A stretch of 64,000 bases of DNA, from assembly GCF_900155525.1 (NCBI RefSeq), contig NZ_LT706943.1, positions 117,115 through 181,114 of the forward strand, read 5' to 3'. The notes beneath the pieces were generated by a model. The model made no database searches. It worked only from the letters and a program-made list of their open reading frames with translations, and was not told where the DNA came from. The DNA is from Mailhella massiliensis (GTDB taxonomy: Bacteria > Desulfobacterota > Desulfovibrionia > Desulfovibrionales > Desulfovibrionaceae). The position numbers and the translations under genes were made by a program. Of this stretch, positions 1-64,000 are shown piece by piece (positions within the stretch are counted from its first letter, which is position 1; each line of letters begins with the position of its first letter).

Positions 1-312
1 GACTACAAAGGCGCTGCTGTCCTGCTTGATACTCTGCCGCAGGCCGGGGAGCTTCTGGCGGATAGAGGCTATGATGCCGACTGGTTTCGTCATGCCTTGT
101 CCCGTAAAGGAATCACGCCGTGTATTCCTGGCAGACACAGCCGGAAAACTCCGGTGGTCTATGACAAGGAGGTTTATAAGCAGCGGCACAAGATAGAAAT
201 CATGTTCGGCCGACTCAAGGATTGGCGCAGAATAGCCACGCGTTATGACCGTTGTGCCCACACGTTCTTTTCGGCCATTTGTCTCGCTGCCATTGTCATC
301 TTTTATATTTAA
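1..312 (+). mobile_element. IS5-family transposase, C-terminal fragment (5' end outside window)
   Basis: The frame is open from the first base and ends in TAA after about 103 codons. It carries the distal half of a DDE transposase: DRGYDADWFR around codon 21-30 (a catalytic Asp region) and YKQRHKIEIMFGRLKDWRR around codon 57-75 (the catalytic Glu with the downstream Arg/Lys signature of the IS5 group, DDE_Tnp_1). Its role would be cut-and-paste transposition of the insertion sequence. The N-terminal half lies outside the window, so it cannot be said whether the element is intact. The bases just after the stop (from about 313) would be expected to hold the right terminal inverted repeat, but without the left end this cannot be checked. 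The catalytic residues visible here look undamaged. Confidence 0.85.
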
Positions 313-1673
313 TGAGTCCTGAACCTAGTCATGCCCGTTGGAACTGCAAGTATTTCATTGTTGTTTTCACCGAATTCCCGGTGCGGGCGAATATGCGGCA
401 GGCACCGCAGAGTCACAGGAGACACGCTGAGAAAACTGTGTGACTCCAAAGGGATAGAGGCCGGGGAAGCAAAGGCGGGGGGAATCATATTCCTATGAGC
501 GTCAGGATTCCGCGGAAGTACAGCGCGGAGCAGCTCATGGGAATTGGAAAAAACATCCCTGATGTTCTTCGGGCAGTTCCCCTATCTGCGCCATGAGTTC
601 GGGAATCGACATTGCTGTGCACCGGTTGCGTTGCCGGTACGGTGGGAGTGGGGGAAGCGACCATCGTCAGGGAAGTGCGGGAACAGGAAGAGAGGGACAG
701 AATAACCGGCCGGGACCGTCTGTCAGGCCCCGGCAGGCAGGAAACAGGCATTCGACTGGAGTCGAATCAGGGTCGTCTTAGGAGGGCAGTCGGGGAGAGT
801 TCCCTGAAGGGGCGGTCCTGAATTTTGAAAAGAGAACGGAGCGCTTGATAAAGAGATGTTGAGAAAGCGTCGCCCGGGCTTCCGTACGCAGGGGAAACGA
901 TGCCGTGTGGGAAGGCATGGCGGCGAGGTGCCGAAAAGCCGGGACAACCGTAATACGGATGGCCCGGTCAGTCCTATTCGGGCTGTTCCTTCCTCGCGCC
1001 TTAAGGACGCCGGACGGAACTTTTCAGGTCGACGCTCTTTCTTCTTTCAAGTCACTATTTGACGCGCAGCCTGCGCCTTAAGGTCTTTCTCCGCTTCCGG
1101 TGGAACGGTTCGCATATTCCCTGCAGGTTCTCTTATCGAACATGATATCTTCTCCATCCTGTTCCCGTATATCTTTTCTGATTGTCCCTTTGTTCAAGCC
1201 AGTCGTGCCGACAATATCCAACACTCAAGAATTTTTATTGTCATCCTTGTATTTCCATTGGGAAAATCTATCAAAAATCATCAGGGAGCTTTCACCCTTT
1301 GTATAACCCATAGCTGACGACGCATACTTCGGCGATATCATTACAATCTTATGTACATGATCCGGCATCATACTTCCCTCACTTGTTTCAATTTCCTTAT
1401 AGCTGCAAATCTGCCGAATTATTTTTCCTGTTTTTCACGGTATTGCCCATAAATCATTTTTTTTCTCTGCTTCGGAGTGAAGACCATATGGTGTTTACAC
1501 AGCTTTTCGCATGTGCCAGATGTGGTTTCTTCGCCATGAAAAATACCTTTTCGATGGGGAGGCGAGTCTGAACAACGCCGTCTTATCGAAAAGGTATTTC
1601 GTATATATCACTGTTGGGGGTCCCGCCTGGCGGGGGGCTGTTTCGGTCGTTTTCGCTCCCACGGCTGAAGGCA
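313..1673. other. About 1.4 kb with no recognisable gene
   Basis: Only short open frames occur on either strand and none has a recognisable domain, a convincing ribosome site or the codon bias of neighbouring genes. The first part (about 440-1080) is GC-rich. The second (about 1090-1530) is clearly more AT-rich than the rest of the window. The stretch lies between an insertion-sequence end and the terminator of the sensor kinase gene, so decayed accessory DNA is a reasonable guess. The only structured element seen is a perfect 15-bp inverted repeat at 1541-1599. Confidence 0.6.
1541..1599. repeat. Perfect 15-bp inverted repeat, 29-nt spacer
   Basis: AAATACCTTTTCGAT at 1541-1555 is the exact reverse complement of 1585-1599. 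The arms are AT-rich and no U-tract follows, so this does not look like a standard intrinsic terminator. It could be a relic of a small mobile element end or a structured RNA. No gene is assignable on either side. Confidence 0.6.
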
Positions 1674-1726
1674 TAAAAACTGCGGGAAGCGCCTTGCTGC
1701 ATGTTGTGTCGCAAGGCGTTTCCCGC
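1674..1726 (-). terminator. Intrinsic terminator of the sensor kinase gene
   Basis: The arms 1682-1697 and 1711-1726 (core GCGGGAAGCGCCTTGC) pair over 16 positions with one G-U type mismatch. On the minus strand the stem is followed by a run of five T (1675-1679). It starts 6 bases beyond the kinase stop codon. Confidence 0.85.
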
Positions 1727-1731
1727 GTGTT

Positions 1732-3276
1732 CTACCAGGAGAGGGATATGAGGAACGAGCTGGGGGAGAACCCCGGTGCGTCTTTTCGTATGCCTTTTTC
1801 CAGCCGGAAACCGTGCAGGGCGGCGATACGCGTCATGATGGAGAGGCCGAGGCCGCTGCCCGTCTTTTCCTGTCCGGGAGGCCGGAAGAAGCGTTCCCCG
1901 AGGCGAGCGGCGTATTCTTCGGGCAGGGGGCGGCAGTCGTTCTGTACGACAAGCCTTTCGTGCTCCAGCGTTATGCGCACAAGGCCGCCGTCCGGCGTAT
2001 AGGATGCGGCGTTTTCCAGAATATTGCGCAGCAGCATGGAAAGAAGCGCGCTGTTGCCCTGTACGGAGGCGTTCAGCGTAGTGATGTTTGATTCCAGAAT
2101 GATGCCGCGTTCTTCCAGCTTCGACCGGTACTGGGGAAGCATTTCTTCCAGGAGCGCGGCCCAGTCGACGCGGGAACGGGGCATGGCGTCGCCGTTGCCG
2201 GAGAGGCTCTGAGCTTCCAGCCGGGAGAGGGCGAGTATCTGCTCCATGAGCCGGGCGCAGCGGTCTATGCCCTGACGGAGCAAGGCCAGCGATTCCCGCC
2301 TTGTTGCTTCATCAATACCGGGCCGGGCCGCCACCTGCGCCTGAATGCGAAGCCCCGCGAGGGGCGTACGCAGCTCATGCGCCGCATCGGAAATGAAGGC
2401 CCGTTCCCGTTGCAGCATACCTTCCGTCCGGGCGAAGAAGTCGTTCAGCGCTTCTGCCATGGGCAGTACTTCGGAGGGAAGGCGGCTTGTATCGAGCGGC
2501 GTGTTTTCCTCCGGTATGCGGGCATGAAGTGCGGCGGCCATATCGCGCAGGGGGGCAAGTTCCCGCGTGAGCAGAAGAAAGAGTCCGGCGAGCAGAACGG
2601 GAAGCAGAAGAAGCCAGGGCATGATCTGTTCTTCCAGCATTTCGAGAGCCATGTCCGTACGGTAGTCGAGCTCCTGCCCTACGGCGACGACATGGTGCCC
2701 GGTTACGGAATTCATCCATACGATACGCCATGTTTTGCCGTGCCCGAGAAGGGGCATGTCCACAAAACCGCGCCGTACGGCTTCAAAAGGGAATCTCTGC
2801 CCCGCTTCTCCGTGACTCATCAGCGTTTTTCCGTCCGGGGAATATACGGCGAGGCTGATGGCCTCCTCTTCCACCTCGCCGAAGGCGTGCTTGTCCACGC
2901 CGGGAAGCATTTCCTTCATTTTCGGCATGTCGGAACCGGAGAAGGAAAGATCGGCCGTGGCGAGCAGCCGGGCTACAAGCATCTGCCGGGAGTCGAAGAA
3001 TTCGTCGATGTATTCACGGCAGGCCAGCCAGGCGAAAAGCGCGGCCGCCGCCCATGCCGTAACCATGAACAGGGAAAAGAAGACGCTCAGGCGCAGCCGG
3101 AGGCTTCGCTTGCTTGCAGGCAGGGCAAGAAAGCGATGCCACAGCGTACGGACCCGGTGAAGGAGCGGGAGAATCATGCCGGGAGCGGCGTCGTACGCCC
3201 GCACGGCCGCGCGGCGGAGCCATGCTCCTGCCGGGAGGAAGATGCTTTTCAGGGCGGAGAGGTCGGGCTTTTTCAT
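1732..3276 (-). CDS. Two-component sensor histidine kinase (QseC/PmrB-like)
   Basis: This is an inner-membrane histidine kinase of 514 aa. A first membrane segment lies near residues 62-87, a periplasmic sensor region of about 130 residues follows, and a second membrane segment lies near 218-240. HAMP-like linker sequence leads into the HisKA H-box (SDAAHELRTPLAG, phospho-His about residue 300). The ATPase N box is NILENAASYTPDGG and the G box EKTGSGLGLSIM. The ATG at 3276 was chosen because AAGGA lies 5 nt upstream; an in-frame ATG at 3282 overlaps that site. The gene follows the OmpR-type regulator and a ygiW-like gene, as in enteric ygiW-qseBC, so it probably phosphorylates that regulator. 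The signal sensed is unknown. A 284-nt gap separates it from the regulator, which is unusual for such a pair. Confidence 0.93.
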   Translation of the reverse strand: MKKPDLSALKSIFLPAGAWLRRAAVRAYDAAPGMILPLLHRVRTLWHRFLALPASKRSLRLRLSVFFSLFMVTAWAAAALFAWLACREYIDEFFDSRQMLVARLLATADLSFSGSDMPKMKEMLPGVDKHAFGEVEEEAISLAVYSPDGKTLMSHGEAGQRFPFEAVRRGFVDMPLLGHGKTWRIVWMNSVTGHHVVAVGQELDYRTDMALEMLEEQIMPWLLLLPVLLAGLFLLLTRELAPLRDMAAALHARIPEENTPLDTSRLPSEVLPMAEALNDFFARTEGMLQRERAFISDAAHELRTPLAGLRIQAQVAARPGIDEATRRESLALLRQGIDRCARLMEQILALSRLEAQSLSGNGDAMPRSRVDWAALLEEMLPQYRSKLEERGIILESNITTLNASVQGNSALLSMLLRNILENAASYTPDGGLVRITLEHERLVVQNDCRPLPEEYAARLGERFFRPPGQEKTGSGLGLSIMTRIAALHGFRLEKGIRKDAPGFSPSSFLISLSW

Positions 3277-3560
3277 AAGCATCCTTGGCAAGGAGAAGGG
3301 GGGACGGAGATTTCCGTTGCCGCCTCATGGAGGCGATGCGGAAACGGTCTGCAACGCTCCGGCGCAGGCGGCCGCGCGGCGTTTCCGCTGTTTCTGTTTT
3401 CCGTGCCTCTGCACGGGCGAGGCATCCGCGGCCATGCGTTCCGGCATGATGCAGCCCGTTCAGGCGTCTGCCGCATAACGGGCGCGGAAGAAGCAAAAGC
3501 CCCGGGCGATTGCGGCGGACAGGACTCCTTGTCCGCTTCCGGCAAAAGGCCGGCGGCTCT

Positions 3561-4220
3561 TCAGGCATCTCCCAGCGTATAGCCTACGGAATGCACGGTC
3601 TTGATGAAGTCCGTTCCCAGTTTTCGGCGTATGCGGTGCACCAGCACTTCCACGGAGTTGCTGCTTACCTCTTCGCCCCAGGGATAGATTTTTTCCTCGA
3701 TGGCGCTTTTGGAAAGCACGCTCTGCCGGTTGAGAAGCAGAAGTTCCACCAGCATGACTTCCTTCTGCCCCAGGGCCACGGGTCTGCCGTCCTGGGAAAC
3801 CGTTCTGGTGAGGGGATCGAAGCTGACGGAGCCGTGGGAAAGGCTGTGGGAGGATACGCCGTGCCTTCTCCTCACAAGAGCGCGCAGTCGGGCCGCCACC
3901 TCGTCCAGATCGAAGGGTTTGCCGAGATAGTCGTCGGCCCCGAGGTTCAGTCCTTCCACGCGCTGGCTTATGGCATCCCTTGCGGTAAGAATGAGCACCG
4001 GCACGTCGGAGCCTCTGGCACGCCATGCGCGCAGGATGTCCAGCCCGTCCATGCCGGGCAGGCCGAGATCGAGAACGGCCGCGTCGTACGTTGCCGAGAA
4101 AAGGGCCTCCATGCCCAGAGTCCCTTCCTTGAACCAGTCTGTGGCAAAGCCCAGGGCGGTAAGGCCCGCCCTGAGCCCGTTGCCTATGAGAGCATCGTCT
4201 TCAACAAGAAGCACACGCAT
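3561..4220 (-). CDS. OmpR/PhoB-family response regulator (QseB/PmrA-like)
   Basis: The 219-aa protein is a full-length regulator. The receiver domain covers about residues 1-115, with the acidic pocket VEDD at 7-9, phospho-acceptor Asp51 in VLDLGLPG, the conserved Thr in LILTARD and the Lys in YLGKPF. The C-terminal winged-helix DNA-binding domain covers about 125-217, ending in the typical VHRIRRKLG...TVHSVGYTL recognition and wing region. It is expected to bind DNA when phosphorylated by the kinase encoded downstream (1732-3276). It lies 48 nt after the ygiW-like gene on the same strand, so all three may be co-transcribed. Target genes cannot be deduced; autoregulation of the ygiW-like gene is likely by analogy with qseBC. 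Confidence 0.95.
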
Positions 4221-4268
4221 GTTTTCGCCCCGCAGGCACAGTCCCGCCCGGGGCGGGGCATGGCCGGG

Positions 4269-4727
4269 TTATCTTTTGATGAGCCGGTCCACGTCGATGT
4301 CCAGCTTGTTCCAGTCCTTGTCCACTTCTCCGTAGATTTCCACAAGATCGTTGGGGCCTACGGTCTGGCCCTGCCAGCGCTTGTGGTCGATATCCACGTT
4401 GACGGTACCGGTATCGTCCTTGAACAGGTAGTGCTCTCCGCCGAGATGCTGGACGATGTAGCCTCTGAGGGTGACGTGGGTGTCGTCGCGCATATTTTTG
4501 GCCTGTTCCACCGTGGTCACCGAGGGGCCGGGGCCGGTATAGCCGCCAGCGTGGACGGGAGCATTGTTCTGGATGTAGCCTCCGCCGCCGTTGTTGGCAA
4601 GGGCGTTCGCCGCCCCCAGAGTGAGCAGAAGGGCGAGGGAAGCCGTGAGGGCCGCGGGAACAAGGGAGAATCTGCGGGAAGGACGGGTGACGGGAGAGAG
4701 ACGGCTGATTTCGATGTTATGAGTCAT
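4269..4727 (-). CDS. YgiW/YdeI-family periplasmic OB-fold (BOF) stress protein
   Basis: The 152-aa protein has an N-terminal hydrophobic segment (about residues 25-45, ending in ANALA) that looks like a signal peptide. A Gly/Asn-rich linker and one bacterial OB-fold domain of the YgiW/YdeI (BOF) family follow: VTLRGYIVQHLGGEHYLFKDDTG, then VDIDHKRWQG and VEIYGEVDKDW, ending in DVDRLIK. Family members are small periplasmic proteins linked to stress tolerance and two-component signalling. The ATG at 4727 was chosen over 4739 because GGAGG lies 5 nt before it. The order ygiW-regulator-kinase matches the enteric ygiW-qseBC cluster. The ligand, if any, is unknown. Confidence 0.9.
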   Translation of the reverse strand: MTHNIEISRLSPVTRPSRRFSLVPAALTASLALLLTLGAANALANNGGGGYIQNNAPVHAGGYTGPGPSVTTVEQAKNMRDDTHVTLRGYIVQHLGGEHYLFKDDTGTVNVDIDHKRWQGQTVGPNDLVEIYGEVDKDWNKLDIDVDRLIKR

Positions 4728-5340
4728 GGTTGCCTCCATAGGGCTGAGGTGTTTTCGTTTTCCGGGAAAAGCCCGGAGCGGGGGACGCGTTCATGGGGAG
4801 CGTCTGCTCCCGGAAGAGAGGAGCTTTGCTTCTCTCTTCCTGTGAGGTCAGTTAACTACGCCGAGCTTACGCCTTCCTTACATGCGGAAAGTTTTTTCTG
4901 AGAATTTTCCCGTGAGTCTGATATTTCTGCTTCTGCCGTGGAAAGGCTGCGTAGGGCCGCCTTTCATCAGGCCGCGTTTTTTCTTTCGGCAGCAGCATAT
5001 CCGCCTGCCGGATGACGTGTTGTCGGAAACCATGTTTTCTTCCCTTGCGAAAAGGGAGTGCCTGCTGATTCGGTGAACGCAAATGGGGGAGAAAAAAGAC
5101 CGGCCCGGGGGTGACGGGCCGGTAAGGGCGGAGTGGAAAGGGCCGGGGAAAATGGCCCCCGCCCTGAGAGGGCGGCGAAGCGCGGCGTGCAGAGCTTCAC
5201 CGCCGCAGGTCATGGAGCCGGAAAAAACGACGCGCAGGGAATCCGGGCCGGGACGCGAGGCCGTACGGAGCCGGTTCGCTTTTTTCGTCGGCGTTACGGA
5301 GAGCCGTATCCTCGGAAAGCGGCTTCTGCGGCCAGCGTGT
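4728..5340. other. Intergenic region, no gene seen
   Basis: This 613-nt stretch lies upstream of the ygiW-like gene (divergent side) and downstream of the DUF364 gene. Short open frames exist but lack domains and ribosome sites. It holds the terminator at 5091-5123 and presumably the promoter of the ygiW-regulator-kinase operon. No clear -35/-10 pair was identified. Confidence 0.55.
5091..5123 (-). terminator. Intrinsic terminator downstream of the molybdate/tungstate operon
   Basis: The 9-bp arms ACCGGCCCG (5099-5107) and CGGGCCGGT (5115-5123) form a GC-rich stem. On the minus strand it is followed by TCTTTTTTC (5091-5098). It lies about 220 nt beyond the last gene of the operon. Confidence 0.8.
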
Positions 5341-6084
5341 TCAGCCCGCCATGGGACAGAAGCGGGGAAGGCCGAAAATGCGGGCCGCGGCTGCGCCGGA
5401 AATGCCGAAGAAGAGTACGGGCCGGCCGATGTCCACAAAGTTGACGAAGGTGCCGTTGCAGAGCGTGCTGCCCGTGCAGAGCACAAGGTCGGGCCATTCC
5501 AGCACGGCGTCGCGGTAGCTTTTCTCTCCGTGCTCTATGGTGATGCCGGAACGGATGCTGCCCACGAACTGCGGATTCATGTCCAGCACACGCAGGGAAA
5601 ATTCCTGAGAGAGGCGGGCGGTGAGAGCGGGCTGATAGCCTGCCAGCGTGATGCGGGGATGATGGAAATGCCCGCGTATATAGGCGGCGCAGGCCTCGGC
5701 GCAGGCTTCCAGTTCGTTGTTGCGGCAATGGACGGTGCGGTCGATATCGCCGGTGAAGCGCATGACGGCGTTGAGCGTGGCGACAAGAAGTCCCCTGCTG
5801 TGGGGGTCGTTTTCCGGGTCGAGCGCCAGAATTTCCGCAAGCGTGCCGCTGAAGTCGGCGGGGGCGTCGGTAAAGGCCTGCCCCAGAGCTTCGCCGAAGC
5901 GGGCCTGAAGCATGATTTCCTTGCCCGCGAGGATAGGATAATCCTTACGCACGGTGTTGCCGATGGCCTCTTCCGGGGAGAGACCGCGACTTTTCAGGAT
6001 AATGGGGCTTTCATCCAGATGATGCAGCCGCATCAGGTTTTCCAGTTCCTGCCTGAGACGACGGTACAGTTCCTGCGTGGTCAT
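5341..6084 (-). CDS. DUF4213/DUF364 protein (putative metal-chelation Rossmann-like domain)
   Basis: The 247-aa soluble protein has an N-terminal DUF4213-like enolase-N-type segment (about residues 1-95) and a C-terminal DUF364 domain (about 100-240). Recognisable stretches are YIRGHFHHPRITLAGYQPAL, VLCTGSTLCNGT and LFFGISGAAAARIFGLPRFCP. The family is described as putative heavy-metal chelation and often sits beside metal or molybdopterin-related genes; its biochemical role is not established. It is the last gene of the transporter operon and its start overlaps the ATPase stop by 4 nt (ATGA), so it is translationally coupled to molybdate/tungstate import. A role in handling the imported oxyanion or a metal-cofactor intermediate is an inference from context only. 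Confidence 0.85.
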   Translation of the reverse strand: MTTQELYRRLRQELENLMRLHHLDESPIILKSRGLSPEEAIGNTVRKDYPILAGKEIMLQARFGEALGQAFTDAPADFSGTLAEILALDPENDPHSRGLLVATLNAVMRFTGDIDRTVHCRNNELEACAEACAAYIRGHFHHPRITLAGYQPALTARLSQEFSLRVLDMNPQFVGSIRSGITIEHGEKSYRDAVLEWPDLVLCTGSTLCNGTFVNFVDIGRPVLFFGISGAAAARIFGLPRFCPMAG

Positions 6085-6800
6085 GCGTCCTCCAGTCCGA
6101 GAAAGGTATTGAGCTCGGCATCGCCGCTGCGGGTGAAAAGTTCCTGAGCCGAACGGATACAGAGCATCCTGCCTCGGGCCATGATGCCTATGCGCGAGGC
6201 CAGCAGTTGCGCCTCCCTGAAATCGTGGGTGACGAAGAGCACCGCGCAGTGGAACTTTTGGGGTATGCTCCCTATTTCTTCATACAGGCTTTTTCTTGTG
6301 GCCGGATCGAGGGAGGAAAAGGGTTCGTCGAGAAGGAGCAGGCGGGGATTCAGCACCAGCGCGCGGGCCAGCGCGACGCGTTGCTTTTCCCCGCCGCTCA
6401 GGGTTTGAGGATATTCCTCAAGAATATGGTCGATGGAGAGAAGGGAGGAGATTTCCCTTACCTTTTCTTCCTGCTCCGCGCGGCTTCTGCGGCGTACTCT
6501 GAGGCCGTAGGTGATGTTTTTTTCCACGGTCATGTGGGGAAAGAGCGCGTAATCCTGATAGACGAAGCCGATGCGTCGTTCCGTGAGGGGGATGTCCTGT
6601 ACGGGAGCGCCGTAGAGCAGCACCCGTCCTCTTTCCGGGGTGTAGAATCCTGCGGCCGATTCCAGCAGCAGCGTCTTGCCCGCGCCCGTACGGCCGAGCA
6701 CGGCGAATATTTCCCCTTCTTCCACGGAAAAGGAAATGTCGCGCATGTGCATGTTGCCTCGCGTGAGGCAGAAGGATTCGAAGGCGAGGGGAGTCGTCAC
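6081..6800 (-). CDS. ABC transporter ATP-binding protein (molybdate/tungstate type)
   Basis: This 239-aa ATPase powers the importer formed with the adjacent permease. The Walker A motif is GRTGAGKT, the Q-loop lies in GFVYQDYALFPHM, the ABC signature is LSGGEKQRVALARAL, Walker B is LLLLDEPFSSLD and the switch His is in VTHDFREA. It is shorter than E. coli ModC and lacks the C-terminal molybdate-binding MOP domain. It therefore resembles the WtpC/TupC or short ModC group. It overlaps the genes on both sides by 4 nt. Specificity for molybdate versus tungstate cannot be decided from this subunit. Confidence 0.93.
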   Translation of the reverse strand: MTTPLAFESFCLTRGNMHMRDISFSVEEGEIFAVLGRTGAGKTLLLESAAGFYTPERGRVLLYGAPVQDIPLTERRIGFVYQDYALFPHMTVEKNITYGLRVRRRSRAEQEEKVREISSLLSIDHILEEYPQTLSGGEKQRVALARALVLNPRLLLLDEPFSSLDPATRKSLYEEIGSIPQKFHCAVLFVTHDFREAQLLASRIGIMARGRMLCIRSAQELFTRSGDAELNTFLGLEDA

Positions 6801-7603
6801 CAGGCGCCGTCCTCCATGCGGCTTGCCGCACGGCGCTGCAGCAGGGTGGTCATGAGAAGCGCCGTGCCGGAAATGATGAGCAGAATGATGGCTGCGGCCA
6901 TGGCCATGCCGTTATCGCCGGTACTGATGTTGAGGTAGATGCTTGCGGGCAGGGTTTCCGTTTTCATGCGCGTGACGCCCACGAGCATGAGCGTGGCCCC
7001 GAATTCCCCTATGGCGCGAGACCATGTAAGGATGGCCGCCATGAGTATGGAATTGCGGCACAGAGGCAGCGTGATGGTGCAGAACCTCTGCCAGCGGGAA
7101 GCTCCCAGCGTGCCGGCGATGAATTCCAGCCTGCCGTCCATTTCCTCAAGCGCCGTGCGCATGAGCCGTATCACGAAGGGAATGTTGACGATCCACTGAG
7201 CCATGACGATGCCCGCAGGTTCGAAGATGACCCGTATGCCGAACGTCTTGAGAAGTCTTCCCGCCTCGGAGGAAAACATCATGAGCAGGCACAGACCGAG
7301 CACCAGATAGGGCAGGGAAAGGGGCAGTTCCAGCACCAGGCGGCAGAGGTTGCGCAGCGGCATACGGCATCGGGCCAGCGCGTAGGCGCAGGGAATGCCC
7401 ACCGCGAAGCACAGCAGGGTGGAAATGGTGGAGGTGACGAGGCTCAGCCGGATGGAGAAGAGCACTTCCTGCGAACGGAGCGCCCCGGGCAGAAAGGGCA
7501 GGCCTCCTATGATGATGGTGCACAGCGAGGCGGTGAGGAAAATCACCGTGACGAAGGCGACGCACAGGCTTGCGCCGTCGAAGAAAGACAGATTCCGTTT
7601 CAT
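6797..7603 (-). CDS. ABC transporter permease (molybdate/tungstate type, ModB/WtpB-like)
   Basis: The 268-aa integral membrane protein has about six hydrophobic segments, the first near residues 12-35. The cytoplasmic coupling loop carries the EAA-type motif GTLGASRWQRFCTITLP about 60 residues before the end of the membrane core, the site that contacts the ATPase. It is the binding-protein-dependent transport permease of the oxyanion importer. It begins 83 nt after the binding-protein gene and overlaps the ATPase gene by 4 nt. The 83-nt gap contains a small GC hairpin (around 7666-7681) without a good U-run, perhaps damping expression relative to the binding protein. Confidence 0.92.
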   Translation of the reverse strand: MKRNLSFFDGASLCVAFVTVIFLTASLCTIIIGGLPFLPGALRSQEVLFSIRLSLVTSTISTLLCFAVGIPCAYALARCRMPLRNLCRLVLELPLSLPYLVLGLCLLMMFSSEAGRLLKTFGIRVIFEPAGIVMAQWIVNIPFVIRLMRTALEEMDGRLEFIAGTLGASRWQRFCTITLPLCRNSILMAAILTWSRAIGEFGATLMLVGVTRMKTETLPASIYLNISTGDNGMAMAAAIILLIISGTALLMTTLLQRRAASRMEDGAW

Positions 7604-7686
7604 GGCGCGACCGGGGCGTCCGCATCATGCCCGGGCATTGCGGACGGAAAATGAGGGGGAGAAGGGCGCGCTGGGCGCCCCGTATG

Positions 7687-8424
7687 TCAGTTCAGCACCA
7701 CATAGCCGTGCTTTTCCCAGATGGCCTTTGCCTCGCCGGAAGAAAGGAAATCCAGAAAGAGCTTCTGCCCTTCGGGATTGGTGGAAACGGAGAGCGTGGC
7801 GGCGGGAATGGTCTTCACATAGGCGTCCATGGCGGGATCGGCGAGAATGTCCATGGCGGCCGTCACGTTTTCCTTCCACACGATGACGGCGTCGCATTCG
7901 CCCACGTTCAGCGCATTGAAGATGGAGGGCGCGGTCACGCCGCGGCTCACCACGTTGACCTTGCCCGTGAGGCCTGCGTCGGCAAGGGCCTTGTCCGCAA
8001 TCTTGCCTATGGGCGTGGCCTTGGCGTCGCCGAGCACCACGCGAAGATCGCTTCTGCCCAGATCACGGATGCCGGAAATCTTTTTGGGGTTGCCTTTGGC
8101 TACGGCCAGCACGGGAATGTGCTTTACGAGATCGCGCGTTGCGGCCACATATTTTTTCACGGGCCGGAGTTCTTCCGCCGCACCGGCGATGAAGAAGTCG
8201 CCTTCCTGCGCGGTATTGATCTGCGACTGTATCTGACCGGCGTTGGCGTAGGTCACTTCCATCGGGACCTGCGTCTTTTGGGTGAAGGCGGCGGCTATTT
8301 CGCCGAAGGGTCTGGTCATGCCCGCGCCGCAGTACACATGCAGGGCCTTTTCCGCCAGAGCGGAAGAAGGAATCATGAAAGCCAGGGCCGCTGCAACACA
8401 AAGGAAGAGGGGAAATCTTTTCAT
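7687..8424 (-). CDS. modA: Molybdate/tungstate ABC transporter substrate-binding protein
   Basis: The 245-aa periplasmic protein starts with a clear signal peptide (MKRFPLFLCVAAALAFM, cleavage after SALA near residue 24). The mature part is a type II periplasmic binding protein of the ModA family: LHVYCGAGMTRPFGEIAAAF, then AGQIQSQINTAQEGDFFIAG, then ECDAVIVWKENVTAA. A longer frame reaches upstream into the leader, but the ATG at 8424 has GGAGA 5-6 nt upstream and the signal peptide directly after it. It captures molybdate or tungstate for the permease and ATPase encoded next. The 5' leader contains a Moco/Tuco-type riboswitch, so expression is probably repressed when the cofactor is abundant. 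Molybdate versus tungstate preference is not resolved. Confidence 0.9.
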   Translation of the reverse strand: MKRFPLFLCVAAALAFMIPSSALAEKALHVYCGAGMTRPFGEIAAAFTQKTQVPMEVTYANAGQIQSQINTAQEGDFFIAGAAEELRPVKKYVAATRDLVKHIPVLAVAKGNPKKISGIRDLGRSDLRVVLGDAKATPIGKIADKALADAGLTGKVNVVSRGVTAPSIFNALNVGECDAVIVWKENVTAAMDILADPAMDAYVKTIPAATLSVSTNPEGQKLFLDFLSSGEAKAIWEKHGYVVLN

Positions 8425-8530
8425 GGGATTCTCCACGCCGCGCACATGCGCGATTCCGGTGTTGCTCACAGACGAAAACAACGGAACCAGAATACCGGCA
8501 TGATGCGGGCATGGTTCAAGGCAGCGTTTT
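8425..8530 (-). promoter_or_regulatory. Putative expression platform of the modA riboswitch (terminator/antiterminator)
   Basis: In the transcript, GAACCAUGCC (from 8517 down to 8508) can pair with UGGUUC (8489-8484) plus GGUA inside it, leaving a small UUC bulge. A U-rich stretch GUUGUUUUCGUC follows, giving a terminator-like hairpin. The same left arm overlaps CCAUGCCCG (8514-8506), which is exactly complementary to CGGGCAUGG (8543-8535), the 3' arm of the aptamer closing stem. Aptamer closure and this antiterminator pairing are therefore mutually exclusive. The pairings are read from the sequence; the regulatory outcome is inferred. Confidence 0.55.
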
Positions 8531-8625
8531 CTTTCCATGCCCGGAGGGGCATTCAGGGAGGCGGGGCCGTTTCCAGCGCCCACCCTGTGAGCAGAAACTC
8601 AGGTCGGAGGGGCATGGCGTTTTGC
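8531..8625 (-). ncRNA. Moco/Tuco-type riboswitch aptamer upstream of modA
   Basis: Read on the minus strand, the leader matches the layout of the Moco RNA motif known from E. coli moaA. A closing stem P1 is formed by CCAUGCCC (8617-8610) and GGGCAUGG (8542-8535). It is followed by the conserved CUCCGACCUG, a short inner hairpin, CAGGGUGGGC, a stem capped by a GAAA tetraloop, then CCGCCUCCC, and the conserved UGGAAAG straight after P1. The P2/P3 region is very short (CCUG...CAGG with a GAG/CUC minihelix). In published work, Moco motifs lacking a full P3 were proposed to sense the tungsten cofactor. Its position before a molybdate/tungstate transporter fits the class. Confidence 0.82.
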
Positions 8626-8658
8626 TGTAGCCGGACCGACTCGAAAACTTATCTTTTG

Positions 8659-8687
8659 AAATAGAACAAGCATGATTTCCTTGTCAA
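8659..8687 (-). promoter_or_regulatory. Sigma70-type promoter of the modA operon
   Basis: On the minus strand a perfect TTGACA (8687-8682) is followed after 17 nt by CTATTT (8664-8659), a weaker -10. It lies about 40 nt before the riboswitch aptamer, so transcription would start just ahead of the riboswitch. Confidence 0.6.
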
Positions 8688-8814
8688 GCGGGTGGAGAAA
8701 AACAGCCTGCTTGTCGCGCATGACGGAGGGAGAAAAGACCGGGGATTCAGCCTGGTTTCGGAAAGCGCTCCTTCAGGCGCCGGCGGACGGGAAGAGAAGA
8801 CGGAAGGCACGGGT

Positions 8815-8868
8815 TAAAAAACAAGGCCGCCCTGTGCGGCGCAGCGGAATGCGTTTTCGCGGGGCGGC
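8815..8868 (-). terminator. Probable terminator of the phn operon
   Basis: On the minus strand GCCGCCCC... (8868-8862) pairs with GGGCGGC (8832-8826) around a loop of about 29 nt. CTTGTTTTTTAA follows (8824-8815). The loop is long, so efficiency is uncertain, but the position 50 nt after the phnN stop is right. Confidence 0.6.
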
Positions 8869-8919
8869 TTTTCAGAGCGCAGAGAAAGGCCCTGAGGGGG
8901 AGAAAGGAGCAATGCGGGT

Positions 8920-9483
8920 TCAGCGCAGGCCGAGGATTCCGCTGAGTTTTTCCGTAAGCTCCCGGGCGTTCTGTTCCAGCGGGCCGGAGTTGTCGAGGCG
9001 TATCCAGTCCGAAGCGGAATCCTCTCCGGGAATGGGCATGAAGGCGGCCCTGAGCCTCTCCTCCAGCGCCTCGCCGGATTCCCTGCCGCGTTTCACGAGT
9101 CTTTCGCGCAGGACGGCGGCGGGCACGGTGACGAGCACGGGCAGAAGATCGGGGTAACGGCGCAGGGCCTGGGGAAAGGCCGCGCGGGAACCGTTGACGA
9201 TGAGGGAAACGCCGCAGGCAAGCGCCGTATCCGTGCTTGCCGCTATGCCGTACAGGTAGCCGTGGCTGGCCCAGTGCAGGGAAAAGTATCCCTGTTCTTC
9301 AAGACTTTTGAAATATTCCGGGCTGACGGGAATGTGACGTTCTCCGCCTGCGGCGGCGGGCCTTGTGATGTAACGCCTCGGAAAGGCCACGGGCAGGCCG
9401 CAGAACGTCTGGCGCAGCGCGTCGAGCAGCGAGTCCTTTCCCGCGCCGGAAGGCCCCATGACATAGACGAGCCTGCCGCGCAT
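8920..9483 (-). CDS. phnN: Ribose 1,5-bisphosphokinase PhnN
   Basis: This 187-aa guanylate-kinase-like P-loop enzyme phosphorylates ribose 1,5-bisphosphate to PRPP, the last step that returns the ribose carrier of the C-P lyase pathway to nucleotide metabolism. The P-loop is VYVMGPSGAGKDS near residues 6-18. FPRRYITRPAAAGGE is typical of the substrate region, and the length matches family members (about 185-200 aa). The ATG at 9483 overlaps the phnM stop by one base (TGATG), showing translational coupling. It is the last gene of the phn operon and a terminator-like hairpin follows. Confidence 0.95.
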   Translation of the reverse strand: MRGRLVYVMGPSGAGKDSLLDALRQTFCGLPVAFPRRYITRPAAAGGERHIPVSPEYFKSLEEQGYFSLHWASHGYLYGIAASTDTALACGVSLIVNGSRAAFPQALRRYPDLLPVLVTVPAAVLRERLVKRGRESGEALEERLRAAFMPIPGEDSASDWIRLDNSGPLEQNARELTEKLSGILGLR

Positions 9484-10631
9484 CAGAACACCCTTGCCCC
9501 TTCGCGCCATACGTTGCGCACTACGGGCACTCCTTCCATGGTGTGCACGCGCACAAGGTCGGCACGCAGCCCTTCGGCTATGCACCCCCTGTCGTCGAGG
9601 CCCACGGCTTCGGCGGGGTGGGAGGAGACCAGGCTCACGGCTTCCGGCAGAGGCATGACGCCGCGCTCATGCAGGGCGAAGACCGCGCTGATGAGGCTGA
9701 TGGGCACATAGTCCGAGGAGAGCGCGCCGAGATACCCTTCCCGTGCGACGGTTTCCGCCGAGACGTTCCCGGAATGAGAACCGCCGCGCACGATGTTGGG
9801 CGCGCCCATGAGAACCGTCATGCCGTTTTCCGCGGCGTGGCGGGCGGCTTCCTCCGTGGTGGGGAATTCGCTGATGCGTATGCCGTTGGCAAGAGCTTCG
9901 TTCACATGTTCCACCAGCGTGTCGTCGTGGCTGGCCATGGGCAGGTGGCGTTCGCGGCAGAAGGCCATGACCGAGGCCGCGTTGCCGTCCGCGCAGGAAT
10001 CCCGCCGTGCCCTGAGTTCGTCCACCATTTTTTTAAACTCGTCGTCCGTCCACGATACGGTGTTGCTGTAGTAGGTGCGGTAGCTTTCGGTATTGCGCCA
10101 CTGACGCTGACCGGGGGTGTGGTCCATGAGGGAAACCAGGTGCAGGCCGGGATTGTCGGAAAGGGGGAAGAACAGCTCCTGCATCCGCGGGTCCGCGACC
10201 TCACAGCGCAGATGCAGCAGATGTTCCGCGCGCAGCTGTCCGCTTTCGCGGCAGTGGTTGAGCGCTTCCACGGCCTCGCCGAGCATGGCGATACGGCCCT
10301 TGTCATGATATTCGCCCACGGAAAGCGCGTCAAATACCGTCGTGATGCCCGAGGCCACGATCTGCGCATCATGGGCGAAGAAGGCCGATTCCGGCTGAGG
10401 CCAGACTACCTTGGGGCGGGGCAGGATATGCTTTTCCAGGTTGTCGGTATGAAGTTCCACAAGGCCGGGGAGAAGGTAGTCGCCTTCCATGTCCACGGCG
10501 TCTTCCCGGCGGGAGAGAAAGGGGGTTCCCTCTTCCACGGCGGCGATGCGGCCGTCGCGGACAAGGACATGACCGCTGATGACGTCGTGTTCCGTAACGA
10601 CGTTGCAGTTGTAGAAAAGCTGTTCTTTCAT
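9483..10631 (-). CDS. phnM: Alpha-D-ribose 1-methylphosphonate 5-triphosphate diphosphatase PhnM
   Basis: The 382-aa amidohydrolase-superfamily enzyme removes pyrophosphate from the triphosphate intermediate made by PhnGHIL, giving the 5-phosphate substrate of PhnJ. Metal-site signatures are visible: ELHTDNLEKH near residue 60, the adjacent PRPKVVWPQPESAFFAHD, an MASHDDT motif near 230 and SSDYVPISL near 320 with the late catalytic Asp. Length and order agree with PhnM proteins. It starts 28 nt after the phnL stop and overlaps phnN by one base. Confidence 0.96.
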   Translation of the reverse strand: MKEQLFYNCNVVTEHDVISGHVLVRDGRIAAVEEGTPFLSRREDAVDMEGDYLLPGLVELHTDNLEKHILPRPKVVWPQPESAFFAHDAQIVASGITTVFDALSVGEYHDKGRIAMLGEAVEALNHCRESGQLRAEHLLHLRCEVADPRMQELFFPLSDNPGLHLVSLMDHTPGQRQWRNTESYRTYYSNTVSWTDDEFKKMVDELRARRDSCADGNAASVMAFCRERHLPMASHDDTLVEHVNEALANGIRISEFPTTEEAARHAAENGMTVLMGAPNIVRGGSHSGNVSAETVAREGYLGALSSDYVPISLISAVFALHERGVMPLPEAVSLVSSHPAEAVGLDDRGCIAEGLRADLVRVHTMEGVPVVRNVWREGARVF

Positions 10632-10659
10632 GAGGATAATCCTTTTTCGGAAGGGAAGC

Positions 10660-11418
10660 TCAGTCGTTTTCGCCGGGGCGGCTCATGATCACCGAGCGGT
10701 GGGCCACGGCGCGCCGCGTGTCGTCGTCGTGGAAGATGCCCACCACGGCGCAGCCGCGTTCGCACGCTTCATGGATGAGTTCGACGACGACTTTCCGGTT
10801 CATGGCGTCGAGGGAGGCGGTGGGTTCGTCGAGCAGAAGGATGGGCGTGGGGCGGCAGAAGCCCCTTGCAATGTTCACCCGCTGCTGTTCGCCGCCGGAG
10901 AAGGTGGCGGGCGCGAGATCCCAGAGTCGTTCGGGAAGGTTCAGCCGCCGCAGCAGGTCGCGCGCCCGGCGCAGGGCCTTTTCTTCCCCGCAGCCTGCGG
11001 CAAGCAGGGGTTCCGCCACAAGGTCGAGGGTGGAAACGCGGGGAATGACGCGGAGAAACTGGCTGACATAGCTTATGCATTCGCGGCGCAGGCGGCTTAC
11101 CTGCCGGGGAGAGGCGGAGGCTATGTCCGTTTCCCCGTCGCGGCAGCGCACGAGAATGCTGCCCGAGGAAGGCAGATAATTGCCGTACAGGGCCTTGAGC
11201 ATGGTGGACTTGCCCGAACCGGAAGGACCGTACAGGGCCACGCATTCCCCGGCGTTCACATGAAAGCTCACGTTTCTGAGCGCCTCGATGCGCGTGCCGC
11301 CCTGCTGATGCAGGATGAATTCCTTGCACAGATTGCGGACTTCGATGACCGGAAGGACGTCGTGCGCGGCCGTCTCCTTGGCGGAAGCGGAAAGAGTATT
11401 GCTTGTCGTATTCATCAT
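10660..11418 (-). CDS. phnL: C-P lyase system ATP-binding protein PhnL
   Basis: This 252-aa ABC-type ATPase is required in C-P lyase, and PhnL takes part in coupling the phosphonate to ATP in vitro together with PhnG, H and I. Walker A is YGPSGSGKST, the Q-loop region SYVSQFLRVIPRVST, the signature FSGGEQQRVNIARG, Walker B ILLLDEPTASLDA and the H-loop GIFHDDDT. Like other PhnL proteins it has no transporter partner of its own. Start choice: AAGGA lies 5 nt before the ATG at 11418, while an upstream ATG at 11424 overlaps the phnK stop. A longer open frame upstream lies inside phnK and is not used. Confidence 0.95.
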   Translation of the reverse strand: MMNTTSNTLSASAKETAAHDVLPVIEVRNLCKEFILHQQGGTRIEALRNVSFHVNAGECVALYGPSGSGKSTMLKALYGNYLPSSGSILVRCRDGETDIASASPRQVSRLRRECISYVSQFLRVIPRVSTLDLVAEPLLAAGCGEEKALRRARDLLRRLNLPERLWDLAPATFSGGEQQRVNIARGFCRPTPILLLDEPTASLDAMNRKVVVELIHEACERGCAVVGIFHDDDTRRAVAHRSVIMSRPGEND

Positions 11419-11420
11419 GC

Positions 11421-12200
11421 TCATCCTTGGAGGATGGAGGAAACCAGAAGCTGGGTGTAGGGATGGTGCGGGTCGTCGAGCACCTGATCGGCGAGCCCCT
11501 GTTCCACGACTTCGCCGTGGTACATGACCATGAGTCTGTGGGAAAGCAGCCGGGCCACGGCCAGATCGTGGGTGACGAGAACCACGGCCAGATCCATGTC
11601 GCGCACGAGCCTGCGCAGAAGATCCAGCAGCCGGGCCTGAACGGAAACGTCCAGCCCGCCGGTGGGTTCGTCCATGAAGACGAGCCTCGGGCCGGTCACG
11701 AGGTTGCGGGCTATCTGCAGGCGCTGCTGCATCCCGCCGGAGTAGCGGGCGGGAACGTCGTCGATGCGCGGGGCGGCTATTTCCACCTTTTCCAGCCATT
11801 CCAGAGCGGTGGCGCGCAGTTTGTGGTAGTTTCTGCCCCCGGCGGCCATGAGCCTTTCGCCTATGTTGGCGCCCGCGCTTACCTGCATACGCAGCCCGTC
11901 GCGGGGATTCTGATGCACATAGCCGAGTTCCGTACGCAGAAGGCGGCGGCGTTCCCCCTCGCCCAGCGCGTGCAGGTCGATGTCCGCGCCGTGCGCGTCA
12001 CGGTAGATGACGCTGCCTTCACTCGGCGTCAGTCTGCCGGAAAGCATGTTGAGGAGCGTGCTTTTGCCGGAGCCGGATTCGCCCACGATGCCGAGCACCT
12101 CGCCCGGCCACAGTTCCAGAGAAACGTTGCGGCAGCCCAGCCTGTCGCCGTAGCACCGGGTAAGGGATTCGGCCCTGAGCACGGGAAGCTGTTCAGTCAT
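11421..12200 (-). CDS. phnK: C-P lyase system ATP-binding protein PhnK
   Basis: The 259-aa ABC ATPase is related to oligopeptide-transporter ATPases. It associates with the PhnGHIJ core complex through PhnJ and uses ATP during turnover. Walker A is VGESGSGKST, the signature YSGGMQQRLQIARNL, Walker B LVFMDEPTGGLD and the H-loop VTHDLAVA. The C-terminal extension (DDPHHPYTQLLVSSIL) is typical of PhnK and Opp/Dpp-type ATPases. Its start lies inside the phnJ 3' end (8-nt overlap), which implies coupled translation. Confidence 0.96.
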   Translation of the reverse strand: MTEQLPVLRAESLTRCYGDRLGCRNVSLELWPGEVLGIVGESGSGKSTLLNMLSGRLTPSEGSVIYRDAHGADIDLHALGEGERRRLLRTELGYVHQNPRDGLRMQVSAGANIGERLMAAGGRNYHKLRATALEWLEKVEIAAPRIDDVPARYSGGMQQRLQIARNLVTGPRLVFMDEPTGGLDVSVQARLLDLLRRLVRDMDLAVVLVTHDLAVARLLSHRLMVMYHGEVVEQGLADQVLDDPHHPYTQLLVSSILQG

Positions 12201-13098
12201 GGGAAACCTCCGTCACGCCCTGCCGGGCCCTGTTTTCCGCGCAGGCGTCGCTGTCGGAGCAGACGAACATCCTTCTGCCCGTATCGTCGAGCACCACCTC
12301 GTCGAGGTAGGTGTGGCGGGCTCCGCACAGCGCGCAGGGTTCGTCCCAGTGCTGCACCTCGAAGGGGTAATCCTCGAAGTCGAGGCTTTTCACATCGGTA
12401 TAGGGGGGGATGGCGTAGAGGCGCTTTTCACGCCCCGCGCCGAAGAGCTGCAATGCCGGGCAGCGGTTCATCTTGGGGTTGTCGAAGCGCGGAATGGGCG
12501 AAGGGCTCATGATGTAGCGCCCGTTCACGCGTACGGGATAGTCGAAGCTCATGGCAATGGCGCCGTGGCGCATGATGTCCTCGTAGATTTTCACGTTCAT
12601 GAGGCCGTATTCCTCAAGAGCGTGCAGCGTGCGGGTTTCCTTTTCGCTGGGTTCGAGCCAGCGGAGGGGTTCGGGCAGGGGAACCTGATAGACCAGTATC
12701 TGCCGTTCGTTCAGCGGATGTTCGGGAATGCGGTGTCTTGTCTGGATGATGGTGGCTTCCGCGGTGCGGGTGGTGGTTTTCACCCCCGTGGTGCTGGCGA
12801 AGAAGCGGCGAATGGAAACGGCGTTGGTGGTGTCGTCGGAGCCCTGGTCGATGACCTTGAGCACATCGTCTTCTCCGATGACGCTCGCCGTCACCTGTAT
12901 GCCGCCGGTTCCCCAGCCGCAGGGCATGGGCATTTCACGTCCCGCAAAGGGAACCTGATAACCGGGAACGGCCACGGCCTTCAGAAGTCCGCGCCGGATC
13001 ATTCTCTTGGTGCTTTCGTCGAGATAGGCGAAATTGTAGCCTTCCAGAGGCGTTTTTTCCCTGGCCTCGCCGCGCAGGTCCTGCTGCAATGTCAACAT
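12193..13098 (-). CDS. phnJ: Alpha-D-ribose 1-methylphosphonate 5-phosphate C-P lyase PhnJ
   Basis: The 301-aa catalytic subunit cleaves the carbon-phosphorus bond by radical SAM chemistry, releasing methane from methylphosphonate and forming 5-phosphoribosyl 1,2-cyclic phosphate. Four C-terminal cysteines (Cys255, 258, 280, 286) have exactly the spacing of the E. coli set (241, 244, 266, 272). There the first three ligate the iron-sulfur cluster and the fourth forms the thiyl radical. The Gly-rich segment MPCGWGTGGIQVT near residue 60 would hold the proposed glycyl-radical Gly. It overlaps phnI by 7 nt and phnK by 8 nt. All catalytic features look intact. Confidence 0.97.
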   Translation of the reverse strand: MLTLQQDLRGEAREKTPLEGYNFAYLDESTKRMIRRGLLKAVAVPGYQVPFAGREMPMPCGWGTGGIQVTASVIGEDDVLKVIDQGSDDTTNAVSIRRFFASTTGVKTTTRTAEATIIQTRHRIPEHPLNERQILVYQVPLPEPLRWLEPSEKETRTLHALEEYGLMNVKIYEDIMRHGAIAMSFDYPVRVNGRYIMSPSPIPRFDNPKMNRCPALQLFGAGREKRLYAIPPYTDVKSLDFEDYPFEVQHWDEPCALCGARHTYLDEVVLDDTGRRMFVCSDSDACAENRARQGVTEVSHD

Positions 13099-14210
13099 GA
13101 CTGTTCTCCTCGGGCGGGGGAATCTTCCTTTTTTGCGGCGCGCAGCCCGCGTATGAGGGAAAGTTCCGCCTGAAAGTCCACATAGTGGGGCAGTTTGATG
13201 TGCTGCACGAAGCCGGAGGCGTCCACGTTGTCGCCGTGGAGCAGCACGAATTCCGGGTTCTGCGCGGGGCCGGTTTCGGGTTCCTTCAGTTCTTTTGCGC
13301 GCAGGGCGCGGTCCACGATGGACATGGAAATGGCCTTCCGTTCATTGTTGCCGAATACCAGTCCGTAGCCCCGGGTGAGGCAGGGCGGCAGGGCGGTTCC
13401 GGTATAGCGGCTCACGGTGTCGCATTCCGTCATTTCCATTTCCCCGGCCACGATGGGAAAATCCAGCTCTTCGGGGGTGATGACAAGTTCCACGAATCCG
13501 CGCCTGAGTTCGCCCGTAAAAGGATGAACCGCGCCGAAGCCGCGCTGCGTGGAATAGGCCATGCCGAGAAGAAAGCCCTCGTCGGCGCGGGCCAGCGTCT
13601 GAAGGCGCACGGGGCGGTCTTCCGGTCCGTCGGCGGGAAGTACCAGAGGCCGGCGGGTGAGGTCTGCGGCCGCATTGCCGCAGGTGGCCTCCGGCACGGC
13701 TTCGAGAAGTCCTTCCGTACCCAGCGCGCTCATGGCGCGGGGCAGGTTCCTGACGCATATGCTCTCGGTGTTTTCCGGCGCGGGCGGAAGCGTACTTTCC
13801 TTCTTTCCCGCAAGGCTGCGGTCCAGAAGGCGGTGGGTATAGTCGAAGGTGGAACCGAGAATCTGGCCGCCGGGCAGATCCTTCCATGTGGCGGATATGC
13901 GGCGGGAAACGCGCATGGCCGAGGTATCCACGGGCTCGGAAGAACCGAACCTCGGAAGCGTGGTGCGGTAGGCGCGGAGAAGAAAGACCGCTTCCTGAAG
14001 GTCGCCCATGGCCTGCTTCACCGCAAGGGCCGCAAGGGCGGGACAGTACAGGGAGGCCTCGGTCATGACCCTGTCGACGGAAAGTTTCAGCTGGGATGCT
14101 ATCTGCTCCGTGGTGAGCTCCGGCACGTCGAGCCTGCCGCGGCGTTCCCGGCGAAGCTGCGCGTGTGCGGCGTCGATGGCTTTTTCCCCTCCTTTGACGG
14201 CTACATACAT
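13092..14210 (-). CDS. phnI: C-P lyase core subunit PhnI (nucleosidase/transfer subunit)
   Basis: The 372-aa core subunit is, in the established pathway, the one with nucleosidase activity that helps displace the purine of ATP by the phosphonate, with PhnG, PhnH and PhnL. Sequence such as MYVAVKGGEKAIDAAH at the N-terminus and LPHYVDFQAELSLIRGLR at the C-terminus is characteristic of PhnI, and the length fits (about 355-375 aa). The start at 14210 was preferred over upstream in-frame starts because it begins with the conserved family N-terminus. It overlaps the phnH stop by 10 nt. Confidence 0.96.
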   Translation of the reverse strand: MYVAVKGGEKAIDAAHAQLRRERRGRLDVPELTTEQIASQLKLSVDRVMTEASLYCPALAALAVKQAMGDLQEAVFLLRAYRTTLPRFGSSEPVDTSAMRVSRRISATWKDLPGGQILGSTFDYTHRLLDRSLAGKKESTLPPAPENTESICVRNLPRAMSALGTEGLLEAVPEATCGNAAADLTRRPLVLPADGPEDRPVRLQTLARADEGFLLGMAYSTQRGFGAVHPFTGELRRGFVELVITPEELDFPIVAGEMEMTECDTVSRYTGTALPPCLTRGYGLVFGNNERKAISMSIVDRALRAKELKEPETGPAQNPEFVLLHGDNVDASGFVQHIKLPHYVDFQAELSLIRGLRAAKKEDSPARGEQSC

Positions 14211-14827
14211 GGCGTTTCCTCCTTTTGCGCCTTCAGGCATGTGCTGCGCGGCAGCCCCGCGACCATGCCCCGCCCGCAGAGGAAGAGGTCCACGCCCTGC
14301 GGAAAGGCCAGGTGATTTTCTTCCCACCGGCCGGTAAATTCTTCAGGAAGGTTGCAGTAGAAGGGCATGGGGTGCTCAATGCCCGGGCCGGAGGCCGTAA
14401 GGCTGAGAGAACCTTCGCCCTGTTCGAAGCTCACGCCGCCCACGCACAGGGTGGTGGAGCGGTCGGGATACTCGGGTTCCCCCCGGGAAAGATCCGCAAG
14501 AAGCGGCATGTCTTCCGGACGGGAGGCAAAGGCGAAGTCCGCCCCCGAGGGGGAGTCCGTCAGCACGGCCCCGCACTGGAAGCGGAACCAGCGGCGCACC
14601 TCTTCGGTATTGAGAGATGGAGAAAGCCATACGGCGGTGTCCTGATCGCACATGGTCAGGGCTATGGCCGCAAGTTCGGACGGCAGACTGCCGGCGTCTC
14701 CTTCCGGCAGAGGCAGGGCAACGGGAAGGCAGGGGCGGGAGAGCGCGAGCAGAAGACTGCGGAAGGCCTGCTGCGACTCTTGTACGGGATGTTCCCAGCG
14801 GGCGGGATCGGCGATGGTACGGTTCAT
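14201..14827 (-). CDS. phnH: C-P lyase core subunit PhnH
   Basis: This 208-aa subunit belongs to the PhnGHIJ core complex, which joins the phosphonate to the ribose of ATP. It has a PLP-transferase-like fold without PLP chemistry. Matching stretches are QESQQAFRSLLLALSRPC near the start (PhnH proteins open with an F-R-lllxAlsrPG pattern), a central FxFxSRPEDMPLL region and HPMPFYC...EFxxRWEENHLAFPQGVDLFL near the C-terminus. The ATG at 14827 overlaps the phnG stop by 4 nt. An in-frame extension upstream lies inside phnG and is not used. Confidence 0.94.
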   Translation of the reverse strand: MNRTIADPARWEHPVQESQQAFRSLLLALSRPCLPVALPLPEGDAGSLPSELAAIALTMCDQDTAVWLSPSLNTEEVRRWFRFQCGAVLTDSPSGADFAFASRPEDMPLLADLSRGEPEYPDRSTTLCVGGVSFEQGEGSLSLTASGPGIEHPMPFYCNLPEEFTGRWEENHLAFPQGVDLFLCGRGMVAGLPRSTCLKAQKEETPCM

Positions 14828-15273
14828 TTGTCCTCTCCCCGCACCAGCGTGAAGAAGTCCACCTTCGTGGGAGCGGCTTCGTCGGCGGCCTGGCGTTCGC
14901 GTTCGCTCACGATGCCTTCGAGCCGGGGCCTGAGTTCCCTGTCGAAGAGGTCGGCATAGGCTTCCTTCTGCCAGAGCGCGTCGCACAGCGCCGCAAGTTC
15001 CGCATGACGGGGGCTTTCTCCCAGAACGTAGCCGCAGCCGCAGGTGTCGCCGGGCAGGGTGACCACGCAGCGGGTCACGAGGGCTTCGCCCACGTTGAAC
15101 AGCGGGCCTTCGCCGCTTATGCGGCCGCGTACCATGACAAGCCCGCTTTCCGGGCCGCGGAGAAGCTTCCAGGGCGGCAGTTCGTCAAGCCCGGAAAGGA
15201 AGTGTTCCAGCTCCTCGGCCGGGGCGAGGGACAAAAGGCGCATGTACTCTTTGCGTCTGAGCTGTGTGTTCAT
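14824..15273 (-). CDS. phnG: C-P lyase core subunit PhnG
   Basis: The 149-aa protein is the first gene of the core phnGHIJ block. Signature sequence includes RKEYMRLLSLAPAEEL at the N-terminus, LRGPESGLVMVRGRISGEGPLFNVGE in the centre and VTRCVVTLPGDTCGCGYVLGE, typical of PhnG. It works with PhnH, PhnI and PhnL in forming the ribose-phosphonate triphosphate. It overlaps both neighbours by 4 nt (DUF1045 gene before it, phnH after it), so the whole block is translationally coupled. Confidence 0.94.
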   Translation of the reverse strand: MNTQLRRKEYMRLLSLAPAEELEHFLSGLDELPPWKLLRGPESGLVMVRGRISGEGPLFNVGEALVTRCVVTLPGDTCGCGYVLGESPRHAELAALCDALWQKEAYADLFDRELRPRLEGIVSERERQAADEAAPTKVDFFTLVRGEDK

Positions 15274-16031
15274 GATTTATTCCTGTGGTTGTTCGTTCCG
15301 AGGGAAAAACGGGCCAGTTCCGTGAAGGGAGAAGTGCGGTCTTCCTGGCGGAACAGGCTGATGGAATCCACGACGAGCGGCCGGTCGATGAAGGCGGCAA
15401 GGCGGGAACGCAGACAGGTTTCCACCAGCGCGAGACGGGAGTCGGGCATGGAGTCGGTAAGCGTCATGTGGAAGCGGAACAGGTCGAATATCCGGTGATA
15501 TCCGTATCTCACGAGGTAGGAGGCTTCCTTTTTCGTGAGTTCGCCCCGCCTTCGGATGTCGGCCTCTTCAAGAGGGGCGCGGAAGATTTCCAGCGAAGTC
15601 ACGCAGTCCTTTTCCAGTGCCGCAAGCGCCGGGTTCGCCTCTGCAAAGGTGGCGGAGCCGCAGGAGGGCGTCAGGGCGAGAAAGAAGCCGGAGCCCGTGC
15701 TCAGACTGCGAAGTTCAAGGGGCGTGGTGGCGAAAGGTTCGTGGCGGAGGGCAAGTTCTTCACAGGCCCGGCAGAGGGATTTCAGCGCGTTTTCCTCATC
15801 GTTCCAGCGGGCGGAAAGCTCAAAGGGCGCCTTGAGCGTGGCGTGCAGCCCGTATGTTGCCGGAACGGCCACCACGGAGGCCCATATTTCGGGAGAGAAG
15901 AGACAGTCAGCCGGGGGCACGGGGGTAAAGCTCCGTCCGCTGAGGGCGTCCCGCCCGAAAAGAGGCGTGACGGCGGAATGCAGGGCGGAGAGTGCTCCGG
16001 GCGCGTAGTACAGAGCGTAGCGTGCGGACAT
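15270..16031 (-). CDS. DUF1045 phosphonate-operon protein, 2H phosphoesterase fold
   Basis: The 253-aa protein belongs to the group known from phosphonate operons (DUF1045) and related to 2H phosphoesterases. Two H-x-T motifs are present as required for that fold: GLHATLKAPF near residue 60 and RFHMTLTDSM near residue 190. Enzymes of this fold open cyclic phosphates. PhnP, the usual 5-phosphoribosyl 1,2-cyclic phosphate phosphodiesterase, is absent from this operon, so this protein is a good candidate for that step. That is an inference from fold and context; the activity was not demonstrated here. It sits between phnE and phnG, touching phnE by one base and overlapping phnG by 4 nt. Confidence 0.85.
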   Translation of the reverse strand: MSARYALYYAPGALSALHSAVTPLFGRDALSGRSFTPVPPADCLFSPEIWASVVAVPATYGLHATLKAPFELSARWNDEENALKSLCRACEELALRHEPFATTPLELRSLSTGSGFFLALTPSCGSATFAEANPALAALEKDCVTSLEIFRAPLEEADIRRRGELTKKEASYLVRYGYHRIFDLFRFHMTLTDSMPDSRLALVETCLRSRLAAFIDRPLVVDSISLFRQEDRTSPFTELARFSLGTNNHRNKS

Positions 16032-16861
16032 TACAGCACCATCTTGCGCAGCTTCTGGGAGAACAGGTCGAACAGGGTGACCACCAGAACGATGATGGCC
16101 ATGACGGCGCAGGTGCGGGGGAATTCAAAGCTGCGTATGAGTTCCCACAGTACCATGCCTATGCCGCCCGCTCCCACCATGCCCACCACGGTGGCGGAAC
16201 GGACGTTGGCTTCGAAGCGGTACAGGGAATAGGAAATCCAGAGGGGAAACACCTGGGGGATGACGCCGTAGGCTATTTCCTCAAGGTAGCTGGCGCCCGT
16301 GGAGCGCACCCCTTCCACAGGGGCCGTTTCAATGGCTTCCACGGCTTCGGAAAAGAGTTTGGCCAGCGTGCCCGTGGTATGCACCCAGAGAGCGAGAACG
16401 CCCGCGAAGGGACCGAGGCCCACGGCCACCACGAAAAGCATGGCGAAGACCATTTCATTGATGGCTCGCGCCGCGTCCATCATGCGGCGCACGGGCTGGC
16501 GTATCCACCAGGGAGCCATGTTTTCCGCCGACATGATGCCGAGGGGCACCGCGCACAGGACGGCAAGTACCGTGCCCCATACGGCGACCTGCAGCGTGAC
16601 GAGCATTTCCTTCACATACATGCGCCAGTCGGTGAAGTCGGGCGGAAAAAAGTCGCCTATGAGCGTGCCGATGTTGCCCGCGTCGGCAATGAGCGCGAGG
16701 GGTCTCATTTCCGCGCCGTGCCATGACCAGACAAGAAGCGCGATAACGGCCGTCCAGGTCAGGCAGCGGGAAGCTTTTTCCCCGGGACTGAGCGGGGGCC
16801 TCAACGAAGGTTCGGAAGAAACGTGCATGGGATTGGGTACCGGCGAAAACCGTGCCGGCAT
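16031..16861 (-). CDS. phnE: Phosphonate ABC transporter permease PhnE
   Basis: The 276-aa inner-membrane permease has hydrophobic segments near residues 32-48, 80-105, 135-160, 200-220 and 240-260. The EAA-type loop [23 protein letters not shown] contacts the ATPase. The NGTL-type and GxGGIGxxLWE sequence ([20 protein letters not shown]) is typical of PhnE. It forms the membrane channel of the PhnCDE importer. No strong ribosome site is visible before the ATG at 16861 (an alternative ATG lies at 16828), and a strong hairpin separates it from phnD. Its expression is therefore probably lower than that of the binding protein. Confidence 0.94.
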
Positions 16862-16875
16862 ACGGGAATACGTTC

Positions 16876-16907
16876 AAAAAAAGCCCCTCCCCGGCGCGGG
16901 GAGGGGC
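16876..16907 (-). terminator. Strong hairpin with U-run between phnD and phnE (intercistronic attenuator)
   Basis: A perfect 10-bp all-but-one GC stem, GCCCCTCCCC (16883-16892) with GGGGAGGGGC (16898-16907), encloses a 5-nt loop. On the minus strand it is followed by TTTTTTTT-rich sequence (from 16882 down to 16876). It starts 8 nt after the phnD stop, inside an otherwise continuous operon. It probably acts as a partial terminator and as a 3' stabiliser of phnC-phnD mRNA, raising the binding protein over the rest. Confidence 0.85.
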
Positions 16908-16914
16908 GGATATG

Positions 16915-17886
16915 CTACTTGCCGAGAGCGGCGAGCCTGGCGTCGATGTCGGCGATGCGTTCGGCCTTTTCCTTGTCGCTCATGTCGGCGTTGCCTTCCA
17001 CGGACATTTTTTCGCGGAACAGTTCAAGCTGACGGAGCGGGGTGAGCTGGCTGTTGTCGGATTTTTTGAAGGGACCCCACTGGAGTTTCGCCAGAACCTG
17101 CCTGGCCTTTTCCACGTTCTTGCCAGACACGCCGTAGCTGAAGATGAAGTCGGTGATCTTCTTCTTCGTTTCATCGGAAAGGTCCTTGCGCCAGACCAGC
17201 GGATCGCTGGGGATGAGGGGCGACTTCCAGATGACGGCAAGCTGCGCGGCCTTGTCGGGATAGATTTCCTCCAGTCTGCCCATGCCTTCGTTGTTGAAGG
17301 TGGCCACATCCACCTGTCTGTTGGCGACGGCGAGGGCGTTGGATTCGTGGTTGGAGGCGACGACGCGCTTGAAGATCTTCTTGGGGTCCTTGCCGTTCTT
17401 GGCGAAAACGTAGTAGCCGGGCACCAGGTAGCCGGAGGTGGAGTTGGGATCGCCGTTGCTGAAGGTGAGTTCGGAGGCGCGGGCGAACATGTCGTCGAGG
17501 TTTTTGATGCCGCTGTCCTTGTGGGCGATCATGTAGGACCAGTAGCCGGTACCGCCGTTCACGTCGCAGGTCTGGGCGAAGACTTCGCCGTTGGCGCGGT
17601 CCACCATCATGATGGCGCCCTTGTTGCCCACCCAGCTGAGATCGACCTTCTTGAAGCGCATACCTTCAATGATGCCCGCGTAGTCGCTGGCGAAGAAGGC
17701 CTTGATCTTCATGCCCGTGGCCCTGCTCATGTCTTCGAGGAAGGGGTCCCACATGGTCCTCAGGTTCTGGGAGGATTCGGTGGAAATGATGCCGAAGTTG
17801 AGGGTGCCGGGTTCTTCGGCTCCGGCGGAGGCGGCGCCCATGAGAAGCGTGGCGGACAGAAGAACGGAGAGGAAACGAAAACGCAT
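16915..17886 (-). CDS. phnD: Phosphonate ABC transporter substrate-binding protein PhnD
   Basis: The 323-aa periplasmic protein has a signal peptide (MRFRFLSVLLSATLLMGAAS, cleavage near residue 23). The phosphate/phosphonate-binding family body includes NFGIISTESSQNLRTMW at its start, then DLSWVGNKGAIMMVDR, SGYLVPGYYVFAKNG and WKSPLIPSDPLVWRKDL, all characteristic of PhnD. The ATG at 17886 has AGGA about 7 nt upstream; a longer frame upstream lacks these features. It captures phosphonates for PhnC/PhnE. It starts 55 nt after the phnC stop, and a strong hairpin follows. Confidence 0.95.
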   Translation of the reverse strand: MRFRFLSVLLSATLLMGAASAGAEEPGTLNFGIISTESSQNLRTMWDPFLEDMSRATGMKIKAFFASDYAGIIEGMRFKKVDLSWVGNKGAIMMVDRANGEVFAQTCDVNGGTGYWSYMIAHKDSGIKNLDDMFARASELTFSNGDPNSTSGYLVPGYYVFAKNGKDPKKIFKRVVASNHESNALAVANRQVDVATFNNEGMGRLEEIYPDKAAQLAVIWKSPLIPSDPLVWRKDLSDETKKKITDFIFSYGVSGKNVEKARQVLAKLQWGPFKKSDNSQLTPLRQLELFREKMSVEGNADMSDKEKAERIADIDARLAALGK

Positions 17887-17941
17887 CGGAATATCCTTTG
17901 TTGGGATTATCGGAGCAGGGTGGCCCCGAATGCACACGAAG

Positions 17942-18772
17942 TCATGCGGCGGCAGCCGTACGCTCGCCGCGGACGGGAGAGGGAATGACGGGACGGACGG
18001 CGCTTTTTTCTCCGAAGAGTTCGCGGCTTTCCGCTCCGTAGAGGCTGTTGAGCATGGCGGGAGTCAGGTCGCGGGTAGGGCCGTCGAAGACGATTTCGCC
18101 TTTTTTCAGCGCCACGGTGCGCGGGCAGTAACGGACGGCATAGTCGACCTGATGCAGGGTGACCACCACGGTCATGCCGTCGGTTCTGTTGAGTTCCTGC
18201 AGGGTGTCCATGACGTTGCGGGCGGATTCCGGGTCCAGAGAGGCGATGGGTTCGTCGGCAAGAAGCACTTCAGAACGCTGAACCAGCGCACGGGCAATGG
18301 CGGCGCGCTGCTGCTGCCCGCCGGAAAGGGTGGAGGTGCGCTGCCAGGCCTTGTCGCGTATGCCCACACGTTCCAGGGCGCGCATGGTCAGTTCCACATC
18401 CTCGCGGGAAAAGTGCCCCGCCAGTCCGTGGAGAAAAGGCGTGCGGCCGAGAGCCCCGAGGGCGACGTTGCGTGCGACGCTGATGCGTCCCACCAGATTG
18501 AACTGCTGAAAAACGACGCCGATGTGGGTGCGTATGTCGCGGATGTCGCCGCTCAGCGTGCCGTTTTTCTGAATGGTGTAGCCGTTGACGGTAACTTCGC
18601 CGGAATTTCTGTCGCTGACGGTGAGTCCGCAGATATGGCGCATGAGCGTGGATTTGCCGGAACCGGAAGACCCTATGAGCGCAACCATTTCACCGGGTTT
18701 GATATGCAGATCGATGTGCTTGAGCGCCTGTACGCCGGAAAAGGTTTTATTCAGTCCTGTAACGTGAATCAC
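17942..18772 (-). CDS. phnC: Phosphonate ABC transporter ATP-binding protein PhnC
   Basis: The 276-aa ATPase belongs to the PhnCDE importer and is the first gene of the operon. Walker A is GSSGSGKST, the Q-loop [12 protein letters not shown], the signature [15 protein letters not shown], Walker [14 protein letters not shown] and the H-loop VTLHQVDYA. The start is GTG (18772-18770), supported by GGAGG 6-7 nt upstream; the protein begins [11 protein letters not shown]. The upstream region (18773-18900) must hold the operon promoter. It is AT-rich near the gene and contains a perfect 7-1-7 palindrome, but no convincing Pho box was found. Confidence 0.95.
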
Positions 18773-19285
18773 GAGTGTCCTCCATGCCTGTATCCATGCA
18801 GTACCTGTGCAAAATATGCATATTATTAAAGGAAAAGATGGATGTTTCTTTTGACGGAATCATTCCGTAAGAGAAAATCCTGCATACGACAGATATGGGG
18901 TATAGAGAGTGTGCGTATAGGAAGAATGACGGAAGTATTAATTTTCCATAACCGTTTTTTCTCCGGGAAGAGAAAAAATGCGGTAAAATCCGCCGGACTC
19001 TTCGGAAGGGAATATTTTTAAGCGAAGGAATGCAAAGGGATACGTTGTTCTTTCGAGGTATGCTGCGCGAAAAAAACGTGTCATACGGCGTTCATACGGG
19101 AGCGCGGGAGAAAGCTGAACGGTGCCGGGAAGCCTGCGAGGCCCGATGGCATCTCCCCTGAAGGGAAGGCCGGCCGGAGCCTTGTTTCTGAAGGTATGGG
19201 CATGCGCCGAGACGGAACGCATGCCGGTACGGCATGGTTCCGCAGAGTTCTTTTTTGGGGAAGTTCGGAAGAGACCGCCGTGCGT
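18773..19285. other. Intergenic region with phn promoter area and a palindrome
   Basis: This 513-nt stretch lies between phnC and the end of the split permease pair. No gene is supported. It contains the palindrome at 18854-18868 and AT-rich sequence (18810-18850) that probably holds the phn promoter. PhoB-box half-sites of the CTGTCATA type are not clearly present in tandem. Confidence 0.5.
18854..18868. promoter_or_regulatory. Perfect 7-1-7 palindrome upstream of phnC, possible operator
   Basis: ACGGAAT, one spacer base, then ATTCCGT. It is centred about 89 nt upstream of the phnC start codon. Dyads of this size often bind dimeric regulators. No phnF-type regulator is encoded in the operon, so the binding protein is unknown. 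Confidence 0.4.
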
Positions 19286-19798
19286 TCAGGAAAGGGGATG
19301 CCGGGGCGGAAGCGCCTTTCGCAGGAGAAGGGCGATGAGAAAAATGCCGATGATGTTGAAGAAAAGGCGCAGGACTGTGAAGCGGAAACCGAGCGTGGCG
19401 GTTTCAAACATGATGAGAGGGATTTTCGTGCAGGACCATGCCCCGATGAAGAGAAAAATATTGAGCATGGCCGCGCCCTTCTTCATCATGACGCAGGCCA
19501 GAGGAAAGGCCGCATACAGAGGCCCCGCCGCAGCGGACCCCAGGAGAAAGGCCAGGAGCATGCCCCGTATGCCGGAACCTTCCCCCATGTATTTCATCAT
19601 GGTTTCGCGTTCCACCCATACGTCCATAAGACCGAGCAGCACGAAAATGGGCGGCAGAAAGGAGAGCATTTCCGCAAGATTGTCCCGCGTAAGCTCCAGA
19701 GCCTTCCGTCCCGTTTCCGGCGCAAGAAGAAGCAGCGGCACGAAGGCCAGGGCAAGGAGCAGAAAAACGCAGTAACGTCTGCACAGCGCGGGAATCAC
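19286..19798 (-). CDS. COG0701-type permease, second half-protein
   Basis: The 170-aa membrane protein has about four hydrophobic segments (near residues 10-28, 45-62, 85-105, 145-165). It carries GSAAAGPLYAAFPLACVMMKKGA and GAWSCTKIPLIMFE, resembling one half of the predicted permease family COG0701 (DUF318/ArsP-like). Full-length members are about 300-350 aa with two repeated halves; here the halves are separate genes. It overlaps the first half-gene by 4 nt (ATGA) and lies in one operon with an ArsR regulator, suggesting export of a toxic metal, metalloid or organo-metalloid. The substrate is not deducible. Confidence 0.8.
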   Translation of the reverse strand: MIPALCRRYCVFLLLALAFVPLLLLAPETGRKALELTRDNLAEMLSFLPPIFVLLGLMDVWVERETMMKYMGEGSGIRGMLLAFLLGSAAAGPLYAAFPLACVMMKKGAAMLNIFLFIGAWSCTKIPLIMFETATLGFRFTVLRLFFNIIGIFLIALLLRKALPPRHPLS

Positions 19799-20271
19799 AG
19801 CAGCGCCCCCAGAAGCAGAGAGGAGAGAACGGCGTAGATAAAGGCAAGAATGTTGCGCAGTACGGCAAGACGCCTGCCGAAACAGGCGCTTTCCGCAGGC
19901 AGGGTGACCAGCCCCACCATCATGAGCGTGGTAAGGAACATGGCCGTCTGTCCGTAGCCCGCGCCGGAAGCAAGGAGCGAAGCCGCCATGGGGAAGGCGA
20001 TGAAGCCGGGAATGAGGGTGACGGAACCTGCCGCAGCGGCCAGAGCCATTCCTGCAAGGCCGGAATCCTTTCCCAGCAGGCGGGAGATGACGCTTTCATC
20101 TACTGCGGCCATCATAAAGCCCATGAGCAGAATGATGGGGAGAAACTGCGGCAGCATGCCTTCAAAGGACTTCCAGCCCTTTTTCAGAGCCAGCAGGGTT
20201 TTCTGCCTGCTTCTGGCAAAGGAGAGACCGAGCAGAAGCAGCGTTGCCAGGTAGAGTGCGGCCGTAGACAT
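19795..20271 (-). CDS. COG0701-type permease, first half-protein
   Basis: The 158-aa membrane protein has hydrophobic segments near residues 2-18, 40-58, 72-100, 108-125 and 135-158. It contains GSVTLIPGFIAFPMAASLLASGAGYGQTAMFLTTLM, split by the membrane pattern typical of COG0701 permeases (GAVxxxPGxIAFPxA). Together with the adjacent 170-aa protein it probably forms a heteromeric permease. The ATG follows the arsR-type stop TAG immediately, and its end overlaps the next gene by 4 nt, so the three genes are coupled. Function is inferred from family and regulator only. Confidence 0.8.
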   Translation of the reverse strand: MSTAALYLATLLLLGLSFARSRQKTLLALKKGWKSFEGMLPQFLPIILLMGFMMAAVDESVISRLLGKDSGLAGMALAAAAGSVTLIPGFIAFPMAASLLASGAGYGQTAMFLTTLMMVGLVTLPAESACFGRRLAVLRNILAFIYAVLSSLLLGALL

Positions 20272-20613
20272 CTAATTTCCCCTTCGGGGCTGAGGAGCCA
20301 TGGGGAGGAGAACGAGTCCTGCCGCGGCGTCTTCCCCGCTCCGTATGGTATCGGCCATGGCCTCAAGTTCCCATGCCAGGGCACGGAGCCTTTCCCTTTC
20401 TATGGAATAGTGCATGTGGTAGCCGCGGCGTTCTCCTGAAAGAAGTCCCGCTTCCTTCAGTACCCTGAGGTGCTGCGATACCGCGCTTTCACTGATATTC
20501 AGGCGATGCGCCAGTGCGGAAACGCAGAGATCATGCCTGAGCAGCAGCAGGATGATGTTCCGGCGTGTATCGTCGGCCAGAGCGCGGTAGAGAGCGGCGT
20601 TATCCATGGTCAT
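20272..20613 (-). CDS. ArsR-family transcriptional regulator
   Basis: The 113-aa winged-helix repressor has its HTH in about residues 12-85: ALADDTRRNIILLLL, then SALAHRLNISESAVSQHLRVLKEAGLLSGERRGYHMHYSI, interrupted here only for description. ArsR proteins repress until a metal or metalloid binds. The classic metal-site motif ELCVCDL is replaced by DLCVSAL with a single Cys, so the inducer site must differ or lie elsewhere. It heads an operon with the two permease halves. A dyad overlapping the -10 region (20655-20670) is a likely self-operator. Confidence 0.9.
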   Translation of the reverse strand: MTMDNAALYRALADDTRRNIILLLLRHDLCVSALAHRLNISESAVSQHLRVLKEAGLLSGERRGYHMHYSIERERLRALAWELEAMADTIRSGEDAAAGLVLLPMAPQPRRGN

Positions 20614-20929
20614 TCAGGGTTGAGATGAGAGCATCTTCTTCGGAGAAAATTTAATTAAGTTATGACTTAAATAAAAACATCGTGATTGCCTGTCAAGCTC
20701 CATGGCCCTGTCAAGTTCGCGGAGGGAAAGACATTGACAGGAAAAAACATCAATAGGTATAAAGGTAATACCAATAGAAAAACAGGGGAAGCGGAACCGG
20801 GCAAGACGCTGCGGACAAGGGGCTTTCTGCGGGCGGTTCACCCGCAGGGCGCCTTTCCGGGGCACGGGGCCGGAGCAATCCCGGTATGGCCGCTTCCGGC
20901 AAAGGAATCCGTATTCGGAGGAAGACGAC
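20614..20929. other. Divergent promoter region between arsR-type gene and ubiD-type gene
   Basis: This 316-nt region contains the arsR promoter and dyad on the minus side. For the plus-strand ubiD-type gene no obvious -35/-10 was identified, although the AT-rich patch at 20725-20790 is the best candidate. No gene is supported inside. Confidence 0.5.
20655..20696 (-). promoter_or_regulatory. Promoter with overlapping dyad operator of the arsR-permease operon
   Basis: On the minus strand a perfect TTGACA (20696-20691) is followed after 17 nt by TATTTA (20673-20668). An inverted repeat TTAAGT-tatg-ACTTAA (20655-20670) overlaps the -10, the usual place for an ArsR-type repressor site. Confidence 0.6.
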
Positions 20930-22417
20930 ATGCAACACAAGGTGAACGACCTGCGCAGCGCCCTTGCGCTGCTGCGCACCATGCCGGGCCAGCTTGTTTC
21001 CACGAAGGTGGAGGTGGACCCGGAGGCGGAGCTTTCCGGCGTGTACCGTTATGTAGGCGCGGGCGGCACGGTGAAGCGGCCCACGAAGGAAGGGCCCGCC
21101 ATGGTGTTTGAAAACGTCAAGGGGCACCCCGGAGCGCGGGTGGCCATCGGACTCATGGCAAGCCGCAGGCGTGTGGCCGCGCTGCTCGGCGTGGAGCCGG
21201 AGAGGCTCGGCAAAAGGCTCTGGGAATGTGTGGACAGTCCCCTTCCGCCCGTATTCGAGGAAGGGCCCGCCCCCTGTCAGGAGGTGGTGCACCTTGCCGA
21301 TGAGGAAGGCTTTGACCTGAACCGCCTTGTGCCTGCGCCCACCAATACGCCGCAGGATGCCGGGCCCTACATCACGCTCGGCATGTGCTATGCCGCCCAT
21401 CCCGACACGGGCCGCTGGGACGTGACCATCCACAGGCTCTGCATTCAGAGCCGGGATACGCTCTCCATTTTCTTCACGCCCGGCGCGCGGCATATCGGCG
21501 CCATGGCGGAAAGGGCCGAGCAGCTCGGCAGGACTCTGCCCATTTCCATAAGCATAGGGGTGGACCCGGCCATATCCATCAGTTCCTGCTTCGAGCCGCC
21601 GACCACGCCCCTGGGATACGACGAGCTGTCCGTGGCGGGAGCCCTGCGCGGGGAACCGGTGAAGCTCTGCCGCTGCCTCAGCGTGGACTGCCGCGCCATC
21701 GCTCTTGCGGAATATGTCATTGAAGGCGAAGTGCTGCCCCATGTCCGCATTCAGGAAGACCAGAACCGCGGTACGGGCTTCGCCATGCCGGAGTTTCCCG
21801 GCTACACCGGTCCGGCAAGCGCCGACTGCTGGTGCATAAAGGTGAAGGCCGTCACCCACAGAAGAAATCCCATCATGCAGACCTGCATCGGTCCCAGCGA
21901 GGAACATGTTTCCATGGCGGGCATTCCCACGGAAGCCAGCATCTACGGCATGGTGGAACGCGCCATGCCCGGGCGGCTGCAGAACGTGTACTGCGCGTCG
22001 GCTGGCGGCGGCAAGTACATGGCCGTCATGCAGTTTCGCAAGCTTTCGGCCAGCGACGAGGGGCGTCAGCGTCAGGCCGCGCTGCTGGCCTTTTCGGCCT
22101 TCAGCGAGCTCAAGCATGTCTTTCTGGTGGATGAGGACGTGGACTGCTTCGACATGAACGATGTCCTGTGGGCCATGAATACGCGTTTTCAGGGCGACAG
22201 GGATATCATCACCATTCCCGGCGTGCGCTGTCATCCGCTGGACCCCTCCAACGATCCGGCCTATTCCCCCAGCATTCGGGATCACGGCATAGCCTGCAAG
22301 ACCATTTTCGACTGCACGGTGCCTTTTGCGCTGAAGAAGAGGTTCGTCCGCGCGTCGTTCATGGAAACCGATCCTTCCCGCTGGCTGGAGGGGGAGAAGC
22401 AGCATGAGCGCCGCTGA
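20930..22417 (+). CDS. UbiD-family decarboxylase
   Basis: The 495-aa protein belongs to the UbiD family, prenylated-FMN-dependent enzymes that reversibly decarboxylate aromatic or alpha,beta-unsaturated carboxylic acids. Family stretches include PAMVFENVKGHPGARVAIGL, DAGPYITLGMCYAAHPDTG, FFTPGARHIGAMAERAEQ and DPAISISSCFEPPTTPLGYDE, with the conserved CRCLSVDCRAIALAEYVIEGE later on. Length matches (about 450-500 aa). It overlaps a ubiX-type gene by 14 nt, so its cofactor supplier is co-translated. No menaquinone or ubiquinone genes are near and no third BsdD/VdcD-like subunit follows. A catabolic or fermentative decarboxylase controlled by the downstream GntR protein is the likeliest role. 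The substrate is unknown. Confidence 0.93.
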   Translation: MQHKVNDLRSALALLRTMPGQLVSTKVEVDPEAELSGVYRYVGAGGTVKRPTKEGPAMVFENVKGHPGARVAIGLMASRRRVAALLGVEPERLGKRLWECVDSPLPPVFEEGPAPCQEVVHLADEEGFDLNRLVPAPTNTPQDAGPYITLGMCYAAHPDTGRWDVTIHRLCIQSRDTLSIFFTPGARHIGAMAERAEQLGRTLPISISIGVDPAISISSCFEPPTTPLGYDELSVAGALRGEPVKLCRCLSVDCRAIALAEYVIEGEVLPHVRIQEDQNRGTGFAMPEFPGYTGPASADCWCIKVKAVTHRRNPIMQTCIGPSEEHVSMAGIPTEASIYGMVERAMPGRLQNVYCASAGGGKYMAVMQFRKLSASDEGRQRQAALLAFSAFSELKHVFLVDEDVDCFDMNDVLWAMNTRFQGDRDIITIPGVRCHPLDPSNDPAYSPSIRDHGIACKTIFDCTVPFALKKRFVRASFMETDPSRWLEGEKQHERR

Positions 22418-22994
22418 CGGGCGCAGGAGGCTGGTCATAGCCGCCACCGGGGCGAGCGGCGCGCCTCTGCTTCTGGAATGCCTGCGCATCGTGGGCATGC
22501 ATCCCGACTGGGAGAGCTGCCTCATCATGAGCCGGGGCGCCCGGCTGACCCTCGGCTATGAGACGGATCTTGCGGTGGAGGATGTCGCCCGCATGGCCGA
22601 CACCGTGCTTGAGCCGGAAGACATCGACGCCGCCCCCGCGAGCGGCAGTTTTGCCACTGCCGGTATGCTGGTGGTGCCGTGCAGCATGAAAACGGTGGCG
22701 GGCATTGCCTCAGGCTATGCCGACACGCTTATTCTGCGCGCGGCGGACGTAACCATCAAGGAGCAGCGCCCCCTGGTGCTGGCCGCACGGGAATCGCCGC
22801 TGAGCGCCGTTCATCTGCGGAATCTCTATGAGCTTTCCCGGCTGCCGGGCGTGCGTATCGTTCCCCCCATGCTCACCTACTACCACAGGCCGGGGAGCGT
22901 GGCGGACATGACGCATCACTGCGCCTGCCGTCTGCTCCAGCCCTTCGGCATTGAGGAAGAGGACATGTTCCGCTGGGGGGAAGCGCGGGGCTGA
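22404..22994 (+). CDS. UbiX-family flavin prenyltransferase
   Basis: The 196-aa flavoprotein makes the prenylated FMN needed by UbiD enzymes from reduced FMN and a dimethylallyl phosphate. The N-terminal phosphate-binding loop LVIAATGASGAPLLLECL (GASG at about residue 17-20), the middle VPCSMKTVAGIASGYADTLILRAADV, and the late LxxxxxLSxLPGVRIVPPMLTYYHRP are diagnostic. Length agrees with the family (about 190-200 aa). It overlaps the decarboxylase gene by 14 nt, a strong sign of coupled expression. A short GC hairpin just after the stop is too weak to call a terminator. Confidence 0.94.
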   Translation: MSAADGRRRLVIAATGASGAPLLLECLRIVGMHPDWESCLIMSRGARLTLGYETDLAVEDVARMADTVLEPEDIDAAPASGSFATAGMLVVPCSMKTVAGIASGYADTLILRAADVTIKEQRPLVLAARESPLSAVHLRNLYELSRLPGVRIVPPMLTYYHRPGSVADMTHHCACRLLQPFGIEEEDMFRWGEARG

Positions 22995-23151
22995 ACCGGA
23001 GCCTCCGGCTCTTCCTTCCATGGAAGCCCGGGCACGGAGAAAAGGCGATGTTCCGGCATTTTCTTTCGGGGCGAAGCGGGGTACAACACGCCGGAGCGGT
23101 GCGTCTGCGTCCCGCTTCGCCCGTGATATATGTATAACAAGGATGATGGTG

Positions 23152-23919
23152 ATGACTCGGAAAACGGATCAGCATGGATCGTTTATGCCCGTCCGCCAGC
23201 AGAAGCTCTATGAGCAGGTGGAGGAGCAGATACGCGAATCCATCAGGAACAATGAATTCGTCCTCGGGGACAGGCTTCCTTCGGACCGCGAACTTGCCGA
23301 TCTTTTCCAGACCAGCCGCCCCGTGGTGCGCGAGGCCATACGTTCGCTGGAGGCCAAGGGCATCATCAGCGTGCGGCCCGGCGTGAAGGGCGGGGCCTTC
23401 ATCGTGCCCATGACCGTGGAACCCATGGTGGAAACCATTTCCCACATGCTTTTTCTCGGGCAGATCACCAATGAGGATATTCTGAATACCTGGCTTCTGC
23501 TGGAACCGCCGCTGGCCGCGCAGGCGGCCGACCGCTGTTCGGAAGAGGACGCGCTCAAACTGAAGGACGATCTTGAGGCCGTGCGGCAGGGGTTTGCCGC
23601 CATGGACCGGGGCGAGGTGCAGGCGGTAAAGCCCGTTCCTCCGGGAGCGGATAATCTGCACCGGTTCATCGCCGAGCTTTCCGGCAATCACATGGCGCTT
23701 CTGCTCATGGATACGCTCATGCGCGTGGTGGGGGAAAAGACCTGCCTTGTGGATTTTACGGCTGAGGAGAAGAAGGCCTTCATGAAGCAGCACGAGGATA
23801 TCGTGAACGCCATCATCGCCGGTTCCGCGGAAGAGGCGAGGCGGGCGAGCGAGGCGCATATACGCGCCGTGTACGCCATTCACCACCGGCAGGCGGGCAG
23901 GGAAAAGGGCGCGTTTTAA
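23152..23919 (+). CDS. FadR-subfamily GntR transcriptional regulator (FCD domain)
   Basis: The 255-aa regulator has an N-terminal winged helix (about residues 10-75, with LPSDRELADLFQTSRPVVREAIRSLEAKG and GVKGGAFIV). The C-terminal FCD ligand-binding domain covers about 100-240 (WLLLEPPLAAQAADRC, then the conserved His-bearing helix HRFIAELSGNH and late HEDIVNAIIAGSAEEARRASEAHI). Such proteins usually bind small carboxylates. The ATG at 23152 was chosen because AAGGA lies 8 nt upstream. The upstream sequence at 23130-23140 fits the FadR-type T-N-GT-NNN-AC-N-A box at all but the first base, overlapping the ribosome site and suggesting autoregulation. It probably controls the ubiD-ubiX pair in front of it. 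Confidence 0.9.
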   Translation: MTRKTDQHGSFMPVRQQKLYEQVEEQIRESIRNNEFVLGDRLPSDRELADLFQTSRPVVREAIRSLEAKGIISVRPGVKGGAFIVPMTVEPMVETISHMLFLGQITNEDILNTWLLLEPPLAAQAADRCSEEDALKLKDDLEAVRQGFAAMDRGEVQAVKPVPPGADNLHRFIAELSGNHMALLLMDTLMRVVGEKTCLVDFTAEEKKAFMKQHEDIVNAIIAGSAEEARRASEAHIRAVYAIHHRQAGREKGAF

Positions 23920-23980
23920 TATGACGGGGCAGGCCGGGGACCTTCGTTTTTCTCCCGGTCGGGTTCCGTTCTTTTCGGGG

Positions 23981-24020
23981 AAAAGAAAAAAGCCCGTGGA
24001 GCCATGCTTCACGGGCTTTT
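23981..24020. terminator. Bidirectional terminator between the GntR gene and the PII-like gene
   Basis: The 11-bp arms AAAAGCCCGTG (23988-23998) and CACGGGCTTTT (24010-24020) carry A-runs on the left and T-runs on the right. The hairpin can therefore end transcription from both convergent genes. Confidence 0.85.
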
Positions 24021-24034
24021 CATCGCCGTTCCGG

Positions 24035-24736
24035 TTATCCGTTCTTTTTCGGACCCAGAGTTTCAAAACTTTCCACCGGCATACGGAAGGCTATGCCGGA
24101 ACCGGGGTCGGCGTCCCTGAACTCTGCCCGGATGCTTTCCATGATGCGCGCGCTGTCGCCTCTGGGGCTGAGTATCATGACGAGTTCCTTTTCCGGAACG
24201 ATGGTGATGCCGAAGAAGGTAGCGTCGTCGGGGCGCGCCGTGCCCCGTGCATGGATGACGGTACCGCCGGAAGCTCCGGCGCGGCGGGCCGCGTCCATGA
24301 CCTGGTCGGCGCTGCCGCTGTTGACGATGACGGAGAGAAGTTCGTAGCCGGGAAGTTCCGGCCTGTTGTCGGTCATGGGCTCCTCCTGAGCATGGGAAAA
24401 GGCTGCGTCGGGCGTCGACGCGTGTGGGCGGAACATATCGAGCACGTTGAGGGTGAACATGATGCCCCTGCTTCTGGCGAGACCCGGGGCGCGGCGTATC
24501 GCGTCCATGACGGGCCGCACGAGGGACGCGGGCAGAACGCAGTAGAGCAGCTCCTTTTCCACGTCGTCCAGCCCCAGAAGGCGGAGCCATTTGTTCTCCG
24601 CCGTGCCCCGGCCGAGAATGACGGTACCGCCCACGGCCCCGGCTTTTCTGGCTGCGGCCATGGCTTCGTCGCACCTGTGTTTTTCTATGACGGTGACGAG
24701 CAGCTTGCCCGTGCTTTCACTGGAAACGGTATTCAT
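24035..24736 (-). CDS. Tandem PII-like signalling protein
   Basis: The 233-aa soluble protein has two repeated ferredoxin-fold domains of the nitrogen-regulatory PII type, about residues 8-105 and 130-225. Each repeat shows the same pattern: a beta strand (LLVTVIEKHR / LLSVIVNSGS), a helix with AARKAGAVGGTVILGRGT / AARRAGASGGTVIHARGT, and later KELLYCVLPASLV / KELVMILSPRGD. The GGTV-x-x-x-RGT motif replaces the T-loop region of classic GlnB, and there is no uridylylated Tyr site of the usual kind. The ATG at 24736 overlaps the DUF1538 gene stop by 4 nt, so it almost certainly acts on that membrane protein, as PII acts on AmtB. The effector is unknown. Confidence 0.88.
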   Translation of the reverse strand: MNTVSSESTGKLLVTVIEKHRCDEAMAAARKAGAVGGTVILGRGTAENKWLRLLGLDDVEKELLYCVLPASLVRPVMDAIRRAPGLARSRGIMFTLNVLDMFRPHASTPDAAFSHAQEEPMTDNRPELPGYELLSVIVNSGSADQVMDAARRAGASGGTVIHARGTARPDDATFFGITIVPEKELVMILSPRGDSARIMESIRAEFRDADPGSGIAFRMPVESFETLGPKKNG

Positions 24737-26187
24737 GAACGGCCCCCCGTCTTGCGGCTGAAGACAATGCCCAGAAGCTGAATGGCGATAAGCGGCGTCA
24801 TGGCGATCATGGCGATGCAGCCGAAGGCGTCCACGGCGGGGTTTCCGCCCACGCCCTTGGAAACGCCCAGCATGAAGGCCAGAATGAAGGTGGATGCCAT
24901 GGGCCCCGAGGCCACGCCGCCGGAGTCGAAGGCTATGGCCGTGAACATGCGCGGGCACAGCCGCATGAGCAGCATGGCCGCAGCATAGCCCGGAATGAGG
25001 AAGAACCAGAGACTTGTACCCGTCATTACCCGGTACATGGCGATGCCCACGGCAAGGGATACGCCTGCGGAAAGAGCGATGAGCATGAGCCTGCGCCGTA
25101 TGGCGCCGCCGGAAACCTGTTCCACCTGCTCGGTGAGAATCCACACCGCAGGTTCCGCACATACCACCACGGCGCCGAGCACCAGCGCCACGGGAATGAG
25201 CAGAAAGCGGTTTTCCGGGGCGGAGAGCAGCGCGCCGAGGGCGTCGCCCGTGGGCATGAATCCGCCCTTCACGCCGAGGAAGAACAGAATCACGCCGATG
25301 AAGGTGTAGATAAGGCCCATGACCATGCGCAGCGTCTGCCTCCGGGAAAGCCGGATGAGAAAGAGGCGGAAGAGCAGAAACAGCAGCGCCAGCGGGCCGA
25401 GAGCCATGGCGACTTCATGGGTGACCTCCGGCAGCAGGTGGAGAAAATGGGCTGCCAGTCCTTCCTGCGCGGCCTGAGCCGCGGAGGAGATTTCCGGTAC
25501 GGCGGGGGAGGCGAATACCCCGAGCATGAGCACGGCGAGTATGGGGCCCACCGAGGCCAGGCCCACGAAGCCGAAGCTGTCGTCCCCGGCATTGCTGCCG
25601 CCGCGTACCGCGGCCACACCCACGCCGAGAGCCATGATGAAGGGCACGGTCATGGGGCCGGTGGTGGCGCCGCCCGCATCGAAACCTATGCCCAGAAAGA
25701 GATCGGACGCAAGCAGCGCGCAGAGAAACACCGCGCCGTAGCAGACAAAAAGCAGCGTCTTGAGCGGAAGCTGGAAGATGATGCGCCCCATGGCCACGGC
25801 CACGAAGAAGCCGACGCCCGCGGCGATGATGCACACAAGCGCCATGGGAGCGATGACCGGGGCCACCCCCGTGACCTGCGCGGCGAGCACCTGCACGTCG
25901 GGTTCGGCCACGGTAATGATGAAGCCCACCACGAAGCCCACGGCCAGCATGAGGGCGAGGTTTTTTTTCCCGGTAAGGGTGGACCCCACTTTCTGGCCCA
26001 CGGGCAGGACGCCGATGTCTGCCCCCACGAGAAAAAGCCCGAGACCGACGATGAACAGCGCAGCCCCGGTCAGGAACTTCGGCAGATCGTCGCCCAGGGG
26101 AGCAACGGTCAGATGGAGCAGGAGTACCAGAATGACCACCGGAATGACCGAGATCACGGACTCCCTGCACTTTTCAATGAAAAGCAT
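24733..26187 (-). CDS. DUF1538 integral membrane protein (predicted transporter)
   Basis: The 484-aa protein has about 12 hydrophobic segments arranged as two homologous halves, each a DUF1538 domain (about residues 10-225 and 265-475). Repeated signatures are VGFIITVAEPDVQVLAAQV / GAVVVCAEPAVWILTEQVE and GIGFDAGGATTGPMTVPFIMALG / IAFDSGGVASGPMASTFILAF. The inverted or tandem repeat with conserved AEP and FDSGG-x-x-x-GPM motifs looks like a secondary transporter, but no substrate has been established for the family. It is co-translated with the tandem PII-like protein. The genes make a two-component module: membrane protein plus dedicated regulatory sensor. Confidence 0.88.
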   Translation of the reverse strand: MLFIEKCRESVISVIPVVILVLLLHLTVAPLGDDLPKFLTGAALFIVGLGLFLVGADIGVLPVGQKVGSTLTGKKNLALMLAVGFVVGFIITVAEPDVQVLAAQVTGVAPVIAPMALVCIIAAGVGFFVAVAMGRIIFQLPLKTLLFVCYGAVFLCALLASDLFLGIGFDAGGATTGPMTVPFIMALGVGVAAVRGGSNAGDDSFGFVGLASVGPILAVLMLGVFASPAVPEISSAAQAAQEGLAAHFLHLLPEVTHEVAMALGPLALLFLLFRLFLIRLSRRQTLRMVMGLIYTFIGVILFFLGVKGGFMPTGDALGALLSAPENRFLLIPVALVLGAVVVCAEPAVWILTEQVEQVSGGAIRRRLMLIALSAGVSLAVGIAMYRVMTGTSLWFFLIPGYAAAMLLMRLCPRMFTAIAFDSGGVASGPMASTFILAFMLGVSKGVGGNPAVDAFGCIAMIAMTPLIAIQLLGIVFSRKTGGRS

Positions 26188-26462
26188 GGGTATCCTTTAT
26201 TCTGCGTAAAAGGTTCAACAAACATCGGAAAACCGGTGTATGCGCGGAGAAAATGAATACTCATCGCATTCTATAGGTACATGAAGGATGCGTATGGGTA
26301 AAAGTTGCATGTAAAATAAAACGTATTTACATAGTGCTTTTTTACGCCTTTGCAAACTTCACGATATTTTGCATGGCTGTACATTCTGTTCCGTTTTTGG
26401 CGGAAACGTCATGACGGCGTATGCGCCGCTTTGGGCGGAAAGTTCATGCTTCCAGAGAAATA

Positions 26463-27227
26463 TTAAGAAAAAAAGAAGCGATAGACAAGGGTGGAGAGCA
26501 GTAAAGTAAGCGTCACATAGAGAAAATTTCTTACCATGCGCGCGCCTATGCGAATGGCGAGGCGTGTTCCGAGCTGATTGCCGAGGATGTTGGCCGCAGC
26601 GAGGGGCAGTCCCAGCATGAAATGGGTGACGCCTCCCGTGGCGAACACGGCGAAGGCTCCGGCGTTGGAGGCGAGGTTGAATACCTTGGCCGTGGCCGAG
26701 GCCCGTACCAGCCCCATGCGGAGCACGAGGTGCTGCATGATGATGAAGAAACTGCCCGTGCCGGGACCGAAGAAGCCGTCGTACGCGCCGATGAGAAGGC
26801 CCATGAGAATGACCCGTACCCAGAGTCCGCGTTCGGGAAGCTCCCCTTCCTGGGTGACGAGTCTGCCGGAGAAAAGGGAAATGACCATGCCCACGGGCAG
26901 AAGGAAGATGAGTACCTTGCCCAGCATGTCGCTCGGCACGCGCATGGCGAGGGCGGAACCGAGCATTCCTCCGAGAAAGGCCGAAACGAATCCTGCCGGA
27001 GCGATGCGCATGACGACCAGATGATTTCTGGCAAAGGTCCACAGCGAGGAAAGGGAACCCAGCGTACTGGCGAATTTTCCCGTGCCGAGGGCGACATGCG
27101 GGGGAATGCCGCACAGAAGCATGGAGGGGGTGGAGATGAGTCCGCCGCCGCCGGCCACGGAATCCACAAAACCGGCGATGAAGAAGAACAGACACAGAAC
27201 GAAAAGGACGATAAGGGAGACTTCCAC
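26463..27227 (-). CDS. TauE/SafE (TSUP) family anion exporter
   Basis: The 254-aa membrane protein has about eight hydrophobic segments. Family motifs are visible in both halves: FIAGFVDSVAGGGGLISTPSML near the N-terminus (G-x-GGGxxxxP pattern) and LIGAYDGFFGPGTGSFFIIM in the second half (G-x-xxGxxGxGxG). TSUP proteins export sulfite, sulfoacetate and related anions, plausible for an organism handling sulfite. The start is uncertain: a GTG at 27227 with AAGG 8 nt upstream gives the usual length, while an in-frame start as far as 27407 would add 60 residues of non-conserved sequence. An AraC regulator is divergently transcribed 209 nt away. Confidence 0.85.
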   Translation of the reverse strand: MEVSLIVLFVLCLFFFIAGFVDSVAGGGGLISTPSMLLCGIPPHVALGTGKFASTLGSLSSLWTFARNHLVVMRIAPAGFVSAFLGGMLGSALAMRVPSDMLGKVLIFLLPVGMVISLFSGRLVTQEGELPERGLWVRVILMGLLIGAYDGFFGPGTGSFFIIMQHLVLRMGLVRASATAKVFNLASNAGAFAVFATGGVTHFMLGLPLAAANILGNQLGTRLAIRIGARMVRNFLYVTLTLLLSTLVYRFFFS

Positions 27228-27436
27228 GGTAAGGGCCTTGTTGAGGTTGCGGGGCAAAGGCCCGTTGTAGACGAAATGTCCGCGTTTGTCGAAATGGACT
27301 TTTCCGATGGGGAATGAGAGAATCAGGCAAGAAAAAGAGGGAAATGGATATGGGGAACGGAGCGCTTCCGGCGTAGCATGAAGATACGGTGAGAAGCAAT
27401 CGCACATGCCGGAAAGAATCCGGCAGGGAGGCTCGC

Positions 27437-28348
27437 ATGGGAGAATGGGAACGCATCAACGACGCACTCAAGGAAAAGGCGCTTCGCCACATGCCCGAAG
27501 TGGGAGTGAAGGAAACGGCCGTGCCCGGTCTCTCCATTTCCCGCCGTCTGGCGCACGACATTCTGGAAAACAGTCTGTACAAGCCCTGCATAGGGGTGAT
27601 GCTTCAGGGCAGGAAGAAATCCATCATCGGCATGGAGGAATACATTTACGGCGAAGGTCAGTGCCTTGTGGTGGGGGTGGACGTGCCGAGTTCCTTCTAT
27701 GTGATGGACGGCACGGAAGATGCGCCCTTCCTCTGTCTTTCTCTGGCGGTGGACAGCTTTCTGCTCACGAGGCTTGCGGCGGAGGTTCCGCCTTCCCCGG
27801 AAAGTTCCTCCGCATCCTCCATGCGGGGCGTTTCCGTGGAAAACGTGGACGTGGCCGTACTCGACGCCTTTTCCCGCCTGATGGATCTTCTGGACAGGCC
27901 CGAGCACATTTCCATGCTTGCGCCCATGATCATCAAGGAAATCTATTACCGTATGCTTCTCGGCCCGCAGGGCGATTTTCTGCGCCGCTTTCATACTCTC
28001 GGTTCCCAGAGCACGCAGATAGCCCAGGCCGTGACGTGGCTGCGCGACAACTACCGTTCGCCCTTGCAGGTGGAGGAGCTGGCGCGGCGCGTGAACATGG
28101 CTACTTCCACCTTTCACAGGCATTTCAAGGAAGTGACCAGCCTGAGTCCTCTGCAGTTCCACAAGCGGCTGCGTCTTTTTGAAGCGCAGCGCCTCATGCT
28201 GGCGGAACGGGTGGATGCGGCGAGCGCGGGGCTTGCCGTGGGCTACGAAAGCCCCACGCAGTTCAACCGGGAATACAAGCGCCTTTTCGGCGAGCCCCCG
28301 CACAGGAACATCACGCGGCTGAAGAACGCTTCGTCGGGGAGAGCCTAG
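27437..28348 (+). CDS. AraC-family transcriptional regulator (AraC_N type)
   Basis: The 303-aa protein has an N-terminal AraC_N (PF06719-type) cupin-like domain, about residues 20-170 (PGLSISRRL, then PCIGVMLQGRKKSIIGMEEYIYGEGQCLVVGVDVP, described in parts). The C-terminal double helix-turn-helix covers about 200-295 (VEELARRVNMATSTFHRHFKEVT and AGLAVGYESPTQFNREYKRLFG). The N-domain family is typical of regulators responding to small aromatic or alcohol-like ligands, but no ligand can be assigned. The ATG at 27437 is preceded by GGGAGG at 6-7 nt. It is divergent from the TauE/SafE exporter, which it may control. Confidence 0.92.
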   Translation: MGEWERINDALKEKALRHMPEVGVKETAVPGLSISRRLAHDILENSLYKPCIGVMLQGRKKSIIGMEEYIYGEGQCLVVGVDVPSSFYVMDGTEDAPFLCLSLAVDSFLLTRLAAEVPPSPESSSASSMRGVSVENVDVAVLDAFSRLMDLLDRPEHISMLAPMIIKEIYYRMLLGPQGDFLRRFHTLGSQSTQIAQAVTWLRDNYRSPLQVEELARRVNMATSTFHRHFKEVTSLSPLQFHKRLRLFEAQRLMLAERVDAASAGLAVGYESPTQFNREYKRLFGEPPHRNITRLKNASSGRA

Positions 28349-28351
28349 GGG

Positions 28352-29359
28352 CTATTCCTCCCTGAGGGGGCGCTCCATGAGTTCCTTCACGGCGTCCCGC
28401 GGGGAGGCTCCTTCATGCAGAATACGGCATACCGCTTCCGTCACAGGCGCGGAAATGCCGAATCGGGCGGCAAGCTTCTGCGCGGCGCCCGCCGTTTTCA
28501 CGCCTTCGGCCACCATGCCGAGGGAGGAGACGATTTCCTCCAGCCGTTCTCCTCTGCCCAGGCGTTCGCCCACCTGCCTGTTGCGGGAAAGGCGGCCCGT
28601 GCAGGTAAGCACGAGATCTCCCAGCCCGGAAAGTCCCATGAAGGTGAGGGGATTTGCTCCCATGGCCGCCCCCAGGCGGCTGAGTTCCGCAAGACCTCGC
28701 GTGATGAGCGCCGCCCCCGCATTGGAGGAAAATCCCAGCCCGGTGCAGACGCCGGCGGCTATGGCCATGACGTTCTTGAGCGCTCCGCCCATTTCCACGC
28801 CCGTCACGTCCGTACTGGAATAGCAGCGGAAAAAGGGCGTGGAGAAAAGGGCGCGCAGTCGGCTTCCCTGCTCCTCGTCGCGGCAGCCCAGCACCACAGC
28901 GGTGGGCTGGCCGTCCATGACTTCTGCGGCAAAGGAAGGACCGGAAAGCACGGCGTAACGCGGGGCAAGGTGGGGAAGCTCTTCTTCCAGCACGCATCTC
29001 ATGGGCAGGCAGGTGTCGTTTTCCAGCCCCTTGGAGGCGTTCACCACGGTGACGCCGGAAGGAAGAATATCCCGCACGCTCTGCAGCCAGCGGCGCTGAT
29101 GCTGGCAGGGGACGGCAAGCACCAGCGTTTCGCAGTGTCGCAGGACGGAAACGTCCGTCACTGCGGCAACCCCCGGATGCAGGGACTTTCCGGGAAGATA
29201 GCGCGGATTTTCATGTCGTTCGTTGATGGCCTGCGCCACCTTCTCGTCGCGCAGGATGAGTGCGGTTTCGTGCCCGGCCACGGCCAGCACATGGGAGAGC
29301 GCCGTCCCCCAGCTTCCGCCGCCGGCTACGGCGACGCGGGGAAAAGAATTTGCCGTCAT
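28352..29359 (-). CDS. gpsA: Glycerol-3-phosphate dehydrogenase [NAD(P)+] GpsA
   Basis: The 335-aa cytoplasmic enzyme reduces dihydroxyacetone phosphate to sn-glycerol 3-phosphate for phospholipid synthesis. The N-terminal dinucleotide fold begins VAVAGGGSWGTALSHVLA (canonical GAGSWGTA with a Gly). VVNASKGLEN, LSGPSFAAEV and the catalytic-domain GGALKNVMAIAAG with the essential Lys follow, then GLGDLVLTCTG. Length matches the family. It stands alone, convergent with the AraC gene whose stop lies 3 nt away; no terminator is visible between them. Confidence 0.96.
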   Translation of the reverse strand: MTANSFPRVAVAGGGSWGTALSHVLAVAGHETALILRDEKVAQAINERHENPRYLPGKSLHPGVAAVTDVSVLRHCETLVLAVPCQHQRRWLQSVRDILPSGVTVVNASKGLENDTCLPMRCVLEEELPHLAPRYAVLSGPSFAAEVMDGQPTAVVLGCRDEEQGSRLRALFSTPFFRCYSSTDVTGVEMGGALKNVMAIAAGVCTGLGFSSNAGAALITRGLAELSRLGAAMGANPLTFMGLSGLGDLVLTCTGRLSRNRQVGERLGRGERLEEIVSSLGMVAEGVKTAGAAQKLAARFGISAPVTEAVCRILHEGASPRDAVKELMERPLREE

Positions 29360-29483
29360 GATGCTTCCTTATGGTTTTGCCCTTCTTCCGGGGCGGAGGC
29401 TTCGGGCGGTAGTCCGCGCAGGAGCAGGTGACTCTGCCGCGCGTCTTTCCGTTATGACGCAGGAATATGACATGAGCATGGCA

Positions 29484-29516
29484 GAAAAAAAGGAAGCTCT
29501 CGAAGAAGCTTCCTTT
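29484..29516 (-). terminator. Intrinsic terminator of the cysK-cysE operon
   Basis: The arms AAAGGAAGCT (29489-29498) and AGCTTCCTTT (29507-29516) form a stem. TTTTTTCTGC follows on the minus strand (29490-29481). It lies about 40 nt beyond the cysE stop. Confidence 0.8.
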
Positions 29517-29557
29517 CCATGGTCATGATGCGTTCATGAGCGGCGATGACGAGCCTG

Positions 29558-30523
29558 TCAGGCCTTGTCGCACTTGCCGGTCAGCGCTTCGCCGGGCCGT
29601 GCCTTGGGGCCGCTCTGCACGATGCGGCTTCCGGCGGGCACGCTGTGGGTGAGCCATACGTTGCCGCCGATGACGGAACCCTTGCCTATGGTAATACGGC
29701 CGAGGATGGAGGCTCCGGCATATACGGTGACGTTGTCTTCCAGAATGGGATGGCGGGGAATACCCTTGACCAGCGTGCCGTCGGCGTTTTTGGAGAAGGA
29801 CAGCGCGCCCAGCGTCACCCCCTGGTACAGACGGCATCCCTTGCCGATGATGCACGTTTCACCGATCACCACGCCGGTACCGTGGTCGATGAAGAAGTTT
29901 TCGCCTATCTGCGCGCCGGGATGGATGTCGATACCCGTACGGGAATGGGCCATTTCGCCTATGATGCGCGGGATGATGGGCACCTTCAGGGCATAGAGCT
30001 CATGGGCGATGCGGTGGTGGATCATGGTGAGCATGGAGGGGTAGCAGAACACGGTTTCCCCGGGACTTGTGGCCGCAGGGTCGCCTTCATAGGCGGCCCG
30101 GGCATCTTCGGCGAGCATGTCGCGTATGGCGGGGATGCGGCGCATGAACTGCATGGCCATTTCTCTGGAGGCCACGTCGCAGCCGCGGCAGTCGTTGGCA
30201 TAGTCGGCGCAGGCAAAGCAGCCGCCGCGCCGGATCTGTTCGCTGAGCAGCCGGAAAATGGAATCAAGGTTGGCGGCGAGGTGATAGCGCAGCGATTCGC
30301 GGTGCACCTGAGAGGGGCCGAAGTATCCGGGAAAGAGCACGGCCTTCAGCCGTTCCATCATTTCCTTGAGCGCGGCGTACGAGGGCAGGGGCGTGGAACA
30401 GTCCTTGGCGTTCAGCACGGACGAGAGCGATTCCGGGCGGCACAGGGCGTCCGTCACCTCATCAAGGTCATGCATACGGGACAGGGTGATTTCTTTGTCG
30501 GGCGAGGGGCAGCAGGAGTTCAT
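29558..30523 (-). CDS. cysE: Serine O-acetyltransferase (CysE/EpsC type)
   Basis: The 321-aa enzyme acetylates L-serine with acetyl-CoA, the first step of cysteine synthesis. An N-terminal helical region of about 170 residues precedes the left-handed beta-helix built of hexapeptide repeats (about residues 195-300): TGIDIHPGAQIGENFFIDHG, TGVVIGETCIIGKGCRLYQ and TVYAGASILGRITIGKGSVIGG. The catalytic His lies in DHGTGVVIGE. It is longer than E. coli CysE (273 aa) and carries Cys-rich stretches (CPSP at the start, ACADYANDCRGCDV mid-protein) that are not part of the standard enzyme. It lies 6 nt after cysK in the same operon. Confidence 0.94.
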   Translation of the reverse strand: MNSCCPSPDKEITLSRMHDLDEVTDALCRPESLSSVLNAKDCSTPLPSYAALKEMMERLKAVLFPGYFGPSQVHRESLRYHLAANLDSIFRLLSEQIRRGGCFACADYANDCRGCDVASREMAMQFMRRIPAIRDMLAEDARAAYEGDPAATSPGETVFCYPSMLTMIHHRIAHELYALKVPIIPRIIGEMAHSRTGIDIHPGAQIGENFFIDHGTGVVIGETCIIGKGCRLYQGVTLGALSFSKNADGTLVKGIPRHPILEDNVTVYAGASILGRITIGKGSVIGGNVWLTHSVPAGSRIVQSGPKARPGEALTGKCDKA

Positions 30524-30529
30524 GGGGGC

Positions 30530-31453
30530 TCAGTCCTTGGAAAAGAGAGAGGTGGAAAGGTAACGCTCGCCGGTATCGGGCGCGATGGTGACGATGTGCC
30601 TGCCCGCCAGTTCCGGCCTGCGGGCGAGCTTCATGGCGGCGCATACGTTGGCGCCGGAGCTGATGCCGCAGCTCAGCGATTCTTCCTTCATGAGCATGCG
30701 GGCGGTTTCCATGGCTTCTTCCGTGGTCACGGTGATGATGTCGTCCACAAGGGAGCGGTCGAATACGGCGGGCACGAAGTTCGCGCCTATGCCCTGTATG
30801 CCGTGAGCGCCGCTGCGGCCCTTTGAGAGCACCGGCGATTCGGCAGGCTCCACGGCGGCGCAGAAGATGGAGGAGTCGGCCTCCTTGAGTCTGCGGCTCA
30901 CGCCCATGAGCGTGGCGCCGGAACCCACGCCGGCCGCAAAGGCGGCAGGGGAGAATCCTTCCTTTCGGCAGTCTTCAAGAATTTCGGGGCCCGTCGTTTC
31001 ATAGTGCACCCGGGGGCCGATGGGGTTGTCGAACTGATTGGGGCGGAACGCCCCCGGAAGATCGCGCAGAATTTCTTCGGCCCTGTCCTGCGCCCCCTGC
31101 ATACCGCGTCCGGCGTCGGTAAGCACCACTTCCGCCCCCATGGCGCGCAGAAGCGCCATGCGTTCGCGGCTGGCCGAGGCGGGCATGGTGAGAATGAGCC
31201 GGAGATTCAGCTTGCCGCACGCCACGGCAAGGCCTATGCCGAGGTTGCCGCTCGTGGCTTCCACCACGGCTCCGCCGGGGGCGAGTTCGCCCGAGGCGAG
31301 CGCCGCTTGCAGATATCCCGCCGCGGCCCTGTCCTTGATGGAACTGCCGGGGTTGCGGGCCTCGTATTTCACATGGATCTTCGCGGGAAGAGAAGCCGAA
31401 ACCTTGTCCAGAAAAATAAGCGGCGTATGCCCTATGGTATCGAGAATATTCAT
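30530..31453 (-). CDS. cysK: Cysteine synthase (O-acetylserine sulfhydrylase)
   Basis: The 307-aa PLP enzyme joins O-acetylserine with sulfide to form cysteine. The PLP Lys is in NPGSSIKDRAAAGYL (residue about 42). The substrate loop is EATSGNLGIGLAVACG (usual TSGNTGIGLA with Leu instead of Thr), and the phosphate-binding Gly loop is AAGVGSGATLMG. Near the end SCGISSGANVCAAM and PDTGERYLST are typical of CysK/CysM. In a sulfide-producing organism it would assimilate sulfide directly. It follows a 98-aa gene of unknown function by 8 nt and precedes cysE by 6 nt. Confidence 0.95.
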   Translation of the reverse strand: MNILDTIGHTPLIFLDKVSASLPAKIHVKYEARNPGSSIKDRAAAGYLQAALASGELAPGGAVVEATSGNLGIGLAVACGKLNLRLILTMPASASRERMALLRAMGAEVVLTDAGRGMQGAQDRAEEILRDLPGAFRPNQFDNPIGPRVHYETTGPEILEDCRKEGFSPAAFAAGVGSGATLMGVSRRLKEADSSIFCAAVEPAESPVLSKGRSGAHGIQGIGANFVPAVFDRSLVDDIITVTTEEAMETARMLMKEESLSCGISSGANVCAAMKLARRPELAGRHIVTIAPDTGERYLSTSLFSKD

Positions 31454-31461
31454 GGTGTGCC

Positions 31462-31758
31462 TCAGGATGGGTCGGAGGTGGGGGGCAGGTCGTCCTTGGT
31501 GAACATGCGCCAGAGAACGGAAGTTTCTCCGTCGCGTTCGCGTTTTTCCGGGGTGACGTGCAGTATGGGTTCTTCTTTCCAGAAATACGTCATGCTCCCG
31601 TCGGGCGCGAGGTGACAGGTCATGCCGGCCGCGATTTCTTCCGGGGCCAGCTTGCGGGGGTTCACTCCCCGCTCCTCAAGCTGTTCGCGCAGCAGTTCTT
31701 CCACTCTGGCGGCAACCTGCAGGTTCGGTTTGGGCGCGTCTTCACTGGATGTTGGCAT
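31462..31758 (-). CDS. Small protein of unknown function upstream of cysK
   Basis: This 98-aa soluble protein was not recognised. It has no signal peptide or membrane segment and is acidic overall. The first half is a predicted helix (VAARVEELLREQLEERG) and the second a beta-rich segment with MTCHLAPDGSMTYFWKEEPIL and one Cys. The ATG at 31758 is preceded by GAGGAA about 6 nt upstream; a longer in-frame extension lacks a ribosome site. It ends 8 nt before cysK, so it is the first gene of the cysteine-synthesis operon. That position suggests a link to cysteine synthase or sulfide supply, but no function can be claimed. Confidence 0.75.
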   Translation of the reverse strand: MPTSSEDAPKPNLQVAARVEELLREQLEERGVNPRKLAPEEIAAGMTCHLAPDGSMTYFWKEEPILHVTPEKRERDGETSVLWRMFTKDDLPPTSDPS

Positions 31759-32069
31759 GGGTTCCTCTTTTTGGCGGAAAATGGCGCTGAGGCCTTGGAA
31801 TATACGATAATCTTTTGTGCTGTCTTGGCAAGGGCACGGAGAGCCGGAGCCGAAGGAAGCCCCGGACGGGCATGTTTTTGCCCCGTTCAGGCAGGAAGCG
31901 TCGCCGCCAGGACGGTGTTCCGGCACAGAGAGTGAAAACGGTCTTATGCCTGTTGCGGAAAAGTTTCTGTCCTTTGCTCATGTGCCGGAGATATATGGGA
32001 CGGAACGCAGATGCATGTTGAAAAAACGCGCCTTCTCCTCATGGAGAACGGCGCGTTTTTTCAACATTT
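31759..32069. other. Intergenic region with a long terminator hairpin
   Basis: This 311-nt region lies between the cysteine operon start and the phosphoethanolamine transferase end. It should contain the promoter for the 98-aa gene, cysK and cysE. An AT-rich patch lies at 31795-31815, but no clear -35/-10 pair was found. The hairpin at 32017-32065 is listed separately. Confidence 0.5.
32017..32065. terminator. Long bidirectional terminator hairpin
   Basis: The perfect 16-bp arms GTTGAAAAAACGCGCC (32017-32032) and 32050-32065 enclose a second hairpin TTCTCC-tcat-GGAGAA. A- and T-runs are built into both arms, so it can terminate in both directions. It ends 4 nt beyond the transferase gene stop. 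Confidence 0.88.
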
Positions 32070-33743
32070 TTATCGGTGCAGGGGAACGGGTTCTTTAATG
32101 CCTGCGTTTCCCGGATAGCGTGAGTCGTAGTTTATCCCGTGGATGAATCTAGGAGTGGGGAGGAAGTCGGGGGAAAGCGGTGAATCCTTCATATGCGGAG
32201 TACGGAAGGAGATTTTGCAGAGATCCATCATGATATAGGGCGCGGCGTTGTTGATGAAGGGAAAATCACATGCCTTCTGCCATCGTGCCAGAGTTTCCGG
32301 GGAAAGCCCGCTGCGGTAGGAGTCCGAAAGCCAGACAAGGAAAGGAATATCCACATAATAGCGGGAATCCACCGAATCGTGATGACCGTGATGCTTTCTT
32401 GTGTCGAAGACTTCCTCGCCGTGATCGGAGAAGAAAAGCAGGGCGCTTCCGGGGATGTTGCGCAGCCTTTCCATGACCGAGGCGATGATGTGATCGGTAT
32501 AGAGAATGCTGTTGTCGTAATTATTGATGTATTTTACAGCCTTGCCAGTGAACCATGGTTTTTCCTCTATGTCGTTTCCCCCGGTGAAGCGGGCGAACTC
32601 CTCCGGGTAACGTGAGGCATAGTTGACATGCGAACCCATGGTATGAATGAGAATGAGTCTTTTTCCCGAAGGGGAAGGGAGGGCGAGAATGTCGTCCAGA
32701 ACGGGAAGTATTTTTTCGTCGTAGGAACGGGCATAGGCCTGATCGCCGCCTTTGTTCAGATAGATTTTTCTGTCCGCACCGGAAATGAGCCGGACGATCA
32801 TGTTGGTGTCGTCCACAGTACTCTGGTTGGAAATCCAGATGGTTTCAAAACCTGCCTGCCGGAAGACGTTGACAAGAGGGATGTCTCCCGTGCCGGGAAC
32901 ATCCGTGCAGGTAAGCGCTGCGGCGACGCTGAGGGTGGTGCGTCCGAAGGGACTGATGGCATCCCTGAAAAGGAGAAGTTCCTTTTCAAGCGAGGCGAGG
33001 CGGGGCGTGGTGTTGCGGAAATATCCGTATATTCCCCAGTGATGGCGGCTTGAGGATTCTCCGATGAGTACGACGAGCGTGACGGGACCGGGGGCCGCAG
33101 CAACGTCGGGTGCCTGAAGCGTGGCGGCTTTTGCCAGATACTGTTCCAGATCGTTCACACTCTGGCGGTAGGCCAGGCAGCTCTGCACGAGCTGGCAGGC
33201 AATGTTGTCCTTGGCGAGTCTGTTTATTTTTCCCGACAGGGAAAGTGCGCAGGCAGCAGACACAAGCACGACGGCGCAGAGCCGGGCGGCCTGAAAGTCT
33301 CCGTGCCGGACGGCTTTCAATGTTTTGTAAAGCAGCGTCAGAGGAAGAGCCAGCAGTGCGAGCAGGTAAAACAGGGCGCTCAGAGAAAACTGGGAACGGA
33401 CAAATTCCACGGATTCGTTGATGTTGCTTTCAAAAATGGCGAACAGTGACTGCTGGGAAATGGTCGCTTCATAATAGAAGAGGTGCATACCCGCAAAGAC
33501 CGCGGGAATGATCAGAAGCGATGTCATGACGATGAGCCACGGCCGGGCCATGCGTCTGTGGAGCAGTGCGGGGATGAAGAAAAAGATGGTGATGGGCAGT
33601 CCGTTGAGAAAGCAGCGTACCGGATACCATACGGGAACCTGCAGAAACCAGAGCGCGTGAACCAGGAGCAGCAGGGATGCGGCAAGAAGGATCACAAGCC
33701 TTGGATATGTCCAATTCATTGTTTTTATTTTATTAAAATGCAT
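32070..33743 (-). CDS. Phosphoethanolamine transferase (EptA/CptA-type sulfatase-fold)
   Basis: The 557-aa inner-membrane enzyme transfers phosphoethanolamine to lipid A or core sugars. Five N-terminal membrane segments (about residues 15-32, 43-60, 67-85, 120-142, 155-172) precede a periplasmic alkaline-phosphatase-fold domain. Catalytic landmarks are VVLIGESSSRHHWGIYGY (metal Glu), the nucleophile Thr in SPFGRTTLSVAAALTC, LIHTMGSH, and the metal ligands FFSDHGEEVFD and KHHGHHD near the end. The CNNYDNSILYTD-like stretch NNYDNSILYTDHII is typical. Such modification lowers surface charge and gives cationic peptide resistance. A GGGGA lies 9 nt before the ATG at 33743; a second ATG is nine codons further in. 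An XRE regulator is divergent. Confidence 0.92.
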   Translation of the reverse strand: MHFNKIKTMNWTYPRLVILLAASLLLLVHALWFLQVPVWYPVRCFLNGLPITIFFFIPALLHRRMARPWLIVMTSLLIIPAVFAGMHLFYYEATISQQSLFAIFESNINESVEFVRSQFSLSALFYLLALLALPLTLLYKTLKAVRHGDFQAARLCAVVLVSAACALSLSGKINRLAKDNIACQLVQSCLAYRQSVNDLEQYLAKAATLQAPDVAAAPGPVTLVVLIGESSSRHHWGIYGYFRNTTPRLASLEKELLLFRDAISPFGRTTLSVAAALTCTDVPGTGDIPLVNVFRQAGFETIWISNQSTVDDTNMIVRLISGADRKIYLNKGGDQAYARSYDEKILPVLDDILALPSPSGKRLILIHTMGSHVNYASRYPEEFARFTGGNDIEEKPWFTGKAVKYINNYDNSILYTDHIIASVMERLRNIPGSALLFFSDHGEEVFDTRKHHGHHDSVDSRYYVDIPFLVWLSDSYRSGLSPETLARWQKACDFPFINNAAPYIMMDLCKISFRTPHMKDSPLSPDFLPTPRFIHGINYDSRYPGNAGIKEPVPLHR

Positions 33744-33903
33744 AATGAGTTTCCCCTGTGAAGGTGACCCCGCGAAAGACGAAAGTCGGTTTCATACAGT
33801 TGGTTACGTTATATATCATTAAAATATATCGTACAATGTTAATTTTTAGTCGTGAAAATTCTGCTATCCTTACTTTTTATTGTCAGGAATGAGGCAGAAA
33901 AGC

Positions 33904-34248
33904 ATGACCAGGCAAAGCATTGTCTTGCTGGTGGCCGGAAATCTTGTACGCAGACGCAAGACCGCCGGGCTTACTCAGGCTCAGGTGGCGGAGAGGCTTT
34001 CCGTGGAAAAGGAAAGCATCTCCCGCATGGAAAGCGGAAAGATAGTGCTCAATCTCGAACGGCTTCAGCAGTTTGCCGATCTTTACGGCTGTTCGGTGTG
34101 CGAGTTCTTTAAAGATGGAACACCGGAACTGCAGTTACATACACAGGCCATCGCCGACCTGCTTCGTCCTCTGACCATGGAAGAGCGTGAAGCGGTTGTC
34201 CGTTTTGTGAGCGAGGCCGTACGGCTTTTGAAAAAAAAAGACAAATGA
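33904..34248 (+). CDS. XRE-family helix-turn-helix regulator
   Basis: The 114-aa protein has a Cro/C1-type HTH in about residues 10-65 (LVRRRKTAGLTQAQVAERLSVEKESISRMESGKIVLNLERLQQFADLYG pattern, with the GLTQAQVAERL and SISRMESGK helices). A C-terminal helical segment ends in a run of Lys. It resembles single-domain transcriptional regulators near host-interaction genes. Start choice: the ATG at 33904 has GAGG 9 nt upstream, while in-frame starts at 33880 or 33889 would add a few residues. It is divergent from the phosphoethanolamine transferase (160-nt AT-rich gap) and 54 nt before the glycosyltransferase, so it may control both envelope genes. Confidence 0.88.
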   Translation: MTRQSIVLLVAGNLVRRRKTAGLTQAQVAERLSVEKESISRMESGKIVLNLERLQQFADLYGCSVCEFFKDGTPELQLHTQAIADLLRPLTMEEREAVVRFVSEAVRLLKKKDK

Positions 34249-34302
34249 GTCGTATTGCCGGAATGCGAAGCTGTCTCTCCCTGGAAGCAAGGAGAGCTTG
34301 TC

Positions 34303-35292
34303 GTGAAGAAGTTTCATATTCTCTGCCTCAGGAGCGACCGCATAGGCGACATGCTGGTGAGCACGCCCGTCATACACCGGTTGCGCGAGCTGTATCCCGA
34401 CGCCGTTCTGGATGTGGTGGCGAGTCCGCTGGGGGCCGTGGCGCTGGAAGGCAATCCCGAAGTCGATCATGTATTCGTGTACGACAAGAAGAACGTGCGT
34501 TCCTGGTTTTCTCTGCTGCCTCATCTTTGGGCACGGCACGACCTGGTGGTGAGCTTCAACGACAGGTCGCGCACGCTGCGTATGCTTTCCGCCCTTGCGC
34601 GCGGGGAAAGGAAGGGCGCTCTCAACAAGGGGCGTCTTGCACCATGGAGCGGAGCGGAGGAAGAGGGGTCCCATTACTCCGGCGTCATGCTCCGGGAGCT
34701 GGAGGCGGAGTTTTCTCTGCCGCATGACGAACACCCCGACATAAGCATCCGTTTCCACCTGCCCGAAGAGGTGGAAAAATCCGTGCGCGGAAGTTTTCCG
34801 CCCGTACCGGGACTGACGCGCGTGGGCATATTCATCGGCAACATCAAAAAGACGGGGCTGCGCTGGCCCATTGAAAAATTCGTGGAGCTTTCCCGCGTGC
34901 TTCTGGAAAAGAATCCCGGCCTTGATGTGTGGATTGTGGCGGGAGAGAGCGACGTTCCGCTTCTGGAAGTCTACCGCGGCATGGAGCATCCGCGGCTGCA
35001 CCGGTTCATCGGCAGGAAGTCGCTTCAGTACACGGCCGCCTTTCTGAAAACCTGCGACGCCTTCGTCACCTGTACCTCGTCTCCGCAGCATCTGGCCGGA
35101 GCCATGAAGGTGCCTACCGTTTCCATTACCTATCCATGGTCGGAAAAACTCTGGACTCCGCGCGGCCCGCTGAATTTTTCCGCCGTTTCGGATATTGATG
35201 ACGATGTGCGGGACATTCCTGTACGAACCGTGTATGAAACGCTGAACAGAACTCTTCAGGGGGCTCTTGCCCCGTGGGAAGAGGAAAAATAG
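34303..35292 (+). CDS. Glycosyltransferase family 9 protein (heptosyltransferase-like)
   Basis: The 329-aa GT-B enzyme belongs to the ADP-heptose:LPS heptosyltransferase family. N-terminal acceptor-domain motif: FHILCLRSDRIGDMLVSTPVIHRLRELYP (RxDRIGDxxxxxP), here described in part. Donor-domain motifs are GIFIGNIKKTGLRWPIEKF and, near the C-terminus, FVTCTSSPQHLAGAMKVPTV in place of the usual D-S-G-x-x-H-L-A. It probably adds a heptose to lipopolysaccharide core. The GTG start at 34303 is supported by AAGGAG 8 nt upstream, and the conserved N-terminus begins right after it. A clear terminator follows at 35298-35320. Confidence 0.9.
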   Translation: MKKFHILCLRSDRIGDMLVSTPVIHRLRELYPDAVLDVVASPLGAVALEGNPEVDHVFVYDKKNVRSWFSLLPHLWARHDLVVSFNDRSRTLRMLSALARGERKGALNKGRLAPWSGAEEEGSHYSGVMLRELEAEFSLPHDEHPDISIRFHLPEEVEKSVRGSFPPVPGLTRVGIFIGNIKKTGLRWPIEKFVELSRVLLEKNPGLDVWIVAGESDVPLLEVYRGMEHPRLHRFIGRKSLQYTAAFLKTCDAFVTCTSSPQHLAGAMKVPTVSITYPWSEKLWTPRGPLNFSAVSDIDDDVRDIPVRTVYETLNRTLQGALAPWEEEK

Positions 35293-35297
35293 GCATC

Positions 35298-35320
35298 CGG
35301 GCCGCAAGGCCCGTTTTTTT
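35298..35320 (+). terminator. Intrinsic terminator of the glycosyltransferase gene
   Basis: The stem CGGGCC (35298-35303) / GGCCCG (35308-35313) has a GCAA tetraloop and is followed by seven T. It starts 6 nt after the stop codon. Confidence 0.92.
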
Positions 35321-35420
35321 CCGCAGGCGCCTGCCCCGTAGGGAAAAGGCGCGGCACGCAGACCCATGAGGCCCCGCTTTCTGCTGGAGGGGCGGTGTTA
35401 TGCCGTTTTTCCTGGTCCAG

Positions 35421-35460
35421 AAGAAAACGCCGCAGGAATGTGTTCCGGCGGCGTTTTCTT
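35421..35460 (-). terminator. Terminator of the leuCDB operon
   Basis: The perfect 13-bp arms AAGAAAACGCCGC (35421-35433) and 35448-35460 have an inner GGAA/TTCC extension and a T-rich end on the minus strand. It begins 34 nt after the leuB stop. The A/T-rich ends make it usable in both directions. Confidence 0.85.
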
Positions 35461-35493
35461 CTGCGGATGGGTTCCGCGTCTTTCCGAACGAGG

Positions 35494-36567
35494 TCAGATT
35501 CTGTCGCAGATGGCCTTGCCCATGGCGGTGGTGGTCACGGGAGCAACGCCTTCTTCCGCGATGTCCGAGGTGCGGATGCCCGCTTCAAGAACCTGCGTCA
35601 CGGCATTGTCGATGGCGGCGGCTTCCTGTTCGAGACCGAAGCTGTAGCGCAGCATCATGGAAACGGACATGATGGTGGCGATGGGGTTGGCGATGTTCTT
35701 CCCCGCGATGTCGGGCGCGGAACCGTGGCTCGGCTCATAAAGGCCGAAGGAACCGTCGGCGAGGCTTGCGGAAGGCAGCATCCCCAGGGAACCGGTGATC
35801 ATGCTGGCTTCGTCGGAAAGAATGTCGCCGAACATGTTGGAGGTGAGCAGCACGTCGAACTGATTGGGCCGGTACACGAGCTGCATGGCCGCGTTGTCCA
35901 CATACATGTGGGAAACGGTCACTTCCGGGTAGTCGGCGCTCATTTCGTTGACCACGCGTCTCCACAGGCGGGAGGTTTCCAGCACGTTGGACTTGTCCAC
36001 GCTCACGAGATTCTTCCTGCGGGCCATGGCGGCGTTGAAGGCCACTTTGGCGATGCGGCGGATTTCCATTTCGCTGTAGCGTTCCACGTCATAGGCTTCC
36101 TGGCCGTATTTGCCGTCTCTCCAGCCGTGTTCGCCGAAGTAGATGCCGCCGGTGAGTTCGCGCACGATGAGAAGATCCATGCTGTCGCCGATGTTCTCGC
36201 GCTTGATGGGACATGCGCCGCTCAGCGCCTTGTGCATGATGGCCGGGCGCAGGTTGGCATACAGGCCGAGGCCTTCGCGGATCTTGAGCAGGGCCTTTTC
36301 CGGGCGTTCGGGGCCGGGCAGGTTGTCCCACTTGGGGCCGCCCACCGCGCCGAGAAGCACGGCGTCGTTCTTTTTGCAGATGTCCACCGTGTCTGCCGGG
36401 AAGCAGGTGCCTGCGGCGTCGTAGGCGGCTCCGCCCATGAGCAGACGGGTGAAGAAGAATTCATGACCGAATTTGCTGCCGATCTTTTCCAGAACCTTGA
36501 GGGCTTCATCCACGATTTCCGGGCCGATGCCGTCGCCGGGGATGACCGCTATGCGATAGGTTGCCAT
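35494..36567 (-). CDS. leuB: 3-isopropylmalate dehydrogenase LeuB
   Basis: The 357-aa enzyme oxidises and decarboxylates 3-isopropylmalate to 2-oxoisocaproate in leucine synthesis. It begins YRIAVIPGDGIGPEIVDEA. The substrate-binding region is LLIVRELTGGIYFGEHGW, the metal-binding Asp region FDVLLTSNMFGDILSDEASM and the NAD-binding motif EPSHGSAPDIAGKNIANPIA. All are intact and the length is standard. It lies 117 nt after leuD on the same strand; nothing notable was seen in that gap. It is the last gene of the leuC-leuD-leuB cluster and is followed by a terminator. leuA is not in the window. Confidence 0.97.
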   Translation of the reverse strand: MATYRIAVIPGDGIGPEIVDEALKVLEKIGSKFGHEFFFTRLLMGGAAYDAAGTCFPADTVDICKKNDAVLLGAVGGPKWDNLPGPERPEKALLKIREGLGLYANLRPAIMHKALSGACPIKRENIGDSMDLLIVRELTGGIYFGEHGWRDGKYGQEAYDVERYSEMEIRRIAKVAFNAAMARRKNLVSVDKSNVLETSRLWRRVVNEMSADYPEVTVSHMYVDNAAMQLVYRPNQFDVLLTSNMFGDILSDEASMITGSLGMLPSASLADGSFGLYEPSHGSAPDIAGKNIANPIATIMSVSMMLRYSFGLEQEAAAIDNAVTQVLEAGIRTSDIAEEGVAPVTTTAMGKAICDRI

Positions 36568-36684
36568 AATACCATCCTTATACGGACTGAAAGGGAAAGG
36601 GAGGGCGAAAGCGCCGGTCGGGCGCTTTGCCGTGTGGTCTGTGCCTTTCGGGGGCGTGCCCCCGCGCGCCGGGCCCGGCGTATC

Positions 36685-37197
36685 TCAGCGGCCGGAACGC
36701 AGCTTTTCTATCTTGTCCTTCGAGTAGTTCACCAGACCGCCGCAGGCGATGAGGTTCTGCATGAAGGGCGGGAAGGGCTCGGCCTGAAAGGTTCTGCCCG
36801 TCGTTTCGTTGGTGATGACGCCGGTGTTGAAGTCCACGCTCACCGTGTCGCCTTCATGAATGTTGTTCGCCGCCTCCTCGCATTCCAGAATGGGCAGGCC
36901 GATGTTCAGGGCGTTGCGGAAGAAGATGCGGGCGAAGGTGGAGGCGATGACGCAGGAAACTCCCAGGTACTTGATGGACAGAGGCGCGTGCTCGCGCGAG
37001 GAGCCGCAGCCGAAGTTCCTTTTGGCCACCATGATGTCTCCGGGGCGGGCCTTCTTCACGAAATCGGGGTCTTCCGATTCCATGCAGTGGGAGGCCAGCT
37101 CCTGCGGGTCGGTCACGTTGAGGTACTTGCCGGGAAGGATGACGTCGGTATTGACGTCGTCGCCGAAAACAAAGGCTTTGCCGTGGGCGTTCTGCAT
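36685..37197 (-). CDS. leuD: 3-isopropylmalate dehydratase small subunit LeuD (short form)
   Basis: The 170-aa swivelling subunit of isopropylmalate isomerase begins with GKAFVFGDDVNTDVILPGKYL. It contains MVAKRNFGCGSSREHAPLSIKYLG (the substrate-contact GCGSSREHAP motif) and ARIFFRNALNIGLPILEC. The short length (about 160-170 aa, not about 200) places it in the two-subunit form common in archaea, anaerobes and sulfate reducers, related to homoaconitase-type enzymes. Its ATG overlaps the leuC stop by one base (TGATG), so subunit synthesis is coupled. Confidence 0.96.
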   Translation of the reverse strand: MQNAHGKAFVFGDDVNTDVILPGKYLNVTDPQELASHCMESEDPDFVKKARPGDIMVAKRNFGCGSSREHAPLSIKYLGVSCVIASTFARIFFRNALNIGLPILECEEAANNIHEGDTVSVDFNTGVITNETTGRTFQAEPFPPFMQNLIACGGLVNYSKDKIEKLRSGR

Positions 37198-38477
37198 CAG
37201 TCGTTACCTTCCTTGTCCATGATTGCTTCGGGGCTGACGATGCGCCCCGCGACGGCCGATGCGGCCGCCACCGCCGGGCTGCACAGATAGACTTCCGAGT
37301 CCACATGGCCCATGCGGCCCACGAAATTGCGGTTGGTGGTGGAGAGGCACTTTTCTCCGGCGGCGAGAATGCCCATGTGCCCGCCGAGACATGCCCCGCA
37401 GGTGGGAGTGCTTACCGCGCATCCGGCTTCCATGAAGGTACGGATGTAGCCTTTTTCCATGCATTCCATGTAAATGGAAGGGGTGGCGGGAATGACGATG
37501 ACGCGCACGCGGTCGCTGATCTTCCGGCCCTTCAGAATGCTTGCGGCCATGGCCATGTCTTCCATTCTGCCGTTGGTGCAGGAGCCGATGAATACCTGAT
37601 CGAGAAGCACCTCGCCCACCTCGTCGATGCTGCGCGTGTTGGAGGGCAGGTGCGGGAAGGCCACGGTGGGCCGTATGGAGGAAAGGTCGATGTCGACGGT
37701 CTTCTCGTACTCGGCGTCCTCGTCGGCCTCATAGACGGTGTAGTTCTTGCGGCAGTGCGCGTCGAGGTAGGCGCGGCAGGTCTCATCCACGGGGAAGGTG
37801 GCGTTCTTGGCCCCGGCCTCGATGGCCATGTTGGTCATGGAGAAGCGGTCGTCCATGGAAAGATGCGCCACGCCCTCGCCGGAGAATTCCATGGAGCGGT
37901 ACAGCGCGCCGTCCACGCCGATGAGCCCGATGATATGCAGCATCACGTCCTTGCCGCACACCCACTTTCCCGGCCTGCCGGTAAGGTTGAAGCGTATGGC
38001 GGAGGGAACCTTGAACCAGTTTTCCCCCGTGGCCATGCCCATGGCGAGATCGGTGCTGCCCACGCCCGTGGAAAAGGCCCCCAGCGCTCCGTAGGTGCAG
38101 GTGTGCGAGTCGCCGCCGATGATCACCTCGCCCGGAGCCACGATGCCCTGTTCCGGCAGAAGGGCGTGTTCTATGCCCATGCGGCCCACGTCGAAGAAGT
38201 GGGTCAGTTCGTTTTCACGGGCGAATTCGCGGCATACCTTGCACTGCATGGCCGCCTTGATGTCCTTGTTCGGCGCGAAGTGGTCGAGCACCACGACGAC
38301 CTTGTCCTTGTCGAACACCCTGTCGGCCCCGGCCTTGCGGAATTCCGGGACGGCCAGCGCGATGGTGATGTCGTTGCCCATCACCACGTCGAGCTTCGCC
38401 TCGATGAGCTGGCCTGCGGAGACGCTCTCCAGCCCCGCATGTGCGGCCAGTATCTTTTGTGTTACGGTCATGCCCAT
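37197..38477 (-). CDS. leuC: 3-isopropylmalate dehydratase large subunit LeuC (short form)
   Basis: The 426-aa 4Fe-4S subunit interconverts 2- and 3-isopropylmalate with Leu[22 protein letters not shown] opens the conserved region (described in part), followed by [31 protein letters not shown] and the cluster cysteines in [13 protein letters not shown] and [13 protein letters not shown]. It is the approximately 420-residue form paired with short LeuD. AAGGA lies 7 nt before the ATG at 38477; a start two codons later is possible, and the longer open frame is unlikely. A -10-like TATTAT lies just upstream in an AT-rich patch. Confidence 0.96.
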
Positions 38478-38616
38478 AGGGATATCCTTATAATAAAAGA
38501 AGAGAATGTTTTTTCCTGTACGGGAAGGTGCAGGCAAAAAGTCCTTTCAGGATAAAAAAGCGGTTGGGCCTTGTCCAGAAAAAAGGAGGCCGCAGCCCTG
38601 CCGCGGAAAAAGCATG

Positions 38617-38656
38617 AAAAAAGGCCCCGCGTCCGGGGGAACGCGGGGCCTTTTTT
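38617..38656 (-). terminator. Terminator of the symporter-desulfidase operon
   Basis: The perfect 16-bp arms 38617-38632 (AAAAAAGGCCCCGCGT) and 38641-38656 have an 8-nt loop and T-runs at both ends. It lies 12 nt past the stop of the 38669-39949 gene and is usable in both directions. Confidence 0.92.
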
Positions 38657-38668
38657 TCTGCGGCGGTA

Positions 38669-39949
38669 TCAGGATTTGTGCAGCATGATGTCGAGAATGA
38701 CCTTGTCGGCCTCCTTCATGCCCGTGGAACCGAGGCGGCCGAGGTTGGCGATGCAGGCTTCGATGTCGTCGTCCACAATGCCTTCGTTGCCGGGCACCTG
38801 GGTTCCGGCCATGGCGAGCAGCACGGCCTGGATGCCCGCGCCCACGGCCGTTGCGACCTTGAGGGCGCAGCTGCTTTTCGCGCCGTCGCATATCATGCCG
38901 GAGACGTTGCCCACCATGTTCCGTACCGTGCGCTCCATGTCCTTGAGGCCGCCGCCGAGAAGAAGCGCAATGCCGCAGGCAGAGGCCGTGCCCGCCACCA
39001 TGGCTCCGCAATGGGCCGAGAGGCGGCCGAGGTGATGCTTGATGTGAATGGAGGTGAGGTGACTCATCATGAGGCCGCGGGCCAGCTTCTCGTCGTCGCA
39101 CTGCATACGCAGGGCGCAGGCCACCACGGGCATGGTGCAGGTGATGCCCTGATTGCCGCTGCCGGAATTGCTCATCACCGGCATCATGACGCCCGCCATG
39201 CGCGCGTCGGCGGCGGCCGCCGTGAGCTTGGTGGCGAAGGTGGGCAGATCGTCGGCAAGAATGTGCTTGCGTATCTGCATGTCCATCATCTTGCCTACGC
39301 CGAGGCCGTACTGACGGCGCAGCCCTTCTTCCGCCACGCGGCGGTTCATGCGCGCGGCCTCCAGAATGAAGCTGATTTCCTCGATGGGGGCCGTGGTGGC
39401 GAAGTCGTAGATGCCCGCAAGGGTGAGCGGCCAGGGATTTTCCGCTTCACCGGCCGCTTCGTCACGGGGCTTTTCAAAGATGAGTTCGCCGTTTTTCCAC
39501 ACACGGGTGATGTTGTCGTGGCTGCCTGCAAGCTCGGCCGCGGCGTTTTCTTCTCCGGCGGAGGCGGTGACCAGGCAGTAGAGCAGCTCGTCGTTGTCCG
39601 CAAGATGCAGGTTCACCGCGTTCTTTTCCAGCATGTCGCGCGCATCATTGGCCGTGGCCTCGTCGATGTCGCGCAGGCATTCCAGCCCGAGGTCGCTTCT
39701 GCCGCCCAGCGCTCCGGCTGCGGCCGCCACGCCGAGGCCCATTTCGCCCGTGCCGGGCACCATGACGCCCATGCCGTTTTTAAGAAGATTGGCGCTTACG
39801 GCCACATCCAGCCTTTCGGGTCTGAGGCCCAGGGTTTCGGCGGCCTTTGCGGCGGCGAGAGCCACGGCGATGGGTTCCGTGCAGCCCAGGGCGGGCACCA
39901 CTTCCTGATGCAGCAGGCTGATGAAACGCTTTCTTTCTTCCTGGGTCAT
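38669..39949 (-). CDS. UPF0597 / L-cysteine desulfidase-like protein (CyuA/YhaM family)
   Basis: The 426-aa protein belongs to the serine dehydratase alpha-chain-like, Fe-S-dependent family that includes archaeal L-cysteine desulfidase and E. coli CyuA (YhaM), which turns cysteine into pyruvate, ammonia and sulfide. Family landmarks are VVPALGCTEPIAVALAAAKA near the start (first Cys), GMGVMVPGTGEMGLGVAAA, MMPVMSNSGSGNQGITCTMPV, SAHCGAMVAGTASACGIALLLGG and MICDGAKSSCALKVATA. Together these supply the conserved Cys set for the cluster. It overlaps the symporter gene by 4 nt, so uptake and breakdown of the substrate are coupled. Confidence 0.92.
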   Translation of the reverse strand: MTQEERKRFISLLHQEVVPALGCTEPIAVALAAAKAAETLGLRPERLDVAVSANLLKNGMGVMVPGTGEMGLGVAAAAGALGGRSDLGLECLRDIDEATANDARDMLEKNAVNLHLADNDELLYCLVTASAGEENAAAELAGSHDNITRVWKNGELIFEKPRDEAAGEAENPWPLTLAGIYDFATTAPIEEISFILEAARMNRRVAEEGLRRQYGLGVGKMMDMQIRKHILADDLPTFATKLTAAAADARMAGVMMPVMSNSGSGNQGITCTMPVVACALRMQCDDEKLARGLMMSHLTSIHIKHHLGRLSAHCGAMVAGTASACGIALLLGGGLKDMERTVRNMVGNVSGMICDGAKSSCALKVATAVGAGIQAVLLAMAGTQVPGNEGIVDDDIEACIANLGRLGSTGMKEADKVILDIMLHKS

Positions 39950-41169
39950 GCGTTTTCTCCGCTGTGCTGAAGCTTGTCCAGTTGTTCCTTCTTGTTGAAG
40001 ATGCCTTCCAGCATGAGGGTGAGGGCGCCGTCGCCCGTGATGTTGCAGGCCGTGCCGAAGCTGTCCTGCAGGGCGAAGATGGCGATGAGCAGGGCCACGC
40101 CGTTCTGGTCGAAGCCGAGCACGCCGGTGACGATGCCGAGGGAGGCCACCACCGTGCCGCCGGGCACGCCGGGAGCGCCCACGGCGAAGATGCCGAGCAG
40201 CATGCAGAAGAGCACCATGACGCCCACGCTCGGGAGGGTGCCGTAGAGCATGAGGTGCAGCGTCATGCAGAAGAAGGTTTCCGTGAGCACGGAACCGCAG
40301 AGGTGTACGGTGGAACCCAGGGGAATCATGAATTCCACAAGATTCTTGCTGAGTACGCGGGACTTTCTGGCGCATTCCAGGGCCACGGGAAGGGTGGCGG
40401 CGCTGGACATGGTGCCCACGGCGGTGAGGTACGCGGGCGCGTAGTGACGGAAGACCTCCCAGGGACTGCGGCCGGAGAGCAGGCCGCCTATGCCGTAGAG
40501 CACGGCAAGCCAGATGAAGTGGCCCACGAGCACGATGAGCACCATGGAGATGAACACGGGCAGATGGAGGCTGAGGGAGCCTTCATACGCCAGCCCCAGG
40601 AAGGACATGCCCACGAAGAAGGGCAGAATGGGAATCATGACGTGCAGCACGAGGGCGCTCATGATGCGTTCAAGTTCGGAAAAGATCCGGGCCATGTTCT
40701 CCGATTTCGTCCAGCTTATGGCCACGCCGAACAAAAGCGCGAACACAAGGGCGCTCATGACGCTGAAAAGCGGCGGAATATCGAGCTGGAACACGATCTT
40801 CGGCAGGGTGCGCAGCGTTTCCGCGGAAGTGGCGATGGAAAGATGAGGAATGATGATGTAGCCGGAAACGGTGGAGAAGAAGGCCGCGCCGATGGAGGAA
40901 AGGTAGGCCATGGTCACGGCGGTGAACAGAATTCTGCTGGCGTTCTGCCCGAGGCGCACGATGGCCGGGGTGATGAAGCCCACGATGACGAGGGGCACGA
41001 GGAAGAAGATGATCTGCCCGAAGATGTAGCGCAGCGAAACCACGGCATCCATGATGCAGTGCAGCGGACTTTCGGTATGCGCGCCGAGGTATGTGCCCGC
41101 AAGCGAACCGATGACGATACCGGCGAGCAGTTTGAGAATAAGGGAAAAATCAGCGGCCTTTGTAGACAT
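39946..41169 (-). CDS. Dicarboxylate/amino acid:cation symporter (DAACS family)
   Basis: The 407-aa membrane transporter of the GltP/SstT family has eight membrane segments and two re-entrant loops. Signature stretches are the serine-rich first loop AVGTMSSAATLPVALECARK, the PLGSTVHLCGSVLTE segment (usual PLGATINMDG) and the second loop GAPGVPGGTVVASLGIV. The replaced N-M-D-G (HLCG) shows it is not a typical aspartate/glutamate carrier. Co-translation with a cysteine desulfidase-like enzyme suggests it imports cysteine, serine or a similar amino acid. The ATG at 41169 has GGAGG 6 nt upstream. Confidence 0.9.
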   Translation of the reverse strand: MSTKAADFSLILKLLAGIVIGSLAGTYLGAHTESPLHCIMDAVVSLRYIFGQIIFFLVPLVIVGFITPAIVRLGQNASRILFTAVTMAYLSSIGAAFFSTVSGYIIIPHLSIATSAETLRTLPKIVFQLDIPPLFSVMSALVFALLFGVAISWTKSENMARIFSELERIMSALVLHVMIPILPFFVGMSFLGLAYEGSLSLHLPVFISMVLIVLVGHFIWLAVLYGIGGLLSGRSPWEVFRHYAPAYLTAVGTMSSAATLPVALECARKSRVLSKNLVEFMIPLGSTVHLCGSVLTETFFCMTLHLMLYGTLPSVGVMVLFCMLLGIFAVGAPGVPGGTVVASLGIVTGVLGFDQNGVALLIAIFALQDSFGTACNITGDGALTLMLEGIFNKKEQLDKLQHSGENA

Positions 41170-41430
41170 GGGATGCCTCCAGCATATGACGGTAGTGCGT
41201 TTTTGCGCTGTAGCACAGGAAGGCGGGCTTCGCAACATACGGCGGGAAAAGGCAGAATCGGACCGTACAGGGAAAGTCGCGTGTCCGTGTCCTTCTTGCT
41301 GCGGAGGAACGGAGGAGGTAGAGGCGTTTTTCAGGAAAAAAGACGGCCGGGGAGAGAAAATGAAAAAATCTGAAAGAAAAAGCTTGACGAAGCGGGAAAA
41401 GCTCTATAAGAATCTACCTCACCGAACAAT
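41170..41430. other. Divergent promoter region between symporter gene and tRNA-Val
   Basis: The region contains a tRNA promoter candidate: TTGACG (41384-41389) with TATAAG (41405-41410), spacer 15 nt, ending about 20 nt before the tRNA. No gene is seen. Confidence 0.5.
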
Positions 41431-41506
41431 AGGCGCGTAGCTCAGGTGGCAGAGCACTTCCTTGACACGGAAGGGGTCAGCAGTTCAAGTCTGCTCGTGC
41501 CTACCA
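41431..41506 (+). tRNA. tRNA-Val (GAC)
   Basis: The 76-nt cloverleaf includes an encoded CCA. Acceptor stem AGGCGCG pairs with CGTGCCT, with discriminator A then CCA. The D arm starts AGCTCAGGTGGCAGAGC. The anticodon stem CTTCC/GGAAG encloses TTGACAC with anticodon GAC. The T arm is CAGCAGTTCAAGTCTGCTC-like with the TTCAA core. It reads the valine codons GUC and GUU. It lies 76 nt before thrS. Confidence 0.95.
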
Positions 41507-41582
41507 CAAAAAAACATCGGAAAGGGAGGCAGCGCCTCCCTTTTCTTTTTTTGTTTCACATTTGGATTTTGGAGTTTTTTCC

Positions 41583-43529
41583 ATGCAGATATCCGTAGAA
41601 GGAAAGTTGGTTGAGGCCGCCGCCGGCGCTTCGTGCGCCGAGGTGCTGAAGCAGGCTCTTTCCGGCAAACGGTTCAAAGCCGCTCTTGCCTGCCGTGTGC
41701 GCACCGCGGACACGGAAGAGCTGCTCGATCTTTCTGCTGAAGTACCCGCCGGAGCGCTGGAACTTGCGCCCGTGACGGCTGAGGACCCCGAAGGCCTCCA
41801 GCTTCTGCGCCATTCCACCTCCCACGTCATGGCTGCCGCCGTGCAGAAGCTCTTTCCCGGCGTGAAGGTGACCATCGGTCCCTCCATCGATTCCGGTTTC
41901 TATTACGATTTCGACGCTCCGCGCCCCTTCTCTCCCGATGACCTCGAAGCCATCGAAAAGGAAATGCGTGCCATCATCGCCGCGAACGTTCCCTTTGAGC
42001 GTTCCGTCATGTCCAAGGGCGATGCCGTGGCCCTGTTCCGTGAAAAGGGCGAAAACTACAAGGTGGAGATCATCGAAGGCATCGACGCCGACACCGTGTC
42101 TCTGTACCGCTGCGGCGATTTTCTCGACCTGTGCCGCGGCCCGCACATTCCGGCCACCGGCGCGGTGAAGGCCTTCAAGCTTCTTTCCGTGGCGGGCGCC
42201 TACTGGCGCGGCGACGAAAAGAACCCCATGCTTTCCCGCATCTACGGCACGGCCTTCCCCGATGAAAAGGCTCTGAAGGACTACCTTGCCGCCGTTGAGG
42301 AAGCCAAGAGACGCGACCATCGCCGTCTCGGCAAGGAGCTCGGCCTCTTCTCCTTCCATGAAGACGTGGCCCCCGGCATGTCCTTCTGGCTGCCCAAGGG
42401 CATGATGCTCCGCACCATTCTTGAGGATTTCCTCGTGCGCGAACATCTCAAGCGCGGCTACGAACTCGTGCGCGGCCCGCAGATCCTGCGCCGCGAACTG
42501 TGGGAACGTTCCGGTCACTACGACCATTACCGTGAGAACATGTACTTCACGGAAATCGAGGGCGACGTGCACGGCGTGAAGCCCATGAACTGCGTGGGCC
42601 ACATGCTCATGTACGGCGAAACCCTGCACAGCTACCGCGATCTGCCCGTGCGTCTCTTCGAACTCGGCGTGGTGCACCGCCACGAAAAGTCCGGTACGCT
42701 GCACGGCCTTCTGCGCGTGCGTCAGTTCACGCAGGACGATGCCCACATCATCTGTTCCATCGACCAGCTGGAAGAGGAAATCATCAACGTGATGCACCTT
42801 TCCGCCGACCTGATGGATCTGTTCGGCTTCAAGTACCGCATTTTCATTTCTACCCGCCCCGAGGACAGCATCGGTTCCGACGAGGCGTGGGAACGCGCCA
42901 CGGGCGCGCTCATCAAGGCCGTGGAGAAGGAAGGCAAGCCCTACCAGATCAACGAAGGCGACGGCGCCTTCTACGGCCCGAAGATCGATATCAAAGTCAC
43001 CGACGCCATCGGTCGCGAATGGCAGCTTTCCACCATTCAGGTGGACTTCACGCTGCCTGAACGCTTCGATCTCGTGTATGTCGGGCAGGACGGCGAACGT
43101 CATCGCCCCGTCATGGTGCACCGTGCCATTCTGGGTTCCCTGGAACGCTTCATCGGCGTGCTTACCGAGCATTTTGCCGGCGCCTTCCCGGCCTGGCTTG
43201 CTCCCGTGCAGGCGCGCATCGTCAACGTGACCGACGCCCAGATGGATTATGTCAAGGAAATGAAGAGCCGCCTTGCCGCCGCCGGTATCCGTGTGGAAAC
43301 CGATATGCGCAATGAGAAGCTGGGCTTCAAGATCAGGGAAGCCCAGATGGCCAAGATTCCCTACGTGCTCGTGGTGGGCGACAGGGAAGTGGCCGACGGC
43401 GGCTTCAGCGTCCGTCTGCGCTCCGGCGAGAACATCGGCTTCCGTTCCGCGGAGGACGTGATCGCCATGATCAGGGCGGACAGTGAGGAACCGTTCAAAC
43501 GTGGAGGTATGAGCTATAGCTTCGCCTAA
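41583..43529 (+). CDS. thrS: Threonyl-tRNA synthetase ThrS
   Basis: The 648-aa class II synthetase has an N-terminal TGS domain (about residues 1-62), an editing domain with the [16 protein letters not shown] motif (about 83-99) and the [16 protein letters not shown] zinc/editing segment (about 178-193), and a catalytic core. Zinc ligands are in [17 protein letters not shown] and [10 protein letters not shown]. Motif 2 is [19 protein letters not shown] and motif 3 [19 protein letters not shown]. The C-terminal anticodon domain covers about 540-645. The ATG at 41583 has GGAG 8 nt upstream; an upstream TTG at 41562 is less likely. It heads the translation cluster thrS-infC-rpmI-rplT-pheST, a conserved bacterial order. 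Confidence 0.98.
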
Positions 43530-43530
43530 C

Positions 43531-44067
43531 ATGAGACCTCGTCGCGACGTGCCTCAGGACGGTGTGCGCCGCAACGAGCAGATTCGTGCCCGTGAAGTAC
43601 GGGTGATTGGTCCGGAAGGTGAACAGATCGGTATCCTTCCCTGTTCCGATGCCATCGCCATGGCCCATGAGGCCGGTTACGACCTGGTGGAAGTGGCCGC
43701 CAACGCGGAACCGCCGGTGTGCCGCATCATGGACTTCGGCAAGTTCAAGTATGAACAGCAGCAGAAGAAGAAGGAAGCCAAGCGCAACCAGACCGTGGTG
43801 CAGATCAAGGAAATCAAGGTCCGTCCCAAGACCGACGACCATGACTACGAAACCAAGCTGCGCCATATCCGCCGTTTTCTTACCGACGGCGACCGCTGCA
43901 AGGTCACGGTGTTCTTCCGCGGGCGCGAAATCGTGCACAAGGATCGCGGTGAATCCATTCTGACGAAGATCATCGCGGACACCGCCGATGTGGGCAAGGT
44001 CGAACAGGCGCCCAGCGCCGAAGGCCGCACCCTCCAGATGCTGCTCATTCCTCTTCCCAAGAAGTAG
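43531..44067 (+). CDS. infC: Translation initiation factor IF-3
   Basis: The 178-aa factor binds the 30S subunit, prevents premature 50S joining and checks start-codon pairing. The N-domain runs about residues 1-85 (RRNEQIRAREVRVIGPEGEQIGI and YDLVEVAANAEPPVCRIMDFGKFKYE, in parts). The linker is KKKEAKRNQ, and the C-domain (IKEIKVRPKTDDHDYETKL, then FLTDGDRCKVTVFFRGREI) completes the protein. The start is an ordinary ATG one base after the thrS stop, unlike the rare AUU that mediates autoregulation in E. coli. If that feedback exists here it must work differently. Confidence 0.97.
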   Translation: MRPRRDVPQDGVRRNEQIRAREVRVIGPEGEQIGILPCSDAIAMAHEAGYDLVEVAANAEPPVCRIMDFGKFKYEQQQKKKEAKRNQTVVQIKEIKVRPKTDDHDYETKLRHIRRFLTDGDRCKVTVFFRGREIVHKDRGESILTKIIADTADVGKVEQAPSAEGRTLQMLLIPLPKK

Positions 44068-44074
44068 CTCATAT

Positions 44075-44118
44075 CCGGCGCGGGTGAAGTGGGCTTTTGC
44101 CCGCGCCGGCGGAATTTT
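44075..44118 (+). terminator. Hairpin with U-run after infC (partial terminator)
   Basis: The perfect 10-bp stem CCGGCGCGGG (44075-44084) / 44100-44109 is followed after 4 nt by TTTTT (44114-44118). The offset U-run suggests partial termination, lowering or uncoupling rpmI-rplT from infC. Confidence 0.6.
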
Positions 44119-44218
44119 TCGGGAACCCGGCGTGAACGGACCGCAACCGTTTTCCCTGAGGGGAGGGGCAAGCGCGTTCACGCGGCGGCGTTTTGCGCGC
44201 CCGTGCCGTATTTTTTGC

Positions 44219-44247
44219 TTGCAGATTATGCGAAAATGCTGCATAGT
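44219..44247 (+). promoter_or_regulatory. Candidate internal promoter for rpmI-rplT
   Basis: TTGCAG (44219-44224), spacer 17 nt, CATAGT (44242-44247), about 65 nt upstream of rpmI. It matches a sigma70 promoter at 5/6 and 4/6 positions and follows the infC hairpin. Confidence 0.5.
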
Positions 44248-44312
44248 CGGTTTCTTCTGATGCCTAAATCGTCCCTCCCCTCCGGGAAGGAACGAATACC
44301 AAGGAGTTGGTT

Positions 44313-44510
44313 ATGCCCAAGATCAAGACCAGCCGTTCTGCCGCCAAGCGCTTCAGCACCACCGGCAGCGGCAAGTTCCGCCGTCGTCGCCAGAACCTGC
44401 GCCACATCCTCACCAAGAAGGATGCCAAGCGTCGTGCCCGTCTGGGTAAGGGCGCCCTCGTCGACAGCGCGAACCTGAAGGCCGTCAAGCGCCTCATGCC
44501 CTACGCCTAA
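44313..44510 (+). CDS. rpmI: 50S ribosomal protein L35
   Basis: The 65-aa basic ribosomal protein begins PKIKTSRSAAKRFSTTGSGK and ends with LKAVKRLMPYA, typical of L35. AAGGAG lies 8 nt before the ATG at 44313. It is followed by rplT after 108 nt. In many bacteria L20 represses this pair by binding the leader or intercistronic mRNA. The 245-nt leader here is long enough for such a site, but no specific fold was assigned. Confidence 0.97.
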   Translation: MPKIKTSRSAAKRFSTTGSGKFRRRRQNLRHILTKKDAKRRARLGKGALVDSANLKAVKRLMPYA

Positions 44511-44618
44511 GTCCTGCTCCTTGCAGGCCGCGTAGCTTTTCGAATTTCGCCGCCTTGTCGCGGCTCAACTCCCGCTGGCCCGATCTCCGCCTCGCGGGAC
44601 TGAATGTGGAGGTTTTCC

Positions 44619-44972
44619 ATGCGTGTAAAGAGAGGTCTTGCTGCCCATCGTCGGCACAAGAAATATCTGGATATGGCCAAGGGCTTCCGCGGTGGCCGCA
44701 GCCGCCTGTACCGCACCGCCCGTGAAGCCGTCGAACGTTCTCTGAACTATGCCTTTGAAGGCCGCAAGCTCCGCAAGCGCGCCTTCCGCCGCCTGTGGAT
44801 CCAGCGCATCAACGCCGGCGCCCGCATCAACGGCCTGTCCTATTCCCGTCTGGTCAACGGCCTGAAGCTTGCCGGTGTGGAAATCAACCGCAAGATGCTC
44901 GCCGACCTCGCCGTGCGCGAAAAGGCCGACTTCGCCGCCATCGTCGAACTGGCCAAGGCCAAGCTGGCGTAA
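44619..44972 (+). CDS. rplT: 50S ribosomal protein L20
   Basis: The 117-aa basic protein binds 23S rRNA early in 50S assembly. The N-terminus [20 protein letters not shown], the segment [20 protein letters not shown], then [22 protein letters not shown] and the end [20 protein letters not shown] are diagnostic. The start at 44619 (GTGGAGG about 6 nt upstream) was preferred over an in-frame start at 44604 because it gives the conserved N-terminus. Confidence 0.98.
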
Positions 44973-44986
44973 GTTTTGTTCCTTTC

Positions 44987-45086
44987 GGGCGCGGCCCGCA
45001 GCCTTCGGGCCGCACGCGCCCGGGGAAGCTTTCTGGGGAGTTTTTCCCCGCAAGGGGTGCAGTGCCTTGGCTCTGCACCCCTTTTT
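44987..45086 (+). terminator. Structured pheS leader ending in an intrinsic terminator (possible attenuator)
   Basis: Three hairpins follow rplT: a GC-rich one at 44987-45022, a weaker GGGGAA/TTCCCC one at about 45022-45049, and a perfect 11-bp stem AAGGGGTGCAG (45052-45062) / 45073-45083 with a TTTTT end (45082-45086). The last is only about 50 nt before the pheS start. It may be a plain rplT terminator or an attenuator controlling pheST. No convincing Phe-rich leader peptide or T-box was seen. Confidence 0.7.
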
Positions 45087-45137
45087 CATTTCAGCTTGCA
45101 GGCGCGCGGAATGCGCCGTCTGCCACAAGGCCTTGCC

Positions 45138-46178
45138 ATGGATTTCCTTGAACAACTGAACGGACTGCCCGGCAAGCTCGATGAACGCTTGAACGGGATC
45201 ACCACGGAAGCGGAACTGGAAGCGGCCCGGGTGGACTTTCTCGGTCGTAAGGGCCAGCTTGCCGAGCTCATGTCGCACATGCGCGAGCTTTCCCCGGAAC
45301 AGCGCCCCGCCTTCGGGCAGGCGGCCAACGCCGTGAAGGTTCGCCTTACGGAAATGTTTGAAGCGCGCCTGAAGCGCCAGGAAGAGGAAAGGGAAGCCGC
45401 CTTCCTCGCCGGTTTCGACCCCAGCCTGCCCGGGCGCAGCCTGTGGACCGGTTCTCTGCACCCCATCACTCTGGCCATGCAGGAAGTCTGCTCCGTGTTC
45501 CAGAGCATGGGCTACGAAATCGCCGGCGGCCCCGAGGTGGAAACCGACTTCAACTGCTTTGAAGCGCTCAACATGCCCCCGGAACATCCCGCCCGCGACA
45601 TGCAGGACACCCTGTACATCACCGACAAGGTGCTTCTGCGTACGCATACCTCCTGCGTGCAGGTGCGCACCATGATGCACCGCAGGCCTCCGCTTGCCAT
45701 CATCGGCCCAGGCAAGGTGTACCGCCGCGATTCCGATGTGACCCACACCCCCATGTTTCATCAGATCGAGGGGCTCCTTGTGGACAAGCACGTCACCATG
45801 GCCGACCTGCGCGGCACCCTTACCGCCTTCGTGCGCGCCGTGTTCGGCGAAAAGACCCGCGTGCGTTTCCGCCCGAGCTTCTTCCCCTTCACCGAACCCA
45901 GCGTGGAAGTGGACATGTCCTGCACGCAGTGCGGCGGCCACGGCCATGTGGACGGCCAGGTGTGCCGCGTGTGCAAGGGCTCCGGCTGGCTTGAAATTCT
46001 CGGCAGCGGCATGGTCGACCCGGCCGTGTTCAGATCCGTCGGCTACGATCCCGACGAGGTTTCCGGCTTTGCCTTCGGCCTCGGCGTGGAACGCATCGCC
46101 ATGCTGAAGTACGGCCTCACCGACCTGCGCATGAACTTTGAAAACGACGTGCGCTTCCTCCATCAGTTCCCTGCGTAG
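45138..46178 (+). CDS. pheS: Phenylalanyl-tRNA synthetase alpha subunit
   Basis: The 346-aa class II catalytic subunit has an N-terminal coiled-coil that contacts tRNA (about residues 1-95). The core starts at [12 protein letters not shown], with motif 2 around [28 protein letters not shown], the Phe-site region [11 protein letters not shown] and [17 protein letters not shown], and motif 3 [18 protein letters not shown] Cys pair [18 protein letters not shown] gives an extra small zinc-ribbon-like insert (four Cys in CxxC pairs) before the GSGW segment, seen in a subset of PheS proteins. AAGG lies 8 nt before the ATG at 45138. Confidence 0.97.
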
Positions 46179-46279
46179 AGGAAAGGCCTGCCGGGGAGGC
46201 CGTCCGGCTTTCCCCGCCGCGTTCCGGGTCCCCCGTGGAGCCGGAGTGCCTGCCTTTCATCCTCTGAGGAGAAATAGAT

Positions 46280-48694
46280 ATGCTGCTGAGTTTCAATTGG
46301 CTGAAGGAATTTGTCCCGTATACGGGAACGGCGGAAGAGCTGGGCGACATGCTCACCATGCTCGGCCTTGAACTGGAAGAGGTGGTGCATCCCTATGCGG
46401 AAATAGAGGGTGTGATCACGGGCCGCGTGCTCACCTGCGAAGCGCACCCCGATTCCGATCATCTCCATGTCTGCACCGTGGACGTGGGCGCGGAAGAAGC
46501 CCTGAACATCGTGTGCGGCGCGCCCAACGTGGCCGCAGGCCAGCTTGTGGTGGTGGCTCCCGTGGGGGCCACGCTTCCCGGCGGTCTGGTCATGAAGAAG
46601 GCCAAGCTGCGCGGCGTGCCCTCCTTCGGCATGATCTGTTCCGAGCGCGAGCTCGGCCTTGCCGACGACCATTCCGGCATTCTCGTCCTGCCCGAGGAAA
46701 ACAGGGCGGGACGTAAAATCATGCCCGGCGAGAAGTTCGTCGACGCCTACGGGCTCGATAAGGAAGTGCTGGACATCAGCATCACGCCCAACCGTTCGGA
46801 CTGCCTTTCCGTGTACGGCTTCGCCCGCGTGGTGGGGGCGTATCTCGGTCTTCCCGTGACCATGCCTTCCTTCCATCTGGAAGAGACGGGCGAGGACATG
46901 AGCGGCGCGGTTCCCGTGGAAGTGAAGGACGGGGAACTCTGCCCTTCCTACCTCGGCCGTATTCTCAAGGGGGCGAAGGTGAAGCCTTCCCCTGCGTGGA
47001 TGCGTTACCGCCTGAATGCCGTGGGCGTGCGGGCCATTTCCAACCTTGTGGACGTGACCAACTACATTCTCATGGAGCTGGGGCAGCCCCTCCATGCCTT
47101 TGATCACAACAGACTTGCGGGCGGCCGCATCATCGTGCGCCCCGCCGAAGACGGCGAAAAGCTCACCACGCTGGACGGGCAGGAACGTCTGCTCAAGGCC
47201 GGCGACGGCCTCATCTGCGATGCGGAAAAGCCGGTGGCGCTTGCGGGCGTCATGGGCGGACTGGAAACGGAAATCACCGATGAGAGCGAAAGCGTGTTTC
47301 TGGAATGCGCGGTGTTCCGTCCGAGCTCCATCCGCATGACGGCGCGCCGTCTCGGCCTGAACAGCGAAGCTTCCTACCGCTTTGAACGCGGCGTGGACCC
47401 CACGGGCATGGCTTTTGCTCTCGACCGTGCGGCTGCGCTCATGGCCGAACTCTCCGGTGCGGAAGTGTGCTGCGGCGTGTGCGGCGTGACCCCGCGTCCC
47501 TGGCAGGCCCCTGTGGTGAACTTCCGCAGAAGCCGCGCCGAAGATCTGCTCGGTGTGGAGCTTACGGATGATTTCTGCGCCGAAACGCTGGAAAAGCTGG
47601 GCTGCGAGGTGGACAGAAGCCACGGCGAAACCTGGAGCGTGAAGACGCCCGGCTGGCGCTACGACCTGACCCGCGAAGCCGACCTCATCGAGGAAGTGGC
47701 CATTTTCAAGGGTGTGGACAACCTCGGCGAAACGCTGCCTTCCATTCCGCAGACGCTTTCCTCCTTCGGCGCGCCGGAAGGCCGCCATGCCTTCATGATG
47801 CGCATAAAGCGCTGGGCCGCCGGTTTCGGCCTGAACGAAGCCGTGAATTACAGCTTCGTGGGCAACAAGGACCTGGATTTTCTGGGGCTGCCTGCCGAAG
47901 GCCGCGTGAACATTCTGAATCCGCTTACCGCGGAACAGGACGTTCTGCGTACGGAACTGGCCCCCGGCCTGTTCCAGAACGTGCGCCAGAACATCGCTCA
48001 GGGCGCTGCGGGCATACGCCTCTTTGAAGTGGCGGAAGCCTTCTGTCAGGATGCCTCCAGCGATACTACGGTGAAGGAAGTGCGCCATCTCGCCATGGTG
48101 CTTTACGGCTCCCGTTACGACGAAGCCTGGGCCCACAGGGACGAGGACATGGACTATGTGGACCTGAAGGGCATGGTGGAAAAGCTCTTCGCCTTCCTCC
48201 ATCTGCCTCTTCCCTCCTTCGAGATGACGGAACACCTCTACCTCGCTCCCGCCGTGCGCATGACCATGCAGGACGGTTCCGTGGCCGGCGTGATGGGCCG
48301 CCTCAAGCCTGCTCTGGCCGACGCCTATCTGGCCCGCAAGGCCGTATGGTACGCCGATCTCGACCTCGACCTGCTGCGCGAAGCCTCGCAGGGCGTGCGT
48401 ACTCTGTTCCGTCCGCTGCCGGTGTACCCCGCCGTGCGCCGCGACATCACCTTCATTGCTCCCCGCACCATGCATGTGGAGGCCGTCCTTTCCGCCGTGC
48501 GCGGCGCGAAGACCTCGCTCATGGAAAGCGTGGAGCTGCTGGACGTGTACGAACCTGCGGGCGGCGAAGAGCGCAACATCACCTGCCGTCTCACCTTCCG
48601 CAAGGCCGACCGTACCCTGCAGGACGGTGAAGTGGACAAGGAACGCGAGAAGATCGCCTCCTTCGTGGTGAAGAGCCTCGGCGTGCGCGTGTAA
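46280..48694 (+). CDS. pheT: Phenylalanyl-tRNA synthetase beta subunit
   Basis: The 804-aa subunit is standard length. An N-terminal B1/B6 region with an EMAP/OB tRNA-binding domain covers about residues 40-150 (GVITGRVLTCEAHPDSDHLHVC). The B3/B4 editing domain covers about 205-380, with EAHP-like metal patterns and VTNYILMELGQPLHAFDHNRL. The B5 domain follows (about 400-470), then the catalytic-like core and a C-terminal FDX-ACB anticodon-binding domain (about 710-804, FRPLPVYPAVRRDITFI onward). It makes the (alpha-beta)2 enzyme with PheS, 101 nt upstream. A good terminator follows. Confidence 0.97.
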   Translation: MLLSFNWLKEFVPYTGTAEELGDMLTMLGLELEEVVHPYAEIEGVITGRVLTCEAHPDSDHLHVCTVDVGAEEALNIVCGAPNVAAGQLVVVAPVGATLPGGLVMKKAKLRGVPSFGMICSERELGLADDHSGILVLPEENRAGRKIMPGEKFVDAYGLDKEVLDISITPNRSDCLSVYGFARVVGAYLGLPVTMPSFHLEETGEDMSGAVPVEVKDGELCPSYLGRILKGAKVKPSPAWMRYRLNAVGVRAISNLVDVTNYILMELGQPLHAFDHNRLAGGRIIVRPAEDGEKLTTLDGQERLLKAGDGLICDAEKPVALAGVMGGLETEITDESESVFLECAVFRPSSIRMTARRLGLNSEASYRFERGVDPTGMAFALDRAAALMAELSGAEVCCGVCGVTPRPWQAPVVNFRRSRAEDLLGVELTDDFCAETLEKLGCEVDRSHGETWSVKTPGWRYDLTREADLIEEVAIFKGVDNLGETLPSIPQTLSSFGAPEGRHAFMMRIKRWAAGFGLNEAVNYSFVGNKDLDFLGLPAEGRVNILNPLTAEQDVLRTELAPGLFQNVRQNIAQGAAGIRLFEVAEAFCQDASSDTTVKEVRHLAMVLYGSRYDEAWAHRDEDMDYVDLKGMVEKLFAFLHLPLPSFEMTEHLYLAPAVRMTMQDGSVAGVMGRLKPALADAYLARKAVWYADLDLDLLREASQGVRTLFRPLPVYPAVRRDITFIAPRTMHVEAVLSAVRGAKTSLMESVELLDVYEPAGGEERNITCRLTFRKADRTLQDGEVDKEREKIASFVVKSLGVRV

Positions 48695-49360
48695 GGTTTT
48701 CTTCTCCTTTTTTCGGGCCGCTTCCTCCGGGAGGCGGCCTTTTTTTATGAAGACGCGCGGAACGGAAACGCGGCATGGAGGCGGGGGCGTACGACGGGGA
48801 AGAGGCTTTTTACCGGAGAGCGTGCCGCTGCCTTCGGCCTTCCGCAGAAAGAGTCGGCGGGGAGGTTTCGGCGGGCAGGGGATACTGACTTTAGGGGGAA
48901 GAACGGCGGCCAGAGTCAAGGATTTGCGGCCGTGGGAAAAGGGCGTGCGTTCTCTGCGTGCAGGGGAAGAAGGTTTGAAATTATGGGAAAATACCTTCAT
49001 GAGGTCATATTTTTTCCTGCTATATTACAGACCTGCAATACTTTGTCACGAAAAAGGGGAGAAAAAATGATGGCGGAAACGGGGAGGATGTGCCACAGGT
49101 AAGGGAGGCGGCCGCCCGGTCAGGCTGTCCCTTCCGAATCGTTTTTTCCGGCCCTTCGTCGACGGCGCCGAAGGAGAGGCGAAGGAAGACAGATCATGCG
49201 GGCGGCAGGGAAGGCAGACGGGGCAAAGGCCTGCGGTCTGCCGGAGCCGCCGGATCGGTTCGGGGCGGGCGTGCCGGAAACGGCATGTCGCACGGCCATG
49301 TTCGCCGCATCACCGGAGCCTGGGGCTTCCGGTTTTCACGTTCTGTGTTGTGAGGTTGTC
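48695..49360. other. Intergenic region, terminator but no gene
   Basis: This 666-nt stretch lies between pheT and the M16 peptidase. It contains the pheT terminator, then GC-rich sequence without recognisable domains and an AT-rich patch around 48975-49040 with a TATATT box (49021-49026) that may serve a promoter for the peptidase gene. Confidence 0.5.
48717..48747 (+). terminator. Intrinsic terminator of pheST
   Basis: The stem GGCCGC (48717-48722) / GCGGCC (48735-48740) has additional inner CCTCC/GGAGG pairing and is followed by seven T. It starts 23 nt after the pheT stop. Confidence 0.9.
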
Positions 49361-52009
49361 ATGCATTTTCTCAGATTTTGCGCCAAAGTGGCGCTGACGC
49401 TCTGCCTTGCTGTGGGCGGTACGGGGGCGGCTTTTGCCGTTTCCGACATACAGACCTTCCGTCTGGAAAACGGGCTTACCGTTCTCATCAAGGAAGACAG
49501 CCGCTTTCCGCTGGTTTCGGTACGCCTTTTCGTGAAGGCCGGTTCCGCATGGGAAAAGCCGGAGGAAGCGGGGATGAGCCATCTTCTGGAACACATGGTG
49601 TTCAAGGGGTCCAAAACCAGCGGTCCGGGTGTGGACAAGCGTGTGGAGAACGCGGGCGGTTCCATGAACGCCTACACCTCCTATGACATGACGACGTACC
49701 TGACCGACCTGCCCGCCGCAAAGTGGAAGGACGCCATGACCGCCGTGCGCGACCTGGCCTTCGATCCGCTGCTCAGGCAGGAAGATCTGGATGCGGAACG
49801 CGAGGTGGTCATTGCGGAAAAGAAGCAGCGCGGCGACAACCCCGTGACGAAGCTGGTGCAGAAGGCGCTTGCGCATACGCTGAAGGGAACGCCCTATGAA
49901 TCGCCCGTCATCGGCAACGAAAAGGCCCTGCGTGCCATGACGCCCGAGATGATGCGCGACTACATCCGCCGCCATTACGATCCGCGCGACATGGTGCTTG
50001 CCGTGGCGGGCGACGTGAAGGCCGTAGAGGTGCTGGAAGAGGCGAAGCTTCTCTTCGGTTCCTATGAAAACCACAATGTGCGCAGGCTGGAACCTTCCGT
50101 CGATCCCGCATCGCTTGCGCAGGGCCTGGTGGTGGATGTGGAAAAGGGACCGTGGGACAAGGCCTTCGTGGCGCTGTCCTTCCCTCTGCCGGGAATGCGG
50201 CATGAACTGCTGCCCGCCGTGGACGTGCTGGCGCATCTTCTTTCCGGCGACGATACCGCGCTTCTGCCCGTGCGCTTCCGCATTGAAAAGCCCGTGGTGG
50301 ACAGCGTGAGCGCTTCTCCCATGATGTTTGAACGCGCCGGGGCCTTCTTCGTCCTTGCACAGCTCGATGCGGACAAGGTTGAGGAATTTGTGCGCGGCAT
50401 GGGCGAAACTCTGGCCGCGCTGAAGGCTTCGGACTTCAGCGACGCGGAACTGGCGCGCGCACGCCTCAACCTTGAGGACAGCTACCTGCGTTCTCTGGAA
50501 AACATTGCCAGCATCGCGGAAACCATGGGGTCGGAATACTTCTACGATCCCGCCAGCCTCGGCGGGGAACGCTATCTTTCCGCCGTGCGCGGCGTGAGCC
50601 GGGAACAGGTTCAGGAGGTGCTGGATCTGTGGCTGAGGCCGGAGGCGCTTTCCGTTTCCGCTCTGGTACCGCAGAAGGCGGCGGACGGGAAAAAGAGCCT
50701 TGATGAAAAGGCCGTCCGCGCCGCGCTGGTGAAGGGCTGGCCCGAAGCGGGCAAAACTCTTGAAAAGAGCAGGGCCGGGGAAAAGGATTCCGGTGCGCTG
50801 AAGAGCGAAGTCGTGAATCTCGGCGAGGGCCGCACGCTGGTGCTTCTGCCCGACCGTTCTCTGCCCTATGTGTCCGCCACGCTCAGCTTCTCCGGCGGCG
50901 AGCTTCTCGTTCCCGACAGTCAGGAAGGGCTGGCCGCGCTTACGGCGGCCGTGCTGACCACGGGAACGAAGAAGCGCAGCCTGAACGACATCAACGTTTA
51001 TCTTTCCGGCCGTGCCGCCGGGCTTTCGGCGGGCAGCGGCATGCGTTCCTTCAGCGTGCAGATGGATGCTCCCGCGCGTTTTGCCCTGGAAGTGTTCGCC
51101 CTTATGAAGGAAGTGCTTGAGGAACCCGCCTTCCGTGAGGAAGACATGGAAAGGCAGAAGCGCGAGCAGACGGCGGCCATCGTCAGCCGCGAGCAGGACG
51201 CCATGGGCCTTCTCGGCCGCAATATGCGCCGTTTTCTGTTCCAGAAGGGCGCCTATGCCCACAGAAGCGAAGGCGATCCTTCCGTGATTGCCGCCTTCAC
51301 GGCAAAGGATGCGGCCGCTTTCTGGAACAGGCAGAAGACCATGCCGTGGGTGCTTTCCGTGGCGGGCGATTTCGACAGGGCACAGGTGGAGAAGTTTGCC
51401 GCCTCGCTTCCTGTTCCCTCGCAGAAGGCCGTGAAGAGCGAAGCTCCCGGCTGGAACGGGGAACGCGGCCTCAACATGACGCTGCCCGGACGCAATCAGG
51501 CCGTGTATCTCATGCTTTTCCCCACGGCGGGGACGGAGTCTTCCGACAGAGCCGCGCTTCGTCTGCTTTCCGAATCTCTGGGCGGTTTTACCGGCAAGCT
51601 GTATCAGGAACTGAGGGAAAAGCAGAGCCTCGGCTATTCCGTCTTCCCCGTGGACTGGGCGGGGCCTGATACGGGCTTTCTTGCCTTCGGCATCATTGCT
51701 TCGCCGGAAAATCTGGATAAGGCGCGCGCCTCCTTCGAGTCCATTGTGCGCGATGTGCACGAGAACCTGCTGCCTGCGGAAACCATAGAGCGCGCCAAGG
51801 CCGTGGCCGAGGCCGATTACTACCGGGCCAGGCAGAGCCGCGCCATGCGTGCGGCCGAAGGCGCATCTGCCGTTCTCGACGGCCATGAGCTTGATTACGG
51901 CCGGAAGAAGCTGGAAGAAATGAAGGCCGTGGATGCGGAAACGCTGCGCAAGACGGCGCGACGGTATCTGAAGCTGGAAAACGCCTATGACCTGCGCGTA
52001 ACGCCGTAA
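49361..52009 (+). CDS. M16-family zinc metallopeptidase, two-domain-repeat form, exported
   Basis: The 882-aa protein has a signal peptide (about residues 1-26, VALTLCLAVGG core). The peptidase half carries the inverted zinc motif HLLEH (His74, Glu77, His78) with the distal Glu ligand near residue 148 (AEREVVIAEKK). The second M16 unit (about 450-880) lacks the zinc motif, as in pitrilysin-type or fused PqqL-like proteins, but keeps the late R-Y pattern in SLGGFTGKLYQELREKQSLGYSV. It probably degrades peptides in the periplasm. The ATG at 49361 is preceded by GAGG 6 nt upstream and begins the signal peptide; an open extension to 49196 is not supported. A terminator follows at 52055. Confidence 0.94.
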   Translation: MHFLRFCAKVALTLCLAVGGTGAAFAVSDIQTFRLENGLTVLIKEDSRFPLVSVRLFVKAGSAWEKPEEAGMSHLLEHMVFKGSKTSGPGVDKRVENAGGSMNAYTSYDMTTYLTDLPAAKWKDAMTAVRDLAFDPLLRQEDLDAEREVVIAEKKQRGDNPVTKLVQKALAHTLKGTPYESPVIGNEKALRAMTPEMMRDYIRRHYDPRDMVLAVAGDVKAVEVLEEAKLLFGSYENHNVRRLEPSVDPASLAQGLVVDVEKGPWDKAFVALSFPLPGMRHELLPAVDVLAHLLSGDDTALLPVRFRIEKPVVDSVSASPMMFERAGAFFVLAQLDADKVEEFVRGMGETLAALKASDFSDAELARARLNLEDSYLRSLENIASIAETMGSEYFYDPASLGGERYLSAVRGVSREQVQEVLDLWLRPEALSVSALVPQKAADGKKSLDEKAVRAALVKGWPEAGKTLEKSRAGEKDSGALKSEVVNLGEGRTLVLLPDRSLPYVSATLSFSGGELLVPDSQEGLAALTAAVLTTGTKKRSLNDINVYLSGRAAGLSAGSGMRSFSVQMDAPARFALEVFALMKEVLEEPAFREEDMERQKREQTAAIVSREQDAMGLLGRNMRRFLFQKGAYAHRSEGDPSVIAAFTAKDAAAFWNRQKTMPWVLSVAGDFDRAQVEKFAASLPVPSQKAVKSEAPGWNGERGLNMTLPGRNQAVYLMLFPTAGTESSDRAALRLLSESLGGFTGKLYQELREKQSLGYSVFPVDWAGPDTGFLAFGIIASPENLDKARASFESIVRDVHENLLPAETIERAKAVAEADYYRARQSRAMRAAEGASAVLDGHELDYGRKKLEEMKAVDAETLRKTARRYLKLENAYDLRVTP

Positions 52010-52054
52010 GTTTGCCTTTCTCCCTGCCGGAAAAGCGGAGAGAAAGTACAGGAA

Positions 52055-52089
52055 AAGGCCGTCCGGTGTAACCGGGCGGCCTTGTTTTT
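52055..52089 (+). terminator. Intrinsic terminator of the M16 peptidase gene
   Basis: The 13-14 bp stem AAGGCCGtCCGGT (52055-52067) / 52071-52083 has a 3-nt loop and is followed by TTGTTTTT. Confidence 0.88.
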
Positions 52090-52235
52090 CCTCGCGGCGC
52101 CTCGCAGCTTCGCGACCGTGCGGAACCTGTGCCGCACGGAAACACGGGGCGCGCGGAAGACGTGAATTTCCGTTCCGCCCGTAAAGATGCGGGGCCTTGC
52201 CGGGGGAATTTCCGGCGCGGCCTGCCGCTTCGCCG

Positions 52236-52565
52236 TCAGTGCGTCCAGTCGATGAGCGGCACGTCGCCGAGGGCTTTTTCCACGGCGGCCTTCATGGCGG
52301 CGTAGTTGGGACAGGGCATGTCGATGGGGCTTCCCTTTCTGATGCAGGAGGCGAGGAACACCGCTTCCGCACCGCGCGCGACGAGCGTTTTCGCACGCGC
52401 CACGGCGTTTTTGCCGGGGCAGCCGCCGCAACTGACGAAGCCCACCACTTCGCAGGGGCCGAAGGGTTCGAAGGCGAGCGTTCCGGCTTTCGCGCACTTG
52501 AAATCCGAAGTGCCGGGGCAGATTTCTTCCGTCTGCCTGCAACGGATGATACCGACTTTTTTCAT
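52236..52565 (-). CDS. CGGC-domain protein (putative metal-binding, unknown function)
   Basis: The 109-aa soluble protein has one CGGC domain (PF08821 type). The family motif is VGFVSCGGCPGKNAVARAKTL in the centre, plus cysteines in RCRQTEEICPG, DFKCAKAG, LASCIRKGSP and DMPCPNY. The six or more conserved Cys and C-G-G-C suggest metal or iron-sulfur binding. Such proteins are common in strict anaerobes and their role is not established. Start: AAGGAGG a few nt upstream supports the ATG at 52565 (or 52568, one codon longer). It is monocistronic. Confidence 0.88.
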   Translation of the reverse strand: MKKVGIIRCRQTEEICPGTSDFKCAKAGTLAFEPFGPCEVVGFVSCGGCPGKNAVARAKTLVARGAEAVFLASCIRKGSPIDMPCPNYAAMKAAVEKALGDVPLIDWTH

Positions 52566-52940
52566 CATTCCTCCTTGCCGCGAAAAGGCGGCGTGATACG
52601 GCGAGAAAACCATGTTACGCCGGAAACGCGGGTCGGGGCAAGATGAAAACACGGGATGCCGCAGGGGGGCCTTCCTTGCAAAACCTTTCATGAAGGGCAA
52701 GAATTTGAAACGTGACTTTCCGCACCGCTGGTGTACAAGGAAAGCGTCGAAGGTTGTCACCCCCTGGATAGCCAGAGATTTTCATACCCCCTTTCTCCTC
52801 CATTCCCTTTCCATTCCGGCCGTCCCGTCGCTCCACGGGGCGGCCGGTTCCTTTTTCGTGCCTGCCGGACTGTTGCCGCCGGCGGATGCGGAACGGGAAA
52901 AGAAAGGGGCCGGATTGCTCCGGCCCCGCATATCACGGCA
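52566..52940. other. Intergenic region between CGGC gene and CNNM-type gene
   Basis: This 375-nt stretch contains the terminator of the CNNM-type gene (52895-52927) and presumably the promoter of the CGGC gene. No coding sequence with support was seen. Confidence 0.5.
52895..52927 (-). terminator. Intrinsic terminator of the CNNM/HlyC-CorC gene
   Basis: The stem GGGGCCGG (52906-52913) / CCGGCCCC (52920-52927) has a 6-nt loop. On the minus strand TTTCTTTTCCC follows. It starts 14 nt after the stop. Confidence 0.88.
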
Positions 52941-54266
52941 TCAGGTGTTCTCTTCCTGCGGCATTTCTTCCGGCAGACGTTCCACAAGCACCTTGTCGAC
53001 CATGTTTCCATCCATATCCACCACCTCGAAGCGCCAGCCTTCCCAGCAGACATAATCCCCTTCACGGGGAATGCGGCCGGTCATGAACATGAACATGCCG
53101 CTCAGGATGGTGTAGTAGCCCCTGTCTTCCGAGGGCAGGCTTTGCAGGCCGAGTCTGTCCTTCAGTTCCGGTACGGGAATGCTGCCGTCCATGAGCCAGC
53201 TTCCGTTTTCCCTCTGCACGGCCCAGGAATGTTCCTGCGGCGTTCCTATCTGCCCGGCCAGAACCTCGAGAATATCCCGGGGGGTAACGATGCCCTGCAC
53301 GGTACCGTATTCATCCACAATAAAGGCGATATGCACGCCCCGTTCCTGAAGGAGCTTCAGAAGTTCCAGGCTGGTGAGGGTTTCGGGCACGAAGACGGGC
53401 GGCCGGCAGTGCTTCTTGAGGGCGCGGGAGAATTCCTCCTTTTCCGGCAGCCTGCCCGCGCACAGCAGAAGCGCCTGATTGGTGCGGATGACGCCCGCAA
53501 GCTCTCCGAGTCCTCCGTGACAGACCGGCAGCCAGGAATGCTCGTGCCTGCTCAGAATTTCGAGATTTTCCAGCGGGGAGAGGCGCGTATCCAGAAAGCG
53601 TATGTCCGTGCGGGGCGTCATGATGGAATTTGCGGGCCGGTCGTCCAGGCGGAAGATGTTGCGGAGCATGTCGCGCTGCTTGCTTTCTATGGCTCCCGCT
53701 TCCGAGCTTTCATCGATCATGGCCTGAATTTCTTCTTCCGTGACGGGCTGGCCTTCCTCCGTATTCACTCTGAGAAGGCGCAGCAATGCGCCCGTGGACC
53801 AGGCGAGCAGGGCGACGAAGGGCCTGCTTATGACGGCAAGCGCCGTCATGGGACGGGCCACAAGACAGGCCATTTTTTCCGAGGCGAGCTGTCCGAGGCG
53901 CTTGGGGACGAGTTCGCCCACTACAATGGAAAGATAGGTGACGGCGGCCACCACGACGACGGTGGCGATCATGCCCGACGACGAGGCCGGTATGCCCAGG
54001 GATTCCTGCATCCATGCCGACAGGGGACCGGCAAGCGCAGCCTCCCCCACAATGCCGCTCAAAAGCCCGATGGAGGTGATGCCGATCTGTACGGTGGAGA
54101 GAAAGCGTGTGGGATTCTCCCCCAGGCGGATGGCGGCCTGTGCCGCCTTGTCTCCCGCAGCTGCGCGGGGCATGAGACGCGCCTTGCGGGCGGTGACCAG
54201 GGCGATTTCCGACATGGCGAAAATGCCGTTCAACAGAATGAGAATGACAAGAATGAATATTTCCAT
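52941..54266 (-). CDS. CNNM/HlyC-CorC family membrane protein (hemolysin-like, CBS domains)
   Basis: The 441-aa protein has an N-terminal CNNM (DUF21) membrane domain, about residues 1-190. It contains LILLNGIFAMSEIALVTARKARL and GITSIGLLSGIVGEAALAGP plus the acidic helix VVGELVPKRLG. Two CBS domains follow (about 210-330, with SIMTPRTDIRFLD and IAFIVDEYGTVQGIVTPRDILE), then a C-terminal CorC_HlyC domain (about 345-430, SWLMDGSIPVPEL and GRIPREGDYVCWEGWRFEVVDMDG). Relatives are linked to magnesium or cobalt efflux or homeostasis, and the old hemolysin label is misleading. It is a single gene with its own terminator. A 14-bp tandem repeat lies about 80 nt upstream. Confidence 0.93.
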   Translation of the reverse strand: MEIFILVILILLNGIFAMSEIALVTARKARLMPRAAAGDKAAQAAIRLGENPTRFLSTVQIGITSIGLLSGIVGEAALAGPLSAWMQESLGIPASSSGMIATVVVVAAVTYLSIVVGELVPKRLGQLASEKMACLVARPMTALAVISRPFVALLAWSTGALLRLLRVNTEEGQPVTEEEIQAMIDESSEAGAIESKQRDMLRNIFRLDDRPANSIMTPRTDIRFLDTRLSPLENLEILSRHEHSWLPVCHGGLGELAGVIRTNQALLLCAGRLPEKEEFSRALKKHCRPPVFVPETLTSLELLKLLQERGVHIAFIVDEYGTVQGIVTPRDILEVLAGQIGTPQEHSWAVQRENGSWLMDGSIPVPELKDRLGLQSLPSEDRGYYTILSGMFMFMTGRIPREGDYVCWEGWRFEVVDMDGNMVDKVLVERLPEEMPQEENT

Positions 54267-54347
54267 ATATCCATTGTCACAAATAATACGAATGTGTCAA
54301 TACGAGGGATGCCGGTGTCTCTTTCAGAATGAAATATTTTCTGTTCC

Positions 54348-54375
54348 AAGGTGATGTCATGAAGGTGATGTCATG
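54348..54375. repeat. Two tandem 14-bp repeats upstream of the CNNM-type gene
   Basis: AAGGTGATGTCATG occurs at 54348-54361 and again, exactly, at 54362-54375. It may be a simple duplication or a pair of regulator sites. It lies 82 nt upstream of the gene start on the minus strand. Confidence 0.7.
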
Positions 54376-55034
54376 AAGAAAAATAATGAGTATTTTTTTT
54401 AAAAATAACATAATATAAATAAAAATATGGCGCTATGTTCCTGTTTGTATGGGAGTTTGTATGCTTTTTATATGATAAAGGCAAAGGATATTGCAGGGTG
54501 TGGTGTACGGCAAGGGAAATGTCGGCCTCTGGATGCGGATTCTTGTGGAGCGTTGCAGGAAGTCTCTTGTTTTTTCGCACGGAGGAACAGCGTTCTGTAC
54601 AAAAGAAGGTGCCGGTGTTTTCCGGCTGCGTTCCGGTTGTTCTCCGGCGAGGATGCCCGGAAGAGACGCCCGCCAAGGGAGCTGCGCGTTGCCGTTCAAA
54701 GGGACTTCTGCGGATGATGGCAGCGCTTCAAGCCGGGGAAAGGCGGCGGGTACCTGCGGGACGGCGAGGAAAAAGAGCATGAAGCAGGTGCGCAGATGCC
54801 GAAAAGAGCCCGTACGATATAAAAATCATTGCAAAAAATAATATTTTCTTGTGTAATTTATTATTTTTTATTCATACTGCAAAAGAGGATATATTTTGAC
54901 TGATACTTGTAAACAAACACAGAACATTTTCATTTAATGTATCATATTTTGGAAATATTAATGAACATACTGTAGAAATATTGCCTTAATCGTGGTGATT
55001 TAACAGGAAAAAATTTGCGTCTGTAAGTGGTATG

Positions 55035-55064
55035 TTGACATTTTTTATGGAAAAAGCATATATT
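55035..55064 (+). promoter_or_regulatory. Sigma70-type promoter of the GntR regulator gene
   Basis: A perfect TTGACA (55035-55040), 18-nt AT-rich spacer and TATATT (55059-55064) lie about 26 nt before the start codon. Confidence 0.7.
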
Positions 55065-55089
55065 TTTTCATGTAGATGAAAGGAAAAGT

Positions 55090-55764
55090 ATGCCTATGTT
55101 ACAGTCGAATCTTTCCTCTTTGGCGTATGATCAGATTTTACAGAGCATTGTTTCCTTTGAACTGGCCCCGGGGACGGCGCTTCAGGAACGCAGCCTTGCG
55201 AACCGGCTGGAAATGAGCCGTACTCCGGTGAGGGAGGCCCTGCACAGGCTTACCTATGAAGGCTGGATACACAACAGCTTCAGGCGCAAGGTTATGGAAG
55301 TGAGGCCCGTTTCCGACAAGGATGTGGAAGAACTTCTGAACCTGCGCATGTTGCTGGAACTGTACGGAGTGAGGCGTATTTTTGAGGAGAAGGCCAATTC
55401 TCTGGTGGGTGGCGCGCTGATGGACATCGTAGCCATGATGCGGGCGAGCCAGTACCTGCCGGACTTCCATGCCATGGAATACATGGTCATGGACATGAAG
55501 TTCCACACCGTGCTCATGTACTTCGACGGTCAGCCCCGTCTGGGCAGGTTCTGGTCGCAGCTCAGTCTGGAATCCATACGTCTCGGCATCATGCTGATGC
55601 ATCGTCATCACTTGGACAGAAATCTTATTACGGATTCCCATGAAGCCATTGCCCGGGGCATACTCAGGCGCAGAAAGAAAGAGACGCGCGATGCGCTGTT
55701 CTACCATAACGAACGCATCAGAAAGCAGACCTTTCATATGCTGGAAGGCATGGCGGGCGGATAA
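55090..55764 (+). CDS. GntR-family transcriptional regulator (FCD domain)
   Basis: The 224-aa regulator has an N-terminal winged helix (about residues 10-75: YDQILQSIVSFELAPGTAL, NRLEMSRTPVREALHRLTYEGWI) and a C-terminal helical FCD effector domain (about 85-215). The metal-binding His pattern of that domain is seen in part (MKFHTVLMYF, HRHHLDRNLITDSHEAIARGI, HNERIRKQTFHML). AGGA lies about 8 nt before the ATG at 55090, and a good promoter is present. It precedes a nitrilase-family amidase (153 nt) and may regulate it and the divergent or convergent NSS transporter. The ligand is unknown. Confidence 0.92.
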   Translation: MPMLQSNLSSLAYDQILQSIVSFELAPGTALQERSLANRLEMSRTPVREALHRLTYEGWIHNSFRRKVMEVRPVSDKDVEELLNLRMLLELYGVRRIFEEKANSLVGGALMDIVAMMRASQYLPDFHAMEYMVMDMKFHTVLMYFDGQPRLGRFWSQLSLESIRLGIMLMHRHHLDRNLITDSHEAIARGILRRRKKETRDALFYHNERIRKQTFHMLEGMAGG

Positions 55765-55917
55765 CTCGTGGACGTGGCGGAGTCGCTGGTTTTCGCCTGC
55801 GGGAGCGCCCGCAGGCGGGAGATGGGAACACAGGGGGCGTTTTTCAGGCTCATGACGGGGAACCGCAGGGCCAGTTTCCGGCGTCCTGTTTTTTTGTAAC
55901 GGAGGGAGACGGGATAC

Positions 55918-56700
55918 ATGAAAGTATGTGCCGTGCAGATGGATGTGAGGCGGGCGGACAGGGCGGCCAACCGGGAGACGGTGAGGCGCATGGTGGCGGA
56001 GGCCGTACACGGAAACGGGGCGCCCGACGTGTTCGTGCTGCCGGAACTCTGGTCCACGGGCTACGCTCTGGAGCGTGCCGGGGAACTTGCCTCCCCCATG
56101 GGCGAGGATGACGCCGCCTTCCTGGGCGGACTGGCCGTGCAGTACGGCGTATCCTTTGCCGGAGGTTCCGTGCTTTCGGCACGGGAAGGGCGGGTGTACA
56201 ACCGCGCCCAGGTCATCGACAGGGAAGGGCGCTATATCGCCGGATACGACAAGATACATCTTTTCCGTCTCATGGAGGAGGACAGGTATCTTTCTCCCGG
56301 GGAAGGCGTGCTTTCCTTCACGCTCGGCGGTATGCGCTGCGCTTCGGTGATCTGTTACGACATACGCTTCTGCGAGCTGAGCCGCAGGCTGGCCGTGGAG
56401 GGAGCGGAGCTTCTTTTCGTCAGCGCCGAATGGCCGCTTGCACGTCATGAGCACTGGGAGACGCTGCTTCGCGCCCGCGCCGTGGAAAATCAGATGTATG
56501 TTGCGGCGTGCAACCGCTGCGGAACAACGGGAGAAGAGACGTTTGCGGGCCGCTCCATGATCATTGCCCCGGACGGGGAGGTGCTGGCCCGGGCGGGAGA
56601 GCGCGAAGAAGCGATATGCGCATCCGTGGAGCCTTCCTTCGTGCGGGAGGTGCGCGGCAGAATACCGGTGTTTCTCGACCGGGTCCCCCGGCTTTACTGA
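55918..56700 (+). CDS. Nitrilase-superfamily carbon-nitrogen hydrolase (omega-amidase-like)
   Basis: The 260-aa cytoplasmic enzyme has the complete Glu-Lys-Cys triad: Glu43 in VLPELWSTGY, Lys112 in GYDKIHLF and Cys146 in VICYDIRFCEL. ARAVENQMYVAACNRCG and SMIIAPDGEVL follow as in the family. Size and motifs match the omega-amidase (NIT2/YafV) group, which hydrolyses alpha-keto acid amides such as 2-oxoglutaramate, though other small amides are possible. It lies 153 nt after the GntR gene and is followed by a bidirectional terminator, then an inward-reading sodium symporter. Together they suggest amino acid or amide use. Confidence 0.9.
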   Translation: MKVCAVQMDVRRADRAANRETVRRMVAEAVHGNGAPDVFVLPELWSTGYALERAGELASPMGEDDAAFLGGLAVQYGVSFAGGSVLSAREGRVYNRAQVIDREGRYIAGYDKIHLFRLMEEDRYLSPGEGVLSFTLGGMRCASVICYDIRFCELSRRLAVEGAELLFVSAEWPLARHEHWETLLRARAVENQMYVAACNRCGTTGEETFAGRSMIIAPDGEVLARAGEREEAICASVEPSFVREVRGRIPVFLDRVPRLY

Positions 56701-56800
56701 AGGCCGGGGGCAGTCGGAGCCGCTCCTTCCCCGGGGAAGGAGCGGCTTTGTTTTTTGGAGAGCGAAGCTGTTTTTTCGCGGGGGCAGGGCAGGTAAAGGA

Positions 56801-56833
56801 AAAGCGCCTTCAGGCCGGGCCTGAAGGCGCTTT
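56801..56833. terminator. Bidirectional terminator between amidase and NSS transporter genes
   Basis: The 14-bp arms AAAGCGCCTTCAGG (56801-56814) and 56820-56833 have a 5-nt loop, A-run on one side and T-run on the other. It lies between convergent genes. Confidence 0.9.
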
Positions 56834-56856
56834 TTTCATGCAGAGCGAGGGCTGCG

Positions 56857-58254
56857 TCAGATCTTGATGAAGCCGAGGGTGGCGCCCACGGAGGAGAGCA
56901 GCACGACGAGCAGAAGCACGGGAGCCAGCCAGGAGATGCAGACCCGGAAGATTTTTTCCCCGTGGAAGGCGGAGGAGATCTTCACTTCGGAAATGAGCGT
57001 GTCGATGCCCATGATGCGGCCCACGAGCAGGCAGGTGAGCATGGCGGCCAGGGGGCAGAGAATGAGGCTGGCGAGGAAGTCCATCATGTCGAGGATGCTG
57101 AGGCCGGCGATGGAGATGAAGTCCCACACGCCGAAGCCGAGGGAGCAGGGGATGCCGAGGGCGATGGCTTCGAAGGTCATGAACAGGGCGCTCTTTCTGC
57201 GCGACCAGTGCAGCTCGTCGGTAAGGGTGGAAACGCAGGTTTCCATGATGGAAATGCTGGAGGTGAGGGCGGCGAAGAACACCATGAGGAAGAACACCGC
57301 GCCGATGACGCCGCCGAAGCCCATGCTTTCAAAAACCTTGGGGATGGTGATGAACATGAGCGAAGGGCCGGCGTTCAGGGCTTCCGCCGTACCGCCGGAG
57401 AAGGCGAACACCGCGGGGATGATCATGAAACCGGCGAGCGTGGCGACCAGCGTGTCCATGAGGCCGATGCTGTAGGTGGCCTGCTCCACGTTGACTTCCT
57501 TCTTCATGTAGGAGCCGTAGGTGATGAGAATGCCCATGCCTATGGACAGGGAGAAGAAGAGCTGGCCGCAGGCCGCAACCACCGTCATGATGGAGAACTT
57601 GGAGAAGTCCGGCACCAGATAGTAGTAGATGCCCGCGCCCGCGCCGGGACGGGTCATGGAGTAGATGGCCACGATGACGGCAAGAATGAGCAGCAGCGGC
57701 ATCATGACGCGGGAAGCGCGCTCCACGCCGCCTTCCACGCCCTTGAGGATGATGCCGAGGGTGCAGCCGAGGAAGATGAGGTGCCAGAGCACGGGTTCCC
57801 AGGTGGAGGAAATGAAGCCGCCGAAGTAACCGTCTGCGGCCACGGCGTCCACCTGCCCGACGACGTATTCAAAGAGGAATTTGATGATCCAGCCGCCGAT
57901 GAGGCAGTAGTATGGCAGGATGAGCATGGGCACGACGGCGTTCACCCAGCCGCCGAACACCAGGAAGGGGTTGCTCTTCATCTGGCCGAAGGCGCGGTAG
58001 GCGCCCACGGGGCTGAGGCGCGTCTTACGGCCGAGGCTGGTTTCCGCCACGATGAGGGCGTAGCCGAAGGTGAGCATGAGAATGATGTAGACCAGCAGGA
58101 AGATGCCCCCGCCGTACTTGGCGGCGAGATAGGGGAATCGCCAGATGTTGCCGAGGCCCACGGCGGAACCCGCCACGGCGAGAATGAATCCTATATGGCC
58201 GGAAAAAAGCCCGCGGTTGCCTTTGCCCGAATCGGATGATGCCTGCTGCGACAT
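56857..58254 (-). CDS. Neurotransmitter:sodium symporter (NSS/SNF) family transporter
   Basis: The 465-aa membrane protein has about 11-12 helices, like bacterial LeuT-type members. The first helix carries the sodium- and substrate-site unwound motif FILAVAGSAVGLGNIWRFPYL. Helix 6-8 regions include FFSLSIGMGILITYGSYM and FMVFFAALTSSISIMETCVS-like sequence. Members couple sodium entry to amino acid uptake (tryptophan, tyrosine, leucine, alanine and others). The substrate here cannot be deduced. It is convergent with the amidase gene and shares its terminator. The gene has no nearby partner on its own strand. Confidence 0.94.
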   Translation of the reverse strand: MSQQASSDSGKGNRGLFSGHIGFILAVAGSAVGLGNIWRFPYLAAKYGGGIFLLVYIILMLTFGYALIVAETSLGRKTRLSPVGAYRAFGQMKSNPFLVFGGWVNAVVPMLILPYYCLIGGWIIKFLFEYVVGQVDAVAADGYFGGFISSTWEPVLWHLIFLGCTLGIILKGVEGGVERASRVMMPLLLILAVIVAIYSMTRPGAGAGIYYYLVPDFSKFSIMTVVAACGQLFFSLSIGMGILITYGSYMKKEVNVEQATYSIGLMDTLVATLAGFMIIPAVFAFSGGTAEALNAGPSLMFITIPKVFESMGFGGVIGAVFFLMVFFAALTSSISIMETCVSTLTDELHWSRRKSALFMTFEAIALGIPCSLGFGVWDFISIAGLSILDMMDFLASLILCPLAAMLTCLLVGRIMGIDTLISEVKISSAFHGEKIFRVCISWLAPVLLLVVLLSSVGATLGFIKI

Positions 58255-58729
58255 ACATGTCTCCTGAATGAAAAAGTGTTCTCGGCAGGATATAAGAAGG
58301 ATGAGAAAATGACAAGTCGCAAAATTCTTTTCTTTGTCAGAAAGGGAAATCTTTCGGCCGGAAAAGCGTCCCTGCGCAGGGGGCGGGGAGCGATTAACAG
58401 TATTTTCATGAAAAATTCATGGGGGCGATACAATGATGCGGCGTGCGGATGATAGGGTGGGAACGGAAACTGCGGAGAGAATCCCTGTTCCGGCGTTTTT
58501 CCGCGCCGGCGGAGGGCATTCGTCCGCGTGTTTTCTCCGTGTTCCGTCCCTCTCTTTCCCGCACGGGGAAGAGAACGGTCGCCCCGGCATGATAATCTTG
58601 CCGGGCAGGGAATGTATCATCGTTTTTTCCGTCCGCCTCTGCTAGCTTTTCGGAAAACGGCGGGGCGTGCGGCGTGCTGCCGGGAATGTTCGCGCATTCC
58701 TTTATTTTCGCCATGGGAGGAAGAGGATC
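58255..58729. other. Intergenic region with short palindromes, no gene
   Basis: This 475-nt region lies between divergent genes. The palindrome TTTTCATGAAAA (58403-58414) overlaps a second dyad CATGAA-aaa-TTCATG (58407-58421), in an AT-rich patch that could be the promoter area of the NSS gene. No supported coding sequence. Confidence 0.5.
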
Positions 58730-59134
58730 ATGGAAGTCGTAAGCGTATCCGCCGCGCGGGTGTTTCCCGCCGTGGAGGTTGTCATGGATCGTACGTTTCA
58801 GGAGCGCCTGCATGCCGAGATCGAGGAGGAGAAGGAGCGCCTGCGATACCTGCGGGGGCTTTTTCAGGCCGAATCCATGCCCGACATGCTCGACAACGCC
58901 GCGCATCTGGAATCCGTCCGTTTTGCGGAGGTCCTTGCCGGGCGCAGCGCGAAAAGACTGCGTGAACTGCGCGCCCTTGAGGCCAAGGGGCCGGAGGTGA
59001 GACGTTTTTGTGAAGACTGCGGGGAACTTATCCCCGAGTCGCGCCTTCTGGCCGCGCCGGGATGCGTGTGCTGCCGTGCCTGCCAGGCCTTGCGGGACGG
59101 GGAAACGCGGCAGGATTCTTTGGGGGAAGATTGA
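58730..59134 (+). CDS. DksA/TraR-family zinc-finger protein
   Basis: The 134-aa (or 116-aa) protein has a helical hairpin region followed by a C4 zinc finger with exact C-x2-C-x17-C-x2-C spacing (RFCEDCGEL ... CRACQ). DMLDNA near residue 62 matches the D-x-x-D-x-A acidic tip that DksA inserts into the RNA polymerase secondary channel, which many short TraR-like proteins lack. It may modulate transcription, perhaps with ppGpp. Start: both 58730 (GGAGG at 9 nt) and 58784 (GGAGG at 5 nt) have good ribosome sites; the second gives the usual DksA N-terminus. The phosphate/polyphosphate genes begin 99 nt downstream. Confidence 0.85.
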   Translation: MEVVSVSAARVFPAVEVVMDRTFQERLHAEIEEEKERLRYLRGLFQAESMPDMLDNAAHLESVRFAEVLAGRSAKRLRELRALEAKGPEVRRFCEDCGELIPESRLLAAPGCVCCRACQALRDGETRQDSLGED

Positions 59135-59232
59135 TTTTTGTCGGAGGTTGATCCGCATTTGTAATATTGTCGTCACATGGCTCTGGCATGCTTCTCCGCG
59201 TTTCAGGAGACCAAAGATCACGGAGAGAGAGT

Positions 59233-60852
59233 ATGAACTTCTACACGGCCATGCAGCTTCTGGGCGGCGTCGGCATTTTTTTGTACGCCATTAAACTTAT
59301 CAGCGAATCCCTTCAGATGCTTGCCGGCGAACGCCTGCGCAACATCATAGGTATGTTCACGAAAACGCCCGTTCTGGGCGTTTTTTTGGGTACGGCCGTC
59401 ACCATGGTCATTCAGAGCAGCAGCGCCACCACGGTTATGACCGTGAGCTTCGTGGATGCCGGACTCATGACGCTGACGCAGGCCATCGGCGTCATCATGG
59501 GCGCGAACATCGGTACCACGGTCACGGGGCAGATTCTGGCTTTCCGTGTCAAGGATCTGGCCTATCTCTTCGTGCTTGTCGGCGTGCTGCTCATATTCAC
59601 CTGCTCCTCCAAAAAGAAGTTGAAGCACCTCGGCGAGGGGCTGTTCGGCTTCGGCATGCTCTTCATCGGCATGCAGACCATGGAAAGCTCCATGGCTTTT
59701 CTGCGTGACAGGCAGGATATCTTCCTCGCCTTCAGCGACAACCCCCTCCTCGGGCTTCTCGCGGGCACGCTCCTTACGCTGCTCGTGCAGTCCAGTTCCG
59801 CCACCGTGGGCCTGACCATCGCGCTGGGTACGCAGGGCCTGCTGCCTCTTGAAGCGGCCATTCCCATCATTTTCGGCGACAACATCGGCACCACGGTCAC
59901 GGCGGTGCTCGCCGCCCTGGGTACGGGCCGCGCCGCGCGTCAGGCCTGCACGGCTCACGTGCTCTTCAACGTCATAGGCGTGTGCATCTGGCTGCCGCTC
60001 ATGCCGCTCTGGATAGGCGTCATCGCAGGCACTTCCGACTCCATCGGTCATCAGATCGCCAACGCCCACACGCTTTTCAACATCTGCAACACCATTCTCT
60101 TCCTGCCCTTCGTCAAGCCCTTCGCCGCGCTCATCCGCAAGATCATTCCCGACGGAGAACGCATCGACAGGCGCAACGCCGTGTACCTCGACCCCAACCT
60201 CATTCAGCGCACGCCCGTGGTTGCCGTGAGTGCGGTGCGCCATGAATGCCGCCACATGGGCGAGATGGTGGACGAACTCCTTGCCCATACGGAAAAGGTG
60301 TTCTTCGGCCAGAAGGACGAGGAGAAGGACAATGTTCTTCAGATGGAAGACAGGCTCGACAGCTTGGAAGATTCCATCCGTTCCTATGCCTCGGATATCA
60401 TGCAGGCCGGTATTGACGGCAAGGATGCCGACATGCTGGAAGCGTGCGTGATCAGTGCGGGCGATCTGGAGCGCATAGGCGACAAGGGCAAGCGACTCAT
60501 CGACTTTTATGAATACCGCAAGAAGCGCGGCGATGATTTCTCCCCCGAGGCTCTTGCCGAAGTGCGTTCGCTCTTCACGGCTACCCGCAAGGCCGTGAAG
60601 CTTGCGGTGAGCACCTTCGGCCCCGAACCCTTCACCGCGCAGCACAAAGCGGAGCTCGACGGCCTGGCCGATCATATCCGCGAACTTGAAGCGCAGCTTC
60701 GCGCAAGCCATGCCTCCCGCCTGAGCAACGGACACTGCTCCCCCGAGGCCGGGCTGGTATTCATCGACGTGCTCGGAGCCATAGAGCAGATAGCCTATCG
60801 CTCCAGAAAAATCGCCGACCATATGGCCGGTAAGCAGACAGCGGAGGCCTGA
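59233..60852 (+). CDS. Na/Pi cotransporter with C-terminal PhoU-like domain
   Basis: The 539-aa protein has an N-terminal membrane domain of the type II Na/Pi cotransporter family with two homologous repeats, each carrying the QSSS signature (VIQSSSATTVMTVSF near residue 62 and LVQSSSATVGLTIAL near residue 192). About 8 membrane helices cover residues 1-310. A cytoplasmic helical PhoU-like domain follows (about 340-535, RHECRHMGEMVDELL onward). It probably moves phosphate with sodium and senses it through the PhoU-like tail. It is followed by ppk after 2 nt, so imported phosphate can be stored directly as polyphosphate. Confidence 0.93.
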   Translation: MNFYTAMQLLGGVGIFLYAIKLISESLQMLAGERLRNIIGMFTKTPVLGVFLGTAVTMVIQSSSATTVMTVSFVDAGLMTLTQAIGVIMGANIGTTVTGQILAFRVKDLAYLFVLVGVLLIFTCSSKKKLKHLGEGLFGFGMLFIGMQTMESSMAFLRDRQDIFLAFSDNPLLGLLAGTLLTLLVQSSSATVGLTIALGTQGLLPLEAAIPIIFGDNIGTTVTAVLAALGTGRAARQACTAHVLFNVIGVCIWLPLMPLWIGVIAGTSDSIGHQIANAHTLFNICNTILFLPFVKPFAALIRKIIPDGERIDRRNAVYLDPNLIQRTPVVAVSAVRHECRHMGEMVDELLAHTEKVFFGQKDEEKDNVLQMEDRLDSLEDSIRSYASDIMQAGIDGKDADMLEACVISAGDLERIGDKGKRLIDFYEYRKKRGDDFSPEALAEVRSLFTATRKAVKLAVSTFGPEPFTAQHKAELDGLADHIRELEAQLRASHASRLSNGHCSPEAGLVFIDVLGAIEQIAYRSRKIADHMAGKQTAEA

Positions 60853-60854
60853 TC

Positions 60855-62975
60855 GTGGCTGAGAAAAAGAAGGAATCCGCTCCGCGCGAGACGCGGAAAA
60901 AAGTGGATCTTACGGCGCATGACTATTACCTGAACCGGGAGTTGAGCTGGCTGGACTTCAACGCCCGCGTACTGGAAACGGCGCTGGATGAAAACCTTCC
61001 TTTACTGGAACAAACCAAGTTCCTGTCCATATTCTACAACAATCTCGACGAATTCTTCATGGTACGGGTGGCCAAGCTCCTGTACCGCTACAGGGAGGGC
61101 TCCGCCGGAGAGGAGGCAGAGGAGGGGGTGAACCCCTCCCGGCTGCTTGCGGAAATACGCCGCAAGGCCTCGGCGCTCATTGCCGCGGCCAGCGAACACT
61201 GGCTGAAGAAGCTTTCCCTTCAGCTTCGGGAAAAGGACGTGCATCTTGTGCGTTACGGAGAGCTTTCGGAAAAGCAGCGCCGTTTTCTGCTTTCCTATTT
61301 CCGCGACGAGATCTATCCCGTGCTCACGCCTCAGGCCATAGATCCGGGGCATCCTTTCCCCACCATTTCCAACCTCAGCCTGAACTTCATCATACGTCTT
61401 CAGGGGCGCGACGGGGCGGACCGCTTCGCCCGGCTGCGCTGCCCGAGCAACGTGCCGCGCTTCATTTTCATTCCCCGCAACAAGGAGGCCACCACCTACG
61501 CCTCCCTGGGGCTCAGGGCCAATGTGCGCGACGCCGACATCCTGCCGCTGGAAGAACTCATACGGGAACACCTCGGGCTGCTGTTCCCCGGCTACCGGGT
61601 CATGGATTCCGGGCTGTTCCGCATTACCCGCAATACCGACGTCACCATCGACGAGGATGAGAGCGACGACCTTCTGGAAGCCGTGCAGGACATGGTGGAT
61701 CAGCGCCGTTTCGGCGGCGTGGTCAGGCTCGAGACGGCGCGGGGCATGTCCGGTTCTCTTTCGGAATTTCTCATCAAGAAGCTGGGACTCAAGCCCTTCC
61801 AGGTCTACCGGGTCAAGGGGCCTCTGGCCTTCGCCCAGTTCATGGCGCTCTACGGGCTGGACAGGCCGGGGCTCAAGACGCCGTCCCACACTCCGGCCCT
61901 GCCTTCCGAACTCCAGACGGATTCGCTTTTCCGCGTCATCCGGGGGCACGACGTCTTTCTGCATCATCCCTACGACTCCTTTACTCCCGTGGTCGATTTC
62001 GTGCAGAAGGCGGCGGAGGACCCCAGGGTCATTTCCATCAAGCAGACGCTGTACCGCGTGGGGAACGATTCGCCCATAGTACGCGCGCTCATCGAGGCGC
62101 GCCGGCGCGGCAAGCAGGTGACGGCCGTGGTGGAACTCAAGGCCCGCTTCGACGAGGAGCGCAACATCACCTGGGCCGAGGAGCTGGAGCGCGAAGGCGT
62201 GAACGTGGTGTACGGCTTCGTGGGCATGAAGATTCACGCCAAGCTCTGCCTTGTGGTGCGCCGCGAGGATGAGGGCGTGGTGAGCTATGCCCACATAGGC
62301 ACGGGCAACTACAACGCCTCCACTGCGAAGCTCTACACGGACATGGGGCTGTTCACCTGCCACCCCGACATCTGCGCCGACATGACGGACCTTTTCAACG
62401 TGATGACGGGGTATGCGGTAAAGGACAATTACCGCGCGCTTCTGGTTTCCCCCAGCTCCCTGCGCCGTCGGCTCATCGAACAGATTCAGAATGAGATCGC
62501 CGTCTGCTCGCAGGGAGGGGAGGGCGAGATCATCATGAAGTGCAACCAGCTTGTGGACAGGAAGATCATCCGCGCCCTGTACATGGCCTCCATGGCGGGG
62601 GTGAAGGTGAAGCTTCTCGTTCGCGGCATCTGCTGCCTGCGTCCGGGGCTGCCGGGCGTGAGCGAAAACATCACGGTGCGTTCCATCGTGGGGCGTTTTC
62701 TGGAACATGCCCGCGTGTACTGGTTCCGCAACGGGGGCAACCCCTGCATGTTCATGGGCAGTGCGGACATGATGGTCCGCAACCTGGACCGCCGCATCGA
62801 GGTGCTCACTCCGGTGCTCGACGAGAACATACGCCGTACGCTGGGCGATATTCTGCGCCTTCAGCTTGAGGACAATATGCAGGCTTGGGAACTCAGGGGC
62901 GACGGCATGTATGCGCGCCTTCAGCCGGAGAATGAACAGGCGGGGGTGAATTCCCAGGAAAGGCTTCTCGGCTGA
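60855..62975 (+). CDS. ppk1: Polyphosphate kinase 1
   Basis: The 706-aa enzyme makes polyphosphate from ATP and vice versa. Four domains are recognisable. The N-domain starts YLNRELSWLDFNARVLE. The head domain carries EIYPVLTPQAIDPGHPFPTISNLSLN (in parts). The catalytic C1 domain has HHPYDSFTPVVDFVQKAA and the His-bearing SYAHIGTGNYNASTAKLYTD. C2 includes RGICCLRPGLPGVSENI and DRRIEVLTPVLDE. The autophosphorylated His is in HIGTGNYN. The start is GTG at 60855, 2 nt after the Na/Pi gene stop. No exopolyphosphatase of normal architecture is nearby, but the next gene encodes an HD domain of the Ppx C-terminal type. Confidence 0.97.
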   Translation: MAEKKKESAPRETRKKVDLTAHDYYLNRELSWLDFNARVLETALDENLPLLEQTKFLSIFYNNLDEFFMVRVAKLLYRYREGSAGEEAEEGVNPSRLLAEIRRKASALIAAASEHWLKKLSLQLREKDVHLVRYGELSEKQRRFLLSYFRDEIYPVLTPQAIDPGHPFPTISNLSLNFIIRLQGRDGADRFARLRCPSNVPRFIFIPRNKEATTYASLGLRANVRDADILPLEELIREHLGLLFPGYRVMDSGLFRITRNTDVTIDEDESDDLLEAVQDMVDQRRFGGVVRLETARGMSGSLSEFLIKKLGLKPFQVYRVKGPLAFAQFMALYGLDRPGLKTPSHTPALPSELQTDSLFRVIRGHDVFLHHPYDSFTPVVDFVQKAAEDPRVISIKQTLYRVGNDSPIVRALIEARRRGKQVTAVVELKARFDEERNITWAEELEREGVNVVYGFVGMKIHAKLCLVVRREDEGVVSYAHIGTGNYNASTAKLYTDMGLFTCHPDICADMTDLFNVMTGYAVKDNYRALLVSPSSLRRRLIEQIQNEIAVCSQGGEGEIIMKCNQLVDRKIIRALYMASMAGVKVKLLVRGICCLRPGLPGVSENITVRSIVGRFLEHARVYWFRNGGNPCMFMGSADMMVRNLDRRIEVLTPVLDENIRRTLGDILRLQLEDNMQAWELRGDGMYARLQPENEQAGVNSQERLLG

Positions 62976-63018
62976 CGGGGCTTTCCCGATACGGATATTT
63001 TTCATGGGAGAATCTGTT

Positions 63019-64000
63019 ATGGAAGAAACGGCGAAAAAGATCGGCGGAAGAAGAAAAGGCGGCGGAAGGCGCGCGGGTGCGTCGAAAGGCGGCTCCCGGG
63101 TCGAAGCCGTGACCATGCTCCCGGTGACGGATGAAGGCGCGCTGCGCGAAGCGCCGGAAGAAAACGCGGCGCAGCCTGCGGAGGTTCCGGCTCAGGTGAG
63201 CGGAAGCGCCGCTCCAGAAGAGGCTCCGCGTGAAGAACGGGAGGCTGTCGTCGCCCCGGAGATTCCTTTCGAGGCTCCGGCGGAGGAAGCCGCCCTGCCG
63301 GAAGAGGAACGCAGATCACCCGGAGAACTGGAAGAGCTTCATGCGGAGCTTTTTTCGGAGGATCTGGATCAGAAGGCCGTGGAACAGATGTTCCGCTGGG
63401 CCAGAGAAGGGCATTCCGACGGTGAGACTGAGGAAGGCGGGGAGCTTTCCGGCACCGCTCTTCTGGAATCCGTGCGGCACGGGCGTCATGTGGCGGGGCT
63501 GCTGCTCAGACTTTTCGAAGCCCTTTCCTCCGTGCATCAGCTCGATGGGCGCTGGGCGAGACTTCTCGTACAGGCCTCTCTCTGGCACGATCTCGGTTTT
63601 GCCATGGGCGGAAGAAAGCGTCATCACAAGCGCAGCATGGAGATCATCGAGCGCAACGGCCATCTTTCCCTGGGCTTCGGCCTTGAGGAAAAGGACAGAC
63701 CGCTTGTGGCGCTGCTTGCCCGCTATCATCGCCGCGCCTGGCCTTCCGTGAAGCATCGGCCCTTCGCCGCGCTCGCCCCGGAGGAAAGAAGCGCGCTTCA
63801 GCGCGCCGCCGCTCTGTTGCGCATGGCCGACGCGCTGGACTTCACCCACAGGGCTGCGGTGGAGGACCTGCGTGTCCGTGTGCGCCGCCGCAGCGCGACC
63901 ATCACCTGCTTCGGCGCGCGTTCCTGCGCAAGAGAATGCCGCAGGACGCTGAAGAAGGGCGATCTTTTTGAAAAGCTGTTCGGCAGAAAGCTTGCCGTGA
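63019..64000 (+). CDS. HD-domain protein like the C-terminal half of Ppx/GppA (3' end outside window)
   Basis: The frame is open for 327 codons to the last base, so the protein is truncated by the window. The first about 100 residues are low-complexity, basic then Ala/Pro/Glu-rich. The HD domain follows: WHDLG (His190-Asp191), HHKRS (His202-203), ARYHRRA (His237) and LLRMADALDFTH (Asp near 271). These match in order the C-terminal HD region of exopolyphosphatase/guanosine pentaphosphatase. The N-terminal ASKHA phosphatase domain of those enzymes is absent. The ATG at 63019 is preceded by GGGAG 8 nt upstream and lies 43 nt after the ppk1 stop. It is probably a polyphosphate or nucleotide-binding regulator or hydrolase, inferred from fold and neighbours. 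Confidence 0.85.
   Translation, partial: MEETAKKIGGRRKGGGRRAGASKGGSRVEAVTMLPVTDEGALREAPEENAAQPAEVPAQVSGSAAPEEAPREEREAVVAPEIPFEAPAEEAALPEEERRSPGELEELHAELFSEDLDQKAVEQMFRWAREGHSDGETEEGGELSGTALLESVRHGRHVAGLLLRLFEALSSVHQLDGRWARLLVQASLWHDLGFAMGGRKRHHKRSMEIIERNGHLSLGFGLEEKDRPLVALLARYHRRAWPSVKHRPFAALAPEERSALQRAAALLRMADALDFTHRAAVEDLRVRVRRRSATITCFGARSCARECRRTLKKGDLFEKLFGRKLAV

Follow-up and report, generated by a model that had tools for sequence, protein, structure and literature searches.

Identity of the aptamer and its genomic setting

Few Moco riboswitches have had the route from binding to gene control worked out, and the leader considered here, which lies within a 64,000-nucleotide stretch of Mailhella massiliensis DNA (the window), raises the question of how the state of an aptamer could be conveyed to the start of a modA-like gene (8424) that lies 88 nt beyond the end of the aptamer match. 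All window features described below are on the minus strand. A covariance-model scan with RF01055 (Moco riboswitch) matches positions 8658-8512 over the full model, with 63.6 bits against a gathering score of 36 (E 5.8e-13), which bears out the Moco motif named in a preliminary description of this DNA and places it further upstream than the 8625-8484 given there. The stems P1-P5 are present in computed folds; the Rfam alignment puts a GAAA loop, a GNRA tetraloop, on P4; CUA and AUG are aligned to the consensus at the P2 tetraloop receptor (alignment only); and all five P3 pairs of the consensus are aligned in the window sequence, so that the P3 earlier called minimal is complete. In the folds, P1 consists of GUUUUC (8648-8643) paired with GAAAAC (8531-8526), a few positions away from where Rfam places it.

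Downstream, in the molybdenum-gene context associated with RF01055, lie genes for a modA-like substrate-binding protein (7687-8424; PF13531, 153.8 bits; TIGR01256 modA, 61.4 bits, just below its cut-off of 62.5), whose start was set from a Shine-Dalgarno sequence, GGAG (8431-8434), and a signal peptide; a modB-type permease (6797-7603; TIGR01581, 217.9 bits, cut-off 210.3); and a modC-type ABC ATPase (6081-6800; PF00005; its top NCBIfam match, WtpC, is below its own cut-off). Judged by its sequence, the window leader is a true Moco riboswitch aptamer preceding modABC-type genes. A DUF364 gene (putative heavy-metal chelation; 5341-6084, minus strand) directly follows the modC-type gene. Upstream of the aptamer, TTGACA (8682-8687) is a weak candidate -35 box that is also found upstream of related leaders, for which TCTATT (8665-8660) would serve as the -10 box with a spacer of 16 nt; the promoter scan found none.

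A survey of the family found an RF01055 match at E up to 0.001 in 17 of 288 genomes, and a match over the cut-off in 15 of the 288. Within Mailhella, 10 of 19 genomes carry the riboswitch (eight of them twice, one three times and one once), in two classes, one before modA and the other before a gene for a MoCF_biosynth-domain protein (seen in L001). The comparisons below use 13 aligned leaders with the modA-class platform, 11 from Mailhella and two from another genus (L003, L015); four of the 13 (L003, L015, L010 and L020) do not lead directly into modA. Dropped from the counts were L007 (the same leader as L006), L025 (near-identical to L023), L017, L018 and L057 (below the family cut-off), and L056 and L058 (another family); L013, L016 and L004 were measured separately. 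L010 (L045) and L020 (L052) are second copies of the modA-type leader that retain a Shine-Dalgarno sequence and an ATG followed by roughly twelve codons resembling those of modA, and modA was not found after either copy.

A conserved strand facing the Shine-Dalgarno sequence

In one of two competing folds of the leader (fold 1), the strand CCAUGCC (8514-8508), which in the alternative fold is the 5' part of a different hairpin (hairpin C), can pair with GGCGUGG (8439-8433), the arm that carries the Shine-Dalgarno sequence; this arm reads GGCAUGG across the leaders and GGCGUGG in the window. A strand complementary to the Shine-Dalgarno sequence is kept in relatives, as would be expected of a translational riboswitch: at least five contiguous pairs are found in 11 of the 13 leaders, and the helix is absent in L005 and L003. 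Two pairs have changed on both sides (A-U to G-C in L020, C-G to A-U in L024), a number matched in 36 of 500 shuffles, and the covariation support for the helix is accordingly modest. In L020, where CCAUGC has become CCGUGC, the Shine-Dalgarno arm covaries (GCACGG) and the P5 arm is unchanged; on these comparisons CCAUGCC appears better supported as an anti-Shine-Dalgarno strand than as a strand of a terminator switch.

Between the two arms of this helix, hairpin A (8454-8486; arms 8486-8477 and 8463-8454) has nine of ten pairs in the window and at least nine of ten in 11 of the 13 leaders, with two pairs changed on both sides (as many in 9 of 500 shuffles). Hairpin B (CGCGC..GCGCG, 8439-8452) is possible in the window, where the minimum free energy (MFE) fold prefers longer-range pairs; it is common among the leaders, with covariation no better than in shuffles.

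Regulation could also proceed mainly through Rho-dependent termination, if with cofactor bound an untranslated or altered leader exposed a Rho site. Two reports on the Escherichia coli moaA leader describe Rho-dependent 3' ends (PMC7815308) and termination inferred from RNA-seq (PMC12121620), and Rho action could come on top of a translational switch. As the main output, however, it seems unlikely in a leader whose conserved helix contacts the Shine-Dalgarno sequence itself.

A candidate anti-aptamer strand in the expression platform

The platform holds a second conserved element. The noncoding segment GUUUUCnnnCUGUGAGC is a nested complement of the 3' strands of P1 and P3 in all 13 leaders. 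In the window this anti-aptamer strand, GUUUUC-GUC-UGUGAGC (8479-8464), is complementary to the P1 3' arm (8526-8531) and to GCUCACAG (8585-8592), which comprises the P3 3' arm and the next junction; the P3 side amounts to eight pairs in 11 leaders and seven in two, and the P1 side to six pairs in all 13. Between the paired strands of this alternative fold (fold 2) forms hairpin C, AACCA (8516-8512) with UGGUU (8485-8489), in which three pairs have changed on both sides. The anti-aptamer arms are nearly invariant in the 13 leaders, so that covariation cannot test their helices.

Conservation of the segment stands out from that of the surrounding platform. When L005, the most divergent Mailhella leader, is compared with the others of its genus, identity is 0.98 in the anti-aptamer footprint and 0.35 elsewhere, which makes the footprint the best-kept place of the platform; between the two genera the values are 0.95 and 0.46, and the footprint is tied for best, and for L015 against L003 alone the conservation peak falls a few columns past it. 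A coding origin of the segment was rejected, because its distance to the ATG varies in frame among the leaders. Across the 19 Mailhella genomes, the anti-aptamer pattern has 16 matches in 10 genomes, 11 of them just past a Moco aptamer, and none in the nine genomes that lack the riboswitch; the same pattern written backward, as a control, has zero matches in all 19. The other five matches, elsewhere in the genome, are identical to one another and have a shorter spacer; GTTTTCAGTGTGAGC occurs once each in G187:C188, G189:C24, G191:C8, G192:C1:1792520 and G194:C31, away from the Moco riboswitch.

That GUUUUCnnnCUGUGAGC serves some other role, as a site for a protein or a small RNA, with its complementarity to the aptamer incidental, would agree with its position in the loop of hairpin A, loops being common binding sites, and with the occurrence of the 8-bp complement alone in 594 of 20000 shuffles. 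A nested double complement this large, by contrast, arose in just 10 of the 20000 shuffled versions of the segment, and the occurrence of GUUUUCnnnCUGUGAGC tracks the presence of the aptamer across the genus, both of which make an incidental complementarity improbable. Pairing of the segment with the aptamer is the reading preferred here. Unconstrained ViennaRNA MFE prediction returns the aptamer fold in six of the 13 leaders and the anti-aptamer fold in seven. The energy balance of the two folds in the window is unremarkable against shuffles (z 0.4; in a second test, 38 of 40 shuffles gave the same value or a lower one), and in a test of anti-aptamer energy the values of four of the 13 leaders (L005, L020, L015, L003) were equalled or undercut by no more than 4 of 60 shuffles.

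Computed coupling of the aptamer to the start site

The connection between aptamer and start site was computed as an opening cost, the free energy needed to open positions -14 to +9 around the ATG, with P1 closed or with the P1 5' arm kept free. With the states defined in this way, closing the aptamer raises the cost in 10 of the 13 leaders (median +1.5); with another definition of the states it does so in 12 of 13 (median 3.4 kcal/mol), and when the start region is narrowed a rise is seen in 10 of 13, with a median of just 0.6. As the leaders are related, these counts are not independent. The mean of the modA class is +1.78; 40 sets with shuffled platforms gave 0.27 (sd 0.34, largest 1.23). 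Individually, the window leader, with a difference of +4.9 that was reached by none of 40 shuffles, is joined by L012 and L020 in exceeding all 40; the differences for L005, L011, L026 and L015 are unexceptional beside the 40 shuffles, and in L015 the sign is reversed. In fold 2, GGAG taken by itself gains more than 0.05 in unpaired probability in only three of the 13 leaders and loses more than 0.05 in four; this measure, unlike the opening cost, does not back a dependence of Shine-Dalgarno access on the aptamer state.

The leaders L013 and L016 (genus g40) likewise have a Moco aptamer before modA, an anti-Shine-Dalgarno strand and the same sign of coupling (+7.8 and +7.3, each reached by 0 of 30 shuffles). 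Their platform is different: it is without the GUUUUCnnnCUGUGAGC strand, and the anti-Shine-Dalgarno strand is UACCUUU. In L013, the Shine-Dalgarno hairpin is in the MFE fold of both states.

From what was computed, namely the aptamer, the complementarities, their conservation, two competing folds and the coupling of aptamer to start site, we infer the identity of the ligand, its binding, the sense in which expression responds, and that the controlled step is translation. The leader is probably a Moco riboswitch with P3 that switches modABC off by masking the ribosome-binding site. When cofactor is bound, P1, P3 and P5 would be closed and hairpin A could form, and CCAUGCC would pair with GGCGUGG across the Shine-Dalgarno sequence, leaving modA untranslated. 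Without cofactor, GUUUUC together with CUGUGAGC would capture the P1 and P3 3' strands, hairpin C would hold CCAUGCC, and the start region would be cheaper to open, so that modA would be translated. The leader thus offers a concrete two-state model, in which one strand opens the aptamer and a separate strand acts on the start site.

This model departs in its platform from the member that regulates E. coli moaA (Regulski et al. 2008, PMC2408646), with which the window leader shares the same aptamer with P3. There, repression is recorded in a translational fusion and the ribosome-binding site is described within the P1 stem, whereas in the window this site is found some 90 nt further downstream, where a separate strand pairs with it, and an extra strand is able to take P1 and P3 apart. 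Predicted OFF control of molybdenum genes at translation is common to both, modABC is a known target of the motif, and the platform in the window is most likely translational. In a literature search that covered few subscription papers, none joined 'Mailhella' with 'riboswitch', and under the names of the riboswitch no title or abstract opening describes the window platform or an ON-type Moco riboswitch.

Cofactor specificity and transcription termination

The preliminary description had suggested sensing of the tungsten cofactor. In support of such a ligand, the genome encodes an AFOR_C protein, a family that includes tungsten enzymes. Transporters of the mod type may also carry tungstate (PMC2408646). 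The reading is nevertheless unsupported because P3 is present, and the RNAs tied to Tuco in the sorting given in that paper are those lacking P3; we consider a tungsten-cofactor sensor very improbable at this locus.

The same description had the leader act by transcription attenuation, with CCAUGCCCG as the left arm of an intrinsic terminator freed by ligand binding. The proposal that a switch ahead of modA is turned off by its ligand agrees with our results; the terminator does not. The complementarity behind it is real, CGGGCAUGG (8543-8535) being the exact complement of CCAUGCCCG (8514-8506), 20 nt on, and the AUGCCC copy noted inside the aptamer is present in the sequence. Yet CGGGCAUGG, assigned there to the closing stem as its 3' arm, is the P5 3' arm by sequence, Rfam alignment and folds, and its pairing with CCAUGCCCG is broken in four of the 13 leaders (L005, L006, L026, L003), shows not one two-sided pair change among the 13, and is no better than in shuffles (500 of 500 scored at least as high). 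As to the hairpin itself, 501 bases of the window hold one five-pair stem against 0.9 expected from shuffles. A script covering the 13 modA-class and seven sister-class leaders found none in the 13 at a strict setting (6 pairs, 4 GC pairs, 6 U in 8), the longest U-run being 4, and at least one candidate in three of the 13 at a looser setting (5, 3, 5). Terminator attenuation was rejected, the tool scan and the script having returned nothing above chance.

As the window RNA is lengthened step by step, its computed fold moves from the aptamer (125-134 nt) to the CGGGCAUGG/CCAUGCCCG pairing (143-165 nt) and back to the aptamer (170 nt), and later from fold 2 (185-210 nt) to fold 1 once the Shine-Dalgarno arm has emerged (225 nt). 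Because it appears in the nascent folds of 143-165 nt, the P5-arm pairing may be a folding intermediate, and a kinetic folding decision is plausible. Among relatives, L004 has a 12-pair terminator-like hairpin with a U-rich tail (L004:1393-1362, minus strand; one found, 0.6 expected), the left arm of which includes GCGUUUUC and holds GCGTTTTC, complementary to the L004 P1 3' arm; from its sequence, the kind of mechanism first proposed for the window may exist there. For the window leader, an intrinsic terminator is hardly credible: the nascent P5-arm pairing, the L004 hairpin and the terminators reported for some other Moco RNAs (PMC2408646) speak in its favour, against which stand a pairing without covariation, the lack of any terminator above chance, and a four-U stretch that belongs to the anti-aptamer strand.

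A sister riboswitch with opposite computed coupling

The source genome has one more RF01055 match, on a different contig: a second Moco riboswitch, L001 (L067; G000 contig C27, 590125-590269, plus strand), which heads a MoCF_biosynth-domain gene followed by a gene for a 916-aa molybdopterin aldehyde oxidoreductase. L001 and six more Mailhella leaders have the aptamer class in common with the window leader. A molybdopterin-binding aldehyde oxidoreductase is encoded downstream of L001, L009, L014, L022 and L023; for L019 and L027, no match to one was found within the approximately 800 bases of sequence available past the riboswitch.

In this class, unlike that of the window, the coupling has the opposite sign and the Shine-Dalgarno region (GAGC) can itself pair with the P5 5' arm (AAUGCUC), as seen in the open folds, most clearly in L001, L014, L019 and L027. 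Opening the start region costs less with the aptamer closed in six of the seven leaders (median -2.7), and the class mean of -3.07 compares with -0.44 (sd 0.69, lowest -1.70) in shuffles; the difference between the modA and sister classes gives a Mann-Whitney p of 0.0012, a value that is too small given that the sequences are related. Given this reversal of sign in the computed coupling, the analysis suggests that the riboswitch before the molybdenum aldehyde oxidoreductase operon is an ON switch, and the shuffle-controlled folding likewise suggests that the sister switches are oppositely wired. A stretch resembling CUGUGAGC precedes the start codon in L001 and L009; long anti-aptamer pairing by CUGUGAGC is present in these two alone (by eye) and is not claimed for the whole sister class.

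We tentatively propose a physiological rationale, which is possible and somewhat doubtful as a whole: within one genus, the cofactor may shut down a molybdate importer and allow an operon for a molybdenum aldehyde oxidoreductase to be translated, and in related genera a Moco riboswitch instead precedes a Moco-independent PF00171 enzyme, so that a shortage of cofactor would raise import and exchange a molybdenum enzyme for a molybdenum-free one. The window and sister leaders together yield a sharp prediction, that two genes respond oppositely to one cofactor; if this is true, a single aptamer class would be wired both ways within one genome, and either direction would make metabolic sense. A Moco riboswitch lies about 230-650 nt before an aldehyde dehydrogenase gene in L015 (L050), L004 (L055) and L003 (L039), and cofactor-controlled switching of isozymes could occur at these loci. 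The aldehyde dehydrogenase belongs to PF00171 in L015 and L004, and by eye in L003, and all three genomes also encode the molybdenum-enzyme domain PF02738.
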